A stretch of DNA of 58,679 nt, taken from positions 44,081 through 102,759 of the forward strand of contig NZ_LT797706.1 in NCBI RefSeq assembly GCF_900009135.1, read 5' to 3'. Positions 1 to 58,679 of the stretch are shown here, in pieces. The stretch comes from Planktothrix sp. PCC 11201 (GTDB lineage Bacteria; Cyanobacteriota; Cyanobacteriia; Cyanobacteriales; Microcoleaceae). The notes below the pieces were generated by a model. The model ran no database searches. It worked only from the letters and a program-made list of their open reading frames with translations, and was not told the DNA's origin. Both the position numbers and the translations under genes were made by a program. How positions within the stretch are numbered: position 1 is the first letter of the stretch; each line of letters starts with the position of its first letter.

Positions 1-22
1 GTAATTCGTAATTCGTAATTTC
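1..22. repeat. short interspersed ATTCGTAATT repeat
   Basis: The window opens with tandem copies of the 10-mer GTAATTCGTA. The same short repeat occurs near 7783-7798 and 27244-27260, always between genes. It is a low-complexity interspersed repeat of unknown role. Confidence 0.6.
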
Positions 23-23
23 G

Positions 24-443
24 TTATGGCAGAGAATGCCCGGTTTTGTTATGAATAAAATCTAAAATTTTAGAATAGGCTTCAGCATTGGTTTGAGGGT
101 TAATAATAACGGGTTCTTTACCATCGGGAAGCCAAAACGTAATGCGTTGGCTCGAATCAATTACAAAGGTATTAAGACGATTCAAGTCAATAATATATTC
201 ATGACGATCATAAACAATTCTAACCCAATAGTTAGTTGGGCAATGGGTTGTAATTCTTTGAATATATCCTAAAATATCCTCATAGGTTTTGGGATTAATT
301 TGATGGTTAATAATCATTTGTTTGCCATTAGCTGGCAACCAAAAGGCAATCCGTTTATTAAATCCAGATGCAAACGCACTTACACTATCGAGATCAACGA
401 GATAGGTTTCTCGCTCATAATTCATTTTGATCCAGTACGCCAC
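24..443 (-). CDS. hypothetical protein with a duplicated ~65-residue domain
   Basis: I do not recognise a named family. The 139-residue product is an internal duplication. The first half (about residues 3-65) and second half (about 72-133) share the same order of motifs: YW(I/V) near the start, a (T/E)Y(L/I)(V/I)DL segment, RI(A/T)FWLP, then an II(N) segment and a Y..IL..I helix. No signal peptide, membrane segment or catalytic motif is visible, so a soluble two-lobed or intramolecular pseudo-dimer fold is inferred. The start is GTG at 443, preceded by a GAGGAGG Shine-Dalgarno at good spacing. It stands alone, transcribed in the same direction as pyrG but upstream-to-downstream separated from it by no shared signal I can see. 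Confidence 0.7.
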   Translation of the reverse strand: MAYWIKMNYERETYLVDLDSVSAFASGFNKRIAFWLPANGKQMIINHQINPKTYEDILGYIQRITTHCPTNYWVRIVYDRHEYIIDLNRLNTFVIDSSQRITFWLPDGKEPVIINPQTNAEAYSKILDFIHNKTGHSLP

Positions 444-720
444 AGAACCTCCTCAGACCTGTGAATCCTTCCCGGGACTCAACTCGCTTGTAAATCGGAT
501 CAACAGACCAGAGGACAATGATCGCTTACCCATTCTGTATCATTATAGAATAATTACCGATTAGATAGGATCAAAATCTCCCCTGAAATTAGAAATTGAT
601 GCCCCTGCTCTTTCTTTCTGACTGAATTAACAATTCTAGGATAATTCAGTCTAAGAATTAAACAGGGAATTGGAATACAACCCGGTCTGGTCTAATTGTC
701 CATGGGTAGGGTGCTGTCCT

Positions 721-2385
<1,665 letters not shown>

Positions 2386-2474
2386 TCATTTATTAATTGT
2401 GCCATAACTACTTACATAAATTTGAAAACGACTGATAAATTTAAAGGTTACCAAGTTGTGATTCCTTAATGGCA

Positions 2475-3653
2475 TTACTTAGAAGAACGAACTAATAAAA
2501 AACTCGCAATTCCAATTCCCAAAAATGTCGGTAACCAAGCTGCAAAAAAAGGAGTCATAATTTCTTTTTGACCCAATGCCCCGGTAATAAAAGAAAGTAA
2601 ATAATATCCGAAAATCACAATTACACTAATCCCAAAACTGGTTGCTCGACTGGTACTTTGGGGTCTACTTCCTAATGCAACACCCAATAAAGCAAAGACA
2701 ACACAGGAAAAAGGGAGAGCATATTTTTGTTGAATTCTAACTTTGGTTTTAATAATTTTTTGTTGATCTCCACTCAATTTCATTAACTTTAAATAATCTC
2801 GAGCTTGAGCAATATTCATCTCATCAAACCCCCGTTTCCGTGACGCTAAATCTAGGGGAGTACGGGAGAGTTTAATCTGTTTATGATCAAAACGAACAAT
2901 ATTCCGATAAGATCCATCGGGATTTACAATATAAACCGTGCCATTAAAGAAATCCCAAGTATTAGCAGAAAAATTCCAATTGGCAGATTTTGAAGAAATA
3001 ATTTGAGTTAATTCCGGTTGGGAAAGATCTAAGATTGTCACTTCTAACATTTGACCTTTGTCAAATCTTTGGGCATAAAATAACCGGATTAAGCGACTAA
3101 ACTTTTTGTCAGTACCCTCTATTTTAATTTTCTCATATTCGGGATAAAAAATATTATCTTCTTGAACGGGAAGGTTGCCTTCATTTAATGCCTGTTCATA
3201 GGTGACAGATGCTTTATAATTAGCCGCCGGAACAATCACCTCATTAAACCAAAAGGTTAACCCCGTGATCATTAAACTGAAAATTAATGTGGGTACTAAT
3301 AGCCGATATAAACTAATTCCACAACTTTTCAGGGCAATTAATTCACTATCACTAGATAAACGACCATAGACCATTAAGGTACTTAAAATCATCGCCATAG
3401 GAAAAGCTAAAACGATGAATTCCGGCATTTTTAAGAGAAAAACCTCAACCGCGATTGCCACGGCCAAACCCGACTCCGCCACCTGTCGAACTAAGTCAAA
3501 AACCGTTCCTACGGTTAACGCAACCGAACTAAATAATCCCACCCCAAACACAAAGGGTGGAACTAATTCTTGGATTAAATATCGATCTAAAATTGAAAGA
3601 TAGGGCGGGAGAAATTTACCAGAAATAAAAGACTTATCAAGAGTAATTTTCAT
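2475..3653 (-). CDS. lptF: LptF/LptG-type LPS export permease (YjgP/YjgQ family)
   Basis: Inner-membrane permease of the lipopolysaccharide export ABC transporter. The 392-residue protein has two hydrophobic helices near the N-terminus (about 30-60 and 65-100), one near 120-145, a soluble periplasmic beta-jellyroll region of about 150-300, and three helices at the C-terminus, the layout of LptF/LptG. The segment ELVPPFVFGVGLFSSVALT is typical of the family. Cyanobacteria usually carry a single LptF/G-like gene beside lptB, so whether it corresponds to LptF or LptG cannot be decided here. Its start overlaps the lptB stop by 4 bp, so the two are translationally coupled. Confidence 0.9.
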   Translation of the reverse strand: MKITLDKSFISGKFLPPYLSILDRYLIQELVPPFVFGVGLFSSVALTVGTVFDLVRQVAESGLAVAIAVEVFLLKMPEFIVLAFPMAMILSTLMVYGRLSSDSELIALKSCGISLYRLLVPTLIFSLMITGLTFWFNEVIVPAANYKASVTYEQALNEGNLPVQEDNIFYPEYEKIKIEGTDKKFSRLIRLFYAQRFDKGQMLEVTILDLSQPELTQIISSKSANWNFSANTWDFFNGTVYIVNPDGSYRNIVRFDHKQIKLSRTPLDLASRKRGFDEMNIAQARDYLKLMKLSGDQQKIIKTKVRIQQKYALPFSCVVFALLGVALGSRPQSTSRATSFGISVIVIFGYYLLSFITGALGQKEIMTPFFAAWLPTFLGIGIASFLLVRSSK

Positions 3654-4384
3654 AGTTGAAAACTGTCACCTAAATAATACTGCCGCACTAGAGGATTATT
3701 ATAGAGTTCTTCAGCAGTTCCCGATGCAAAAATTTGTCCATCTCGCATAATATAAGCTCGGTCTGTAATAGCTAAAGTTTCCCTAACATTATGATCCGTA
3801 ATCAAAATTCCCATATTCCGAGTGCGTAACTGAGCCACAATTTCTTGAATTTCGGAAACTGCAATCGGGTCAACACCAGCAAAGGGTTCATCTAAGAGCA
3901 AAAACTGAGGTAATTCCAACCCCGTCGCTAAAGCCCGGGCTAGTTCCGTCCGTCTTCGTTCTCCCCCAGAAACCTGATAACCTAAAGTCGAGGCTACTTT
4001 TTCTAAGCGAAATTCCCTGAGTAAAGTATGCAGACGTTTTTGCCACAAATGACGCGGAACATGGGTTTGTTGTAACACCAATAAAATGTTATCCCTGACA
4101 CTCAGATGTCGAAAAATACTCGGCTGTTGCGTTAGATAACCAATTCCTAAACGGGCACGTTGATGAATCGGTAAATGGGTAATATCAATTTCATTCAGAT
4201 AAACGTTCCCTTGGGTCGGTTTTTCTAATCCCGTGGCAATATAGAAAGTTGTGGTTTTACCTGCACCATTAGGCCCCAATAATCCCACAATTTCCCCCTG
4301 GGAAACTGATAAATTGACTCGACTAACAACTATGCGTTTACGGTAGGATTTGTGAATATTCTCCAGCACTATTTTCATAACCAA
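3650..4384 (-). CDS. lptB: LPS export ABC transporter ATP-binding protein
   Basis: Cytoplasmic ATPase that powers extraction of LPS from the inner membrane with the neighbouring permease. The 244-residue protein has Walker A GPNGAGKTT near residue 38, a Q-loop (LTQQPS), the ABC signature VSGGERRR, Walker B LLLDEPFAGVDP and the switch His in TDHNVRE. The LTQQPSIFRHLSV segment after the Q-loop is characteristic of LptB. The protein starts 16 bp after lptA and overlaps lptF by 4 bp, so lptA-lptB-lptF form one operon. Either of the first two in-frame methionines (MVM) could be the start. Confidence 0.95.
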   Translation of the reverse strand: MVMKIVLENIHKSYRKRIVVSRVNLSVSQGEIVGLLGPNGAGKTTTFYIATGLEKPTQGNVYLNEIDITHLPIHQRARLGIGYLTQQPSIFRHLSVRDNILLVLQQTHVPRHLWQKRLHTLLREFRLEKVASTLGYQVSGGERRRTELARALATGLELPQFLLLDEPFAGVDPIAVSEIQEIVAQLRTRNMGILITDHNVRETLAITDRAYIMRDGQIFASGTAEELYNNPLVRQYYLGDSFQL

Positions 4385-4400
4385 ATTTGTTATAAATAAT

Positions 4401-4934
4401 TTAAGGATTACGCGGTGCTGAAGGTGCGCTTAATGGGGTTTTAAAAGCAGGTTTAGGATTAAAAGGTTCAACGGTGGCGTTTTTCGGGCTGGCACTTTCA
4501 TCGGGGACTAAATACATGGATTCTACCTGTCCTCCCCCTTGCGGTAGGGCAATAAACCGTCCTTCATCAATTAAATAGGTGACGGTTTCCCCGCGAATGG
4601 TATTCCCTTCTTGTAAAACAAATACATTTCCACTGAGAATGATTCGACGTTCTCGACTGAAATATTGGGCCTGGGCTGCGGTAGCCTGAATACTACGGGC
4701 GGGATAGTTAATTTGAACGTTCCCCCTGGCGGTGACAATTCCCGTTTGAGCATCGGCTTCTTGAATATCGGAACGCACGGTCATCGCCCGCCCGACGGCA
4801 TTTTTCGCGGGGGGTGCGGTTTGGGCATAACTGACTACACTATCCGTGACAAAACCACCGACTAGAGCCATGGGTAACAGCAGGATGAACCCTAGGGGGA
4901 GAGTGATTGAATTGAACAGTTTGGCAATCGGCAT
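4401..4934 (-). CDS. lptA: LptA/OstA-like periplasmic LPS transport protein
   Basis: Predicted periplasmic bridge protein that carries LPS between the inner and outer membrane. The 177-residue product has a hydrophobic N-terminal signal segment (about residues 10-37, ending near SYAQ) followed by an OstA_N beta-strand repeat: MTVRSDIQEAD, GIVTARGNV, ARSIQATAAQAQYF, RIILSGNV, NTIRGETVTY. The C-terminus is Pro/Ala-rich and probably disordered. It is the first gene of the lptA-lptB-lptF operon. A promoter should lie in the gene-poor DNA beyond 4934, but I see no clear one. Confidence 0.88.
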   Translation of the reverse strand: MPIAKLFNSITLPLGFILLLPMALVGGFVTDSVVSYAQTAPPAKNAVGRAMTVRSDIQEADAQTGIVTARGNVQINYPARSIQATAAQAQYFSRERRIILSGNVFVLQEGNTIRGETVTYLIDEGRFIALPQGGGQVESMYLVPDESASPKNATVEPFNPKPAFKTPLSAPSAPRNP

Positions 4935-5128
4935 TATGACGCTAGAAACTCTAAAAGGGTGACTGGGTGGTGCAATTAAGTAGTGGACGCTGAAATTGAC
5001 CCACCATAAGTCTGTGTGCCCATTGTACTCTATCCCTAACCCTCAAGGCGGGCATCGGTTATTACTAATTGATTTCGGATTACTCAAGCTATTGGAAAGG
5101 CGAATAGATAAATATATAGCAAAAGATA

Positions 5129-5239
5129 GGTCGGGCGGGTTTATTTAGATTATTGGTGGGTAACATAATTTATCAGGTCGGGCGGGTTTATTTAGATTAT
5201 TGGTGGGTAACATAATTTTATCAGTGAACCCGCCCCTAC
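5129..5239. repeat. GGGCGGGTT interspersed repeat, tandem double copy
   Basis: A 47-bp unit beginning GGTCGGGCGGGTTTATTTAG is present twice head-to-tail (5129-5175 and 5176-5222). The second copy runs directly into TGAACCCGCCCCTAC, the inverted counterpart of GGGGCGGGTTC. A related block occurs at 5279-5340 and again at 7685-7750 and 25572-25633. The element has inverted ends and no coding capacity. Confidence 0.8.
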
Positions 5240-5278
5240 CAAATTTATTAAATATCACACTGAAATTACAAATAATCC

Positions 5279-5340
5279 CTGTAGGGGCGGGTTCGCCTGA
5301 ATATTTGAAACCCATCAACAAATTATCAAAACCCGCCCCA
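5279..5340. repeat. GGGCGGGTT interspersed repeat, further copy
   Basis: GTAGGGGCGGGTTC on the left and ACCCGCCCCA on the right form inverted ends around about 40 bp. This is the same family as 5129-5239, in inverted arrangement next to it. Confidence 0.7.
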
Positions 5341-5378
5341 ACCCCACCGACAAATTAACAATTAATTCAATATCGCCC

Positions 5379-5555
5379 TCAAACCAACTCTACATCACAC
5401 AAACCGTTAAGGTTGAATCTACCAGTTAATCCACCATCAAGACCAAAACCTGTGAAATTTGCAATAGAATTTAAGTCACGACTACCACTTCTAGCTGAAA
5501 CCCTCACGGACTGACTTGATGTAAAACAGTCCCCAAAAGCGTTTGGCTTGTTTAG
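5379..5555 (-). pseudogene. C-terminal remnant of a gene cut by the IS701-type element
   Basis: On the minus strand an open frame runs from the edge of the IS element to a TGA at 5379-5381. It encodes about 59 residues including DCFTSSQSVRVSARSG, FTGFGLDGGLTGRF and LCDVELV. It has no start codon, and its frame continues into the IS inverted repeat until a stop a few codons inside. The composition looks like real coding sequence, but I do not recognise the family. The matching 5' part is not found on the other side of the IS, so it was probably removed with the insertion. Confidence 0.55.
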
Positions 5556-7015
5556 TATCCCTCTTCTGTCAGTCTCCTAGAAGTAAAATTAGAAAATAAA
5601 CCACATGGGTAGCTAGAAGGGGGATAGGGTAATGGATGTAGAATTACAGATTATCAAACATTTAGCCAGAGATGCACAACCAACAGTTTCAGTGATTGAT
5701 GAATATTGTCAAGGTTATAAAGACCTATTCCCTGAAGTTAGAAGTTACGAATGTTTTAAATACTTACATCTAGGAATCATCTCACCAATTCCGAGAAAAT
5801 CTTTACCGGAAATTGCTAAAATAGTAGGAATTAGGTCGCCGCAATCACTCCATCATTTTTTAGCCAATTCGCCTTGGTCAGCAAGGGAATTAAAGGAAAG
5901 AAGATTAGCTCGAACTCTAAAAGCATTGAAAGAAGAGAAGATTATAGTAATAATTGATGAAACAGGAGATAGGAGAAAGGGTAAAAAAACCGACTATGTA
6001 GCCCGACAATACTTGGGAAGTGTGGGCAAAATAGATCGGGGAATAGTATCAGTTAATGCTTACGGTGTTTATAAAAATATAACTTTTCCTTTAGTGTTTA
6101 GAGTATTTAAACCCAAAGGAACATTAAAAGAAGGAGATGTCTACAAAACTAAGATTGAAATCGCATCAGAAATCCTAACAGAGTTGGTTGAACTGGGATT
6201 TCAAATTGAATTGGTATTAGCAGATAGCCTTTATGGTGAAAGTAGTTCGTTTATCAGTACATTAGATAAATTTGGATTACCTTGGGTGCTGGCAATAAGA
6301 AGTAATCATGGAGTCTGGATGTCAAGCGAGGAGAAAGTTAGAGCAAACAAATGGTGTAAATTTGAGAGAGTTTTTAGCAATGGAGAATCAGAAACCCGAT
6401 ATATTAGAGAAATTATATTTGGAAAAAGAAGTCCGAGAACCTATTGGGAAATCACCACAGATCCAGAAACAATGCCAGAAGCCTCAACTTCATTTGTCAT
6501 GACAAATTTAACAGAAAATAGGAACCAGATAAAAAAGACATTAGGTAATTTATACGGGTTAAGAACATGGGTGGAATATGGATTTCGACAATGTAAACAA
6601 GAACTGGGTTGGACTGACTATCGGTTGACGGATTTTCAAGATATAGAAAAATGGTGGGAAATCATTTTCTGTGTGTATTTAATGATTAGTTTCAACTCCG
6701 AAGTTTTCCGGTCTTTAAGTCAAGGAAGTCCCAGAGAATCGGAGAGCAAAAAAAACACCACAGATTGCTCGAATCACCAACAATGGAATCATAAAGAGGG
6801 ATGGAAAAATGTTTTAAATAATTTGCGTTTAATAATTCAGCCTACTATTATATTGTGGTTGATTGCCCCGTGGTTAGATGTTTTTCCTGATCGTTATTTA
6901 TTGCTTGGGTTTCATAAATTAATTCAGAATATTAATCAATTTCAATCTTATTTTCCCAATGGATAACTCTACTTTTTATTACTTGTTGGTTTCGGAGACT
7001 GACAGAAGAGGGATA
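5556..7015 (+). mobile_element. IS701-family insertion sequence, complete
   Basis: The element is 1460 bp and bounded by perfect 22-bp terminal inverted repeats: left end 5556-5577, starting TATCCCTCTTCTGTCAGTCT, and right end 6994-7015, its exact reverse complement. It holds one intact DDE transposase gene. IS701 elements normally make a 4-bp target duplication, but the flanks here (TTAG on the left, TCAT on the right) do not match. With the severed gene on the left, this points to a deletion or recombination after insertion. The perfect ends and intact gene suggest a recent, possibly active element. Confidence 0.93.
5632..6966 (+). CDS. IS701-family DDE transposase
   Basis: Catalyses cut-and-paste movement of the surrounding element. 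The 444-residue protein shows the IS701-type signature DETGDRRKGKKTDYVARQY, in which Asp109 is the first catalytic acid. Asp198 in LADSLYG is the second, and Glu315 in WVEYGFRQCKQELGW the third, in the Y-x2-R-x3-E-x6-K type context of IS4-like transposases. No frameshift or internal stop is present. The gene fills almost the whole element and starts about 55 bp inside the left inverted repeat. Confidence 0.95.
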   Translation: MDVELQIIKHLARDAQPTVSVIDEYCQGYKDLFPEVRSYECFKYLHLGIISPIPRKSLPEIAKIVGIRSPQSLHHFLANSPWSARELKERRLARTLKALKEEKIIVIIDETGDRRKGKKTDYVARQYLGSVGKIDRGIVSVNAYGVYKNITFPLVFRVFKPKGTLKEGDVYKTKIEIASEILTELVELGFQIELVLADSLYGESSSFISTLDKFGLPWVLAIRSNHGVWMSSEEKVRANKWCKFERVFSNGESETRYIREIIFGKRSPRTYWEITTDPETMPEASTSFVMTNLTENRNQIKKTLGNLYGLRTWVEYGFRQCKQELGWTDYRLTDFQDIEKWWEIIFCVYLMISFNSEVFRSLSQGSPRESESKKNTTDCSNHQQWNHKEGWKNVLNNLRLIIQPTIILWLIAPWLDVFPDRYLLLGFHKLIQNINQFQSYFPNG

Positions 7016-7039
7016 TCATAGATAAAATACTTCTTTGAG

Positions 7040-7369
7040 TTGTATTCAAAATTCCCGATCAAATTTCCAGGGACAAGTCCTTTTGAAGAATGGCTTGATT
7101 CCCTTCAAGATAGTAAAACTGTATCTAAAATCAAGAAGCGACTGAGGCGAGTTGAGCTTGGAAATCTCGGAGATTATCGGTCAGTAGGAGCCGGAGTTTA
7201 TGAAATTAAAATTGATTATGGCCCTGGCTATCGGGTTTATTTTGGACAAATCGGGTTAACAATTGTGTTGCTGCTATGTGGCGGTGATAAAAGCACTCAA
7301 GAGCAAGATATTAGCCAAGCTAAAAAATACTGGAGAGATTATGAAAGGGCTCAAAGTGCCAACAAGTAG
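7040..7369 (+). CDS. RelE/ParE-superfamily toxin (HigB-like, addiction-module killer type)
   Basis: Predicted toxin of a type II toxin-antitoxin pair. The family's hallmark segments are present: PFEEWLDSLQD, KIKKRLRRVELGNLGDYRSVGAGVYEIKIDYGPGYRVYF and LLLCGGDKSTQEQDISQAKKYW. The family normally cleaves mRNA at ribosomes. Only a TTG at 7040 is available as start, because an in-frame stop lies at 7019-7021 and the IS701-type element ends at 7015. The usual upstream promoter has therefore probably been displaced. The gene overlaps the antitoxin gene by 29 bp. Length (109 residues) is normal. Confidence 0.85.
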   Translation: MYSKFPIKFPGTSPFEEWLDSLQDSKTVSKIKKRLRRVELGNLGDYRSVGAGVYEIKIDYGPGYRVYFGQIGLTIVLLLCGGDKSTQEQDISQAKKYWRDYERAQSANK

Positions 7370-7658
7370 AAGCTACCATGAATACTTGATTTCTTCTCTG
7401 AAAACCCCCGAAAGTGCTGCTAGCTATATCGAGGTTATGTTGGAATTGGAGTCAGGAGGCCCAGAACCTGAATTGCTAAGAGCAGGATTTAAAGATGTGG
7501 TGGATGCTTATTTACAGATGAATAAGTTATCAGTGGAAGCTAATCTTATTTATGAGAAACTGGATTTGATGTTGTCTGAGAGTGGAGGTGAGGAAATTTA
7601 TGCTTTGATAACCCTACTAAATGAATTGGGGTTGCAGTTAGCTATCACAGTAAAATAG
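7341..7658 (+). CDS. probable antitoxin partner of the HigB-like toxin
   Basis: The frame is open from 7263, but ATG 7341 (MKGLKVPTSRSYHEYLISSL) is the sensible start because the earlier codons lie inside the toxin gene. The product is about 105 residues. The beginning (SYHEYLISSLKTPESAASYIEVML) and the end (IYALITLLNELGLQLAI) resemble HigA-type antidote proteins paired with this toxin class, which carry a helix-turn-helix, although the HTH core is divergent here. The 29-bp overlap and toxin-first order are typical of HigBA. The assignment rests mainly on context. Confidence 0.65.
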   Translation: MKGLKVPTSRSYHEYLISSLKTPESAASYIEVMLELESGGPEPELLRAGFKDVVDAYLQMNKLSVEANLIYEKLDLMLSESGGEEIYALITLLNELGLQLAITVK

Positions 7659-7684
7659 GTAATTAATAATCGCAGTTATCGGTT

Positions 7685-7750
7685 GGGTCGGGCGGGTTTA
7701 TTAAGGTTATCGGTGGGTGACATAATTGATCGGTGAACCCGCCCCTACAA
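7685..7750. repeat. GGGCGGGTT interspersed repeat
   Basis: Starts GGTCGGGCGGGTTTATTAAGG and ends TGAACCCGCCCCTACA, the same element as at 5129-5239, here as a single unit about 66 bp long. It follows the antitoxin gene directly. Confidence 0.75.
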
Positions 7751-7805
7751 ATTTTATTCAATAGAGATCGCCCATTACCCATTCGTAATTCGTAATTACC
7801 CATTA

Positions 7806-7955
7806 TTACCGTTGACGTTTTTCATCTTCTCGACGTCTGCGATCACGCCATTCTGCTACGGTTAAATATAGGACACCCCCAGTAAAAATGATCAACATGG
7901 AAAAAGCCACCAATACCAAAATTTCAATCAGAGTTAACTCTTGTAAAAATTCCAT
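7806..7955 (-). CDS. 49-residue single-pass membrane protein
   Basis: A short gene encoding MEFLQELTLIEILVLVAFSM followed by more hydrophobic residues up to about 33, then a strongly basic tail (EWRDRRRREDEKRQR). This gives one transmembrane helix with a charged cytoplasmic end. The clean frame, sensible codon use and helix-plus-basic-tail design support a real small protein; similar short proteins occur in cyanobacteria, but I cannot assign a function. It is read towards the antitoxin gene and away from the transglutaminase-like gene. Confidence 0.65.
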   Translation of the reverse strand: MEFLQELTLIEILVLVAFSMLIIFTGGVLYLTVAEWRDRRRREDEKRQR

Positions 7956-8086
7956 AGGTCAATTAAAAATCCAGTTTTTATCTATTTTAATTCAAACGGT
8001 AGGGCGCGTGAAATTAATTTATTAATTATCACTCACCCTACAAAAATTTGGCAAAAGTATCAATCCATCAACCAGGTTTCCAAGGT

Positions 8087-9790
8087 TTAAACCGCAGGTA
8101 ACTCATCCAAAATGGTAAACCGAACATGATTAATAGCTAAGGTTCCCAAAGAGACTTTTTCCCTGTCAACATCAACCCCTTCACTGGTCAATCGTTGAAA
8201 ACGAATACCCTTGCCAATTTCAATATGATACCAAGCTAATCCCATAAAAAATCGCAGAGGATAGGGCCCACCTTCTTGAATATCATCGGGGTTAGATTCC
8301 ATGGGAACCCAACCGAAACCAGGGATATAAAATTCTAACCAAACATGATTATATTCCGGTTGTAAAGGCACTCCTCGACGGTCAGCAAATTGCGGGCATT
8401 TATAACGGCCAATAGTTCGACAGGCGATGCCATTTAATCTGGCTAAAGCTAATAAAACCCCCACATATTCCCCACAGGAACCTATGCCTCGCTCCAGAAC
8501 TACATCAGGATTTTCAATCTTAGAAGTCAGACTATAGGATAACTGATCATAGACATAATTACGAATACTTAAAAGTTTTCGCAGGAAATTAGTTTCATTG
8601 CGAATTGCTTCCTTGGCTGCGGCTTGGACAACTGCCGTATTCATAGCTAAATGATCATCATCTACAAAATATTTCTCAGGCATATCTGGGGGAATTTCAG
8701 GTAAATTTTCCACTTGACGGGGATCAATTTGATATTTAATACTCCGAACTTCTAATAAGGCTTTCCAACCAAAAATTAAACGCTCCGTCGAGGTCAAAGG
8801 ATTAAATTGAAATACCGCAACTTTTTCCCCATCTTCCACTTCCTCTCGAAAAGGAATTCCAATGGCTGAAACCTCTAAAACCTTCTGGCGATTTGTATTA
8901 GAAGGTAAAGCAATTCGCCATTCTAAATTTTCAATATGAACCGCATCTAAGGGTTCTAATTCCTCCACATAGGACATTTCAATCAAATATCCATTAGAGG
9001 TGGCATAGTTTTCCTGGGAATTAAAATGAAAAGAGAGGGGATGGATAAAGGTGCGATCGCGTTTTGCTAATTCAAACTGATCATAAGAACTGGGATTATC
9101 TCGGATATAAAGTTCACTTCCAGCATAGGCTACATAGAGAACTTCTTCACCCGTTTCTGGATCGGTATAAAAGGTTAAACCACTGGGGGATTCAAAGGGA
9201 GTTAAGACACTAAATCGAGTTTCTCCCGTTGCCTTTTCTAAACAATAAACCGTTTGTTCTTCCCGATCACAAACCCATAATTCTTCATTTCTAATTGTTA
9301 AATTTTCTACCCCAATTCCTGGGGCAGAAAAGCGGGTAATTTCTCGTTTGGTATTTTGACTATAAACCAGAACAGAAGCAATGCGATCGCAAGCCAAGTA
9401 AAGAGTAGATTCATAAACCGCAATTCCAGTAGCTACATCCGGTAATTGCATGAACAATTGAGGCTCAAGATTAATAATAGAATTATCCTGAACAACCCGG
9501 GGACAAAAATAGACTTCATTTCCGCGAGTAAACCAAAGATTGTCCCCCCAAATTGCTAAACCTGTAACATCTCTAAAAGCCAAAGTTAAATCAGGATTAA
9601 CCACCTTGGCATTATCAGTTTTAGGGTCAATTTGCAGTAAAAATCCTCGGGAGGTATCAATCGCTAATAGGGTATTTCCTAGCCCCGTTAAGCCATATAA
9701 AGCCGAAACCCCAATCGGTCGAATTGTTCGAGGTTTAAAACTGCTATTTTTCCCAACAGTCAATGAGTTAAGATTCATAGAAATTGTCAT
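8087..9790 (-). CDS. transglutaminase-like protein with N-terminal propeller-like region
   Basis: About 567 residues if started at the ATG at 9790 (MTISMNLN); an ATG at 9778 is also possible and the frame stays open to 9859. The first ~280 residues have repeated beta-propeller-like strands (LLAIDTSRGFLLQID, LWFTRGNEVYFCP, LYLACDRIASVLVY, LWVCDREEQTVYCLE). The C-terminal part is a transglutaminase core: Cys439 in GSCGEYVGVLLALARLNGI, His482 in YNHVWLEF and the acidic Asn500-Pro-Asp502 segment where the third catalytic residue is expected. Such proteins act as cysteine peptidases or amide-bond enzymes; the substrate is unknown. No signal peptide is obvious. Confidence 0.85.
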   Translation of the reverse strand: MTISMNLNSLTVGKNSSFKPRTIRPIGVSALYGLTGLGNTLLAIDTSRGFLLQIDPKTDNAKVVNPDLTLAFRDVTGLAIWGDNLWFTRGNEVYFCPRVVQDNSIINLEPQLFMQLPDVATGIAVYESTLYLACDRIASVLVYSQNTKREITRFSAPGIGVENLTIRNEELWVCDREEQTVYCLEKATGETRFSVLTPFESPSGLTFYTDPETGEEVLYVAYAGSELYIRDNPSSYDQFELAKRDRTFIHPLSFHFNSQENYATSNGYLIEMSYVEELEPLDAVHIENLEWRIALPSNTNRQKVLEVSAIGIPFREEVEDGEKVAVFQFNPLTSTERLIFGWKALLEVRSIKYQIDPRQVENLPEIPPDMPEKYFVDDDHLAMNTAVVQAAAKEAIRNETNFLRKLLSIRNYVYDQLSYSLTSKIENPDVVLERGIGSCGEYVGVLLALARLNGIACRTIGRYKCPQFADRRGVPLQPEYNHVWLEFYIPGFGWVPMESNPDDIQEGGPYPLRFFMGLAWYHIEIGKGIRFQRLTSEGVDVDREKVSLGTLAINHVRFTILDELPAV

Positions 9791-9914
9791 TATAGATGAA
9801 ATCAGGATATTTATTGATCGAATCAGGTCAAAGTTCAGACTTAGGATAGGCGACAACACCTAAATTTTCCTAAAATCTGATTCAGACTCAAACATTTAAG
9901 ATTAAGCACAGATT

Positions 9915-9946
9915 TTGACAAATTTTGCAGGAACATTAGATACAAT
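9915..9946 (+). promoter_or_regulatory. candidate promoter for the DUF928 gene
   Basis: TTGACA at 9915-9920 and TACAAT at 9941-9946 face the DUF928 gene start at 9999. The 20-bp spacer is longer than the usual 17, so the TACAAT hexamer is the firmer half. Confidence 0.4.
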
Positions 9947-9998
9947 AGTGATGTCGATAAATGCTACTCTCTATGCCCATCGGTAAGCGTGATTAATT

Positions 9999-10886
9999 AT
10001 GGCTATGCCAATGTTTTTCCTCCACCGTGCAACCCTTGGACTAACGTTATTGTTGCAAATCGTGGTTGCTAATAGTTTGATTGTGACTGCCGCCCATTCA
10101 GCCTCTTTACCTCAAAATCGGGGAAATGAAGATAATCGGGTTGATTTTGGGAATGGGGAACGGGTTCAGCAACCTGAACAACCCAGCCCAAGTAGTGATT
10201 CACCGTTCACCAACTGGAATGCCTTTACACCACCCCAACGGGGAGTACCCGGGCGTCGAGAAGGGGGCGGCACTCGGGGTATCGGTTGTCCCAGTTCAAT
10301 GACTGCGTTAATTCCAGAGTCTACAATGGGTCGCACCGCATCAGGTCAACCCGCATTTTTTCTTTATATTCCAGGGACAGTCGATCAAAAGACATTAGAA
10401 TTTGAGATTGCAGATGAAGGGGATAAAACCCTTTACAAAACCACATTTCCCCTCAGCACCGATCGCCCTGGAATAGTAGGAATTCAATGGTCTGAGAACT
10501 CTAAATTCGCAACTTTACAAAACAATAAAAACTATCGTTGGTATATAGCACTAAAATGTAACAGTAGTGATTCTTCTAATGATATTCTCGTTAGTGGCTG
10601 GATTAATTCCGTTGCTTTAAGTCCTAATCAAAAACTTCAATTAGGACAAACGACCGATCCCTTAGAACGTTTAAAAATATATGCTAAACAAGGACTTTGG
10701 TATGAAACACTATCAACTTTAGCAACCTTGAAATTGAAGGATTCTGAAAATTTATCCATTGAAAATAAGTGGAACGATCTATTAAAATCTATTGGCTTTG
10801 ATCCGGCTCAAAAACAAACTCAGATTGAAAGAGAAAAAGCTCAATCTATCCTCGATGCTCCTATTCTGAAAATTCAAACCAATTAG
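9999..10886 (+). CDS. DUF928 family secreted protein
   Basis: 295 residues with an N-terminal signal-type hydrophobic stretch (about 7-35, TLGLTLLLQIVVANSLIVTAA). The DUF928 pattern follows: a Gly/Arg-rich linker (RGVPGRREGGGTRGIGCP), LIPESTMGRTASGQPAFFLYIP, a beta-rich middle, and an alpha-helical C-terminus with LAPNQKL-like and WYETLSTLATLK segments. DUF928 proteins are common in cyanobacteria, usually next to two-partner-secretion translocators or CHASE2 proteins. Here the next gene downstream is a translocator on the same strand, so a joint role at the cell envelope is inferred. The biochemical function is not known. Confidence 0.88.
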   Translation: MAMPMFFLHRATLGLTLLLQIVVANSLIVTAAHSASLPQNRGNEDNRVDFGNGERVQQPEQPSPSSDSPFTNWNAFTPPQRGVPGRREGGGTRGIGCPSSMTALIPESTMGRTASGQPAFFLYIPGTVDQKTLEFEIADEGDKTLYKTTFPLSTDRPGIVGIQWSENSKFATLQNNKNYRWYIALKCNSSDSSNDILVSGWINSVALSPNQKLQLGQTTDPLERLKIYAKQGLWYETLSTLATLKLKDSENLSIENKWNDLLKSIGFDPAQKQTQIEREKAQSILDAPILKIQTN

Positions 10887-10953
10887 TAATCCCCGTCAAC
10901 GGAAGTAGACAGTCATTGTAAACAAAAAGTTTGATTTTATTGTTTCCATGATT

Positions 10954-10997
10954 GACTGATTACTGATTACTGATTACTGTTAACTGATAACTGATAA
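10954..10997. repeat. 7-bp CTGATTA/CTGATAA repeat block
   Basis: Six or more consecutive 7-mers of the form (A/T)CTGAT(T/A)A. The same motif forms blocks at 30012-30052, 42899-43011, 55743-55808 and 55905-56007, always between genes or at gene ends. Confidence 0.8.
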
Positions 10998-11012
10998 AAA
11001 AATAGGCATTCT

Positions 11013-13004
11013 ATGGGCAGGAGTGAAAATTTTACAAAATTTCGTCGCGGTGGGGTGATAGTTACCAGTACCCTATTGCTGCTTTTGTCCCTATTTTCTC
11101 GTCAAGGTCTTTCCCAAAACTCTCCAACCCTGATCTCCTCTGGAACAGAAACCCCGGAACCCCTGACCCCCGATGAGGAGATTCCAGTTGTCAAATCAAT
11201 CCCATTCCTTTCCCCGACCGCTATAACACCCTCGGAACTCGCTGATATTCCTCCAATTCCTCCTCTACAAACCCTGAACTTGGCGGATTTCTCAGGACAA
11301 GGGGTTTCAGGAGAATCTTGTGATTTCGGGAATTGTCCCACTTTAGCCCAAGCCTCACCGATTAATATTCCCCCCCAGGTTCCCCAACCCGATCCGAATC
11401 GCGATCGCTTTTTACCCCGACCTCCGATTCCCCCCAAACCTGAACCCCCGCCAACTCCTGAATTAACCCCGACTCCGACCCCCGCCCCTACCCCATCAAC
11501 GGATGAAACCCCGATTCCAGTTCAACAGATTAAGGTGACGGGTAGCACCATTCTCACCTTGGGGGAAATTCAAACCCTAGTTACCCCTCTGGAAAATCGT
11601 TCCGTTACTCTCACCCAACTACGGGAACTGGCCGATAAAATTACAGCTATTTATTTAGAACGGGGTTACATTACCTCCAGGGCGATTGTCCCTGAACAAA
11701 CCATTAATAATGGCATTGTCGAGATTCAGGTGATTGAAGGAACCCTAGAAAATATTGAGGTGGAAGGAATCAAACGTCTCCATCCCTCCTATATCACCCG
11801 AAGGATTCGTTTAGGGGCCGCTAAACCCCTGAGTACGGCTGCCTTAGAAGATCAATTACGACTATTAAGAATTAACCCCCTATTTGAAACCGTAGAAGCC
11901 AGTTTAAGGGCGGGAACCCAAGAAGGCCAGAGTATTTTAATTGTGCGGGTTGTAGAAGCACCACCCTTTGGGGTTAGTTTGAATGTGGATAACTATTCGC
12001 CCCCGAGTATTGGTTCTGAACGCATGGGGATTAGTGTGCGTCATCTTAACCTCACAGGTCGCGGGGACTTCCTGGGACTGTCTTATAATACCACTCGCCT
12101 GATTGCCAATGGGGATTCAGATATTATTGATGCTTTGTATAGTATTCCGATTAACCCCATGAACGGAACTATACAACTGCGAGTTCAACCTTACCAAAAT
12201 CGGATTACTCAAGAGCCATTCAACGCGCTGAATATTGAAGGGAAATCTCAACGGTATGAAATTAGCTATCGTCAACCAATTATCCGTAACCCAATCTCTG
12301 AATTAGCCCTCTCTTTTGGCTTTGCTTACCAAGACAGTCAAACCTTTTTAGATAATAACGGAGAACCCTTTGCCTCCGGGCCAGATAGTAAGGGGTATAC
12401 TCGCACCAGTGTTCTGAAATTTGGACAGGATTATCTGATTCGGGATACGGAAGGAGCTTGGGCTTTGCGATCGCAATTTAGCCTCGGTTTAGATATCCTC
12501 GGTGCGACGGACGTCAGTACCCCCAACGCGGCGTTTTTAAGTTGGTTAGGTCAAGTCCAACGGGTACAACGTTTAGGGGAAAATAATCTACTAATTGCCC
12601 AGGGAGATATTCAATTATCGGCTGATCCCCTATTTCCCTCGCAACAATTTGTAATTGGTGGCGCGTTATCCCTCCGAGGATATCGTCAAAACGTGCGGGC
12701 TGGGGATAATGGCTTTCGGATTTCCTTTGAAGATCGGATTACCCTTGATCGCAATAAAGACTCCGAACCGGTGTTTCAACTGGCTCCATTTCTTGATTTT
12801 GGTGGGGTGTGGAACCATGACCGCAACCCTAACCAAATTATCGGCAAAACCTTTTTAGCAGGTGCAGGACTAGGATTAATTTGGCAACCTGTTAACGGGT
12901 TAAATCTTCGCCTAGACTATGGGATTCCCTTAATTAGTATTAGCGATCGGGGTAATAATATTCAAGATGATGGGATTTATTTTAGTGTGACTTATACACC
13001 TTAA
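11013..13004 (+). CDS. ShlB/FhaC/HecB-type outer-membrane translocator (TpsB)
   Basis: Outer-membrane channel of two-partner secretion, which exports a large TpsA protein to the cell surface. The 663-residue protein has a signal segment (about 14-35), a long Pro-rich linker (about 110-170), a POTRA_2 domain (about 172-245, with ILTLGEIQTLVTPLE, LRELADKITAIYLERGYITSRAIVPEQ and IEVQVIEG-type motifs) and a C-terminal ShlB beta-barrel to the end. The conserved FVIGGALSLRGYR motif of Omp85/TpsB barrels is near residue 548. No TpsA substrate lies next to it, so its cargo must be encoded elsewhere. It follows the DUF928 gene on the same strand. Confidence 0.93.
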   Translation: MGRSENFTKFRRGGVIVTSTLLLLLSLFSRQGLSQNSPTLISSGTETPEPLTPDEEIPVVKSIPFLSPTAITPSELADIPPIPPLQTLNLADFSGQGVSGESCDFGNCPTLAQASPINIPPQVPQPDPNRDRFLPRPPIPPKPEPPPTPELTPTPTPAPTPSTDETPIPVQQIKVTGSTILTLGEIQTLVTPLENRSVTLTQLRELADKITAIYLERGYITSRAIVPEQTINNGIVEIQVIEGTLENIEVEGIKRLHPSYITRRIRLGAAKPLSTAALEDQLRLLRINPLFETVEASLRAGTQEGQSILIVRVVEAPPFGVSLNVDNYSPPSIGSERMGISVRHLNLTGRGDFLGLSYNTTRLIANGDSDIIDALYSIPINPMNGTIQLRVQPYQNRITQEPFNALNIEGKSQRYEISYRQPIIRNPISELALSFGFAYQDSQTFLDNNGEPFASGPDSKGYTRTSVLKFGQDYLIRDTEGAWALRSQFSLGLDILGATDVSTPNAAFLSWLGQVQRVQRLGENNLLIAQGDIQLSADPLFPSQQFVIGGALSLRGYRQNVRAGDNGFRISFEDRITLDRNKDSEPVFQLAPFLDFGGVWNHDRNPNQIIGKTFLAGAGLGLIWQPVNGLNLRLDYGIPLISISDRGNNIQDDGIYFSVTYTP

Positions 13005-13202
13005 TCAGTATCTTCTGGTAATGTCTCTCCTCTGTCTTGATATTCTTCCTGAATCATCTCAAAAACATAAACTAATTCAGATAAAGCTGCTTCTGAACTT
13101 TTTCCCCAAGCATGACAACCCGAAATTGCACCGAACGTAAGCGACAAATGTTCCATTATCATCAGGACGGGTAACAATCGTATACTCTTGTAAAATCTTC
13201 AT
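13001..13202 (-). pseudogene. frameshifted HicB-type antitoxin
   Basis: From the ATG at 13202 the minus strand reads MKILQEYTIVTRPDDNGTFV then AYV, a HicB-like start. The family motif continues only in another frame: AISGCHAWGKSSEAALSEL, then VYVFEMIQEEYQDRGETLPEDTD and a stop at 13001-13003. The total span is 202 bp, one base more than 67 codons, so a single inserted base near 13130-13140 breaks it. The stop overlaps that of the translocator gene. No HicA partner is visible beside it. Confidence 0.75.
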
Positions 13203-13285
13203 GGCTATCTAATCACGCACATAATATCCAGAATTAGTTAATTCAATCCTATCTAAATCTAGGTATTTTGGCTACCATTAACCCC

Positions 13286-13318
13286 AAAAACCCGGTTTCT
13301 TCAAGAAACCGGGTTTTT
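13286..13318. repeat. 33-bp palindromic repeat (AAAAACCCGGTTTC arms)
   Basis: A near-perfect palindrome with arms AAAAACCCGGTTTCTT and its complement around a short CAAG-type centre. A second copy with one base missing is at 15904-15935, and partial copies are at about 27173-27187 and 56727-56745. The T-rich ends allow it to act as a bidirectional terminator; that role is inferred. Confidence 0.85.
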
Positions 13319-13399
13319 AATCCCCAATGTGCCTGATCCAGTCTAATCAACTAGAGGGAAATTTTTGCATCCGTAGATACGTTACCACGAAAATTAGCA

Positions 13400-13420
13400 T
13401 TCCAATGCTCTGCATTGGAA
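13400..13420. repeat. short hairpin TTCCAATGC-TCT-GCATTGGAA
   Basis: Perfect 9-bp inverted repeat with a 3-base loop in the gene-poor region between the dead hicB and the secreted-protein remnant. It may be an interspersed repeat or a weak terminator. Confidence 0.5.
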
Positions 13421-13431
13421 CGAGGGAAGTA

Positions 13432-13611
13432 TTACTCTTGTTGATTAATTTGAGATCCAAATTGAGGACAAAAATGTTTAGTAGCTAAGAAAAAACGAAA
13501 ACTGACAAGGCGAAGATTAGCTCTATATGTTGCTGAACCTTCCTCTTGTTGAGACGGTTTTTTAGATTCAGATTTAATAATATCTTGGTAAGATTGACCT
13601 GATTGAAAAGT
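13432..13611 (-). pseudogene. in-frame coding remnant downstream of the secreted-protein gene
   Basis: Directly after the TGA of the neighbouring gene (13612-14085) the same frame stays open for 59 more codons, to a TAA at 13432-13434. The text reads TFQSGQSYQDIIKSESKKPS and ends FFLATKHFCPQFGSQINQQE. Its CPQF ending resembles the CPEL near the end of the upstream protein. It may be the original C-terminus cut off by a recent stop, or the tail of a decayed tandem copy. Confidence 0.35.
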
Positions 13612-14085
13612 TCAGTTATAACGTGAGGTAGGTTGCAATTCAGGACATAATACTTTGCTTATAGATCGTCCTTTCTCTATCCACTCAACACTGAGAATAT
13701 CAGATGGAATATTTTTTAAAACCATATACTCAGAGACAACAGAACTCGCTTTCGTACCTGCTTCTCTATTAGTTAGTCCTTGCGCTCTTGCTTCACAATA
13801 ATTATCTGCATATAGAGTTGCAGTTTGATCAAAAGCTTTTGCTAATTCCTCTTGAGTTAAAGTTTTATTTGAATTGGTACTAGCAGATTGAGGTTGAGGT
13901 ATACAAATTCTATCTAAATTAATAACTCGCTCTGCATGATCAACAATAAAACAACCAGGATTTTCCTGTGCTATAGCAACATTTTGCTGATCAGAAGTTA
14001 CTAAAATAGAAGTTGCTGATACACCCAGAAGTGAAATCAAACTAATTCCTGCAACTTTATTGAAACCGTTAAATTGATTAAGCAT
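13612..14085 (-). CDS. hypothetical exported protein
   Basis: 157 residues; I do not recognise the family. An N-terminal signal-type segment (about residues 11-39, ending near VAIAQE) is followed by Cys45 and a short CIP motif, a Ser/Thr/Gln-rich linker, and a helical domain with CEARAQGLTNREAGTKASSVVSEY and a final CPEL. The four cysteines could form disulfides outside the cytoplasm. The ATG at 14085 has a strong AAGGAGA Shine-Dalgarno. The long leader upstream carries a 16-bp inverted repeat. The gene diverges from the HTH-STAND gene. The stop is TGA, after which the frame stays open for 59 codons. Confidence 0.65.
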   Translation of the reverse strand: MLNQFNGFNKVAGISLISLLGVSATSILVTSDQQNVAIAQENPGCFIVDHAERVINLDRICIPQPQSASTNSNKTLTQEELAKAFDQTATLYADNYCEARAQGLTNREAGTKASSVVSEYMVLKNIPSDILSVEWIEKGRSISKVLCPELQPTSRYN

Positions 14086-14107
14086 ACGTTCTCCTTGTGT
14101 TTGAAAT

Positions 14108-14161
14108 TTAGCTAGATAGAAACCCGAACATTTTCAATGTCTATAGTTTCTATCTAGCTAA
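14108..14161. promoter_or_regulatory. 16-bp perfect inverted repeat in the leader of the exported-protein gene
   Basis: TTAGCTAGATAGAAAC at 14108-14123 and its exact reverse complement at 14146-14161 are separated by 22 bp. Imperfect complementarity continues outward (GTTTGAA on both sides), and another TTAGCTAG copy follows near 14181. It sits 23-76 bp upstream of the start codon at 14085. It could be an operator for a dimeric regulator or a hairpin in the 5' leader. Confidence 0.6.
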
Positions 14162-14332
14162 GTTCAAACTTGTGTTAAAATTAGCTAGTTTGAATTAAAA
14201 CTATTCAGATATTGGATAGCGGGGTTAAATCAAAACTTAAAACTATTTATTTGGGCTAATTCGCTCAGATAAATAATTATAACTCATCATTTTAACTAGG
14301 TATTATTATAGGATAATTTGTGATTCTGTACA

Positions 14333-14438
14333 GTCGGAAAAAGTCGGATTAAGTCGGGAATTTTATAATTTCTTTTTCTGTTAAAAAGTCGGAAAAAGTC
14401 GGAGAAAGTGGTTGAGGTCGGAAAAAGTCGGGTACAAT
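14333..14438 (+). promoter_or_regulatory. helically spaced GTCGG pentamer array with promoter
   Basis: Exact GTCGG occurs at 14333, 14343, 14353, 14388, 14398, 14417 and 14427, with a degenerate copy (GTGGT) at 14408. Within clusters the spacing is 10 bp (once 9), one turn of DNA; the two main clusters are 35 bp apart. The last pentamer touches a TACAAT -10 hexamer at 14433-14438, with TTGAGG at 14412-14417 as a possible -35. The array ends 30 bp before the HTH-STAND start codon. It looks like a cooperative binding site for a regulator, possibly the gene's own HTH domain (inference). Confidence 0.75.
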
Positions 14439-14467
14439 AGAGACAAAACTAACATCTAACACAGGGT

Positions 14468-15850
14468 ATGGACGTGCAAGAAGTCCTCAGACTAGCGGAT
14501 CACTTGGTTTTTACCAAGACGGGAAAGCGCCTAGATGATCTTCAAGAAGCGATATTAAGGGGGAGTTTAGAGAGCGAAAAATACTCAAAAGTGGCGGATG
14601 CGTTTCACTGTTCTGAGGGTCATGTCAAGGATATTGCTTCTGATTTATGGAAAATTCTCTCCGATGCTTTAGGGGAAGAAGTGAGAAAATATAATTTACG
14701 TTCGACTCTGAATCGGCAAAAATATTCTAATTTCCTAAATTTTGCTAAAGATTCTGTACAAATTAATCATATTAATGTTTGTAATGAACCTCCTTTATCC
14801 TCAGATGATTCTGTTACGCCTAAAAATAATAAAAATCAACCTTTATTAAGAGTTAATTTAGATGATGCACCGGATATTTATGAATTTTTTGGACGAATAG
14901 AAGAACTGGAAACTTTAACAGATTGGATACTCGAACAACGCTGTCGAGTGGTGATGCTTTTGGGGATGAGTGGGATCGGAAAAACCGCATTAGCGGTTAA
15001 ATTAGTTCAAGAGATTCAACAACATTTTGATCTGGTAATCTGGCAAAGTTTGGAGACTGCACCCGCTTTAAATGAATTATTAATAAATTTACTGCAATTT
15101 TTATTAGATAAACCAGCAAATCAACTTCCGATCAATTTGAATGAACAATTGAGTGAATTAATGAAGGGATTGCGATCGCAACGTTGCTTAATTATTTTAG
15201 ATGATTTTCAAACTCTATTTAATTCAGGTCAATTAGCTGGAAATTATCGACCAAATTTTGAGAATTATCGGTTATTTATTAAAAAAATTAGTCAATTCAA
15301 TCACCAAAGCTGTATTATACTAAATAGTTGGGAATTACCAAAAGATTTAATTGAATTAAGAGGGAAAAATACAGCGATACATTATTTATTGCTTTCTGGT
15401 TTAGGAGAATCAGCAAAAGATTTGTTAAAAGCTCAGGGATTATCAGATATTGAAAATTGGAATACTTTACTTGATTATTATGGGGGAAATCCATATTTTC
15501 TAAATAGTATTTCTACAGTTATTAAAAATTTATTTGGGGGTAAAGTTTCTGAATTTTTAGACTATGAAACTTTATTTCTAGGAGAGGATTTAACGGAAAG
15601 TTTGACCCAACAGTTTAATCGGTTATCGGAATTAGAGCAAAAAATTATTATTCATTTAGGACAAATTCCTAATGGGATTATGCTATCAGAGTTTCAATCT
15701 AATCTAAAAATATCTCATTCAGATGTATTAAAAGCCTTAGCTTCTTTAGGACAAAGGTGTTGGATTGAAAGATTAGAATTAGATAATAAAACCTATTTTA
15801 CCCTTCAACCGATGCTGAAATATTATATAGCGAGTCTAAATGAATTGTAA
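14468..15850 (+). CDS. HTH-STAND NTPase (vMAP-type N-terminal HTH plus NB-ARC), no sensor repeats
   Basis: 460 residues. Residues about 1-85 match the small helix-turn-helix domain found at the start of many cyanobacterial STAND proteins (vWA-MoxR-associated type): a helix-rich segment YSKVADAFHCSEGHVKDIASDLW. An NB-ARC-like NTPase follows from about 135: Walker A GMSGIGKTAL with Lys172, Walker B LIILDDFQTLF with Asp245 and Asp246, and a GGNPYFL (GLPL-like) motif near 340. The protein ends with a winged-helix-like segment. Most relatives carry WD40 or TPR sensor repeats after this; here there are none, so a partner or small ligand must do the sensing. A GTCGG array overlaps its promoter. Confidence 0.85.
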   Translation: MDVQEVLRLADHLVFTKTGKRLDDLQEAILRGSLESEKYSKVADAFHCSEGHVKDIASDLWKILSDALGEEVRKYNLRSTLNRQKYSNFLNFAKDSVQINHINVCNEPPLSSDDSVTPKNNKNQPLLRVNLDDAPDIYEFFGRIEELETLTDWILEQRCRVVMLLGMSGIGKTALAVKLVQEIQQHFDLVIWQSLETAPALNELLINLLQFLLDKPANQLPINLNEQLSELMKGLRSQRCLIILDDFQTLFNSGQLAGNYRPNFENYRLFIKKISQFNHQSCIILNSWELPKDLIELRGKNTAIHYLLLSGLGESAKDLLKAQGLSDIENWNTLLDYYGGNPYFLNSISTVIKNLFGGKVSEFLDYETLFLGEDLTESLTQQFNRLSELEQKIIIHLGQIPNGIMLSEFQSNLKISHSDVLKALASLGQRCWIERLELDNKTYFTLQPMLKYYIASLNEL

Positions 15851-15903
15851 AAAATAGGGATCAAGATATTTTGAAGATATCATTTGTCCTGGAGGTACGC
15901 CCC

Positions 15904-15935
15904 AAAAACCCGGTTTCTTCAAGAAACGGGTTTTT
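15904..15935. repeat. palindromic AAAAACCCGGTTTC repeat downstream of the STAND gene
   Basis: Second copy of the palindrome at 13286-13318, with one C missing in the right arm. It lies 54 bp after the STAND gene stop and ends in a T-run, so it may terminate that transcript. Confidence 0.75.
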
Positions 15936-16420
15936 GATCTGAAATTTTGCAAAAATTAACATTTAACCGGGTTAGTTTTGATCCAGGAATTTTTAGGGTG
16001 AATAATCAGTAAAATTGCTTAGTCCCGTGAGCCGAAAATTCCTGAATTACGATGGGATACCAGAGTCAATGATCAGTCTTTAACTGATGACTGATTAGGG
16101 TCAGGGGTGATGATCACGATAAATTTTGAAAAGCTGTATCTAGTCCTATTTTATTTTTTTTGCTTATTGTAACTATTTTTATAAAAAAAATAATATAAAA
16201 AATTAAAATAATGTTAATTTAGGGCTTAAAATAGCTTTTAAAGATATAAAATTGAAATTAACTTTTTAATCAACCCTCAAACTTTAATTTAAAGCCCGAT
16301 CTATTAAAATCACCCCTTTCCTTTCTGGGGCAGTTAGACAATAATGGCTGTATCGAATCAAGAAAAGCACTGCTATGGCAGTCAAGAGTCTTTAACAAAA
16401 ACCGATAAGGAGAAAAAATC
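15936..16420. other. AT-rich leader region of chlL
   Basis: About 480 bp with no supported gene. The stretch 16150-16270 is almost entirely A and T. The chlL Shine-Dalgarno AAGGAG is at 16407-16412. Promoter elements for the chlL transcript should be here, but no clear -35/-10 pair stands out. Confidence 0.4.
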
Positions 16421-17287
16421 GTGAAATTAGCAGTCTACGGTAAAGGCGGAATCGGTAAATCAACCACAAGCTGTAATATTTCTGCCGCTTTAGCCAAACG
16501 GGGTAAAAAAGTCCTGCAAATTGGCTGCGATCCCAAACACGACAGCACCTTTACCCTCACGGGGTTTTTAATTCCCACGATTATTGATACCTTGCAGGAA
16601 AAAGACTTTCATTACGAAGATATTTGGCCAGAAGATGTGATTTACAAAGGCTATGCCGGGGTCGATTGCGTGGAAGCGGGGGGCCCTCCGGCGGGGGCTG
16701 GATGTGGCGGTTACGTCGTGGGAGAAACCGTCAAACTCCTGAAAGAACTCAACGCCTTTGACGAATACGATGTCATCTTATTTGATGTTTTAGGAGACGT
16801 GGTTTGTGGTGGTTTTGCCGCCCCCCTCAACTATGCCGACTATTGTGTGATTGTCACCGATAACGGTTTTGATGCCCTGTTTGCCGCCAACCGCATCGCC
16901 GCCTCAGTCCGAGAAAAAGCCCGCACTCACCCCCTACGGTTAGCTGGTTTAATTGGCAACCGCACCTCGAAACGGGATTTGATTGAAAAATACATTGAAA
17001 CCGTCCCCATGCCCGTGTTAGAAGTGTTGCCATTAATCGAAGATATTCGGGTTTCTCGGGTCAAAGGAAAAACCCTATTTGAGATGGCCGAAACCGATCC
17101 CTCCCTCAACTATGTCTGTGACTACTACCTGAATATTGCCGACCAACTATTATCCCAACCCGAAGGAGTCGTCCCCCAAGACACCCCGGATCGGGAATTG
17201 TTCTCATTGTTATCAGATTTTTATCTAAATCCGAGTCAACCCCTTGTTCAAAGTCACGATCCTGAGCTAGACCTGATGATGGTTTAA
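16421..17287 (+). CDS. chlL: light-independent protochlorophyllide reductase iron-sulfur ATP-binding protein
   Basis: The electron-donating, NifH-like subunit of dark-operative protochlorophyllide reductase, which reduces ring D of protochlorophyllide in chlorophyll synthesis without light. The 288-residue length is standard. It carries the [10 protein letters not shown]-loop near residue 8, the Cys in [11 protein letters not shown] and the Cys in [11 protein letters not shown] that ligate the shared 4Fe-4S cluster of the homodimer. The start is GTG at 16421 with an AAGGAG Shine-Dalgarno 9 bp upstream. A DUF5331 gene and chlN follow on the same strand, an arrangement seen in other cyanobacteria. 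chlB is not in the window. Confidence 0.98.
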
Positions 17288-17323
17288 TATGTCTAGCTAT
17301 CTCAGGATGAGGATATAGAGGTT

Positions 17324-18799
17324 ATGGCTTTCTTCAAAGACTTTTCCGTCGCACTTAAAGATAAGTGGTTGCAATATTACCAGGCCAATCGGGATTGGCT
17401 GGTGCTGCAAATGGATTTGAATTCAATCCCGACCCCAGATGGCGGTCGAAGACCTGCCTCATCCCTCATTTTGGGAACGATCAACGCCCTTGACCCCGAG
17501 GCAGCCCAATTGATGTTGCCATTTTCGAGGCTCAATCCCGATCCCGAAAAACTGATTGAGGTATTAGGGCTAAATTTTGACCCGGATTTGGCGTTGGGTG
17601 GTAGGTCTACATCGGAACAGCCTGCAACTGTTGTGGTTCAAGCCCCAACTTCTGTTCCCGTTGCCCCAGGTTACTCTCCCTCAACAGAAATACCTACTTC
17701 CGTAGCTCAGGCTGTCCCTGGATATCATCCTCCGGCACCTCCAGAAACAGCGAGTTTAGAGGGGGACATCACCCCGGCACAAAAACTCAATGTTGCGGGT
17801 GCTGTGGCGGTTGCGGCGGGCGCTGCTGCGGTTGTGGGTGGGGCTGCGGTGATGGAGGAAACCCTTGATGACTTCGATCTCGAAGAAGAAGAAATCACCA
17901 TCGATGATGATTTGGACATGGGGGATCTGGATACGGATGTCGGTGAGGATCTGGATTTAGATATCGACGCAGAGACAGCTACCGCAGCCGAGGAAGACTT
18001 TGATTTTGGGTTGGGGGATGAATCAGAATCTCTGGAGACTGATGACCTAGATATGGACTTGGAGTCTGATGAACTTGAATCCGATGATTTGGATATGAGT
18101 TTGGAATCCGATGAACTTGAATCCGATGATTTGGATATGAGTTTGGAGTCCGATGAACTTGAATCCGATGATTTGGATATGAGTTTGGAGTCTGATGAAC
18201 TTGAATCCGATGATTTGGATATGAGTTTGGAGTCTGATGATTTGGATATGAGTTTAGAGTCCGATGAACTTGAATCCGATGATTTGGATATGAGTTTGGA
18301 GTCCGATGAACTTGAATCCGATGATTTGGATTTTGGGCTAGAGTCGGAAACAACATCGGCGGAATTGGACATCAATACCGACTCGGATGTCTGGGGAGAT
18401 GAGGTTCAGACGGAACTGGGAGAAGATGATGGTTCGACTAATGAGCTCGATCTGAGTTTAGACTCCTCCGATGAGATTGGTTTAGGGGGAATGGATGATT
18501 TTGGGTTAGAAGCGGACGACCTCGGTTCAGACGAGATCGGCGAGTTGGAATTAGGAGATACGGATTCCGGTCTGGATGATGATCTCGGTGATTTCGGGTT
18601 AGAAGATAGTTCCTCCGATGGCTTAGGCTTCGATACTGGAGGCAATTTAGATGATTTGGGATTAGGAGATGATGATTTAGGGGAGTTTAATCTCGATGAT
18701 ATGGGGGATTTAACCACGGGAGATATGGATGATATCGATATCGAAGGGTTAACTGGTTCTTCCGATGATGATGAAATTTCCCTGTCGGATTTTAAATAA
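17324..18799 (+). CDS. DUF5331 protein with acidic tandem repeats
   Basis: 491 residues, encoded between chlL and chlN. Residues about 1-95 form the DUF5331 domain (FFKDFSVALKDKWLQYYQAN, SIPTPDGGRRPASSLILGTINALDPEAAQLMLPFS). A Pro-rich linker follows, then a short Ala/Val-rich hydrophobic segment (about 151-176), then about 300 very acidic residues. Within the acidic tail, residues about 249-345 are a 14-residue repeat DELESDDLDMSLES. The tail is probably disordered. The function is unknown; the conserved position suggests a role with the dark-operative reductase, such as assembly or protection, but that is inference. It starts 37 bp after chlL and is probably co-transcribed. Confidence 0.85.
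   Translation: MAFFKDFSVALKDKWLQYYQANRDWLVLQMDLNSIPTPDGGRRPASSLILGTINALDPEAAQLMLPFSRLNPDPEKLIEVLGLNFDPDLALGGRSTSEQPATVVVQAPTSVPVAPGYSPSTEIPTSVAQAVPGYHPPAPPETASLEGDITPAQKLNVAGAVAVAAGAAAVVGGAAVMEETLDDFDLEEEEITIDDDLDMGDLDTDVGEDLDLDIDAETATAAEEDFDFGLGDESESLETDDLDMDLESDELESDDLDMSLESDELESDDLDMSLESDELESDDLDMSLESDELESDDLDMSLESDDLDMSLESDELESDDLDMSLESDELESDDLDFGLESETTSAELDINTDSDVWGDEVQTELGEDDGSTNELDLSLDSSDEIGLGGMDDFGLEADDLGSDEIGELELGDTDSGLDDDLGDFGLEDSSSDGLGFDTGGNLDDLGLGDDDLGEFNLDDMGDLTTGDMDDIDIEGLTGSSDDDEISLSDFK
18068..18331 (+). repeat. 42-bp coding tandem repeat in the DUF5331 gene
   Basis: Units start at 18068, 18110, 18152, 18194, 18263 and 18305. A shortened 27-bp unit lies at 18236-18262. Copies differ at only one or two positions (for example TCC or TCT at the end), so the array is young. 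All length changes are multiples of three, so the frame is kept. Confidence 0.92.
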
Positions 18800-18906
18800 T
18801 TTCCCGACTTAGTTTCCTAATCCTTAATCGGGTTTGGACTTTGGATCGTGCCGATTCAAAGTCATAGATATTCTTGTCAAATTTTGAGTACAAAACATCC
18901 GATTAA

Positions 18907-20325
<1,419 letters not shown>

Positions 20326-20359
20326 TTGATAAAATTAGCTAAAATCCATCTATGATTAT

Positions 20360-20383
20360 AGGGGCAAGACAAGACTTGCTCCT
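20360..20383 (+). terminator. hairpin after chlN
   Basis: AGGGGCAAG and CTTGCTCCT form a 9-bp stem (one G-U pair) with a 6-base loop, followed by ATTTTGG. It lies 35 bp after the chlN stop and before hicB; the U-run is weak. Confidence 0.5.
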
Positions 20384-20408
20384 ATTTTGGTTTACTAGAG
20401 GTTAGAAA

Positions 20409-20624
20409 ATGATTAAAGAATTTAATGTACTGATTGAGAAAGATTCTGATGGTTATTTTGTGGCATCAGTTCCTAGTTTGAAAGGTTGTCATACACAAGC
20501 AAAATCCCTTGATGAGCTTATAGAACGGATTCAAGAGGCGATAGAACTTTGCCTAGAATTTGAAAATTCTGAAAATGAATCATTAGAGTTTATTGGTATT
20601 CAGAAAGTTTCAGTGCAAGTATGA
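20409..20624 (+). CDS. hicB: HicB-type antitoxin
   Basis: 71-residue partner of the following HicA toxin. It shows the partial RNase H-like HicB fold: FNVLIEKDSDGYFVASVPSLKGCHTQAKSLDELIERIQEAIELCLE. Such proteins bind HicA directly and block it; longer versions also carry a DNA-binding domain, which this short one lacks. It overlaps hicA by 4 bp (ATGA), so synthesis is coupled with antitoxin first. It lies downstream of chlN, but the hairpin in between suggests a separate transcript. Confidence 0.9.
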   Translation: MIKEFNVLIEKDSDGYFVASVPSLKGCHTQAKSLDELIERIQEAIELCLEFENSENESLEFIGIQKVSVQV

Positions 20625-20845
20625 GTAAGATACCTAGTTTGACAGGAACTAAAGTAATCAAAACTTTACAAAAAATAGGTTTTGTTATTGCTAGGGTGAA
20701 AGGTAGTCATCATATTCTGATTCATCCTGATGGTAGACGTACTGTTGTACCTGTGCACTCAGGTGAAACGATAGGAACTGGATTGCTTTCTCAGATTTTG
20801 CGTGATTGTCAGTTAACAAAAGACGAATTTAATAATTTATTATAA
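20621..20845 (+). CDS. hicA: HicA-type mRNA interferase toxin
   Basis: 74 residues with the double-stranded RNA-binding-like HicA fold: VIKTLQKIGFVIARVKGSHHILIHPDGRRTVVPVHSGETIGTGLLSQILRDCQL. The catalytic His in KGSHH is present, so the toxin should be active as an RNase that cuts mRNA when free of HicB. It starts inside the hicB stop codon. Confidence 0.92.
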   Translation: MSKIPSLTGTKVIKTLQKIGFVIARVKGSHHILIHPDGRRTVVPVHSGETIGTGLLSQILRDCQLTKDEFNNLL

Positions 20846-20865
20846 TTTAATTTTGGCTTATTATT

Positions 20866-21012
20866 ATGTTATTTAACGATGATGAACTAACAATTTTAGA
20901 GTTTTTAGATCCTGATTCTATTAGTGTTTAAACTCGACCACTGTTAACTAATTTCAAAGAATTTTCAATAGAAGAAACCTTAGAATTAAAAAGTTTAGAA
21001 TTTTTAAATTAG
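20866..21012 (+). pseudogene. short open frame with internal stop after hicA
   Basis: From ATG 20866 the frame reads MLFNDDELTILEFLDPDSISV, then TAA at 20929-20931, then TRPLLTNFKEFSIEETLELK and a few more residues to TAG at 21010. The two halves have the same acidic, Leu-rich character, so this may be a small gene broken by a nonsense change. The family is not recognised. Confidence 0.3.
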
Positions 21013-21047
21013 CCCACATTGTAAGCAAGTTTAGATTAGATTTAGAA

Positions 21048-21623
21048 TTAAAACTCAACTTTATCATAAATATCAGCAACGGCAATTTCAAAAGATATCG
21101 AGTTAAATACTAAGGTTTCATTGCTATTATTATACTCCATAAATATCCAGTGTTTCTGATCGGTTTTATAATAATGTTCTATCTGAATATTATATTGATC
21201 AATCAAAATATATTCTTGAAAAGTGGGAAGGGTGCGATAGGCGGCAAATTTTTCGTCTTTGTCGTAGTTTCTGGTTGATGCGGATAATACCTCTACAAGA
21301 ATTAACGGATTTGTAATAGTATCTTTTCTCCCTTCTTGGAGTTGAATATCACCCTGAATTACCATAATATCAGGATAAGTATAGAGGCATTTTTCAGGAA
21401 TCCAAAGACGTTGATCAGTAACAAATACGCGATAGGGTTGACGCTTGAGAGCAAAATTCAGCGTCGCGTAGAGATTACCAGTAATTTGATTATGATTGGG
21501 AGTTCCACCAGTCATGAGTCTAATTTCACCGTTAATATATTCGTGGCGTTCTGAAGAATTAACTTCAAAATCGAGGTATTCTTCCAGAGTAGAAACCTTT
21601 TTTTCTTCAACTTGTGAAATCAT
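21048..21623 (-). CDS. Uma2-family (DUF820) putative endonuclease
   Basis: 191 residues of the PD-(D/E)XK-like Uma2 family, greatly expanded in cyanobacteria. Visible motifs are EYLDFEVNSSERHEYINGEI, NHNQITGNLYATLNFALK, YTYPDIMVIQGDI with the catalytic Asp, and NPLILVEVLSASTRNYDKDEKFAAYR with the E-V-L-S-xST segment, plus the later LPTFQEYILID. The biological role of this family is not known; many copies sit near mobile or toxin-antitoxin DNA, as here beside hicBA. It converges on hicA. Confidence 0.9.
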   Translation of the reverse strand: MISQVEEKKVSTLEEYLDFEVNSSERHEYINGEIRLMTGGTPNHNQITGNLYATLNFALKRQPYRVFVTDQRLWIPEKCLYTYPDIMVIQGDIQLQEGRKDTITNPLILVEVLSASTRNYDKDEKFAAYRTLPTFQEYILIDQYNIQIEHYYKTDQKHWIFMEYNNSNETLVFNSISFEIAVADIYDKVEF

Positions 21624-21687
21624 TGTATTTTTCCTATCCTACAATAGAATTGTAACCTATTTATAGAGTAGCAAATTTTTTTAACTT

Positions 21688-23127
21688 ATGTTTCAAGCCA
21701 CCCGACGACGGTTAGCGATTTGGTATACCGCAGTTACCGCTATTTTATTGTTACTATTCGCCAGTGGATTTTATTTCTATGTGAGAAATACCTTAATTGA
21801 ACGGATTGATGATACCTTAAATCATGTTGTGGAGGTGGTGGAACGTTCTTTAGTGATTGAACCCGTAACGACTCCTCCAGCCATGTCTCCGGCGGTTTTA
21901 GGAGGTCAATTTCAAGTGAATGTTGAAGCCAGTTTTAGAAATAATTTGAACACCGTTGAAGATGATCATATTGATATTGAATGGTTTAGTCAAACAGGGG
22001 AATTATTATGGTCTACTTTTTCTCAACCTTTAGATATTTCGCTTCATCCGAACCGCAGTGGGGAAACCGTACATATTTCTGAAGATAATAATGTTTCAGA
22101 AATGATTTTAAGACAAGTTACAGATCGGGTGGAAATCGGACGACAAGTATTAGGCTATTTGCGAGTGAGTCATCCTTGGTTTGAAGTTACAAAACCCATT
22201 CAACAGTTAATTTTTGATTTGGTTTTAGGCACAATTTTAATGTTAATTGGTGTGGCTACTATTGGCTGGTTTTTATCGGGTTTAGCCATAGAACCGGTGC
22301 GGGATTCTTACCAACGGTTAAAACAATTTACCGCCGATGCGTCCCATGAATTAAGAAGTCCGATTGCGATGATTCAAACCAATGTACAAGTGGCTTTAGC
22401 TGAACCTAATTTATCCAGTTCAGAACAACAACAATTACAAGTAATTGAACGAATTACCCGCCGTTTAGGTCGGTTGGTAGATGATTTATTGTTTTTGGCA
22501 AGACAGGATAGCGGAATTGTTCAACCTCAATTTGTTTCTCTCCCCTTGGATGGGTTATTAATGGAAGTAGTTGAAGAACAAACGGCGATCGCAACTCAAG
22601 AAGGAATCCAAATTTCCTTAGATTTTATTCAGGATATTGAGGATAGTATTGTTAATTCAGATAGTCATTATTCCCAGGAAAATGAACCCTTTACTTTAGA
22701 AGGAGATTGGGATCAATTGGTGCGATTATTTACGAATTTAGTCAGTAATTCGGTACAGTATACTCCTGCTGGGGGTGAAATTAAAATTGAATTAAAATAT
22801 ATAACTAAACCTAAGCGACAAGCTACATTAGGAAAGGTGACAGAATCCTGGGAAAAATCAAATTCTCTCTTGAAATTTGAAGGATTACAAGTTATAATAA
22901 AAGACACAGGAATTGGGATTCCAACTGAAGCATTACCTAATATTTTTGATCGGTTTTATCGGGTTGATCCCTCTCGTACCCATCGCAATAGTGGGGGGTC
23001 TGGTTTGGGTTTGGCGATCGCTCAAGCTATCGTGGAAAACCATCACGGTCAAATTTATTTAGACAGCCAAATTAACCAAGGGACAACCGCTACAGTCCTT
23101 TTACCCCTGCATTCTAGCGGGTTATAG
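21688..23127 (+). CDS. two-component sensor histidine kinase (ManS/RppB-like)
   Basis: 479 residues. Two membrane helices (about 10-30 and 170-200) flank a periplasmic sensor region of about 140 residues. HisKA follows with His220 in DASHELRSPIAMI, then an HATPase domain with N-box LVSNSVQYTPAGGE, G1 KDTGIGIP, F-box FDRFYRVDPSR and G2 GGSGLGLAIA. The N-terminus MFQATRRRLAIWYTAVTA is like cyanobacterial metal-sensing kinases such as ManS. No response regulator lies next to it. The copper-type P-ATPase begins 115 bp downstream on the same strand, so metal sensing is plausible; the ligand is inferred only from context. Confidence 0.88.
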   Translation: MFQATRRRLAIWYTAVTAILLLLFASGFYFYVRNTLIERIDDTLNHVVEVVERSLVIEPVTTPPAMSPAVLGGQFQVNVEASFRNNLNTVEDDHIDIEWFSQTGELLWSTFSQPLDISLHPNRSGETVHISEDNNVSEMILRQVTDRVEIGRQVLGYLRVSHPWFEVTKPIQQLIFDLVLGTILMLIGVATIGWFLSGLAIEPVRDSYQRLKQFTADASHELRSPIAMIQTNVQVALAEPNLSSSEQQQLQVIERITRRLGRLVDDLLFLARQDSGIVQPQFVSLPLDGLLMEVVEEQTAIATQEGIQISLDFIQDIEDSIVNSDSHYSQENEPFTLEGDWDQLVRLFTNLVSNSVQYTPAGGEIKIELKYITKPKRQATLGKVTESWEKSNSLLKFEGLQVIIKDTGIGIPTEALPNIFDRFYRVDPSRTHRNSGGSGLGLAIAQAIVENHHGQIYLDSQINQGTTATVLLPLHSSGL

Positions 23128-23241
23128 GTGATGGGGAAATTAATTTTCCATTCCCCCTTGACACTCCAGTGGAGAGGAGACTTTAGAATAAAAGTCAAGA
23201 ACATTGCACCACTCAACTGAACTCAAAAAGGAGTTTCAACC

Positions 23242-25512
23242 GTGAAAATAAGCTATTTACGATTAAAAGGAATGGGGTGCGCCTCCTGCGCTAATACCAT
23301 AGAAACAGCGATTCAAAATGTGGCTGGGGTGGGGATTTGTCACGTTAATTTTGGGGCGGAACAAGCAACAGTTGAATTTGATTCAACTCAAACAAGTATT
23401 GAGCAAATTCAACAGGCGGTTACGGATGCGGGATATACGGCTCAACCCATAGAAGATACAACATCTGATCTTGAAAATAGTGAAAAAGATAATAGAGAAA
23501 TTGAGAAAAAGTTAACCCAAAAAGTTTTAATTAGTGCCATTATCAGTGTGTTTTTAGTCATCGGAGGATTACCGATGATGACGGGTTTAAATTTACCCTT
23601 TATTCCCCCCTGGATGCACAACCCTTGGTTACAATTAATCCTCACTACGCCGATTTTATTTTGGTCGGGTCAATCTTTTTTTCTCGGAGCTTGGAAAGGG
23701 TTAAAACGTCATCAGGCGGATATGAATACCTTGATTGCCGTAGGAACAGGGGCAGCTTATTTGTACTCTGTTTTTGTTACCTTTTATCCGCAATTTTTCC
23801 TGAATCAAGGGTTATCGGCGGATGTTTATTATGAATCGGCGGTTGTCATTATTACCTTAATTTTACTGGGGCAATTATTGGAACATCGCGCCCGGGGAAA
23901 AACTTCCGATGCGATTAAAAAATTAATGGGATTACAAGCTAAAACTGCCCGGGTAATTCGGTCTGGAGTAGAAATTGATCTCCCCATTGAAACTGTTAAT
24001 TTGGGTGATATTATTCGGGTACGTCCCGGGGAAAAAATCCCCGTTGATGGGGAAGTCATTGAAGGTAATTCTACGGTAGATGAAGGGATGGTGACGGGGG
24101 AAAGTATTCCCGTTGAAAAATATCCTGGGGATGAAGTGATTGGAGCTACAATTAATAAAATGGGAAGTTTTATATTTCGAGCTTCACGGGTGGGAAAAGA
24201 TACGGTATTAGCCCAAATTGTGCAGTTAGTTCAACAGGCCCAGGGTTCAAAAGCGCCGATTCAAAAATTAGCAGATCAGGTTACAGGTTGGTTTGTTCCG
24301 GTTGTAATTGCGATCGCGATCACAACTTTTATTCTCTGGTTTAATTTAACGGGAAATCTAACTTTAGCTATTACCACAACCGTTGGGGTTTTAATTATTG
24401 CTTGCCCCTGTGCATTGGGATTAGCCACACCGACTTCTGTGATGGTTGGAACGGGTTTAGGGGCAGAACATGGGATTTTAATTAAAGGAGCCGATAGTTT
24501 GGAATTAGCCCATAAAATTCAAACGATTGTATTAGATAAAACCGGAACCATTACCGCCGGAAAACCTACCGTAACCCACTATATAACAATTGGAGGAACA
24601 AACAACGATCATGAATTAAAATTATTACAATTAGCCGCAGCGATTGAACAGCAATCGGAACATCCCTTAGCAGAAGCAATTGTTGAATATGCTAAAACTC
24701 AGGGGGTTGATTTTCCCTTACCGGAAATTAACAATTTTCAAGCCTTAGCTGGAATGGGAGTTCAAGGTTATAGTTCGGATCAGTTAGTACAAATTGGAAC
24801 CTCTCGCTGGATGGAAGAATTAGGAATAAATACGGAACTTTTACAACAGTATCAATCAAGTTGGGAGTCGGAAGGAAAAACCACGACTTGGATAGCAATT
24901 AATGGGAAAATAGAAGGATTATTTGCTATTTCAGATGCACTAAAACCGACTTCAAAGCCTGCAATTCAAGCCTTACAAAAAATGGGGTTAGAGGTAGTAA
25001 TGTTAACGGGAGATAATCAAAAAACAGCCCAAGCGATCGCCTCGGAAGTGGGAATTAAACGGATCTTTGCAGAAGTTCGTCCCGACCAAAAAGCTAATAT
25101 CATTAAATCCCTGCAAACTGAACGGAAAGGGCAAAAAAAACAGTATCAAATTGTGGCAATGGTGGGGGATGGAATTAATGATGCTCCCGCTTTAGCTCAA
25201 GCGGATGTGGGAATGGCGATTGGAACTGGGACAGATGTGGCGATCGCGGCGAGTGATATTACCTTAATTTCAGGGGATTTAATGGGGATAGTTACGGCGA
25301 TTAAACTGAGTAAAGCTACCTTAAATAATATTCGCCAAAATCTGTTTTTTGCCTTTATCTATAACTCGGCGGGAATCCCAATTGCAGCAGGAATTTTGTA
25401 TCCTTTAACCGGTTGGTTACTCAATCCCATTATTGCCGGAGGAGCCATGGCATTAAGTTCAATTTCTGTTGTTACGAATGCGTTAAGATTACGTCAGTTT
25501 AAACTGAATTAA
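23242..25512 (+). CDS. copper-type P1B ATPase (CopA/PacS/CtaA family)
   Basis: ATP-driven pump that moves Cu(I), or a related soft metal, across the cytoplasmic or thylakoid membrane. The 756-residue protein has one N-terminal heavy-metal domain with Cys13 and Cys16 in GMGCASC, the membrane CPC motif (Cys388-Pro-Cys390) in [11 protein letters not shown], phosphorylated Asp432 in DKTGT, the SEHPLAEA motif and [22 protein letters not shown]. The CPC plus conserved C-terminal helix pattern fits Cu(I) specificity. Whether it is PacS-like (export or thylakoid) or CtaA-like (import) cannot be told here. An AAAGGAG Shine-Dalgarno precedes the start. A cupredoxin-like gene follows. Confidence 0.95.
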
Positions 25513-25571
25513 TTTCTAAAAAAAGAACGGGAAATAGGTAATGGGTAATGGGTTTTGGACTAATAACTGGT

Positions 25572-25633
25572 AAGGGCGGGTTCATCGAGATGTGCGGTGA
25601 TTAACAAAGATCTAAAAGAACCCGCCCCTACAA
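25572..25633. repeat. GGGCGGGTT interspersed repeat
   Basis: AAGGGCGGGTTC on the left and GAACCCGCCCCTAC on the right form inverted ends about 60 bp apart, between the P-type ATPase and the cupredoxin gene. It is the same family as 5129-5239 and 7685-7750. Confidence 0.75.
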
Positions 25634-25663
25634 ATGGGTTTGATATAATCAGGAGAGGAAATC

Positions 25664-26185
25664 ATGAACAAAAAACTAAAAATCGGATTACAATTGAGCG
25701 GAATTTTCCTATCGATTTTAATGGGAAATTCTGCCCCAGTGCGGTCAATGGAATCCCATACAGAACCCGCTAATAATCAATTGCGGACTATTGAACAGCC
25801 GTTATCAACTAAAATGGCGGTTACTGCGGGGGGATTAGCCTTAATTGGATTAGAACTTTGGTGGTTTTTATTGAGTAAACCTAAAGCCAAAAAAGCAATA
25901 ATTAATCAAGATACTCAAGAATTAGATATTTTAGTGGATGGAGGTTATCAACCTAACCGTATTACCGTTCAATTGGGTAAAAAAGTCCGTCTGAACTTTA
26001 TTCGCAAAGATCCCAGTCATTGCTTAGATAAAGTGCTGTTTCCTGACTTTAACATTGCTCAAGATTTACCCCTGAATCAAACGACAACTATTGAGTTTAT
26101 ACCGGAAGAATCGGGAGAATATACCTTTAGTTGTGGGATGAATATGATTCGAGGAATCTTAGAAGTTCAGCATCAGTTACCTTAA
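25664..26185 (+). CDS. cupredoxin-like membrane-anchored protein
   Basis: 173 residues with a signal-type N-terminus (about 5-28) and a second hydrophobic helix (about 50-71, MAVTAGGLALIGLELWWFLL). A C-terminal cupredoxin-type domain faces away from the membrane: LDILVDGGYQPNRITVQLGKKVRLNFIRKDPSHCLDKVLF, IEFIPEESGEYTFSCGMNMIRGILEV. The Cys in DPSHCLDKV and the Cys-x-Met-x-Met pair (FSCGMNM) are likely copper ligands. Proteins of this type are often encoded beside CopA pumps. Its role here would be periplasmic copper binding or hand-over. It shares direction with the ATPase and the following lipoprotein gene, which starts about 23 bp after its stop. Confidence 0.85.
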   Translation: MNKKLKIGLQLSGIFLSILMGNSAPVRSMESHTEPANNQLRTIEQPLSTKMAVTAGGLALIGLELWWFLLSKPKAKKAIINQDTQELDILVDGGYQPNRITVQLGKKVRLNFIRKDPSHCLDKVLFPDFNIAQDLPLNQTTTIEFIPEESGEYTFSCGMNMIRGILEVQHQLP

Positions 26186-26208
26186 CCTTATTATCATCAG
26201 CAAAAATC

Positions 26209-27168
26209 ATGAAAACCTTACAAAATTTGGGACTTTTGATCCTTGCGTTATCTCTAATCAGTTGCTCGTCTCCCCAGTCTAAAGTTGAAACTCAACCCAA
26301 TTCTGCTGTAACTTCAACCCCTAAAATTTCTACAACAAAACCGCCCACAGTGACCTTAACTCCAGCAACAGATTGGCAAAGGGAGAATCATATTCATGGG
26401 ATAGCAATTGATCCGAATAATCCTAATATTTTATATATTGGAACCCATCATGGATTAATCCAATATTCTCAAGATAAAAAATGGTCTTGGGTTGGTAAAG
26501 ATCGTTCCGATTATATGGGATTTGCTGCCCATCCCACGGATAGTAACCGTCTCTATTCTAGCGGACATCCCCACACCGGAGGAAATTTAGGATTTCGAGT
26601 CACAGAAGATTACGGGGAAACTTGGCAAGTTTTGTCTAAATCCGGGGTTGATTTTCATGCTTTAGCGATTTCTAGTAGTAATCCTAATCTGATTTATGGT
26701 TGGGCAACATCGGGAGATAAGGGATTTTTAGTTTCAAAAGATGGCGGTAAAAATTGGGAGTCGATTACCCCAGTTGGTTTGGATCATGGGGTCTTTAGTT
26801 TAACCGTTAACCCGCAAAATTCCGATCATATTTTCGCTACTACTCAAGAAGGTTTATATGAAAGTAAAAATGGGGGTAAAAATTGGGAATTAATTCCCGG
26901 GACGGATACCAGTTTAATTGTTGGTTTAGCTTTGATTCCAGACAATAATAAAATGGTGATGATTGGATATCGGTTATTAGAATCTGACCCTGGAATTTAT
27001 CAAAGTTCCGATAGTGGCAAAACTTGGGAAAAATTGGGAACTGGAACCGAAGGTGTTATTTTATATTTGGCAACTAATCCTAAAAATCCCCAGATTATTT
27101 ATGGGGTAAATCAGCAAAATGCTGTTTTTCATTCTTCTGATGGGGGAAAAATTTGGCATTCCCTTTAA
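26209..27168 (+). CDS. F510_1955-type BNR/propeller lipoprotein
   Basis: The frame is open from 26131 inside the previous gene, but ATG 26209 is the natural start because it gives a lipoprotein signal (MKTLQNLGLLILALSLIS, lipobox Cys19). The mature 300 residues contain repeated Asp-box/BNR motifs such as SKDGGKNWE, ESKNGGKNWE, SSDSGKTWE and SSDGGKIWH, plus HIHGIAIDPNNPNILYIGTHHGL. This matches the F510_1955 group, a sialidase-like beta-propeller often found next to copper-handling genes. No glycosidase active site is apparent, and the true function is not established. It is the last gene of the metal cluster. Confidence 0.85.
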   Translation: MKTLQNLGLLILALSLISCSSPQSKVETQPNSAVTSTPKISTTKPPTVTLTPATDWQRENHIHGIAIDPNNPNILYIGTHHGLIQYSQDKKWSWVGKDRSDYMGFAAHPTDSNRLYSSGHPHTGGNLGFRVTEDYGETWQVLSKSGVDFHALAISSSNPNLIYGWATSGDKGFLVSKDGGKNWESITPVGLDHGVFSLTVNPQNSDHIFATTQEGLYESKNGGKNWELIPGTDTSLIVGLALIPDNNKMVMIGYRLLESDPGIYQSSDSGKTWEKLGTGTEGVILYLATNPKNPQIIYGVNQQNAVFHSSDGGKIWHSL

Positions 27169-27191
27169 ACCAAACCCAGAAACCGAGCTTC

Positions 27192-27280
27192 TATAGTGCT
27201 ACGCATTACAGTTAGGACGCTTCTAAATCCTGAAACTCTCCCTATTCGTAATTCGTAATTTCTCAATGCGTAGCGCTATA
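27192..27280. repeat. MITE-like element with TATAG..CTACGCATT inverted ends
   Basis: Begins TATAGTGCTACGCATTACAG and ends AATGCGTAGCGCTATA, so the ends are inverted repeats with about two mismatches. Further copies are at 33905-34002 (both ends, opposite orientation) and 55833-55893 (one end only). It has no coding capacity. Confidence 0.75.
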
Positions 27281-27333
27281 GAAAATTAATTACTTAAATG
27301 ATTGCTGGCGTAAGCATCCAGACTAACAATTGT

Positions 27334-27405
27334 AATAAATCTAAAGCAAAAAAAGCAACCATCAATCAGGATATTCCAGAACAAAAAACCACTCCTGAGT
27401 ATTGA
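27334..27405 (+). pseudogene. decayed fragment of the cupredoxin-like gene
   Basis: The frame reads NKSKAKKATINQDIPEQK and a few more residues to a TGA at 27403. It matches the intact cupredoxin gene at about 25880-25921 (SKPKAKKAIINQDTQE) in both protein and DNA, with roughly four of five bases identical by eye. Only this short piece survives, 170 bp after the lipoprotein gene. Confidence 0.6.
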
Positions 27406-27425
27406 TTGTCTCAAGAGTGGAATTT
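27389..27425. terminator. bidirectional hairpin terminator between converging genes
   Basis: CCACTCCTGAG (27389-27399) and CTCAAGAGTGG (27410-27420) form an 11-bp stem with one weak pair. An A-run precedes it and AATTTTT follows. It can end the copper-cluster transcript on one strand and the tRNA on the other. Confidence 0.75.
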
Positions 27426-27457
27426 TTGACTATTTAATATAGTTACTGACTTAGAAT

Positions 27458-27530
<73 letters not shown>

Positions 27531-27579
27531 ACACAATTAACTAATGTAGCATAGTAAACAGAAACTTGTCAAGGCTATT

Positions 27580-27945
27580 TCAAAAGATTTTTAAGGTTTT
27601 TGTGGCTTGTACCAATTCCGCCACCACTTCCACGGGCCAAGCACCCTCCACCCGGCGTCCGGTATTCAAAATCAACTGCACCGTATAAGCATTAGCATAG
27701 CCTTCTACCTGCATCCACAACCGATCGCTTTCCGCTTCACAGGCTATTTTTTCTTCATCCATCAACTCAAGGCTCATTTGGGTCATGGTATCGGCTAGTT
27801 CACCCAACAACCGACAAAAATCATCAAACTCCGCCTGAGTCAATTCCACCGCCCAGCTATCGCCCCCGACTAACCCTTGAAATTCCGTGGCTTGGGGGTT
27901 CCAACCTAAACGCCATCCGCTTCCCGTTTTTAGAATTCTTTCCAT
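27580..27945 (-). CDS. DUF1818 family protein
   Basis: 121 residues of a cyanobacteria/plastid-lineage family of unknown function: MERILKTGSGWRLGWNP, FQGLVGGDSWAVELTQAEFDDFCRLL, MDEEKIACEAESDRLWMQVEGY and RRVEGAWP are the conserved segments. It is soluble, with an alpha/beta layout and no signal. It follows the 204-residue protein gene on the same strand with a 10-bp gap, suggesting co-transcription. Confidence 0.9.
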   Translation of the reverse strand: MERILKTGSGWRLGWNPQATEFQGLVGGDSWAVELTQAEFDDFCRLLGELADTMTQMSLELMDEEKIACEAESDRLWMQVEGYANAYTVQLILNTGRRVEGAWPVEVVAELVQATKTLKIF

Positions 27946-27955
27946 ATTCCCCAGG

Positions 27956-28570
27956 TTATTTTAGGCCTTGGGCACCTCCCGACTCGGGGGAATTACCGGA
28001 GGGGGTTGGCGGTTTAGGGGTGGGTGCAGAAGGAATCGGGTCAATACTAGCCGGATTAGGATTAAATAAACCCGCCAGTGTATTAACTAACGCATCACGT
28101 TCAACTCGATTTAACTGTTGAATGGCTTTTTGATCCCCGATTAAAGGATTTTCTTTTAATACTTCCTGACCGGGATAACTTAACACTAACATCGGTTCAT
28201 TGACCCCGAGATAATCGGCTAAGGTGAGTTTCCAATCAAAACGATATTGAGTTGGTCGAGCTTTCACATAAATATGATAACGAATTAACCGACTAATCAA
28301 GGTATTATCTTCGGCGACTTTCCCCGTTTCCTTGGAAAGATATTGATTTTCCTGGGGTAAATTTGGTAACTGTTCATAGACTTTTTTCCACACCTCTGAG
28401 ACCCTCACTCGTCCCGATGGGGAGGATATTTCTGATGGAGGAGTTTGGGCGAGTCCCTGAATTTCCAGACCCTCAACAAACCCACCTAAAACAATGAATA
28501 GGGTAATCGTAACGGCGAGTAATAAAAAACTTAAAATAACTGGTTTTTGGGGTTTTCGAGATTTCAACAT
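27956..28570 (-). CDS. hypothetical single-pass membrane protein with Pro-rich tail
   Basis: The frame opens at 28636, but ATG 28570 (MLKSRKPQKPVILSFLLLAV) puts basic residues directly before the membrane helix (about 11-32) and is the likelier start, giving 204 residues. The soluble part contains VWKKVYEQLPNLPQENQYLSKETGKV, LISRLIRYHIYVKARPTQYRFDWKLTLADYLG, and ends in a Pro/Ser/Gly-rich tail. I do not recognise a named domain. It lies between rpoZ and the DUF1818 gene, all on the same strand. Confidence 0.7.
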   Translation of the reverse strand: MLKSRKPQKPVILSFLLLAVTITLFIVLGGFVEGLEIQGLAQTPPSEISSPSGRVRVSEVWKKVYEQLPNLPQENQYLSKETGKVAEDNTLISRLIRYHIYVKARPTQYRFDWKLTLADYLGVNEPMLVLSYPGQEVLKENPLIGDQKAIQQLNRVERDALVNTLAGLFNPNPASIDPIPSAPTPKPPTPSGNSPESGGAQGLK

Positions 28571-28653
28571 AAACCTATGATTAAGACATCCTGGAGTCTT
28601 TATCACCTCGGTGAATGAGGTTTTAAAGACACCCAATACCGCAATTTATCAAT

Positions 28654-28896
28654 CTAACGATCCGCGATAATTTGCGGTTGATTTAGTTCATCGGACATTT
28701 CAATAATTGCGCGTAAAACAGGTTTGATGGTGTTCTCATCCCCATTATCAAAATCTTCATACCGACACCGTTTAGCCCGATTTGCGACCTGTACTGTAAT
28801 CCGATAGCGATTAGTGGCGGCACTGACGAGATCGGCAGCCCGGCGAGTAATTTCTGTTGAGTCTATTTGATGGGAACGCTTGTGCATGAAGTTCAC
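28654..28896 (-). CDS. rpoZ: DNA-directed RNA polymerase omega subunit
   Basis: Small subunit that helps fold and hold the beta-prime subunit of RNA polymerase. The 80-residue protein has the cyanobacterial omega pattern: [41 protein letters not shown] followed by [14 protein letters not shown]. The start is GTG at 28896, placed a few bases after a TTAGGAAA Shine-Dalgarno; an ATG at 28887 is too far from it. It heads a same-strand group with the membrane protein and DUF1818 genes. Confidence 0.93.
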
Positions 28897-28985
28897 GATT
28901 TCCTAACCCTAGAGTTGTGTTTATATCTTATCAAAACTCCAGGAAGTAGGGAATGGACAATGGGCAATACGGTGGAATATCCAGA

Positions 28986-29876
28986 TCATCGTTTCACTTG
29001 AACATAGGGATTGGGATCTTCTGCAATCCATCCTAAATCGGAGTTATAACGGATTTCAAAATGGAGATGGGGTTGATCCGTATCCGGTTGTCCCGTTGTT
29101 CCTACTGTTCCTAATACATCCCCTAACTTTACCGCTTGACCCAATTTCACCCCAATATTGTCCAGATGGGCATAACGGGTTTGTTTCCCTGACCCATGAT
29201 TAACCACAACTAATTTTCCATAGCCCTCCCGTTCTCCCGCAAAGGCTATTTTCCCTGCCCCAACGGATAAAACCGGAGTTCCCACCGTCGCCGTCAAGTC
29301 CAAACCACTGTGAAATATCACCTTACCCGAAACGGGATGGAGTTGCCAACCATAACCCATCTGTATTGTTGTCGGTTGGGGTAACGGATAACCTGGTAAC
29401 ACCAATATCGCCACAGTTGGTGGCCCTTTGGGTGACCAATTCACACCGGGTAAAAATAGGGCTGTTGGTTGGGTTTGACAACCATTCATTTCAAAAACCA
29501 CATCAGGACGGGCATTATAAGCTCTGACCACTTCCTGCCAACTCCGACCAGGGGGAATATCTACCCGAATCCCATTATGGGGCGGAATCAAAATCTCCTG
29601 TCCGATGGGAATCGGCCCCCGTTGTAAAATTGGATTCATCCCCAGTAGGGTTGCTGGAATCAGATTATATTGGCGGGCAATACTTTCGAGGGTATCTCCA
29701 GGGGCAATCCGATGAGGTTTTAAACGGGATAATACCGGGGTTGGGCAAACATCTTGAGCTTCTGAGTTAAAGGGTTCATTTGCCTCTACAGACCTTATCC
29801 ATGGCGTAATACTAACTAATATTCCGATTAGAGCCATCGACCGCAATAATAATATTTCTAAACGTTGAACCCGCAT
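28986..29876 (-). CDS. LysM and M23 peptidoglycan endopeptidase
   Basis: Extracytoplasmic cell-wall peptidase. The 296-residue protein has a signal segment (about 8-32), a LysM domain (PHRIAPGDTLESIARQYNLIPATLLGMNP, about 52-97), a second, weaker LysM-like repeat (VDIPPGRSWQEVVRAYNARPDVVFEMN), and an M23 domain. Zinc ligands are His189 and Asp193 in HSGLD and His272 in HLH, with His270 as the likely catalytic base. All are present, so it should be an active LytM-type hydrolase. It is divergent from the HtrA-type protease gene. Confidence 0.93.
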   Translation of the reverse strand: MRVQRLEILLLRSMALIGILVSITPWIRSVEANEPFNSEAQDVCPTPVLSRLKPHRIAPGDTLESIARQYNLIPATLLGMNPILQRGPIPIGQEILIPPHNGIRVDIPPGRSWQEVVRAYNARPDVVFEMNGCQTQPTALFLPGVNWSPKGPPTVAILVLPGYPLPQPTTIQMGYGWQLHPVSGKVIFHSGLDLTATVGTPVLSVGAGKIAFAGEREGYGKLVVVNHGSGKQTRYAHLDNIGVKLGQAVKLGDVLGTVGTTGQPDTDQPHLHFEIRYNSDLGWIAEDPNPYVQVKR

Positions 29877-30011
29877 AATCAGTAATTAATCAAATTTAAC
29901 TTTAAAGAAACCGATTCCCCTGTTAGTGATTGTTAAATAATAATCAGTTATCACCGTAATATGTAGTTTACAGTTATAATCAGATGGTGAAGTTTTTATT
30001 TTATTTCTTTC

Positions 30012-30052
30012 ACTGATTACTGATAACTGATTACTGATAACTGATTACTGAT
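30012..30052. repeat. CTGATTA/CTGATAA repeat block
   Basis: Six consecutive 7-mers alternating CTGATTA and CTGATAA, directly upstream of the HtrA-type gene (start 30072) and therefore within its leader. Confidence 0.8.
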
Positions 30053-30071
30053 TTCCACCACAGCAACAAAG

Positions 30072-31292
30072 ATGGATTTATCATTCAAACAGTTTACGAT
30101 ATACCTAGCCTTAGTTTCATTAGGTGGCGGTGGTGGATGGCTGGGAAGTCGCTATGTCCAAACTAATAACTCTGCCCAGTTATCGGCGACGGTAGCCATC
30201 GTTAAACCTATGCCTGCGGTTTCTCCCCCTAGGGTTACAGAAGATCAGATGATTGACCGCAGTAGTTCTAATTTTATTGCCGATGCCGCCGAAATTGTTG
30301 GGCCGACGGTGGTGAGAATTGATGCGACCCGCAAATCGGCACAGGATGTACCCGATGCCTTTAAAAATCCCCTATTTAAACGCTTTTTTGGCAATCAAAT
30401 CCCCACACCTGAAGACCGCGTTCGTAGAGGAACAGGTTCAGGATTTATTCTACATTCCGATGGTCGGATCATTACCAATGCCCATGTTGTGGATGGGGCG
30501 GATACGGTACAAGTTACCCTCAAAGATGGTCGGGTATTTGAAGGGAAAGTCAAAGGAGTTGACCCGATAACCGATGTGGCGGCGGTGAAAATTGAGGGGA
30601 AAGAGTTACCGACCGCTCCGATTGGTTTCTCTGACCATTTGGTTCCGGGTCAGTGGGCGATCGCCATTGGTAATCCCCTAGGATTAGATAATACCGTAAC
30701 GATTGGGATTATCAGTGCTACAGATCGTTCCAGTACCCAAGTCGGAATTCCCGATAAACGAGTTCGCTTTATTCAAACCGATGCGGCCATCAATCCCGGA
30801 AACTCCGGCGGGCCATTATTAAACGATCAAGGTCATGTGATTGGGATTAATACGGCAATTCGGGCTAATGCCCAGGGTCTGGGATTTGCCATTCCCATTG
30901 AAACCGCAATCCGCATCGCCAGTCAACTTTTTGTTAAAGGGAAGGCAGATCATCCCTATCTGGGTGTACAGATGGTGGAACTCAGTCCGGTGGTGAAGGC
31001 GGAAATGAATCAGCAACTGGAAGTTAAATTAACCCAGGACACCGGGGTGATTGTGGTGCGGGTGGTAGAGGATTCCCCCGCCGCCCAAATGGGAATTCTC
31101 AAGGGGGATATCCTCACAGCCATTGACGGCAGTGAGGTTAATACTCCGGCTCAAGTCCAAGAACAAATTGAAACTAAGACGGTTGGGGAAGAACTTCCCG
31201 TCGAAATCAACCGTCAGGGCCAAAGACAAACCCTGATGATTAAAACCGCCGTGTTCCCAGAATCCGCCTTAGCCGGGGAATTCAATAATTAA
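30072..31292 (+). CDS. HtrA/Deg-family serine protease
   Basis: Envelope protease of the HhoA/HhoB/HtrA group, which degrades or refolds damaged periplasmic or thylakoid-lumen proteins. The 406-residue protein has an N-terminal anchor or signal (about 8-28, with a GGGGGWLGS stretch), a trypsin-like domain with the full triad His138 (NAHVVDG), Asp168 (ITDVAAV) and Ser245 (GNSGGPL), and one C-terminal PDZ domain (about 300-395, VRVVEDSPAAQMGILKGDILTAIDG). Which of the three cyanobacterial paralogues it is cannot be settled from sequence reading alone. It converges with and overlaps the DUF760 gene by 4 bp. Confidence 0.95.
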   Translation: MDLSFKQFTIYLALVSLGGGGGWLGSRYVQTNNSAQLSATVAIVKPMPAVSPPRVTEDQMIDRSSSNFIADAAEIVGPTVVRIDATRKSAQDVPDAFKNPLFKRFFGNQIPTPEDRVRRGTGSGFILHSDGRIITNAHVVDGADTVQVTLKDGRVFEGKVKGVDPITDVAAVKIEGKELPTAPIGFSDHLVPGQWAIAIGNPLGLDNTVTIGIISATDRSSTQVGIPDKRVRFIQTDAAINPGNSGGPLLNDQGHVIGINTAIRANAQGLGFAIPIETAIRIASQLFVKGKADHPYLGVQMVELSPVVKAEMNQQLEVKLTQDTGVIVVRVVEDSPAAQMGILKGDILTAIDGSEVNTPAQVQEQIETKTVGEELPVEINRQGQRQTLMIKTAVFPESALAGEFNN

Positions 31293-31630
31293 TCCGGTGT
31301 TTTGGAATCAATCGAAGCGGTGCGGGATAGGTTTTCTTCCAGGTGCATCCGTTGTTCCATTTGGCGTAAAAAGTACCCGGTCATCATTGCCGATGCTAAC
31401 AGACCCGCCAAGTTTTCGCGGTTGGTTGTAATCTGCACATCAAAGTGATCGGAGGGGAGTACCCCGACTAATCCTTGGACGTTTTTACTAATGATTTCTT
31501 TAATTTCCAAACTCGCAGACTGAGCAACTGTCGCCAAGACATCGGGATGTTGACTTTGCAGGTAGGTCAACAACGGATTTTCGGCGGTCTCTTGAACATC
31601 AGATTTAAGGAAGTCAGAGTTAAAAACCAT
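31289..31630 (-). CDS. DUF760 family protein
   Basis: 113 residues of a cyanobacteria/chloroplast family of unknown function. Recognisable segments are NPLLTYLQSQHPDVLATVAQSASLEIKEIISKNVQGLVGVLPSDHFDVQITTNRENLAGLLASAMMTGYFLRQMEQRM. It is helical, with no signal or membrane helix. It shares its strand with scpB upstream (gap about 50 bp), and its stop overlaps the converging protease gene. Confidence 0.9.
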   Translation of the reverse strand: MVFNSDFLKSDVQETAENPLLTYLQSQHPDVLATVAQSASLEIKEIISKNVQGLVGVLPSDHFDVQITTNRENLAGLLASAMMTGYFLRQMEQRMHLEENLSRTASIDSKTPD

Positions 31631-31679
31631 GATCTGCGTCTCTATATCATGCTTATGCTATCTATAGTTTATCTTATTT

Positions 31680-32225
31680 TTACACTTCGCTGGTAGGCTT
31701 GGTGTCGAGAACCGGTAAAGGGGCATCCAGGGGTAAATCGTCGCTAAAGTTTAATGAAAGTTGTTGGGGAAGCTGATCAACTTGGAAATACTGATGGAAT
31801 TTTTTAGTCACTTGTAACCAATGGGAGCGGGAATTAGCTTGTTTGCGTTTCTGAACAAATCCCAGTTCTACGAGTTCGGTGACTTGTTGATAGGCTCCTG
31901 ACCCTCTTAATTCTACTAAATCGGTTTGGGTAATGCCACCCTTGAGGGCGATCGCTGCTAAAGTTCTTAATGCCCCAACCCCTAACTCCGGTGCTACTAA
32001 GCTTTGCATTAATGACCGATAGGCTTCTCGCAGTTGTAAGCTATATCCAGAATCGGTTTCTACGACTTCTAAGGCACTATCCCGATGGGCGTAGTCAGAC
32101 ATCAGTTGAATCAGTGCTTCTTCGACTTCGGTGCGATCGCACCCGGCTAATTCTGCGAGTCCAGCAATGGAAAGCGATTGACCTTTTAAATACAAAATTG
32201 CTTCAATTTTCGCCAATAAACTCAT
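31680..32225 (-). CDS. scpB: SMC-ScpAB complex subunit ScpB
   Basis: Kleisin-associated winged-helix subunit of the condensin complex for chromosome folding and segregation. The frame opens at 32300, but ATG 32225 (MSLLAKIEAILYLKGQSLSI) is the family's usual start, giving about 181 residues. Conserved ScpB text: AGLAELAGCDRTEVEEALIQLMSDY, SGYSLQLREAYRSLM and ALRTLAAIALKGGITQTDLVELRGSGAYQQVTELVELGFV. The partner scpA is not in the window. Confidence 0.92.
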   Translation of the reverse strand: MSLLAKIEAILYLKGQSLSIAGLAELAGCDRTEVEEALIQLMSDYAHRDSALEVVETDSGYSLQLREAYRSLMQSLVAPELGVGALRTLAAIALKGGITQTDLVELRGSGAYQQVTELVELGFVQKRKQANSRSHWLQVTKKFHQYFQVDQLPQQLSLNFSDDLPLDAPLPVLDTKPTSEV

Positions 32226-32561
32226 TTTGAACAACAGATGAAAGATCACGGTTTGGGGTTCGTAACTGTTGACTGTACACACTTGTCCGTCAAGCGTCAA
32301 CTTTTAGCCGGGGATTGGTGTTAGAATCCCGGTCTGTACTTACAGTTAACAAAATTTTTGTATATTTTTTCAGCAAATATTATTTGATCCCCTTTCTGTC
32401 TAAGACAATATTTTTTTCAACTCTCTAAAGATAGATTTTACTTGGAAACGGCAACTTAATTAAACTTAACAAAAATATAGATGAACTGTAAGTTAGATAA
32501 CAAAGTTAGGGAAATCGATCATCCATAATTGAGTTTATATAATTATTTGGGATCGATCAAC
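32226..32561. other. AT-rich divergent intergenic region
   Basis: Between scpB (minus) and the Cys-rich gene (plus). It contains a CCGGGGAT/ATCCCGG partial hairpin near 32312-32334 and several T-tracts. Promoters for both flanking genes must lie here; I cannot place them with confidence. Confidence 0.35.
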
Positions 32562-32777
32562 ATGAACAGGGAAAATGCAGTTCCCTCAAATTGCCGTAAT
32601 TGCCTCCACTACAAACCAGAAGGCAGACGGGGAGGAACTTGTCAGATGTTCCACGCGCCTGTCCAAAGTCATTGGAAATCCTGTTCCTTAGCCGCCTTAC
32701 CCTTTATTTACTTATTAGATCGGGCAGATGCGGAATTTTATGGCATACCCGATGAAAAAGAGCAGAAAGTTTCCTGA
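32562..32777 (+). CDS. small Cys-rich protein, possible metal or Fe-S binder
   Basis: 71 residues from ATG 32562 (the frame opens earlier at 32529, but this start lies closest to the conserved part). Four cysteines are arranged CRNC, then GGTC, then KSC within 30 residues: NCRNCLHYKPEGRRGGTCQMF and HWKSCSLAALPF. The CxxC-x-YYKPEGRRGG pattern is conserved among cyanobacterial small proteins, but I know of no named function. Zinc or Fe-S binding is inferred from the four cysteines. Confidence 0.75.
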   Translation: MNRENAVPSNCRNCLHYKPEGRRGGTCQMFHAPVQSHWKSCSLAALPFIYLLDRADAEFYGIPDEKEQKVS

Positions 32778-32961
32778 ACCCAACCCCCGATCAATTTTAT
32801 CATTAATTAGGACAAAAACCATGACTGACATCGCCAAAAAATCTATAAAAGAAAACAAAAATTGTTGCTGCTTTAAAGTATTAAATTTTGACTAAATTTC
32901 CAGAAACTTGTTTTGAAAATTTATGTTAGAATGGAATTTCAGATTTTTTTAAGATTAATCA

Positions 32962-33807
32962 ATGACCATAAGTTTAAAATCCCAATTAACTCAGCATCTA
33001 CAACAAATTATTAGAGAACGTGACCCTTATTTGGCTTCTGAGGGTCATTTTTATGTCCGTGAATATATTCGTCAGCAACTCCAACAATGGGGAACTGTGA
33101 TCACCGATGAGTTTGAACTTAGGGGAAAAACTCATCAAAATTTAATCCTAAATTTACCTGCTATTTCCAAATCAAACAATTCTATTATTTTAATTGGTGC
33201 CCATTATGATACCGTACCAGGGTGTCCTGGGGCCGATGATAATGGTACAGGAGTTGCGGTTTTATTGGAATTAGCCGCATCGATTGCTCAACATCCTCTT
33301 AAATACCCGGTTCAATGTGTAGCTTTTGATTTAGAAGAATATGGTTTTTTAGGGAGTCAACATTATGCCCAATCCTTAAAAGAACAAAACCAGTCTATTC
33401 GCCTGATGCTTTCCCTAGAAATGTTAGGCTATTGTAATCCTAATCCTAATTCTCAACGCTATCCCCCCGGATTAAAATATTTTTATCCGAATTGTGGGGA
33501 TTATATTGCTTTAATTGGTAACTTAAAAACTATCCCTGATTTAATTAGAATTAGTCGAGGAATTCGCCAAACTAAAACGCCTTGTCAATGGCTACCTGTT
33601 CCCAACCGAGGAATGATGGTTCCCGATACCAGACGGAGTGATCAGGTTCCTTTTTGGGATTTAGGATATGCAGCAATTATGGTGACAGATACAGCCAATT
33701 TACGGAATCCTCACTACCATCAACCGACGGATACTTTAGAAACCCTAGATTTAGATTTTCTCGCCGGAGTTTGTCAAGGTTTATTATCAGGTTTGCGAAG
33801 AATTTGA
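32962..33807 (+). CDS. M28-family zinc aminopeptidase
   Basis: 281 residues of the two-zinc M28 peptidase family. Visible ligands and catalytic residues are His81 and Asp83 in GAHYDTVPG, the bridging Asp92 or Asp93 in GADDNGTG, catalytic Glu125 and ligand Glu126 in DLEEYGFLGS, and a C-terminal His in NPHYHQPTDT. The length is that of a single catalytic domain. No signal peptide is apparent, so it is predicted cytoplasmic. It probably removes N-terminal residues from peptides; the substrate is unknown. Confidence 0.92.
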   Translation: MTISLKSQLTQHLQQIIRERDPYLASEGHFYVREYIRQQLQQWGTVITDEFELRGKTHQNLILNLPAISKSNNSIILIGAHYDTVPGCPGADDNGTGVAVLLELAASIAQHPLKYPVQCVAFDLEEYGFLGSQHYAQSLKEQNQSIRLMLSLEMLGYCNPNPNSQRYPPGLKYFYPNCGDYIALIGNLKTIPDLIRISRGIRQTKTPCQWLPVPNRGMMVPDTRRSDQVPFWDLGYAAIMVTDTANLRNPHYHQPTDTLETLDLDFLAGVCQGLLSGLRRI

Positions 33808-34219
33808 CCTTCTATTCGGGAGATTCTGGGTTCAGAAAAAAAAATTTATAGGCGGAGAAAAAGTCCCTGAATAAATTAAAATTTATTACAACTTGTTGAA
33901 CAGTTATAGCACTACGCACTAGGGAACAGGCAATAGATAACAGTAAGTAGTGAATGAATTTCGGGATTTAGAAGTGTCCTAACTGTAATGCGTAGCACTA
34001 TAGCCACTGCCTGATTATCAGTTACAGAAATCATTAAGGAATGAAAAATAAATAACTTGCACAATTAAACCCTAGAAACCCTGATCTACGGTAAACTATT
34101 ACTCAATTAGTCACCTTATTGGTTTTTCATTCCTAAGTTTTAAACAGTTGCCAAGGCGGTTAGGACATTCACCGAAAGCGAAAAGCATTCCCCATTCCCT
34201 TGCGTTCATTAGAATCACA
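33808..34219. other. intergenic region with MITE-like element
   Basis: About 410 bp between the M28 gene and the giant kinase gene. The centre is the MITE-like repeat (33905-34002). The remaining DNA holds no supported gene and should include the kinase promoter. Confidence 0.45.
33905..34002. repeat. MITE-like element, second copy
   Basis: Ends TATAGCACTACGCA and TGCGTAGCACTATA are inverted with two mismatches. The interior shares GATTTAGAAGTGTCCTAACT with the reverse complement of the 27192-27280 copy and the GTAAGTAGTGAATGA text with 55833-55893. About 98 bp, no coding capacity. Confidence 0.8.
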
Positions 34220-37200
34220 ATGACTATCGACTTAGCTGGTTATCAACTCGTTGAAACCCTTCACAGCGGGGTCAGAACTTCCGTTTATCGCGCTCGCAAG
34301 GAGTCGGAAGTTTCCAGCGTGATTATCAAAACCTTAAGGGCTGAATATCCCACCCTTTCTGATATCACCCACCTGCGGCACGAATATCAAATTCTGCACA
34401 GCCTGAACGCCGAAAATATTGTCAAAGCGATTAGTTTAGAAAGCCATAAAAACGGTTTAGCACTAATCCTAGAAGATTCAGGTGCGGAGTCTTTGAGCGA
34501 TTGGATTCAGGGTAAAAAATTACCCATGATTCAATTTCTTTCCCTGGCTTTGCAACTGGTCTGTGCCTTAGCCGAACTGCATAAACATAATATTATTCAT
34601 AAAGATATCAAGCCCCAAAATATTGTCATCAACCCAACCACAGAAACAGTTAAAATAATTGATTTCAGCATCGCTTCTCGCCTAGAACGAGAAAATCAGG
34701 CACTATCCCATCCCGACCTCCTCGAAGGCACTTTAGCCTATATGTCCCCCGAACAAACGGGCAGAATGAATCGGTCAATTGACTACCGCACCGACTTTTA
34801 TTCCCTGGGAGTCACCTTCTATGAAATACTCACAGGACAGTTGCCTTTTAATAGCACAGATCCGTTGGAATTAGTCCATAGTCATATTGCTAAAACTCCC
34901 ATTCCCCCCGATCAGATCAATCCAGAAATTCCGCCCCAAATTTCAGCGATCGCCCTCAAATTATTAGCCAAAAATGCCGAAGATCGCTATCAAAGTGCCC
35001 AGGGACTGAAATTCGACTTAGAAACCTGCTTAATGAATCTCAAGGCGAAGGTCGAGATCACCGACTTTGTGGCCGGGAGTGCGGATAAAGCCGGACAATT
35101 GAATATACCCCAAAAGCTCTACGGTCGCGACCCAGAAGTGAATGAACTCCTAGAAACCTTTAATTGTGTAGTCCGGGGTACAACGGAATTAATGCTAGTT
35201 TCCGGTTATTCTGGGATTGGCAAAACCGTTTTAGTCAATGAAGTTCACAAACCCATTGTCCGCCAACGGGGTTATTTTATTGCCGGAAAATTTGACCAAT
35301 TCAAACGCAATATTCCCTATGCTTCCTTAATTCAAGCCTTCCAATCCTTAATTCAACAATTACTCACCGAAAGTGAAGCAGAAATTCAGATTTGGAAACA
35401 AAAACTCCTAGGTGCTTTGGGGGTTAACGGGCAAATCATTATTGATGTGATTCCCGAAGTTGAATTAATTATTAGTAAACAGCCTCCCGTACAGCAACTC
35501 GGGCCGACCGAATCTCAAAACCGTTTTAGTCGAGTCTTTAAACAATTTATTGGCGTATTTACCACCGTTGAACACCCCCTCGTTGTCTTTCTCGATGACT
35601 TGCAATGGGCAGATTCGGCGTCCCTGAAATTAATTGAACTCCTGATCACTGATAGCGACAGCCAATATTTATTAATCATTGGAGCCTATCGAGATAACGA
35701 AGTTTTTCCCACCCATCCGACCATTCAAACCATTGAAAAAATTCAACAAGCGGGTGCAACGGTCAAGAAGATCTTACTTAAGCCCCTGCAACTGGTTCAT
35801 GTCACAGAATTAATCGACGAGACTTTGAATAATGAAGCAATCAAACCAGAATCTCTGTCGGTAGAGACGCAAACTTTTGCCTCTTTACTGTTCAATAAAA
35901 CCCAAGGAAATCCCTTTTTCTTAACTCAACTGCTCAAAACTCTTTACCAAGAAGATTTGCTGGTTTATGACTTGTATTCAAGTTGGTGGCAGTGGAACAT
36001 CGAACACATTCAAGCCATTGGCATCACCGATTATAATGTAGTGGAACTGATTGCCAGAAATATTCGCAAACTGTCCCCGGAAACTCAAAAAGTCCTAAAA
36101 TTAGCAGCTTGTATTGGCAACACCTTTAACTTAGATGTCCTGGCAATTGTTAACGAGAAATCCTGCTTACTGACGGCTGCACATTTGTGGTCAGCACTTC
36201 AGGCGGGCTTGATTTTGCCCCTGGGCAATGAGTACAAAATTCCCCTGGCATTTAATCAAGAAGAATCGGCAGACGTCATTTTAACTGATGTCAAGGTAGA
36301 CTACAAATTTTTACATGACCGCGTGCAGCAAGCCGCCTATTCTTTGATTCCCGACGAGCAAAAAAAACAAACTCACCTAAAAATCGGTCAACTGCTTCTA
36401 CACTCAACCACACCGGAAGAACAAAAAGAAAATATTTTTGCTTTAGTTAATCAACTCAATTATGGGATTGAATTACTGATAACTAAAACAGAAAAATATG
36501 AATTAGCTCGACTTAATCTGATCGCTGGACAGAAAGCCAAAGCAGCCACCGCCTACGAGTCGGCGGTCAAATATTTGAATCTAGGCATAGGAATCCTCGC
36601 TTCAGATTCCTGGGAAACCGACTATGATTTAACCTTTGATCTGTATATAGAAACGATGGCTGCGGAATTTTTAAACATCAACTTTGAGCAGGCAAAACTG
36701 CTATCAGAAGTGGTGTTAAACCACGCCCAAACTATCCTAGGTCGAGTCAAAGTTTATGAACTACAAGTACAGTTTTATATTGCTCAAAACCAAATGCAAC
36801 CTGCTTTAGAAGCGGGTCTGCAAGCAATAGAGATGTTGGGGATATCCCTTTCTAAAGAACCGCCCGGTCAGATGAACCCTGAAGATCTAGCCAATTTACC
36901 GGAAATGACGGCACTGGAGGAGCTTGCAGCCATGCGTCTGTTAATGATGATTGCCCCTCCGGTTTATTTCGGGGCTCCGGCGATGTTTCCCCAGGTGCCC
37001 TATACCATGATGGCTCTTTCGATTCAATATGGTAATTCACCACTGGCCTCTATTGGCTATGGATTTTATGCCATGATTTTGTGTGGTTCGTCCGCCGGGA
37101 TTAATTCGGGATATCAATTTGGACAACTGGCGGTCAAGGTACTTGATCAATTTGATGCTCGCTCCCATAAAGCTCAAATCACCACCATATTTAATGCCCA

Positions 37201-38893
37201 TATCAGACACTGGAAAGAACACATTAAGGAAACTTTTAACCCGTTGCTGGAGGGAATTCAAAGCGGGCTAGAAACCGGAAATATAGATTGGGCTGGCTAC
37301 AATGCTTTTTACTATTGTGACCACATATTTTTTGCAGGTGAACCGCTAGATTTGGTTTATCAAAAGCAAGTGCAACACCTTGAGTTAATGCTAAAAGTTA
37401 AACAGGAAATGCACAGTGCTTATATCAAAGTCGGGATAGTAATGGTTTTAAAATTACTCAATGCCTCGCCTGAAAAATATCAAATTAAGGGCGAAATCTT
37501 GAACGAAGAAGAAATTTTACAAAAATTAATTGCAGCTAATCAAGCTACGTTTATTTTTTCAGCTTATTTATTCAAAACAATTCGCTGTTATTTGTTTAAA
37601 GATTACCAAGAATCGGTAAAAAATGCTTGTTTAGCCGAAAAATATGAAGAAGGCGTAACGGGTTTAATGACCACGGCTGAACTCAATTTTTATTATTCTT
37701 TGGCTCTCCTAGGTCAATATCCAGAAGTTTCTCAAAGCCAACAAAAAAAATCCTTAGAACAAGTGGTAAACAATCAGAAAAAAATGCAGGATTGGGCGAT
37801 GAATGGGCCGATGAATTATCAACACAAATACGATTTAGTTGAAGCCGAGAAAGCGCGGGTTTTGGGGCAAAAAGACAAAGCCATGGATGATTACGAGCAA
37901 GCCATTCAAGGAGCCGCATTGCAGGGATATATCCAAGAAGAAGCCTTAGCGAATGAACTAGCAGCAGAGTTTCATCTCTCTTTGGGCAGACAGAAGATTG
38001 CTAAAACCTATATGACCGATGCCTACTATGGTTACATCCGATGGGGAGCCGCATCGAAAGTCGAAGATTTAGAAGCACGATATCCGCAATTACTCACCGA
38101 TGTTCTGAATCAGAAATTGAGGGAAAAGACAGATCGAACAATGATCCAGACGATGCAAGGAACCCTAACTTCTAGCGGAGCAGGAATTTCAGAATTTCTG
38201 GACTTGGCAACAGTCATGAAAGCATCCCAGGCGATTTCTGGGGAAATTATTCTAGCTAATTTGCTTGATAAGTTAATGAAAATTCTGATAGAAAATGCGG
38301 GGGCGGAAACGGGCTCGCTGATCCACTCAAAGAACGGGCAATTTTTCATAGAAGCAGTGGGGAATAAAGATCAAGTGCAAGTGCTGCAATCTCTACCCGT
38401 ATCCAATGGCCAGCAGTTGCCGATCTCAATCCTGAATTACGTCGCTAGAACTCAGAAAGATATCCTTTTAAACGATGCCAGTCGCGAGGGAACATTTAAC
38501 ACTGACCCCTACATCACCCAACACCAAACCCAATCGATTCTGTGTGTGCCGATTATTTATCAAAGCCAACTCACGGCGATTCTTTACCTGGAAAATAACC
38601 TGACAGTCGGAGCTTTTACTCAGGATCGGGTGGAAGTCTTGCGACTATTATCAGGACAAGCGGCGATCGCCTTAGAAAACGCCAACCTCTATCACAGCTT
38701 AGAGCTGAAAGTGGAGGAGCGCACCGAAGAATTACAAGTTAAAAATGCCCGCCTGGAAGTAGAAATTCAAGAGCGGCAGCGAGCCGAACAAGCAGCCGAA
38801 GTGGCGAATACTGCCAAAAGCAAATTTCTGGCGAACATGAGCCACGAACTTCGCACCCGCCTAAACGGTATTTTGGGTCATCCCCCAGGGTGA
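34220..38893 (+). CDS. giant Ser/Thr kinase-AAA-GAF-histidine kinase, C-terminally truncated
   Basis: 1557 residues from ATG 34220; the frame opens at a TTG 72 bp earlier, but MTIDLAGYQ is the family start. Order of domains: Ser/Thr kinase (about 5-275; catalytic Asp129 in HKDIKPQN, DFSIAS, SPEQTGRMN), AAA/ORC-type ATPase (Walker A with Lys335 in GYSGIGKT, Walker B with Asp459 in LDDLQWAD), a long TPR-like helical region (about 700-1310), GAF (about 1360-1500), a coiled coil, and HisKA that stops just after His1542 in SHELRTRLNGILG. The usual SHELRTPLN is altered to RTR. The HATPase and receiver domains expected in this family are missing, so kinase output through the histidine is probably lost. 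The N-terminal kinase may still work. Confidence 0.9.
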   Translation: MTIDLAGYQLVETLHSGVRTSVYRARKESEVSSVIIKTLRAEYPTLSDITHLRHEYQILHSLNAENIVKAISLESHKNGLALILEDSGAESLSDWIQGKKLPMIQFLSLALQLVCALAELHKHNIIHKDIKPQNIVINPTTETVKIIDFSIASRLERENQALSHPDLLEGTLAYMSPEQTGRMNRSIDYRTDFYSLGVTFYEILTGQLPFNSTDPLELVHSHIAKTPIPPDQINPEIPPQISAIALKLLAKNAEDRYQSAQGLKFDLETCLMNLKAKVEITDFVAGSADKAGQLNIPQKLYGRDPEVNELLETFNCVVRGTTELMLVSGYSGIGKTVLVNEVHKPIVRQRGYFIAGKFDQFKRNIPYASLIQAFQSLIQQLLTESEAEIQIWKQKLLGALGVNGQIIIDVIPEVELIISKQPPVQQLGPTESQNRFSRVFKQFIGVFTTVEHPLVVFLDDLQWADSASLKLIELLITDSDSQYLLIIGAYRDNEVFPTHPTIQTIEKIQQAGATVKKILLKPLQLVHVTELIDETLNNEAIKPESLSVETQTFASLLFNKTQGNPFFLTQLLKTLYQEDLLVYDLYSSWWQWNIEHIQAIGITDYNVVELIARNIRKLSPETQKVLKLAACIGNTFNLDVLAIVNEKSCLLTAAHLWSALQAGLILPLGNEYKIPLAFNQEESADVILTDVKVDYKFLHDRVQQAAYSLIPDEQKKQTHLKIGQLLLHSTTPEEQKENIFALVNQLNYGIELLITKTEKYELARLNLIAGQKAKAATAYESAVKYLNLGIGILASDSWETDYDLTFDLYIETMAAEFLNINFEQAKLLSEVVLNHAQTILGRVKVYELQVQFYIAQNQMQPALEAGLQAIEMLGISLSKEPPGQMNPEDLANLPEMTALEELAAMRLLMMIAPPVYFGAPAMFPQVPYTMMALSIQYGNSPLASIGYGFYAMILCGSSAGINSGYQFGQLAVKVLDQFDARSHKAQITTIFNAHIRHWKEHIKETFNPLLEGIQSGLETGNIDWAGYNAFYYCDHIFFAGEPLDLVYQKQVQHLELMLKVKQEMHSAYIKVGIVMVLKLLNASPEKYQIKGEILNEEEILQKLIAANQATFIFSAYLFKTIRCYLFKDYQESVKNACLAEKYEEGVTGLMTTAELNFYYSLALLGQYPEVSQSQQKKSLEQVVNNQKKMQDWAMNGPMNYQHKYDLVEAEKARVLGQKDKAMDDYEQAIQGAALQGYIQEEALANELAAEFHLSLGRQKIAKTYMTDAYYGYIRWGAASKVEDLEARYPQLLTDVLNQKLREKTDRTMIQTMQGTLTSSGAGISEFLDLATVMKASQAISGEIILANLLDKLMKILIENAGAETGSLIHSKNGQFFIEAVGNKDQVQVLQSLPVSNGQQLPISILNYVARTQKDILLNDASREGTFNTDPYITQHQTQSILCVPIIYQSQLTAILYLENNLTVGAFTQDRVEVLRLLSGQAAIALENANLYHSLELKVEERTEELQVKNARLEVEIQERQRAEQAAEVANTAKSKFLANMSHELRTRLNGILGHPPG

Positions 38894-39101
38894 AAATTCG
38901 TTTCCAAGTCGAAGACACAGGAATTGGTATTGGAGCCGAGCAAGTGTCAAAAATATTTTTACCCTACCTGAAAAAATCATCAGAAGTTTCTCCGGTGCTC
39001 GACGGAAAGTTTTAGTGGTGGATAATTACCTTGAAAGATGTGATTGTGATCGGAACTTTTGTGAGTATTTCATCCACCTATACCGAGGGATGAGAAATTA
39101 A
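38890..39101 (+). pseudogene. shredded HATPase and receiver remnants of the giant kinase
   Basis: Directly after the kinase stop, a shifted frame reads VKIRFQVEDTGIGIGAEQVS (HATPase G1 box) and ends at TAG 39013. A third frame from about 38997 then reads ARRKVLVVDNYLER, the first strand of a receiver domain, to TAA 39101. The order HisKA, HATPase, receiver is that of a hybrid kinase, so successive internal deletions removed the DNA between them. Confidence 0.75.
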
Positions 39102-39118
39102 CATGGATATCGAATTAA

Positions 39119-39970
39119 TCAAGACATTTGTTGATCTAACTTAAGTAAGGCTTGAATTCTAGCTTCCGTTGGCGGATGAGTCGAAAATAAACTTGCCATT
39201 GTTTGTCCTGAAAAACTATTCATAATTAATAGGGCTTCAAAGGCAGGATTTCCTGCAATTGGTATCTGTCTAGCCGTAGCATCTAAGCGTTGTAAGGCTC
39301 TGGCTAATGCTTTCGGATTTCCGGTTAATTTAGCCGCCCGGGCATCGGCGGAAAATTCCCGGGTTCGGGAAATCGCTAATTGAATCACAGTGGCAGCCAT
39401 AGGAGCTAGAATTATTGTTAATAATAATCCTATGGGATTTCCGCCCCCATTCCGATTGCGTGAACCTCCAAACCACATCGAATAACTGGCAAATTGAGCC
39501 AGTCCAGAAATAGCTCCGGCGATGGTTGCAGCTACGGCTTGGGTGAGGGTATCTCGATTTTGAACATGGCTTAATTCATGGGCAATGACGGCTTCTAATT
39601 CGTCTTCGGGTAAGAGTTTTATAATCCCTTCTGTGACAGCAACAGCAGCATTTTGGGGATTTCGACCGGTGGCGAAAGCATTAGCCGCTTGAGTCGGGAC
39701 AATATAAATCCCTGGTACGGGTAAATTGGCGCGATCGCATAATCGTTGTACCATGGCATATAATCCCGGAGCCTGTTCAGCCGTAACAGGTTGGGCATTA
39801 TAGGCTTTGAGGGCAATTTGGTCGGAAAAATACCAGCTTCCTAGATTAGTGACCGCCGCTAAGGCGATACCCACCAATAGACCGCCAGTTCCCCCAATCA
39901 CCCAGTAGCTAATCATAACTAAAAGGGCACTTAATAATCCGAGTAAAGCAACGGTTTTAAATAGATTCAT
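39119..39970 (-). CDS. htpX: HtpX-type M48 zinc metalloprotease
   Basis: Membrane-bound protease that cuts misfolded membrane proteins. The 283-residue protein has two N-terminal membrane helices (about 5-50), the zinc motif HELSH (His131, Glu132, His135), two more hydrophobic segments (about 145-210, with a Gly/Asn-rich loop GGSRNRNGGG) and the downstream Glu ligand in SRTREFSADARAAKL. The length and pattern match cyanobacterial HtpX homologues. Its 3' end lies 17 bp from the decayed receiver remnant of the convergent kinase gene. Confidence 0.93.
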   Translation of the reverse strand: MNLFKTVALLGLLSALLVMISYWVIGGTGGLLVGIALAAVTNLGSWYFSDQIALKAYNAQPVTAEQAPGLYAMVQRLCDRANLPVPGIYIVPTQAANAFATGRNPQNAAVAVTEGIIKLLPEDELEAVIAHELSHVQNRDTLTQAVAATIAGAISGLAQFASYSMWFGGSRNRNGGGNPIGLLLTIILAPMAATVIQLAISRTREFSADARAAKLTGNPKALARALQRLDATARQIPIAGNPAFEALLIMNSFSGQTMASLFSTHPPTEARIQALLKLDQQMS

Positions 39971-40132
39971 AGCAATTTTTCTCGGGTATAACTGTTTGTT
40001 TTGAGTTCTATTGTAGTCCTAAATGTGTCAAGAATAGGGGGAATATAACCCCAAATAATAGGTTTTACGGAATTCTTGAGAATCGAGTTGTTATACTAAA
40101 TAACAATAATTTCATCAGAAACCCGAAAACCT

Positions 40133-40792
40133 ATGCGAGAAATGTTAGCAAATACAATGGAGATTTTTGACCGACACAGTGGTTGGATTATTTGGAATCT
40201 TTTCCTCGCATTTATTCCTTGGGTTTTGAGTTTTTGGTTATTTCGCAGAAAAGTTATAACTCGAAATTGGGGTTGGTGGATTATCTATATTATTTTTATT
40301 GCTTTCTTACCCAATGCTCCCTATCTGCTCACGGATATTATTCATTTAATTCGGATTATTCAGGCGGGGTATTCGGTTTGGCTAATTACCTTAATTTTTA
40401 TTCCACTCCATGTATTTGCAATTATGGCGGGTTTACAAGCCTATGTTTTATCCTTAATTAATCAAGGGCATTATTTGAGAAGGCAAGGGGTGAAACAATA
40501 TATTTTTGCTTCGGAAATCATGACTCATCTTTTATGTGCGATTGGGGTTTATTTAGGAAGATTTAGGCGGTTTAATAGTTGGGATTTAGTGACTCAACCC
40601 GATGTTATTTTCTTGCAAACTTTAGATGATTTAACTGATAAAAAACCTTTGTTTGTGGTGACTGTTACCTTTGTCGTCATTACCATATCCTATACATTAA
40701 TGAAGCAAGTCACCCTGGGATTAATTCTTCAGTTAAAACGAATTGCTTCAGGATTGGATGAATTAGACCCGGATGAATTTCCCCAAAGATAA
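40133..40792 (+). CDS. DUF1361 family membrane protein
   Basis: 219 residues with about six hydrophobic helices. The family signature is visible: WNLFLAFIPWVLSFWLF, WIIYIIFIAFLPNAPYLLTDIIHL, a further helix pair, and GVYLGRFRRFNSWDL. An integral inner-membrane protein of unknown function. It is divergent from htpX and convergent with the leucine-rich-repeat gene, 7 bp away. Confidence 0.88.
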   Translation: MREMLANTMEIFDRHSGWIIWNLFLAFIPWVLSFWLFRRKVITRNWGWWIIYIIFIAFLPNAPYLLTDIIHLIRIIQAGYSVWLITLIFIPLHVFAIMAGLQAYVLSLINQGHYLRRQGVKQYIFASEIMTHLLCAIGVYLGRFRRFNSWDLVTQPDVIFLQTLDDLTDKKPLFVVTVTFVVITISYTLMKQVTLGLILQLKRIASGLDELDPDEFPQR

Positions 40793-40799
40793 ATTGGCA

Positions 40800-41465
40800 T
40801 CACCTATCAAAACGACAAATGTATTTAGGATTAATCGGACATTCAGTCGATGTTAGGGGGTTATTTTGAATAAACAAAAAACGCAGTTTATTCAAAGATT
40901 TTAAGGGTGTAATGTCAACCACTTGATTATTATTGAGATTGATTTCACTTACAACCTTTAAACTCTGAAGTGGGGAAACATCAGAAATTTGATTATAGCT
41001 AAGATTAATTCGGATTAATTTGGTTAAGGATTGTAAGGGACTAATATCCGTAATTTTATTATAACTTAAATCCAATTCTTCTAAATTAGTCATACTTTGT
41101 AAGGGAGTCAGGTCGGAAATATGATTATTTCTGACCTTCAAGACAGTAATATGGGTTAATCCTTGTAGGGGACTTAAATCAGAGAGGAGAAAGGTACTTA
41201 AATCTAACACTTTTTGTTCCGCTAACATTTGATTGGCGCGATCGCAATTGGAAGTTCCCACTTGTTGCAATAAAACATCGAGGGTTCTTTTCACTTCTGG
41301 TGACAATTGCTGACGATTCAAACACCAATCTTGAAAGGTTTTAAAAGTCTGGGAATTCGGATCTGACTGGGCTAAACTCGACTGCGGTAAACCTAAAACC
41401 ATTAACATTAATAAAAATTTCCCGATTTTCTGTGGAATTGTCCTTTTTGTCAAGGGTTTTTTCAT
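40800..41465 (-). CDS. exported leucine-rich-repeat protein
   Basis: ATG 41465 (MKKPLTKRTIPQKIGKFLLM) is preferred over the frame's first start because it begins a signal peptide (about 15-33, ending SLAQS) and has a GAGGA Shine-Dalgarno. About 221 residues. After a short helical region with two cysteines come five to six 22-residue internalin-like repeats: LSPLQGLTHITVLKVRNNHISD, LTPLQSMTNLEELDLSYNKITD, and similar. The curved LRR surface should bind a protein or glycan outside the cytoplasm. The partner is unknown. Confidence 0.88.
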   Translation of the reverse strand: MKKPLTKRTIPQKIGKFLLMLMVLGLPQSSLAQSDPNSQTFKTFQDWCLNRQQLSPEVKRTLDVLLQQVGTSNCDRANQMLAEQKVLDLSTFLLSDLSPLQGLTHITVLKVRNNHISDLTPLQSMTNLEELDLSYNKITDISPLQSLTKLIRINLSYNQISDVSPLQSLKVVSEINLNNNQVVDITPLKSLNKLRFLFIQNNPLTSTECPINPKYICRFDR

Positions 41466-41568
41466 CGTGATCAATCCTCGGTGAATAGTTGTGGTAGAAT
41501 AGTGCAAGTTGCTTTTTAACTCTAGTATTGACGACACGATCGCTCTTTGTTCCTCAACTTCTAAACTA

Positions 41569-42897
41569 ATGAGTATTCGGGGTATTGACGTTTCAGATTA
41601 CCAGCCTACAGTAGATTGGCAAGCCGTTGCCCGTTCTGGGATTTCCTTTGCCATCATTAAATCAACAGAAGGAGAAAGCTTTGTTTGTAAAGTTTTCCCC
41701 AGCTATTGGGAACAAACAAAAGCCAACGGTTTAATTCGGGGTGCTTATCATTTTTTTAAGCCTGATAGTGATCCCATTAAACAAGCCTATCATTTTCTGA
41801 AAACTGTTAAACTCCAAGCTGGAGATCTGCCTCCGGTCTTGGATATTGAAACCATGGGAACTGTAGATGCCAAAACCCTCTGTGATCGAGCCGCCCAATG
41901 GATTGATGTGATTGAAAAAGAAACGGGTTTTCGTCCGATTATTTATACTTATCCTGGGTTTTGGCAAAAACTCAATACCACTCGTTTTTCCGATTATCCT
42001 CTGTGGATTGCCCATTATACCACGGCCGAACAACCGATTATTCCTGGCGGCTGGAAAACCTGGGTCTTTTGGCAATTTACCGACCAAGGCCAAGTTGAGG
42101 GAATTAGTGGGGGTGTGGATGTTAATTTATTTGAAAGTATTCGCAGAGGGGATAAGGGGACAAAAGTTGAAAAGATTCAAACCCTGCTAAAAAATCAAGG
42201 TCATGATCCCGGAACTATTGATGGGAGTTTTGGCAATGGTACGGAAACCGCTTTAATCAAATTTCAGCAAAAAAAACAGTTACAAGCGGATGGAGTCGCC
42301 GGGTTAAAAACATGGACGGCGTTGATGGGGCCCTCTGATTCTTTTGTTCTGCCTGTAGGAAGTGTTGAACCTACACCTGAGCCCACACCCACACCTGTAC
42401 TCACACCTGTACCTACACCCGAACCCACACCCGAACCCACACCCGAACCCACGCCCGCACCTGCCCCCATTCCCAGTATTGAACTCATTGATATTTGTAA
42501 AGTTTATAAAGGAACTCCCAATCAGGATCAGGTGCTAACCTGGTTTGAGCCACAAATTCCCCAGACTATATTATTAGAATTTTCTAAACTCTGGAGAAAC
42601 CAAACAAAGGTTCCAACTGTTTCTGTAAAGTTCATTAATGTTTGTAAATATTATCGAGGTTTAGCTAATCAAGATCAAGCCTTGCGGTGGTTACAAGAGA
42701 AAATTTCACCCACCCTTTTAAGTGAATTGGCTCAAAAATGGAATCAACAAACTTTATCACCACCGAGTATTAAATTAGAGGACGTCTGTAAATACTATAA
42801 AGGTTTACCCGGCCAAGTAAAGGCATTAGAATGGCTACAAAGTCAAATTCCTGCGGCTACCTTAGATGAATTTGTTAGACAGTGGAGAAAACCTTAA
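41569..42897 (+). CDS. GH25 lysozyme with peptidoglycan-binding domain and triple C-terminal repeat
   Basis: 442 residues from ATG 41569 (MSIRGIDVSDYQPTVDW). A glycoside hydrolase family 25 muramidase domain spans about 1-185, with Asp7 in GIDVSDYQ and the catalytic DIE (Asp92, Glu94). PG_binding_1 follows (about 190-250, GDKGTKVEKIQTLLKNQGHDPG). Then comes a Pro/Thr/Glu linker made of PTPEPTPEP-type repeats, and three copies of a ~40-residue module (C-K-x-Y-(K/R)-G-(T/L)-x-N/G-Q-x-x-A/V-L-x-W, ending in a hydrophobic helix with a W-R/N). No signal peptide is seen from this start, so export may use another route. It is divergent from the LRR gene. Confidence 0.9.
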   Translation: MSIRGIDVSDYQPTVDWQAVARSGISFAIIKSTEGESFVCKVFPSYWEQTKANGLIRGAYHFFKPDSDPIKQAYHFLKTVKLQAGDLPPVLDIETMGTVDAKTLCDRAAQWIDVIEKETGFRPIIYTYPGFWQKLNTTRFSDYPLWIAHYTTAEQPIIPGGWKTWVFWQFTDQGQVEGISGGVDVNLFESIRRGDKGTKVEKIQTLLKNQGHDPGTIDGSFGNGTETALIKFQQKKQLQADGVAGLKTWTALMGPSDSFVLPVGSVEPTPEPTPTPVLTPVPTPEPTPEPTPEPTPAPAPIPSIELIDICKVYKGTPNQDQVLTWFEPQIPQTILLEFSKLWRNQTKVPTVSVKFINVCKYYRGLANQDQALRWLQEKISPTLLSELAQKWNQQTLSPPSIKLEDVCKYYKGLPGQVKALEWLQSQIPAATLDEFVRQWRKP

Positions 42898-42898
42898 A

Positions 42899-43011
42899 TC
42901 AGTCATCAGTTATCAGTTATCAGTTATTAGTGGTCAGTTATTAGTTATTAGTTATTAGTCAATAAATTAACTTTTACACTGTTGACTGATAACTGTTTAC
43001 TGATAACTGTT
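42899..43011. repeat. TCAGTTATCAGTTATTAG repeat block
   Basis: Tandem 7-mers of the (T)CAGTTAT type on the left and CTGATAACTG on the right, filling the gap between two converging genes. The two sides are inverted relative to each other, so the transcript could fold. Confidence 0.75.
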
Positions 43012-44259
43012 TAGGCGCCAAGCAATTAAAGGTTCGACTTTTCCTTTCACAAAAATTGGATCACAAGGTTGAACATTTAGTTTACAATTTAAGGCTTGAT
43101 ACATAGGATCAGAAAGGGTGATTTCTCCAGCCGGAGTAATTCCTTCTAAACGTTTACCCGTATTTACCACATCTCCAATAACGGTGTAAGTTCTAACTTT
43201 TTTTCCGCCAAATAATCCTTCTATTACTTCCCCACAGTGAATACTACAACCTGCTCCTAAGCCATAGGGATTAAGAACATTTTTAGCTGCTGCTTGCATG
43301 GCTTGAGCCGCTTGAATCCCCTGTTGTGGGGTAGCATAAATTGCCATAATTTCATCCCCTGTTAGGGTAACTTTTAAAGGGTGATATCGTGAAGATTCTG
43401 GTTCTACGGTTTGATAATAATGGTTTAAAACTTGGGCAGCAATATCGGGCTGTGTTTGTTCACACCATTGAGTAAAACCGCGAATATCCATAAATAAAAT
43501 AGTGCGATCGCATTTTTGAAACGCCAAGGCTTCAGGATTATTTAAAGCCGTTGCTACCATATAACTGCCCATCCCCCATTCTGCCATATTTCCTAAGAGT
43601 CTTGCCGTCTTTTGGAGTTGATTTCGCTGTTGTGAGAGTTGAAACGCTTGCAAACCTAACAGTAACCCAATTAAAATCAGACTTAACGTTAAAAATGAGT
43701 GAGTTTTACTTTGAAGAAAATGTAAAAAAGTTTTCCCGTATAATCGATTAGACTCTTGGGAAATTTCAACAACAATATAAAAAGCAATAATCATTAAAGT
43801 TCTGGTTATACTTTCCAGAGGGAAAAATAACCAATCAGCCTTTAATTTCCCATGAAATCTTAATCCCTGGAGAGTAGCAATGATCAAAGAAAATATCAAG
43901 AATACTAGATGAATAGGTTCTTTAAAAAAATTTACTCCATCAATGGGTAAATCCATTGCTATGTACAAACCAACACCAACCAAATTTCCCCAAAACCGAT
44001 TAGAATTGGGACGAGAAATCACCCATGCTTGGACTAACATGGCTACAATTAATAAATATTCTGTGGGGTTAGTAAAATATTCAATCCAACTTTTAGAAAT
44101 AATAGTAGAGAGACTTTTTAAGATCAAAAAATAACCACTGTTACTGAAAAGCTCACCCCAAAAAGCACTCCAGCGATTTCCTGTGAATAGAGATTCTAAA
44201 AGGGGTTTGAAGGAATTAGATGATGTATACATGAGTTCATAGTTTAATACCAATCTCAT
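42997..44259 (-). CDS. membrane-anchored class III adenylate/guanylate cyclase
   Basis: 420 residues. The N-terminal half (about 40-235) has about six membrane helices. The C-terminal half (about 250-415) is a class III cyclase catalytic domain: metal Asp in DRTILFMDIRGF and in LTGDEIMAIY, Lys in PLKVTLTGDE, and YTVIGDVVNTGKRLE with the transition-state Asn and Arg. Thr stands where class IIIa enzymes have Asp, so it fits class IIIb, a group that includes bicarbonate-stimulated adenylate cyclases (family knowledge). cAMP is the likelier product. It is the last gene before a long gene-free stretch. Confidence 0.88.
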   Translation of the reverse strand: MRLVLNYELMYTSSNSFKPLLESLFTGNRWSAFWGELFSNSGYFLILKSLSTIISKSWIEYFTNPTEYLLIVAMLVQAWVISRPNSNRFWGNLVGVGLYIAMDLPIDGVNFFKEPIHLVFLIFSLIIATLQGLRFHGKLKADWLFFPLESITRTLMIIAFYIVVEISQESNRLYGKTFLHFLQSKTHSFLTLSLILIGLLLGLQAFQLSQQRNQLQKTARLLGNMAEWGMGSYMVATALNNPEALAFQKCDRTILFMDIRGFTQWCEQTQPDIAAQVLNHYYQTVEPESSRYHPLKVTLTGDEIMAIYATPQQGIQAAQAMQAAAKNVLNPYGLGAGCSIHCGEVIEGLFGGKKVRTYTVIGDVVNTGKRLEGITPAGEITLSDPMYQALNCKLNVQPCDPIFVKGKVEPLIAWRLNSYQ

Positions 44260-45011
44260 TTTTGAGATTTATTGTTTCACACAGACTGCCGTACACCGAT
44301 TGTTTTTACGCCAGCTTTATTCACATCAATAATTTATTTTTTATAGACTGTGAATAGGGATTTTTTAAATTCTCAGCACCCAAACCGTAAGTAGTTATAT
44401 TAGAAAGCCACACTCTGCATTATAACATACTTTATGATCTGGAGTATTAGTAATTAATTTCTGAACTCAATTTCGCTTGAGTCCTATCTAAATTAACTGA
44501 ACTTAACTAAAATTAAACTATATTTCCTTATATTTTAGCGATATAAGATGTTAATCTTTTTAAAAGAGTAACAGTGCCTAGAATAGCCATTTGGCGAAAT
44601 AGGAAGTGAAATTTCAAGGAATAGTTCATCGGATGGAGCTTCCTTGCTCAGTATTGAACCGTTGAATGTCATCTAAACTTGAGAGTAAACCTAAAAAGTG
44701 ACAATCTAGTGACGATGCAAGTGTTTTAGGAAGTAGGCTACCTTCCCCGTAACAGTCAGTGGCCCAGAATTATTCAAGAAATCTTAACACTCCCTTGATA
44801 AGTTCAGAAATTTCTGTAACAATAAATACAGTAGTGAAAATATTTATTAGGGCTGTTCCTGTCAATCAACCGACTGTTCAGGATGGGAGGAAACTGGGAA
44901 ATGAATGTTTCTTTGTTCCGTTTTAACCCGATGGCAACAGGCTTGATAGTCCAATTCAAAATGTCAAGGCTATTTTTAGCACCTAAACCTTCTTAAAAAG
45001 GAGTGTTTCTT
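44260..45011. other. long gene-free region, possible RNA or leader
   Basis: About 750 bp with no open frame worth calling. The left third is AT-rich. The section 44570-44780 is less AT-rich and contains GGAAG..CTTCC (44731-44748) and other short complementary segments, so a structured RNA or a long 5' leader for the gene at 45012 is possible. I recognise no known RNA family. An AAGGAG Shine-Dalgarno lies at 44998-45003. Confidence 0.35.
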
Positions 45012-45437
45012 ATGAAAACTCAATGGGAAATTTATCGCAAATTAGAATTAATTCCTGAGACAGTTTCATTACCTTTAGATGAACAGGGAATATCAAGATT
45101 TTATCAAAGTAAAATATGGCACTCTTGGGTAATTTTTTGCGCCAAAAATTTATCGGAACAACAAACATTTGACCATATCGAGGGCTGTTTTAAACTAGAT
45201 TCTTCTGATCCTAATTCGACAAAAAGATTTCATTTATTCCGAACCCTTTGGCTGATTTTAAATCAACCCATTAAATTCTCTCATTTTTCCACAAAATCAG
45301 AACCTTATATTTGGAAAAGTTATAATTTGGGAGGTTCCACCCAATGGCATATTTACGATCCCAAAAGTGGACTAACCTATGATTTAGACTCGGAGGAAGA
45401 TGTTTTAAGTTGGCTGGAAAAACAGAATTCTAATTAG
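45012..45437 (+). CDS. hypothetical protein, 141 residues
   Basis: ATG 45012 has an AAAAAGGAG Shine-Dalgarno about 8 bp upstream; the earlier GTG at 45003 lies inside that site and is rejected. The sequence MKTQWEIYRKLELIPETVSL is followed by IWHSWVIFCAKNLSEQQTFDHIEGCFKL, LFRTLWLILNQP and STQWHIYDPKSGLTYDLDSEEDVLSWLE. No signal peptide, membrane helix or known catalytic motif is visible; the abundance of Trp and aromatic residues suggests a compact soluble fold. It converges on the cysteine desulfurase gene and overlaps its last 8 bp. Confidence 0.7.
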   Translation: MKTQWEIYRKLELIPETVSLPLDEQGISRFYQSKIWHSWVIFCAKNLSEQQTFDHIEGCFKLDSSDPNSTKRFHLFRTLWLILNQPIKFSHFSTKSEPYIWKSYNLGGSTQWHIYDPKSGLTYDLDSEEDVLSWLEKQNSN

Positions 45438-46620
45438 GCAAAATTGAAATAGTTGTTGAGCGAGATCGGACTTTTCTCAAGGCTTGAATGGTGTTGATCG
45501 TATGCTCTGCCACTTGGTTAATTTCTGATTCTGTGGTGAACCGACCCAAACCAAAACGAATCGAAGCATAGGCTAAATGATCCGAATGACCTAATGCTTT
45601 TAAAACGTGGGAGGGTTCAATTTTAGTTGAGGTACAAGCAGAACCAGATGATACCGCCATCATCGTTTGTAATCCCAATAATAAAGCCTGACCATCAACG
45701 CCGTCAATACTAATATTTAAATTTCCAGCTAACCGTTGGGTTGGATGACCATTCAAATAAATTCCTTCTAGGGCTGATAATTTATTCCAGAGGGTTTCTC
45801 TGAGTTGAATTAATTGTTGAGTTTCTGTTAGTCTTTGGGATAGGGCAATCTCAATTGCTTTAGCAAATCCGACAATTTGGGGGGTACATAAAGTTCCTGA
45901 ACGCATTCCCCGTTCATGCCCCCCACCATGGAGTTGAGCCGCTAATTTCACTCTAGGATTTCTCCGCCGTACATATAATGCTCCGATCCCTTTGGGGCCA
46001 TAAATTTTATGGGCGGTTAAAGACATTAAATCAATATTTAATTGCTGAACATCTAAAGGAATTTTACCGACAGCTTGGGCGGCATCGGTATGAAATAAAA
46101 CTCCATGATGATGACAAAGTTCTCCAATTTCAGCCAGGGGTTGCAGTACCCCAATTTCATTATTAGCCGCCATAATTGAGACTAAAATAGTATCGGGACG
46201 CAGGCCTATTTTCAGGTCAGCTAAATCAATAATTCCATCGGATTTCACCCCAAGATAAGTAACTTCAAACCCCAAAGTTTCCAAATAATGACAAGGATCA
46301 AGAACAGCATTATGTTCGGTCATGACGGTAATAATATGTCTGCCTTTATTAAAATAGGCTTCAGCTACTCCTTTTAAGGCTAAATTGTTAGATTCCGTGG
46401 CTCCACTGGTGAAAATAATTTCTTCAGGAGCACAGTTAATCCCATTAGCAATAATTTCCCTAGCCTGTTTAACGGCCGCTTCAGCTTCCCACCCATAAAT
46501 ATGATTAATACTGGCGGCATTGCCAAAATATTCGTTAAAATAGGGTAACATTGCTTCTAAAACCAAGGGATCAACGGGGGTTGTGGCGTTACAATCCAGA
46601 TAAATTGGACGTTTAGACAT
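45430..46620 (-). CDS. cysteine desulfurase (NifS/IscS class)
   Basis: PLP enzyme that takes sulfur from cysteine for Fe-S cluster assembly. The 396-residue protein has the N-terminal YLDCNATTPVDP, PLP-binding His in TEHNAVLDP, DAAQAVGK, the PLP lysine Lys205 in TAHKIYGPKG, and the sulfur-carrying Cys329 in SSGSACTS. The active loop length and RRNPRVKLAAQLHGGGHERGMRSGT segment fit the NifS/IscS class rather than SufS. An Nfu-type scaffold gene lies about 0.9 kb away on the other strand, so the two may serve the same pathway. Confidence 0.95.
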   Translation of the reverse strand: MSKRPIYLDCNATTPVDPLVLEAMLPYFNEYFGNAASINHIYGWEAEAAVKQAREIIANGINCAPEEIIFTSGATESNNLALKGVAEAYFNKGRHIITVMTEHNAVLDPCHYLETLGFEVTYLGVKSDGIIDLADLKIGLRPDTILVSIMAANNEIGVLQPLAEIGELCHHHGVLFHTDAAQAVGKIPLDVQQLNIDLMSLTAHKIYGPKGIGALYVRRRNPRVKLAAQLHGGGHERGMRSGTLCTPQIVGFAKAIEIALSQRLTETQQLIQLRETLWNKLSALEGIYLNGHPTQRLAGNLNISIDGVDGQALLLGLQTMMAVSSGSACTSTKIEPSHVLKALGHSDHLAYASIRFGLGRFTTESEINQVAEHTINTIQALRKVRSRSTTISILPN

Positions 46621-46754
46621 AATTATTGCTAATAAAAATAGGTGGGTTTTAATCTCTAGTCCTCAAGTTTAGTCTATTTTTTTTGATACCGAACCCAGTA
46701 AACCCTTAATATTCTATAATAGAGATTGTGGTGCTGTTCATCCCTAACTATTTT

Positions 46755-47405
46755 ATGGCTGAATCAAAAAACGCTTTAGATTTATTTCGGACTGCTTATG
46801 AACATCGTTATACCTGGGACTCTCACTTCCCCGGTTATCGGGCTGATATTGAACTGAAACAGGGGGATGAAGTCTACACCGGACAGATTCAGATTAACCC
46901 AGACCTGACGGTAGAAGTGAGTCAAATTGCCGACGAAGAAGTCAAGCAAAGCGTCTATACCCAACTGCGGGATGTGGTCACCCATCGCAAACGCAGTTCT
47001 TTTGAACAAGCCCATGGAAAAAATAAATTTAGTTTAGGAGAAATTGACGATACCGGGGCTTTAGAAATCCTAGTCGAAGGTGATGCGATGGGATCAAATT
47101 ATTCCGTGCGTGGCGATCAAATTTCTCGGGTTAGTCGCGTCATGGGTCGGATGGCATTTGTGATTAATACCCATGAAAGTTTAGACACCGGAGAAGGTTA
47201 CGCCGCCGCCCGTTATGATGCGGTATTTCGTAACCCTCAAACTCAGGAAATCATCAAGGAACTTGAGTTTGAAGATACCTTTGAAAAATTTGGCAACTAT
47301 TACATTATGACTCGCCAAGTAGTTCATTCTAAAGAAGCCGACAAAACCACAAAAACGGAGTTCAACTATTCCCAAGTCAAACTACTTGAACCCGTTGCTG
47401 TTTAA
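46755..47405 (+). CDS. DUF3386 family protein
   Basis: 216 residues from ATG 46755; the frame opens earlier at a less likely GTG. The DUF3386 pattern is clear: NALDLFRTAYEHRYTWDSHFPGYRADIEL, VEVSQIADEEVKQSVYTQLRDVVTHRKR, GDAMGSNYSVRGDQISRVSRVMGRMAFVINTHESLDTGEGYAAARYDAVF. A cyanobacterial family, also in plants, of unknown function. No signal or membrane helix. It is divergent from the cysteine desulfurase gene. Confidence 0.9.
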   Translation: MAESKNALDLFRTAYEHRYTWDSHFPGYRADIELKQGDEVYTGQIQINPDLTVEVSQIADEEVKQSVYTQLRDVVTHRKRSSFEQAHGKNKFSLGEIDDTGALEILVEGDAMGSNYSVRGDQISRVSRVMGRMAFVINTHESLDTGEGYAAARYDAVFRNPQTQEIIKELEFEDTFEKFGNYYIMTRQVVHSKEADKTTKTEFNYSQVKLLEPVAV

Positions 47406-47510
47406 CTTTGATCAGTGATCAATAACCTAGAATTAATTGATCTGCAAATAACGTTAGGGTCAACAACTCACCGTTAAATCAAATTCTGTACTATCAATTT
47501 AAGGTAAATC

Positions 47511-47750
47511 ATGGATACATTAGCACTAACTGAAGAAAACGTAGAGACAGTTTTAGATGAACTTCGTCCTTATCTAATGTCGGACGGGGGAAATGTAGAA
47601 ATTGTTGAACTTGATGGCCCGATTGTTCGACTCCGACTCCAAGGCGCCTGTGGTTCCTGTCCGAGTTCGACGATGACTTTAAAAATGGGAATCGAACGCC
47701 GTTTACGCGAAAGAATTCCTGAAATTGATCTGGTGGAAGCCGTGGCTTAG
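47511..47750 (+). CDS. Nfu-type Fe-S cluster scaffold (NifU C-terminal domain)
   Basis: 79 residues forming a stand-alone NifU_C domain: [72 protein letters not shown]. The CGSC motif binds a 4Fe-4S cluster between two subunits for transfer to target proteins, photosystem I among them in cyanobacteria (family knowledge). The length is that of cyanobacterial NfuA. It follows the DUF3386 gene on the same strand and lies near the cysteine desulfurase. Confidence 0.94.
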
Positions 47751-47852
47751 GAGAGCTTTTCCCGAACCCATTGTCCAAGGTTCAATGAGCAATCATCATG
47801 AACTTTGGACTCGATAAATTTTCCCTTTTTCTCTCTCATTTCTGTTCCCTCC

Positions 47853-49697
47853 ATGCGTGTTTTATTGGTAGAAGATGATCCGGATCTGGCTGAGACTTTG
47901 GTGGTGGCTTTAGTTCACCAAGGGTACACTGTTGACAGGGCAACAGATGGCAGGGATGGGTGGGAAAAAGCACAAAAATTGACCTATGATTTAATGATCT
48001 TAGATGTGGGATTACCCCATTTAGATGGGATTAGTTTATGTAAAAAACTGCGATCGCAAAATATTATAAATCCAATTATCTTATTAACCGCTTACAATCA
48101 TCGAGAAGATAAGGTTAAAGGCTTTGATGCGGGTGCGGATGATTATGTGGTTAAACCCTTTGATATTCAGGAATTATTAGCTCGAATTCGAGCCATCTTG
48201 CGCCGACAGCAGCAAATACCCTCGACTCTCTTAGAATGGGAAAATCTACATTTGGATACAAATACCTGTGAAGTGACCTATCAACAAACTCACCTCAATT
48301 TAACCCCTAAAGAATATGGGCTATTAGAATTATTTCTCAAACATCATCAACAGGTTTTTAGTTTAGACCTCATCTTAGAAAAACTTTGGACATTTGAAGA
48401 TCCCCCAACGGAAAATACTGTACGGGCGCATATTAAAGGATTAAGAAATAAACTTAAAAATGTGGGTGCCCCCTCAGATTTGATTGAAACAGTGTATGGC
48501 ATAGGTTATCGTCTTAAACAACAATCTCACCCTAAAATAGAACCTAAAAAAAATAGTAAAAAATCCGAACCCAATCAAGATAAACTGAATCAAGCCATTG
48601 TTGAAATTTGGCATAGGTATCAAGGCAAAATTTTTGACCGCATTACCCTATTAGAAGAATTTTCTCTCTCCCACCAACAGGAAAAACCCGATCAAAATAT
48701 TCAAAAAGCTCGACAAGAAGCCCATAAACTTGCCGGATCTTTAGGAACTTTTGGTTTAGGGGGAGGCTCAATTATCGCCAGAGAAATCGAACAACTCTGT
48801 CAAAATTCAACCTTAAACCTAGCAGAAATCACCCTCTTTCAAAAATTAGTCTCTAAACTCAAGCAGGAAGTTGAGCAATACTCTCCCGCTTCCACCAGAG
48901 AAAACTCCCAACCCACCCCGATTAAATCCGACCATCAAGTTTGGATTATTAGTCAAGATCAATTATTAATTGAATCCGTACAAATAGCCGCTAATAATTT
49001 AGGAATAAAAACCCAAATTCTCACCGATTTATCATTAATTACAGCCATCCAATTACAATCCCATAAAAAATCCTATCCTCCCCTCGTATTTTTAGATTTT
49101 GACTTCTATTTCTCCTATGAGTTATTAACCCAACTCACCCAACAAACTCCCCCGATTCCTGTGATTGTTTTAACGCAACAAAAAAACTTAACCCAACGGG
49201 TAAAAGTCGCCCAATTTGGCGGCCAAGGATTCCTAGAAAAACCCATCACCTCAGAACAAATTATTAAACTGATGATGGATACCTTTCGTCAAAACTGTAG
49301 CTTCAATGCTAAAGTTTTAATTGTTGATGATGATGCCCAGATTCTAGCCACCTTTCAAACCCTACTGGAACCTTGGGGAATTCAAACCTTTACTGTCGAA
49401 GACCCCCGAAATTTTTGGGAAATTCTCAAAACCACCACCCCAGACCTACTGATTTTAGATATTGAAATGCCCTATTTAGATGGTATTGAACTCTGTCAAA
49501 TTGTTCGGGCTGACTCCCGTTGGAAAAGTTTACCCGTGATGTTCCTGACCGCCCATACCAATCGAGATCTACAACATCAAGTTTTTATGGTCGGTGCCGA
49601 TGACTACTTAACAAAAACAACAGAAGCTTCTATCCTTGTTAATCGCATTTTAAATCGATTACGACGAACCCAGAGTTTACGAGAATCCTCAACCTAA
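47853..49697 (+). CDS. five-domain response regulator (REC-wHTH-HPt-REC-REC)
   Basis: 614 residues from ATG 47853 (MRVLLVEDDPDLAETL); the frame opens earlier at 47805 but the receiver begins here. Domain order: REC1 (phospho-acceptor Asp51 in ILDVGLPHLDG, acidic pair Glu7-Asp8), OmpR-type winged helix (about 125-225), HPt (about 255-345, His291 in AHKLAGSLGTFG), a degenerate REC (about 350-465, FLDFDF with the acidic pocket largely lost but the KP motif kept), and a complete REC (about 485-605, acidic VDDD, Asp536 in ILDIEMPYLDG). A DNA-binding regulator that also contains its own relay modules. A PAS histidine kinase follows. Confidence 0.92.
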   Translation: MRVLLVEDDPDLAETLVVALVHQGYTVDRATDGRDGWEKAQKLTYDLMILDVGLPHLDGISLCKKLRSQNIINPIILLTAYNHREDKVKGFDAGADDYVVKPFDIQELLARIRAILRRQQQIPSTLLEWENLHLDTNTCEVTYQQTHLNLTPKEYGLLELFLKHHQQVFSLDLILEKLWTFEDPPTENTVRAHIKGLRNKLKNVGAPSDLIETVYGIGYRLKQQSHPKIEPKKNSKKSEPNQDKLNQAIVEIWHRYQGKIFDRITLLEEFSLSHQQEKPDQNIQKARQEAHKLAGSLGTFGLGGGSIIAREIEQLCQNSTLNLAEITLFQKLVSKLKQEVEQYSPASTRENSQPTPIKSDHQVWIISQDQLLIESVQIAANNLGIKTQILTDLSLITAIQLQSHKKSYPPLVFLDFDFYFSYELLTQLTQQTPPIPVIVLTQQKNLTQRVKVAQFGGQGFLEKPITSEQIIKLMMDTFRQNCSFNAKVLIVDDDAQILATFQTLLEPWGIQTFTVEDPRNFWEILKTTTPDLLILDIEMPYLDGIELCQIVRADSRWKSLPVMFLTAHTNRDLQHQVFMVGADDYLTKTTEASILVNRILNRLRRTQSLRESST

Positions 49698-49708
49698 GTT
49701 GAGTGGAT

Positions 49709-49828
49709 TTTTCCCTAATCCCGATTAAAATTCACAAAACCATTGAAACTTTATTAAAATGATTAACTTTTTTCCTGAACCCGATCAAAATCAACAAAAC
49801 CATTAAAACTTTATTAAAATGATTAATC
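49709..49828 (+). repeat. 60-bp direct duplication spanning the kinase start codon
   Basis: Copy 1 (49709-49768) and copy 2 (49769-49828) share CACAAAACCATTGAAACTTT-type text and the TTATTAAAATGATTAA end. The period is 60 bp, so each copy has an ATG (49759 and 49819). The second is the kinase start. Confidence 0.85.
49759..49806 (+). CDS. 15-codon upstream mini-ORF (possible leader peptide)
   Basis: The first copy of the duplication starts an ORF MINFFPEPDQNQQNH that stops with TAA 12 bp before the kinase ATG. It is in the same position relative to its copy as the real start. Whether it is translated is unknown; no separate Shine-Dalgarno is visible. Confidence 0.3.
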   Translation: MINFFPEPDQNQQNH

Positions 49829-51867
49829 AAAATTCCGAAACTGAAACTCAATTGATTGCTTCCCTACAAGCAATCAATCAGCGCTTAATTCAAGAAATTC
49901 AAGAACGAAAGCGGGTAGAAGAAGAATTGCGAGAGAGTTCAGAACGGTTGAAAACCTTAATTAATGCCATGCCGGATTTAGTCTGTTTCAAAGACGCTTC
50001 AGGACGTTGGTTAGAAGCCAATCAAGCAACCATAGAATTGTTTCAACTCCAGACCTTAGACTATCAAGGAAAATCCGATATTGAACTAGCAGAATTAGTG
50101 GCACAGTTTCAGGGTAGAACCCTCGGTCAAAATGCCTTAATCAATTTTAATAGTCAACAATCTGACCAAGAAGCCTGGAAAAACAAACAACCCTCCCAGC
50201 AGCAAGAAATTATCCCAGATGTTAATGGCAACCCTAAAATTTTTGATGTGATTAAGGTTCCTTTATTTCATCCGAATGGAGAACGAAAAGGATTAGTGAT
50301 CTTAGGACGAGATATTACCGAACATCAACAAGCCGAAAATGCTTATAAACAATTAGCTGCCATTGTAGAATCCTCCGAAGATGGAATTATTGGCAAAACC
50401 TTAGAAGGACAAATTATTAGCTGGAATAACGGGGCGAAACAAATTTATGGTTACTCCGAAACTGAAGTTAAAGACTGTCCCTTTAGCTTATTAACCTTAC
50501 CTGAAAGATCGAGTGAAGTGCCTCAAATTCTAGCCAGTATCCAATCCGGGGGAAGTATTGATCATTATGAAACCGTTCATATTCGTAAAGATGGACAACA
50601 TATTGATGTTTCTTTAACCATTTCTCCGATGAAAGATGAACGGGGAAATATTACGGGAATCTCTACAATTTCTCGGGATATTAGTTATCAAAAAAGAATC
50701 GAAAAAACCCTAGAACAACTCCGTCATCAAAATGAGTTAATTTTAGATTCAGCCGGAGAAGGAATTTGTGGTTTAAACCAAGAGGGCAAAATCACCTTTG
50801 CTAATCCCGCTGCTGCCAGAATCACCGGATACACTGTCCGAGAATTACTGATGAGTGATTGGCAAAAAATTACCCAAGAAATGATCACTTTTTCTTCCTC
50901 TGAGACTCCCCAAAAAAACCTCTATTCCGGTTATAAATCACTAACTAATCAACAAAGTTCCCAAATTTTTGCCACCTTAGAAGATGGTTTAGTTCGTCAT
51001 GTTGTTCACGAAGTTTTTTGGCATCGAAATGGGTCTTATTTCCCCGTCGAATATGTGAGCACGCCCATTCAAAACCAAGGAAAAATTATTGGGGCTGTGG
51101 TCATCTTTAAAGATATTACTGAAAGGCAAGCCATGGAAAAAATGAAAGATGAATTTATCTCCGTTGTCAGTCATGAACTTAGGACTCCTTTAACCTCAAT
51201 TCATGGTGCTTTAGGATTATTAGCCAGTGGATTATTAGATACCCAACCCGAACGAGTTAAACGAATGTTTGACATTGCTGTTGCTAATACAACTCGTTTG
51301 GTTCGTTTAATTAACGATATTCTCGATTTAGAACGGATGCAGGCTGGGCAAATTACCCTCGATAAAAAATACTGTAATTTAGCCGATTTAATGGTTCAAG
51401 CGAATAATGAAATGATCGCCATGGCGGAAAAATCTGGTGTAAAGTTATCAATGAAACCCCTAGGAGTTCATCTCTGGGTCGCCCCAGACCGAATTATTCA
51501 AGTATTCACTAATTTATTAAGTAATGCGATCAGATTTTCTCATGTTGATAGTTGCATTTGGTTTGATGCCACCCTCCACCATTCCAGTCTATCCAGTTCC
51601 CGCTTGGAAGTTTTAATTACCATCAAAGACCAAGGACGGGGAATTCCCAGCGATAAACTGGAAACCATTTTTGGTCGTTTTCAACAGGTGGACGCCTCCG
51701 ACTCCCGCCAGAAAGGGGGAACTGGACTGGGACTCGCTATTTGTCGCAGCATTGTGCAGCAACACGGGGGTCACATTTGGGCGGAAAGTCAATTGGGCAA
51801 GGGAAGCACCTTTTTTGTGCGTTTACCCATTGCGGCCGAAGTTGGAGAAGATATTGATTTTCAGTAA
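49819..51867 (+). CDS. multi-PAS sensor histidine kinase
   Basis: 682 residues, no membrane helix. A short coiled coil (RLIQEIQERKRVEEELRES) is followed by three PAS domains (about 38-165, 170-290 and 297-430), with PAC-type ends such as FHPNGERKGLVILGRDITEHQ and ISPMKDERGNITGISTISRDIS. HisKA has His452 in VSHELRTPLTSIHGALGLL, and HATPase has N-box LLSNAIRFSH, G1 IKDQGRGIP, F-box FGRFQQVDASD and G2 GGTGLGLAIC. It is soluble, so it senses a cytoplasmic cue, possibly redox or a small ligand. It is 120 bp downstream of the five-domain regulator and probably its partner. Confidence 0.93.
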   Translation: MINQNSETETQLIASLQAINQRLIQEIQERKRVEEELRESSERLKTLINAMPDLVCFKDASGRWLEANQATIELFQLQTLDYQGKSDIELAELVAQFQGRTLGQNALINFNSQQSDQEAWKNKQPSQQQEIIPDVNGNPKIFDVIKVPLFHPNGERKGLVILGRDITEHQQAENAYKQLAAIVESSEDGIIGKTLEGQIISWNNGAKQIYGYSETEVKDCPFSLLTLPERSSEVPQILASIQSGGSIDHYETVHIRKDGQHIDVSLTISPMKDERGNITGISTISRDISYQKRIEKTLEQLRHQNELILDSAGEGICGLNQEGKITFANPAAARITGYTVRELLMSDWQKITQEMITFSSSETPQKNLYSGYKSLTNQQSSQIFATLEDGLVRHVVHEVFWHRNGSYFPVEYVSTPIQNQGKIIGAVVIFKDITERQAMEKMKDEFISVVSHELRTPLTSIHGALGLLASGLLDTQPERVKRMFDIAVANTTRLVRLINDILDLERMQAGQITLDKKYCNLADLMVQANNEMIAMAEKSGVKLSMKPLGVHLWVAPDRIIQVFTNLLSNAIRFSHVDSCIWFDATLHHSSLSSSRLEVLITIKDQGRGIPSDKLETIFGRFQQVDASDSRQKGGTGLGLAICRSIVQQHGGHIWAESQLGKGSTFFVRLPIAAEVGEDIDFQ

Positions 51868-51991
51868 TATAAAGTTTTGTAAAAAAAAACGAATTTCTAT
51901 CACTATTTTTCTTTTCTTCACAAGATCTTCATACTTCCCTTTTATCCTGAATAGTGTAGTCCACCTGCACTTGCAGCCAGACTTAATGCAA

Positions 51992-52009
51992 CTCACCTAG
52001 GAGGTGGAG
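51992..52009 (+). promoter_or_regulatory. Shine-Dalgarno held in a hairpin
   Basis: CACCT (51994-51998), AGG loop, AGGTG (52002-52006). The strong AGGAGGTG ribosome site for the gene at 52013 can pair with the CACCT just upstream, extended by one or two further pairs. Opening this fold could control translation (inference). Confidence 0.45.
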
Positions 52010-52012
52010 ATC

Positions 52013-52234
52013 ATGCCCTCAGTCTATCTTATGCTTCTGACTTTTGCCCTGGGTTCCATCTGGATCTATACACAAACCTCTAATGATGTTCCCTTCGTTT
52101 TAGCGGGAGTGATTGGACTTATCTGCCTAGTTTGGGGGTTTGCCTTCGCCCATTGGAGTCTTCAACTTCTGATTTTACTGGGGTTGTGGCGTTTATATAA
52201 AGTTTATCTACCTGAAGAAGTTAACCTGGGTTGA
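52013..52234 (+). CDS. 73-residue two-helix membrane protein
   Basis: ATG 52013 (MPSVYLMLLTFALGSIWIYT) directly follows an AGGAGGTG Shine-Dalgarno. Hydrophobic helices span about 3-20 and 27-65, the second of which may be two short helices (VPFVLAGVIGLICLVWGFAFAHWSLQLLILLGLWRLY). The C-terminus is short and charged. I do not recognise the family. It lies in front of a strong minus-strand terminator and the HLIP cluster, suggesting a thylakoid or envelope membrane location. Confidence 0.7.
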   Translation: MPSVYLMLLTFALGSIWIYTQTSNDVPFVLAGVIGLICLVWGFAFAHWSLQLLILLGLWRLYKVYLPEEVNLG

Positions 52235-52267
52235 TCTCAATTTCCTTTGTCTATTTTGAACCGCAAA

Positions 52268-52298
52268 AATCCCCCAAACACTACGAATTTGAGGGATT
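52268..52298 (-). terminator. hairpin terminator after the HLIP gene
   Basis: AATCCCCCAAA and TTTGAGGGATT form an 11-bp stem with one mismatch. Read on the minus strand it is followed by ATTTTTG, a good intrinsic terminator for the HLIP gene at 52376-52519. Confidence 0.7.
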
Positions 52299-52375
52299 AT
52301 TGCTATTTAGGGAGTAAATGGGGTTCTGAGGTTAAGTCCTAGAACCCTTCAATGCGTTGAAAAGAATCCGAACAA

Positions 52376-52519
52376 TTACATTAAACCTAATTGAGACAGA
52401 ATCCCTTGACCGGTTAGGAATTCCGTGGCTAAACCAATAGCGAACCCTAGCATCGCTAAACGGCCATTCCAAGTCTCAGCGAAGTCTGTGAACCCAAACT
52501 TGGTATCTTTGCTTTCCAT
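52376..52519 (-). CDS. high-light-inducible protein (HLIP/SCP)
   Basis: A 47-residue one-helix chlorophyll-binding protein. The chlorophyll-binding motif is clear: FAETWNGRLAMLGFAIGLATEFLTGQGIL, with the Glu-x2-Asn-x-Arg core ExWNGRLAMLG that binds chlorophyll a and the paired Arg. HLIPs quench excess light or help load chlorophyll onto photosystem proteins. It lies upstream of a terminator and on the same strand as the DUF3611 gene behind it. Confidence 0.93.
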   Translation of the reverse strand: MESKDTKFGFTDFAETWNGRLAMLGFAIGLATEFLTGQGILSQLGLM

Positions 52520-52639
52520 AATCAAAAACTCTCCTGTTTGCTTGAGCCAACTACATAAAAGTTAACACAAATTTCTCAAGTTTGCAACTTTTTGTTAAAA
52601 ATGATTGACAAAAATCCAAAACCTTTATTTATCTGGGAT

Positions 52640-53224
52640 TCAATTCTTGTAAATTCGATTGATCAACCACAGCGCCCCAGCAATCCCAACAAAATGAGCA
52701 AGAATCGTATGGGTATTGGCTAGAACCACGAAAAAATCCAGGGGTTGGATAAAATCCTGCAAGTTGCCAGAAGGGGAGAATAAACCCCGAGGTTGAGAGA
52801 TGGCTTTTGCCAAGAGAATCCCATTAATGGCTTCTGAAGCCAGTAAGGTCACCGCCATTCCACTTAAATTACTGGTTAATCCTATACGAATGCGTTTGAA
52901 AGTTTCTCCCCGACTGGGACGGGTGATACCCGGCGCTTTCAGCCTACGGGCCAAACGAGTATAACCAAAGGCCTGAAAAATACTAAACCCCAAAATCCCC
53001 AATCCGATTAAGGCAAAGACCAAACCCCCACCAATTCCCGATGTAGAGGCCGTTGTTCCCGCCGTCCCGCGACTAAAAACTAAAATAGCGAAAAGCTGAA
53101 TAATAACCGCAATTACCCATAAAACCAGTTGTGTCCAAAAGCAAATCCAGCCTGTGGTACGCAGGGCAGAGGCAACTCGTTGAACCGAATTCGGAGTCGG
53201 TGATGGGTCAGGTAGATAGGACAT
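52640..53224 (-). CDS. DUF3611 family membrane protein
   Basis: 194 residues with about four hydrophobic helices: GWICFWTQLVLWVIAVIIQLFAILVFS, GGLVFALIGLGILGFSIFQAF, LSGMAVTLLASEAINGILLA and FVGIAGALWLINRIY. Segments TRLARRLKAPG and ITRPSRGETFKRIRIGLTSNLSGM fit DUF3611, a family of cyanobacteria and plastids of unknown function. It lies between two HLIP genes, which supports a thylakoid location, but no partner is proven. Confidence 0.88.
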   Translation of the reverse strand: MSYLPDPSPTPNSVQRVASALRTTGWICFWTQLVLWVIAVIIQLFAILVFSRGTAGTTASTSGIGGGLVFALIGLGILGFSIFQAFGYTRLARRLKAPGITRPSRGETFKRIRIGLTSNLSGMAVTLLASEAINGILLAKAISQPRGLFSPSGNLQDFIQPLDFFVVLANTHTILAHFVGIAGALWLINRIYKN

Positions 53225-53284
53225 TTTTTATACGATCAGGGGGTAAAATCAAAATCAACGCATGAAAAACCCAAGGAATTCAAT

Positions 53285-53455
53285 ATGAACCAACCCCAAC
53301 CCACAACAACCCCCAACCTCAACGAACCCAAATTTGGATTCAATCAATATGCTGAACGGTTAAATGGTCGAGCCGCCATGATTGGTTTTTTGATCACCTT
53401 GGCGATTGAATATTTTAGCGGGCAGGGTTTGTTATCCTGGCTAGGGCTGAGTTAA
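53285..53455 (+). CDS. second high-light-inducible protein (HLIP/SCP)
   Basis: A 56-residue one-helix protein. After a Pro/Thr/Asn-rich N-terminus it reads FGFNQYAERLNGRAAMIGFLITLAIEYFSGQGLLSWLGL; the ERLNGRAAMIGF core is the chlorophyll-binding motif. The longer N-terminal extension distinguishes it from the 47-residue HLIP. It is divergent from the DUF3611 gene. Confidence 0.93.
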   Translation: MNQPQPTTTPNLNEPKFGFNQYAERLNGRAAMIGFLITLAIEYFSGQGLLSWLGLS

Positions 53456-53756
53456 TCTTACCAAATCGATTGATTATTGGTCATCAGTCTTCCGTTCAGG
53501 AGTGAGGGTAAATTTAGGATTTCAAGGGTTCACCAGCTGTTTTTGTGATTCACTCAAATCCAGGCTAAATAGAATCCTAAGTTTCCCCTCCATCGAGCGG
53601 ATGACTAATCACCCAAATCCAGTCAATCCCTATAAATTAGGTTAAATTGGGATTAGATAAACTTTCAAGTGAAGAAGATTATAGGATAATGCTATCGGCT
53701 CCCAATCCGAGAGATTGTACTCAAGTTAACCCGTAAAAATTTAGAGTGAAATTGTG

Positions 53757-54047
53757 ATGAATGCTTTATGGCCGCGTGTTCTCAAGTCTGCGTATCGTCG
53801 AGAACCTATTGTTAGTTTTGTGGTCACGGTGGGAACCGTAGATGCAGTGATTGGTGGGGTCAGTTCCAGTGTGTCCTTATTAAGTTTCGGCCTCTCCACC
53901 GTTGGGATCATCTTGGTTTTGCGGTGGTGGATGTGGCAAAAGTCTAAACTGCAACAAGCCGAAACCGCCCCAGAATATGCTCTCCCCCCAAGTTCTGCCC
54001 GCTCTCCCCTTCCTAGATTAACCGATAAGAATCGTTCTTCCTATTAA
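53757..54047 (+). CDS. hypothetical membrane protein, 96 residues
   Basis: The start is ATG 53757, or GTG 53754 immediately before it. Residues about 18-60 contain two hydrophobic helices (IVSFVVTVGTVDAVIGGV, SVSLLSFGLSTVGIILVLRWWMW), and the C-terminal 35 residues are Pro/Ser-rich. I do not recognise a family. It precedes the MerR gene by a few tens of bp on the same strand and may share a transcript with it. Confidence 0.7.
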   Translation: MNALWPRVLKSAYRREPIVSFVVTVGTVDAVIGGVSSSVSLLSFGLSTVGIILVLRWWMWQKSKLQQAETAPEYALPPSSARSPLPRLTDKNRSSY

Positions 54048-54074
54048 GTCCGTTAATAGTTGGGATTACGGAAA

Positions 54075-54509
54075 ATGGATGCTGTGATTGCAGATGAAAG
54101 ATTAAAAATCGGTGATGTCGCTCAACAAAGTGGCTTGTCGGTGAAAACCGTTCGCTATTATGAAGAAATTGGCTTGCTGGCGCCAACGGTTGAACGGTCA
54201 GACTCTGGATATCGACTGTTTGCTCCGTCGGTGATTAATCGTTTGGGTTTTGTTAGACGTGCTCAAGCTTTGGGTTTGAGTTTAAATGAAATTAGAGATA
54301 TTTTAAAGGTTAGCGATCGCGGGGAACTTCCCTGTGAGGAGGTTAAACAACATTTGGCACTTAAAGTTGAGGAGATTAATCACCAAATCACAGCCTTGGA
54401 AATCTTAAAAGACGAGTTGCAACAGTTACTCAGCCACTGGCAAGATCATCCTTCATCCGTTCAGGTGAACACAACAATCTGCCCCAATATTCAGGGAGAA
54501 TCCCCTTAA
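54075..54509 (+). CDS. MerR-family transcriptional regulator (metal-responsive type)
   Basis: 144 residues from ATG 54075. An N-terminal winged helix-turn-helix (about 9-27, LKIGDVAQQSGLSVKTVRYYEEIGLLAP) is followed by SGYRLFAPSVINRLGFVRRAQALGLSLNEIRDIL and a dimerisation coiled coil (about 95-122). Cys87 in GELPCEEV and Cys136 in TTICPNI lie where metal-sensing MerR proteins place their metal-binding cysteines. It may control a metal pump elsewhere. No target operator is visible beside it. Confidence 0.88.
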   Translation: MDAVIADERLKIGDVAQQSGLSVKTVRYYEEIGLLAPTVERSDSGYRLFAPSVINRLGFVRRAQALGLSLNEIRDILKVSDRGELPCEEVKQHLALKVEEINHQITALEILKDELQQLLSHWQDHPSSVQVNTTICPNIQGESP

Positions 54510-54680
54510 AAAAATCGGGAAGGAATCCGATTGATCCTTCCCGTTGCTTTGTTGATTCAGTTTATTTCTCAGGGTTTGCCGTTGTTTTTTTAGTTGTCGC
54601 GCCCTGGCAGAACCGCCTTTTCCTTTCGTATTTCTCCCTTGAGAGCGGGGAGATTCCCAACTTTTCAGGTACTGCGCCAT
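54453..54680 (-). CDS. small basic protein, doubtful
   Basis: From ATG 54680: MAQYLKSWESPRSQGRNTKG, then KGGSARARQLKKQRQTLRNKLNQ, a very basic text that looks coding. The frame then continues over a terminator hairpin into the MerR gene's 3' end (SDSFPIFLRGFSLN), where the residues look unlike a real protein end. The true gene may be shorter or broken. The function is unknown. Confidence 0.35.
   Translation of the reverse strand: MAQYLKSWESPRSQGRNTKGKGGSARARQLKKQRQTLRNKLNQQSNGKDQSDSFPIFLRGFSLNIGADCCVHLNG
54508..54543 (-). terminator. minus-strand hairpin terminator
   Basis: CGGGAAGGA (54516-54524) and TCCTTCCCG (54535-54543) form a perfect 9-bp stem with a 10-base loop. Read on the minus strand it is followed by ATTTTTTTAA. 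It lies immediately after the MerR stop, so it ends a minus-strand transcript, and may also end the MerR transcript weakly. Confidence 0.75.
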
Positions 54681-55063
54681 TTTCTTTTGTTTTTTCCACA
54701 CTACCCCAACATTCTACACTAATTTTTAGCTCTGTGTCAAGTCAAATAGCTGATTACTTCTGCCGCCATTCTTAACTCTTAGATATTATTAAAAAAAATC
54801 TTAAATATTATTAAAAAAAAATGAATATTTGGACTAATTAGAGTAATAATCTATACAGCAAAGGATTGCATAGATTAAAAATTCTAATCTTAAAAGTTCA
54901 CTGGGAACTTTTTTAAAAAATTTATTAAGGCTACACTACAGATCAAATAAAGAAACGACTTTAGATGCAAGATATTTAGCAAAGTCTCATAACAACTAGA
55001 AAATTTCAAGTTGTTAATTTCAACCCCCTGGCTCGAATGTGACCTTATATAAAGGACTTTTCT
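54681..55063. other. AT-rich intergenic region
   Basis: About 380 bp, very AT-rich around 54780-54860 with repeated TATTAAAAAAA, and no supported gene. It should contain promoters for the SGNH hydrolase gene and for the minus-strand basic ORF. Confidence 0.4.
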
Positions 55064-55744
55064 ATGCGAACCCTTTCTACTCAATATTTATCCCATTCTC
55101 CCGGGCATTATCTTTCCCCTGATGCTTCTCCCATGGGAATCGTAGCCCTCGGAGATAGTTTGATTTATGGTTTTGGTGATCCGGTTGGTGGCGGCTGGGT
55201 CGAACGTTTACGTCGTCAATGGATGTCCACGGGAAATACAGGTCATGCCCTTTATAATTTAGGAATGCGAGGCAACGGTGTGGCCCAGGTTTCACAACGA
55301 CTGGAAAAAGAATGGAGTCACCGCGGACATCCACAAAATCGCCGACCGGAATTAATGATTCTTTCGGTGGGTCTGAATGATTCTCCCCGTTTAGGACGCC
55401 CTAACGGAAGGGGTTTTACAGAATTTGAACAGTGGAAAACCCAAGTGGCGCACTTATTAGATCAGGCGGTCAATCTCTGTCCCGTCGTATTTATCGGAAT
55501 GGTACCTGTTGATGAAAGCAAAATGCCATTTCTTAACTGTTTTTATTATAATCACACTGACCAATATCGTTACAAAGAAGCTACAAAATCAGCCTGTGAA
55601 CAACGTCAAATTCCCTATCTGGATATCTTTGATCTTTGGTTAAAACGAGGAGAAAATTGGCTGCGACTAAACCTGAGTGCCGATGGTCTTCATCCCAATG
55701 TCCGAGGATATCAAGCCCTATTACATGACATCCTCAACTGGTAA
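55064..55744 (+). CDS. SGNH/GDSL-family hydrolase
   Basis: 226 residues with the four SGNH blocks: GDSL (GIVALGDSLIYGFGD, block I Ser), G in LYNLGMRGNGV, N in LSVGLNDSPR, and the C-terminal Asp-x-x-His in LSADGLHPN. It is a serine esterase or lipase type; substrate unknown. No signal peptide is visible. The gene is alone, with repeat DNA after its stop. Confidence 0.9.
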   Translation: MRTLSTQYLSHSPGHYLSPDASPMGIVALGDSLIYGFGDPVGGGWVERLRRQWMSTGNTGHALYNLGMRGNGVAQVSQRLEKEWSHRGHPQNRRPELMILSVGLNDSPRLGRPNGRGFTEFEQWKTQVAHLLDQAVNLCPVVFIGMVPVDESKMPFLNCFYYNHTDQYRYKEATKSACEQRQIPYLDIFDLWLKRGENWLRLNLSADGLHPNVRGYQALLHDILNW

Positions 55745-55808
55745 TCAGTTATCAGTCAACAGTTATCAGTTATCAGTTTAAGAGTTATCAGTTATCAGTT
55801 ATTAGTTA
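55743..55808. repeat. TCAGTTA repeat block after the SGNH gene
   Basis: Consecutive CAGTTATCAGT-type 7-mers directly after the SGNH hydrolase stop, same family as 42899-43011. Confidence 0.75.
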
Positions 55809-55832
55809 CCAGAACACCGAAACACCGGAACA

Positions 55833-55893
55833 GTAAGTAGTGAATGAGTTGGTTGGATTTGGAATTGTCCTAACTGTAATGGGTAGCGCTATA
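55833..55893. repeat. one-ended MITE-like copy
   Basis: GTAAGTAGTGAATGA on the left and CCTAACTGTAATGGGTAGCG then CTATA on the right match the 33905-34002 element in the same orientation. The left inverted end is missing. Confidence 0.65.
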
Positions 55894-55904
55894 CCACCGA
55901 TAAT

Positions 55905-56007
55905 AACTCCCAAACTGATAACTCCCAAACTGATAACTTCTAAACTGATAACTTCTAAACTGATAACTTCTAAACTGATAACTGATAACTGATAACTGAT
56001 GACTGAT
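55905..56007. repeat. 15-bp then 7-bp tandem repeat at the WD40 gene end
   Basis: Five 15-bp units (two AACTCCCAAACTGAT, three AACTTCTAAACTGAT) from 55905 to 55979, then four AACTGAT-type 7-mers. The WD40 gene's stop and last codons lie inside it. Confidence 0.85.
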
Positions 56008-58679
56008 TACAAAGATCGCGATCGCTCGTTTGGACTTTAGGATTAGTTCGGAGATAATCATGAACCCAATCACAAGCACGATCAATCAAATTATCTAAAT
56101 CCAGATTCCACATAATTAATGTACGATCCCGACTAGCAGAAACCAAAACCCGACCATCGGGACTAAAACTAATCCCCATCACACTATCCCGATGTCCTAC
56201 CAGGGTTTTCAGTAAAGTGCCGTCATCACGACTCCACAACTTCACCGTACCATCGTAACTCGCCGAAGCAATTAACTGACTATCTGGACTAAACACCACA
56301 CTGGTCACACTATCACTTGATCCCTTTAACAGCGTCTTCAGATAGTTCCCCCGATTATCCCAAAGTTTAACCGTATTGTCATAGCCAGCAGAAGCAATAA
56401 ATTGACCATCGGGACTAAAACTGATACTCAGAACATAACCCTGATCAGCCATAATCGTCTTTAACAACTTTCCCTGATCATCCCAAAGTTTAATCGTCCC
56501 ATCATCACTAGAAGTAACAATCTTCTCCCCATTCGGACTAAAGGTAACACTATTAACCCAGGAACGATGTCCGATCAGAGTGTGTAATAATTTACCCTGC
56601 CGACTCCACAATTTCACTGTTTTATCCTTACTAGCTGTAGCAATTTGTTCGGCATTGGGACTGAATGTGATACTAATAATGCTATCGTCATGACCAATCC
56701 AAGTCTGAAGCAGTTGAATAGATTCCATCGAAACCCGGTTTTTTGTTTGGGGCAAAGTCGCGTCGTGAGCCCCATTTGACAAGCCCATTAAACTGCTTCT
56801 ACTTCGCTCAGGAGAGCCTTGTCGAAGGGACAATTTTAATTTTGCTGCACCCCAAAGACTAAAATGATCAGGCAATTTAAACAAACCCCCACGGGATTTT
56901 TCTGAGCTTTCTAAATCAGAACTCAGTTTCCACAATTTCACCGTCCGGTCAAAGCCCGCCGTCGCTAAAAGTTCTCCATCGGGACTAAAACTCACCGTCG
57001 TTACCCGGTTTTGATGCCCGGCTAAGGTGGTCAATAATGCCCCTGTCCGGCTCCAAAGTTTCACCGTTGTGTCCTGACTCGCCGATGCAAACATCTCACC
57101 ATTGGGGCTAAAACTCACCCCTAAAACCCGATTTTGATGTCCCGTCAGGGTTTTGAGGGGAATTAAATCTGAACTCCAGAGTTTCACCGTTTTGTCATAA
57201 CTTGAGGAGACTAAAGTTTTGCCATCTGGGGAAAATTGAATATTCGTCACCTTATCCCCATGTCCTTGCCACTGCTTTAAGAGAGTTCCCTCCACCGTCC
57301 ATAAATAGATATTTTTATTGTCCGTAGAAGTTGCCAACAGTTTACTATCGGGAGAAAAATTCACCCCATACACATTAGAACGATCTCCTTTGAAAGTTTT
57401 TAAAAGTTGACCATGAGGAGTCCACAATTTCACCGTTTGATCTTGTCCTACCGTAGCAATTAGTTGACCATTGGGAGAATAACTCACCTTATAGACGGTT
57501 TTATTCGGATTAGCTGTATGATCCAAAGTGTGGAGTACCGTTCCATCCAGTTTTAGCAGTTTTACCGTCCCATCGGCTGCCGCGATCGCTAAAACCTGAC
57601 CATCGGGGCTAAAAGCCACCCAGGTTAAAGGAGCCGCAGCCCGATAGACCGTTCGCAATAAAGTCCCCTCTCGACTCCATAATTTTAATCGACGATCATC
57701 GGACACCGAAGCGATTAAACGGCCATCGGGCGAAAACGTCACTGCGGAAACACCCTGGCGATGGGCTTGGAGAGTAACGGTCGTGACCGGCCCTTTGATT
57801 GTCGATAAGGCTGCGACGGGCCAAAGTTTAATCGTCCCATCTTGAGAAGATGAGGCGATCATTTGACTATCGGGACTGAAACTGACACTGGTGACACTTC
57901 CTCGATGACCGATTAGGGTTCGCAGCAGTTGACCCTCGGGTGTCCACAATTTCACCGTTTTATCCACACTCCCAGAAACAATATAATTGCCGTCGGGACT
58001 AAAGGAAACATCCCAAACCACATCCTGATGTCCTTCTAAACGGTTATGTTCGGTTGTTCCATAGACCGCCTGTTGCAAGGTAGCCGCAATTCGAGTTTCT
58101 ATGGTTTTGAGTTCCGACTGCTCTTGGGTTATGGCTTTTAACCGTTGAAATTGCCGAGCCGCCCTTAAACTTTCCAGGAGAGCATCAAATTTATATTGGG
58201 AGAAAAATAGGGCGTCGGAAGCGGCCGTTAAGGTGGCTAAATCGGCAATTTGCTTTTGCCCGTCGGCCCGTCGTTGTTGATAGGTGGCTAGTTTTGTAGT
58301 AAAACCCAATAACAGGGCAACAATGATCGATACTCCTAACAATTGTTGTAACCGTTGATTACGCTGCAACAGTTGCTCCCGACTCATTTTTTTTAAAGCT
58401 GCTTCCGCCTTTGATTTTTCAGATTGGGCTTTGTGTAACCGTTGCTGAATATCGTGCTGGCGCTGTTTTTCCTGTAGTCCGTAGCGCTGTCGAATTGGCA
58501 GGACTAAATAATCATGTAAAAGTTGATATCGATCTTCAGGTTCTTCCCGTCTTCTTAATAGCAACCCTGATTCTAAAATGATATCAATAAACGCTTCTGC
58601 TTCTTCCTGATCTTGTATATTTTCTCTGAGTTGTTGACCATAAATTCCACAATCCAAATTAAACCTCCCCCTACCCTGT
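55970..58679 (-). CDS. STAND-NTPase WD40 protein, 5' end beyond the window
   Basis: At least 895 residues; the frame is still open at the window edge, so the true start lies outside. The beginning shows the end of an nSTAND-type NTPase module (FIDIILESGLLLRRREEPEDRYQLLHDYLVLPIRQRY), then a coiled coil, one membrane helix (about residues 105-125), a helical spacer, and 14 WD40 repeats (from about 215), the right number for two seven-bladed propellers. Blade 9 carries an insertion of about 75 residues (56715-56935) with repeat-derived DNA. The last ~11 residues are encoded by the tandem repeat at 55905-56007. Such proteins act as signalling platforms; the ligand is unknown. Confidence 0.9.
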   Translation of the reverse strand, partial: QGRGRFNLDCGIYGQQLRENIQDQEEAEAFIDIILESGLLLRRREEPEDRYQLLHDYLVLPIRQRYGLQEKQRQHDIQQRLHKAQSEKSKAEAALKKMSREQLLQRNQRLQQLLGVSIIVALLLGFTTKLATYQQRRADGQKQIADLATLTAASDALFFSQYKFDALLESLRAARQFQRLKAITQEQSELKTIETRIAATLQQAVYGTTEHNRLEGHQDVVWDVSFSPDGNYIVSGSVDKTVKLWTPEGQLLRTLIGHRGSVTSVSFSPDSQMIASSSQDGTIKLWPVAALSTIKGPVTTVTLQAHRQGVSAVTFSPDGRLIASVSDDRRLKLWSREGTLLRTVYRAAAPLTWVAFSPDGQVLAIAAADGTVKLLKLDGTVLHTLDHTANPNKTVYKVSYSPNGQLIATVGQDQTVKLWTPHGQLLKTFKGDRSNVYGVNFSPDSKLLATSTDNKNIYLWTVEGTLLKQWQGHGDKVTNIQFSPDGKTLVSSSYDKTVKLWSSDLIPLKTLTGHQNRVLGVSFSPNGEMFASASQDTTVKLWSRTGALLTTLAGHQNRVTTVSFSPDGELLATAGFDRTVKLWKLSSDLESSEKSRGGLFKLPDHFSLWGAAKLKLSLRQGSPERSRSSLMGLSNGAHDATLPQTKNRVSMESIQLLQTWIGHDDSIISITFSPNAEQIATASKDKTVKLWSRQGKLLHTLIGHRSWVNSVTFSPNGEKIVTSSDDGTIKLWDDQGKLLKTIMADQGYVLSISFSPDGQFIASAGYDNTVKLWDNRGNYLKTLLKGSSDSVTSVVFSPDSQLIASASYDGTVKLWSRDDGTLLKTLVGHRDSVMGISFSPDGRVLVSASRDRTLIMWNLDLDNLIDRACDWVHDYLRTNPKVQTSDRDLCNQSSVISYQLSV
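56727..56831. repeat. interspersed repeats inside WD40 blade 9
   Basis: CTTCTACTTCGCTCAGGAGA and following bases (56796-56831) form an imperfect palindrome typical of cyanobacterial repeats, and AAACCCGGTTTTTTG at about 56731-56745 is half of the 13286 palindrome. The inserts keep the reading frame. Confidence 0.65.

Follow-up and report, generated by a model that had tools for sequence, protein, structure and literature searches.

The promoter of an HTH-STAND gene in Planktothrix sp. PCC 11201 carries an array of pentamers spaced by one helical turn, and we consider it very likely that this array is an operator for the HTH of the protein encoded there, through which the gene's own promoter is controlled. 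The gene lies in a stretch of DNA of 58,679 nucleotides, hereafter the window, whose positions are used throughout. Repeats of this kind are phased at 10 bp, are tied in this genome to promoters of genes with the same HTH, hold a fixed register to the -10 hexamer, and covary in their bases with the recognition helix encoded downstream. Direct binding, its cooperativity and the sign of regulation are what we infer from these patterns.

Results

A phased GTCGG array upstream of an HTH-STAND gene

Seven exact GTCGG pentamers lie on the forward strand, starting at 14333, 14343, 14353, 14388, 14398, 14417 and 14427, just where an initial annotation of the sequence had placed them, with successive steps of 10, 10, 35, 10, 19 and 10 bp. 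Three form a distal cluster at 10-bp steps (14333-14357), detected by a tandem repeat finder at period 10; after an AT-rich gap (14358-14387), the other four make up a proximal cluster (14388-14431) that was detected in the same way and whose register to the -10 hexamer recurs across the family. An eighth, degenerate unit on the same strand, GTGGT (14408-14412), can be read in the sequence and splits the 19-bp step into 10 plus 9. The 10-bp steps and the 35-bp gap of the annotation therefore stand as described, and its 9-bp step does so only if GTGGT is counted. The last GTCGG ends at 14431 and is separated by one base from TACAAT, a putative -10 hexamer on the forward strand (14433-14438), so that the two elements, said to touch, are adjacent and not in contact. 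Between hexamer and ATG (14468) we measured 29 bp, rather than 30.

Dinucleotide shuffles of the intergenic region (14086-14467) never reached seven GTCGG (0 of 5000, maximum four) and never produced four GTCGG pairs at exactly 10 bp (0 of 5000). Elsewhere in the window, any 106-bp stretch contains at most two copies on the forward strand, with a maximum of three on the reverse strand. Across the window as a whole GTCGG is commoner than expected (102 versus 60, both strands), and the signal thus lies in clustering and phasing, not in the count.

The annotation had proposed a comparison of the array across orthologs. Two relatives were identified by name, Planktothrix rubescens PCC 7821 (94% over its best segment) and a metagenome-assembled genome of Planktothrix (90%). 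Among the window and two Planktothrix orthologs, 0 of 35 core columns vary, including those of the distal cluster, against 13 of 64 spacer columns, and the AT-rich gap has diverged in P. rubescens PCC 7821 at the same length. The sole indel among the three sequences is exactly 10 bp, one repeat unit, which would suit a chance or replication-slippage repeat without function (a 10-bp minisatellite), as would the presence of other short tandem repeats in the window. We rejected this explanation, whose probability we regard as negligible: shuffling does not generate the array, the cores are invariant while the spacers change, and in the held-out genes described below the repeats keep a constant phase relative to the -10 hexamer.

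The gene itself (14468-15850, forward strand) is an open reading frame for a 460-residue protein, P0001. Its N-terminal HTH domain has 84 residues (14468-14719). The assigned start of the recognition helix, S49 to D55 (SEGHVKD, 14612-14632), includes three residues that covary with repeat bases, 51 (14618-14620), 54 (14627-14629) and 55 (14630-14632). Further along, on the same strand, Pfam places an NB-ARC/AAA_16 NTPase region (14882-15220) with the P-loop GMSGIGKT; the NB-ARC match covers residues 146-246 (E = 2e-12), confirming that the product is an HTH fused to a STAND NTPase. The NCBIfam FxSxx_TPR match of P0001 is restricted to the NTPase part, PADLOC matches are weak and fall mostly in that part, and Pfam gave no GerE or TPR match. 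Among 24 aligned HTH members, Pfam at E <= 0.1 most often recovered Sigma70_r4 and Sigma70_r4_2, in eight members each, and GerE in two, and the window's own copy matched neither Sigma70_r4 nor GerE at that cut-off. An HTH profile match to PDB 5i8l, an entry named lysozyme (E = 3.7e-07), was judged spurious. The AlphaFold model of full-length P0001 from a two-row alignment has a mean pLDDT of 38.4 and was set aside; its predicted helices at 38-45 and 50-75 do not conflict with the assigned recognition helix. The label 'vMAP-type' that had been attached to such genes finds no support here, as neither P0001 nor the 24 HTH members matched a VMAP family in Pfam, in a library whose VMAP models are unconfirmed. 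Passages of PMC7159879 name HTH domains merely as possible effectors.

Other features of the window were recorded in their own right. The HTH-STAND gene has no evident target neighbor, and the next large open reading frames downstream look like what we take to be chlL and chlN. At 16421-20325, these chlL- and chlN-like frames flank a long acidic protein whose gene contains 42-bp internal repeats (17324-18799). Positions 9815-9940, upstream of a minus-strand gene (ATG 9790, GTG 9859), have the second-highest array score in the window and include the 10-bp tandem ACAAATTTTG; positions 5128-5224 hold a 47-bp tandem repeat whose two copies are 98% alike.

Arrays at paralogs in the same genome

A profile search at E <= 0.01 found 27 copies of the HTH in this genome, and significant phased arrays (p <= 0.05) stand upstream of 18 of them. 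The phasing also emerges without reference to any motif: the 160-bp upstreams of the 27 paralogs are self-similar at lag 10 with z = 11.8. Spellings in these arrays include GTCGG, GTTGG, GTGGG, GTAGG and GTCAGG, with GTCGG before loci L012, L013, L019 and L031.

The pattern AGTCGGN4AGTCGG occurs at only two places in the genome (four overlapping matches). Each immediately precedes a gene with this HTH and points the same way as that gene, and the second, like the first, runs into a -10-like hexamer, here TATAAT. The looser AAGTNGGN3AAGTNGG has six matches against none in reversed controls; five are at the promoters of four HTH genes and one is within a coding frame. This second AGTCGG-pair array, the sole one in the genome besides the window's, belongs to paralog L012 (C19:653219-653470), an open reading frame of 169 residues, which is predicted to compete or cross-talk with the window gene.

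L012 and L014 (a 174-residue open frame) are too short to encode an NTPase, and both have arrays at p = 0.005, so an oligomerizing STAND module is unnecessary for phasing. The annotation had remarked that such a module would fit a phased operator well; judged by these sequences, the two genes show that a phased operator can be kept without the NTPase.

Phasing and promoter geometry across the family

We searched 70 comparison genomes, all hand-picked within the phylum. In a first group of 35, 31 had the HTH at E <= 1e-6; in a second group of 35, 33 had it at E <= 1e-20, with 0 to 21 copies per genome at these stricter cut-offs compared with 27 here. Of the 31 genomes with matches in the first group, 30 supplied 90 genes, which with the 27 of this genome made a training set of 117, reduced to 110 by removing similar upstreams. 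A held-out set of 110 genes came from 30 of the 33 matching genomes of the second group. Both were drawn from part of the matches listed, leaving aside one whose frame had an internal stop.

The 110 non-redundant training upstreams, from this genome and 30 others, are self-similar at lag 10 (z = 19.7) and lag 20 (z = 9.4). A control stretch at -450 to -300 gave z = -1.9 at lag 10 and a 3-bp period only, and a second control, the coding start, gave z = 6.4 at lag 10 but exceeded this value at other lags. With a detection matrix blind to both variable core bases, arrays at p <= 0.05 precede 69 of the 110 genes in the training set and 84 of the 110 in the held-out set; among the remaining genes of the window, 3 of 38 have one. 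Steps of 10 bp account for 131 of 233 in the 45 training arrays at p <= 0.01, followed by 9 bp (27) and 11 bp (26), under a chaining score that favors 10. The enrichment upstream of homologs that had been proposed for the phased pentamer is seen for phased arrays; what is conserved is the 10-bp phase, an A-tract and a GT-N-N-G frame, rather than GTCGG as such.

The arrays are also fixed with respect to the promoter. A TAnnnT-like hexamer is present in 83 of the 110 training upstreams, with a modal distance of 35 bp from hexamer start to ATG. When these 83 are anchored on the hexamer, A-tracts recur about every 10 bp and a single base separates the GT-N-N-G core from the hexamer. Core base 3 is almost unconstrained, while T stands at -5 in 74% and G at -2 in 71%. 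In the 91 held-out genes with a hexamer, the training matrix gave repeat peaks at -10, -20, -30, -40, -68 and -78, with heights of 0.55, 0.26, 0.25, 0.11, 0.13 and 0.10, and an extra peak at -21 (0.09), over a background of 0.008. The peaks fall into two groups, one proximal and one distal, which is also the layout in the window. A 4/6 match to the -35 hexamer TTGACA was present in 25% of the 91 promoters, versus 13% in shuffles.

Some homologs depart from this picture. Arrays are rare at genes with GPK-type helices (...DVGPK; L027, L089, L117, L120, L125 and others), 2 of 11 versus 67 of 99, and some GPK-type homologs have open frames of about 1,200 residues or more. At L204, L207 and L208 (helix EGHTRD), 9-bp and mixed 9/11-bp steps with AAATGTCGG units were seen by eye.

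Recognition-helix residues covary with repeat bases

We scanned all 83 residues against eight repeat columns in 48 of the 110 training genes, pooling all repeats of a gene and leaving out a constant column and idx8. To be included, a gene had to have an array at p <= 0.05 with two or more usable repeats, and HTH identity between the genes had to lie below 70%. The top four pairs by Z were residue 54 with the base before the core (idx3), 55 with core base 4 (idx7), 54 with core base 1 (idx4) and 51 with core base 3 (idx6), each unmatched in 500 permutations (0/500) and all within the recognition helix; the first two passed the family-wise threshold. The matrix that picked repeats for the scan ignored core bases 3 and 4 while still weighing idx3 and idx4; for the held-out test, the column under test was always ignored. 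Four weaker pairs also scored 0/500, two of them outside the helix (residues 19 and 32). Mutual information computed at single positions counted from the -10 hexamer did not recover the helix, probably because many genes lack a repeat in the exact register.

The resulting code can be stated briefly. At residue 54, K goes with AG and R with TG as the base before the core and core base 1, while a small residue goes with A instead of G. At residue 51, G goes with C at core base 3, D with G, K with T, and S, A, T or V with A. At residue 55, D or K goes with G at core base 4 and N with a base other than G. The window protein, with G51, K54 and D55, is predicted to have the site AAAAGTCGGA, which is what stands upstream of its gene. 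As in a self-regulating transcription-factor family, helix residues here covary with bases upstream of their own gene.

The rules were set down before the second 110 genes were fetched, and the sequences were viewed after that and before scoring. Each test was limited to genes in which an array could be detected and for whose residue a rule existed. The predicted majority base was found in 46 of 54 genes at core base 3 (32.1 in shuffles), 45 of 72 at core base 1 (37.5), 55 of 68 at the base before the core (34.8) and 45 of 73 at core base 4 (37.7), each at 0/5000. Identity to training varied, with 39 of the 110 held-out genes below 70% to every training gene and 40 at 80% or more. In the strict tier, made up of these genes below 70%, three rules hold (16/18, 18/22 and 18/25) and the pairing of residue 54 with the first core base fails (12/17, 1466/5000). 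The prewritten S51 rule was absent from the first held-out scoring, since S51 genes of the training set were divided between A and T, and was restored later; with it, core base 3 is predicted in 57 of 75 held-out genes versus 29.1, and in 24 of 27 versus 11.7 in the strict tier, with 14 held-out genes having a residue 51 outside the rules. The residue-51 test is driven mostly by the G-to-C rule, and the D, K, A and T rules are met by few genes. The base for N55, predicted as C or T, proved to be 'not G', often A.

Could promoters and genes covary only through joint inheritance from common ancestors? They are linked in cis, the paralogs are related, and residues 19 and 32 outside the helix also reached 0/500. 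Against this stand disjoint nearest-sister pairs differing at a helix residue, which mostly differ in the predicted base too (43:8, 43:5, 20:0 and 18:2 for the rules, training and held-out genes pooled), the confinement of the top four pairs of the 83-residue scan to the recognition helix, and the persistence of three of four pairs below 70% identity to training. We therefore hold common descent alone to be a highly improbable source of the pattern. A single shared regulator reading all arrays, in place of each gene's own product, would suit the A-tract and GT-N-N-G frame and the promoter geometry common to the family, but it predicts no covariation, and the spelling follows each gene's own helix in held-out genes and near sisters alike. 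Core spelling that tracks the gene's own recognition helix is expected if each protein reads its own array; we rejected the shared reader on this ground and give it very little credence.

Pattern specificity across genomes

Over 31 genomes, AAGTNGGN3AAGTNGG has 54 matches versus 42 in the control, and 18 of the 54 are at HTH promoters. Thirty of these places were inspected as loci: an HTH lies close downstream in 9 and not in 21, 15 of the latter being in open frames of at least 200 codons. Nine further places were assigned to HTH promoters by coordinates, so that 39 of the 54 were covered in all. Three-copy GTCGG, searched in 386 genomes, gave at least seven matches in six genomes (G000, G255, G286, G308, G099 and G306); among the seven listed, two are at the window gene and an ortholog and five have no HTH in the 3-kb locus around them.

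Two loci were recorded among places lacking an HTH gene. At L266:1501-1523 (G022:C1:1077904), AAGTGGGGGTAAGTGGG runs straight into TATAAT in non-coding DNA with no HTH gene nearby; this site may be a target outside the family, or chance. L262 (G306:C2:1086338-1086418) has a run of CGACTT-type repeats at 10- and 12-bp steps and no HTH gene in its 3-kb locus.

Relatives on plasmids and in phages

A tblastn search with the window HTH matched 26 of 72,556 plasmid records, presumably all cyanobacterial by their genus names, and a single phage, Planktothrix phage PaV-LD, under two accessions. Its ORF120L (L276:2483-2800) has 105 residues and is essentially an HTH alone; among 227 host HTHs it is nearest to the YIGD class (58%), which includes one paralog of this genome (56%). 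A scan of viral contigs with a two-row HTH alignment found no match, and a scan with the phage protein found 34 contigs with relatives (L279-L312) at 67-98% identity. In 28 of the 35 phage and viral loci the helix is NYGSAYIGDK or GYDPGYIGDK, closest to the host YIGD class. The 5.2-kb PaV-LD locus contains no phased CCTGA pair. By word search, ORF120 is not named in the main text of a paper on PaV-LD-like sequences (PMC10343443).

Discussion

Comparison with known regulators

AfsR/SARP promoters are the nearest parallel in outline, and membership in that group fails. In the relevant passages of PMC10936776, AfsR resembles the window protein in having an N-terminal DNA-binding domain fused to a STAND-type NTPase, and AfsR/SARP promoters resemble the window promoter in having one-turn direct repeats just upstream of the -10 hexamer and a poor -35 hexamer. 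As described there, SARPs have an OmpR-type DNA-binding domain, their repeats are spaced by 11 or 22 bp with the last one 8 bp away from -10, and the authors term activation by AfsR sigma adaptation (PMC10936776). Unlike the SARP arrangement so described (PMC10936776), the HTH here is a different one, repeats follow at 10 bp, and only 1 bp rather than 8 separates the array from -10; in addition, up to eight units stand in two clusters, at the gene's own promoter, with a spelling that varies between paralogs. In our data, one-turn direct repeats upstream of -10 were found in the family (a lag-10 peak, with 10 bp in 131 of 233 steps), but the distance is 1 bp in the window and the core-end peak for the family lies one base before the hexamer. 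Pfam found no Trans_reg_C or BTA domain in P0001 or the 24 HTH members at E <= 0.1.

MalT has a LuxR-type HTH at its C terminus and a TPR sensor, whereas the HTH of P0001 is N-terminal (residues 1-84) and Pfam finds no TPR. With neither a C-terminal LuxR HTH nor a TPR in Pfam, P0001 does not belong with the MalT or LAL proteins. It does share with MalT-type STAND activators, as passages of PMC10936776 portray them, the union of a STAND NTPase with an HTH that controls promoters.

For the LacI family, a recognition code was found through autoregulation, and, in the portions of that study drawn on here, recognition residues covary with operators beside the regulator's own gene, as they do in the present family (PMC2978694). 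The HTH family and the residues differ from those of LacI, and the sites here are tandem direct repeats. LacI proteins bind palindromes as dimers.

A survey of cyanobacterial sigma-70-like proteins counts proteins with NB-ARC, WD40 or TPR_MalT accessory domains as sigma factors (PMC11119718, in part). Like them, the present proteins combine sigma-region domains with NB-ARC in cyanobacteria, and some entries of that survey may be members of this HTH family; unlike here, operators are not mentioned in the survey's passages on these proteins. Among the open-license literature matches listed, none describes phased HTH operators of this kind; a description may exist elsewhere.

A proposed model of autoregulation and its sign

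The initial proposal was that the encoded HTH, or a relative of it, reads the array and controls the promoter. The proposal is supported in part: phased arrays are enriched upstream of homologs, as it expected, and core spelling covaries with the recognition helix of the same gene, while binding we infer. In the mechanism that we propose, the N-terminal HTH would read one repeat per helical turn (A-tract plus GT-N-N-G, 10-bp step); starting at the -10 hexamer, protomers would line up in the upstream direction through the proximal and distal clusters, nearly all on the same side of the helix, and once lined up would control the promoter of their own gene. Paralogs would sort into address classes by the code. 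Some classes are shared, as with GTCGG at L012, L013, L019 and L031, and cross-talk within a class is therefore expected.

As to sign, the opposite outcome deserves serious weight, although we would put it at somewhat below even chances: in autorepression, the resting HTH on the array would exclude RNA polymerase from the -10 hexamer and spacer until a STAND signal or depletion released it. The best conserved site abuts the -10 hexamer, a usual place for a repressor; arrays also occur at the paralogs too short for an NTPase (L012 and L014); and a quarter of the 91 held-out promoters keep a partial -35 match. Occlusion, on the other hand, needs no exact register, yet fixed offsets reach -78; a good -35 hexamer is missing at most promoters; and the STAND-HTH regulators described in passages of PMC10936776, AfsR and MalT, are activators. 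Positive autoregulation is thus modestly favored, on three grounds: repeats and -10 hexamer stand in exact register; a good -35 is usually missing (three-quarters of the 91 lack a 4/6 match to TTGACA), as at AfsR/SARP promoters; and AfsR, itself a STAND protein with one-turn direct repeats by -10, activates (PMC10936776, in part).

A bolder reading, which we offer as speculation and think improbable, is that the large cyanobacterial sets of HTH proteins, many with a STAND NTPase, serve a conflict system resembling immunity. Each protein would be a switch addressed to itself and insulated in part from the others, through a phased array at its own promoter that is spelled to suit its recognition helix; arrays would diversify with their helices under phage pressure, and phage HTH-only relatives such as ORF120L would act on host arrays as decoys or silencers.

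Taken at the strength given above, these findings would provide up to about two dozen uncharacterized genes per cyanobacterial genome, many of them STAND-linked, with a readable address. The phage-borne HTH-only relatives would gain a lead to their role. Helix residues predict operator bases, so regulator-operator pairs can be assigned and tested and cross-talk predicted, and the sets of promoters and regulators might be put to use as orthogonal parts in laboratory cyanobacteria. The family would also offer a testable case of HTH domains lined up, one unit per helical turn, beside RNA polymerase.
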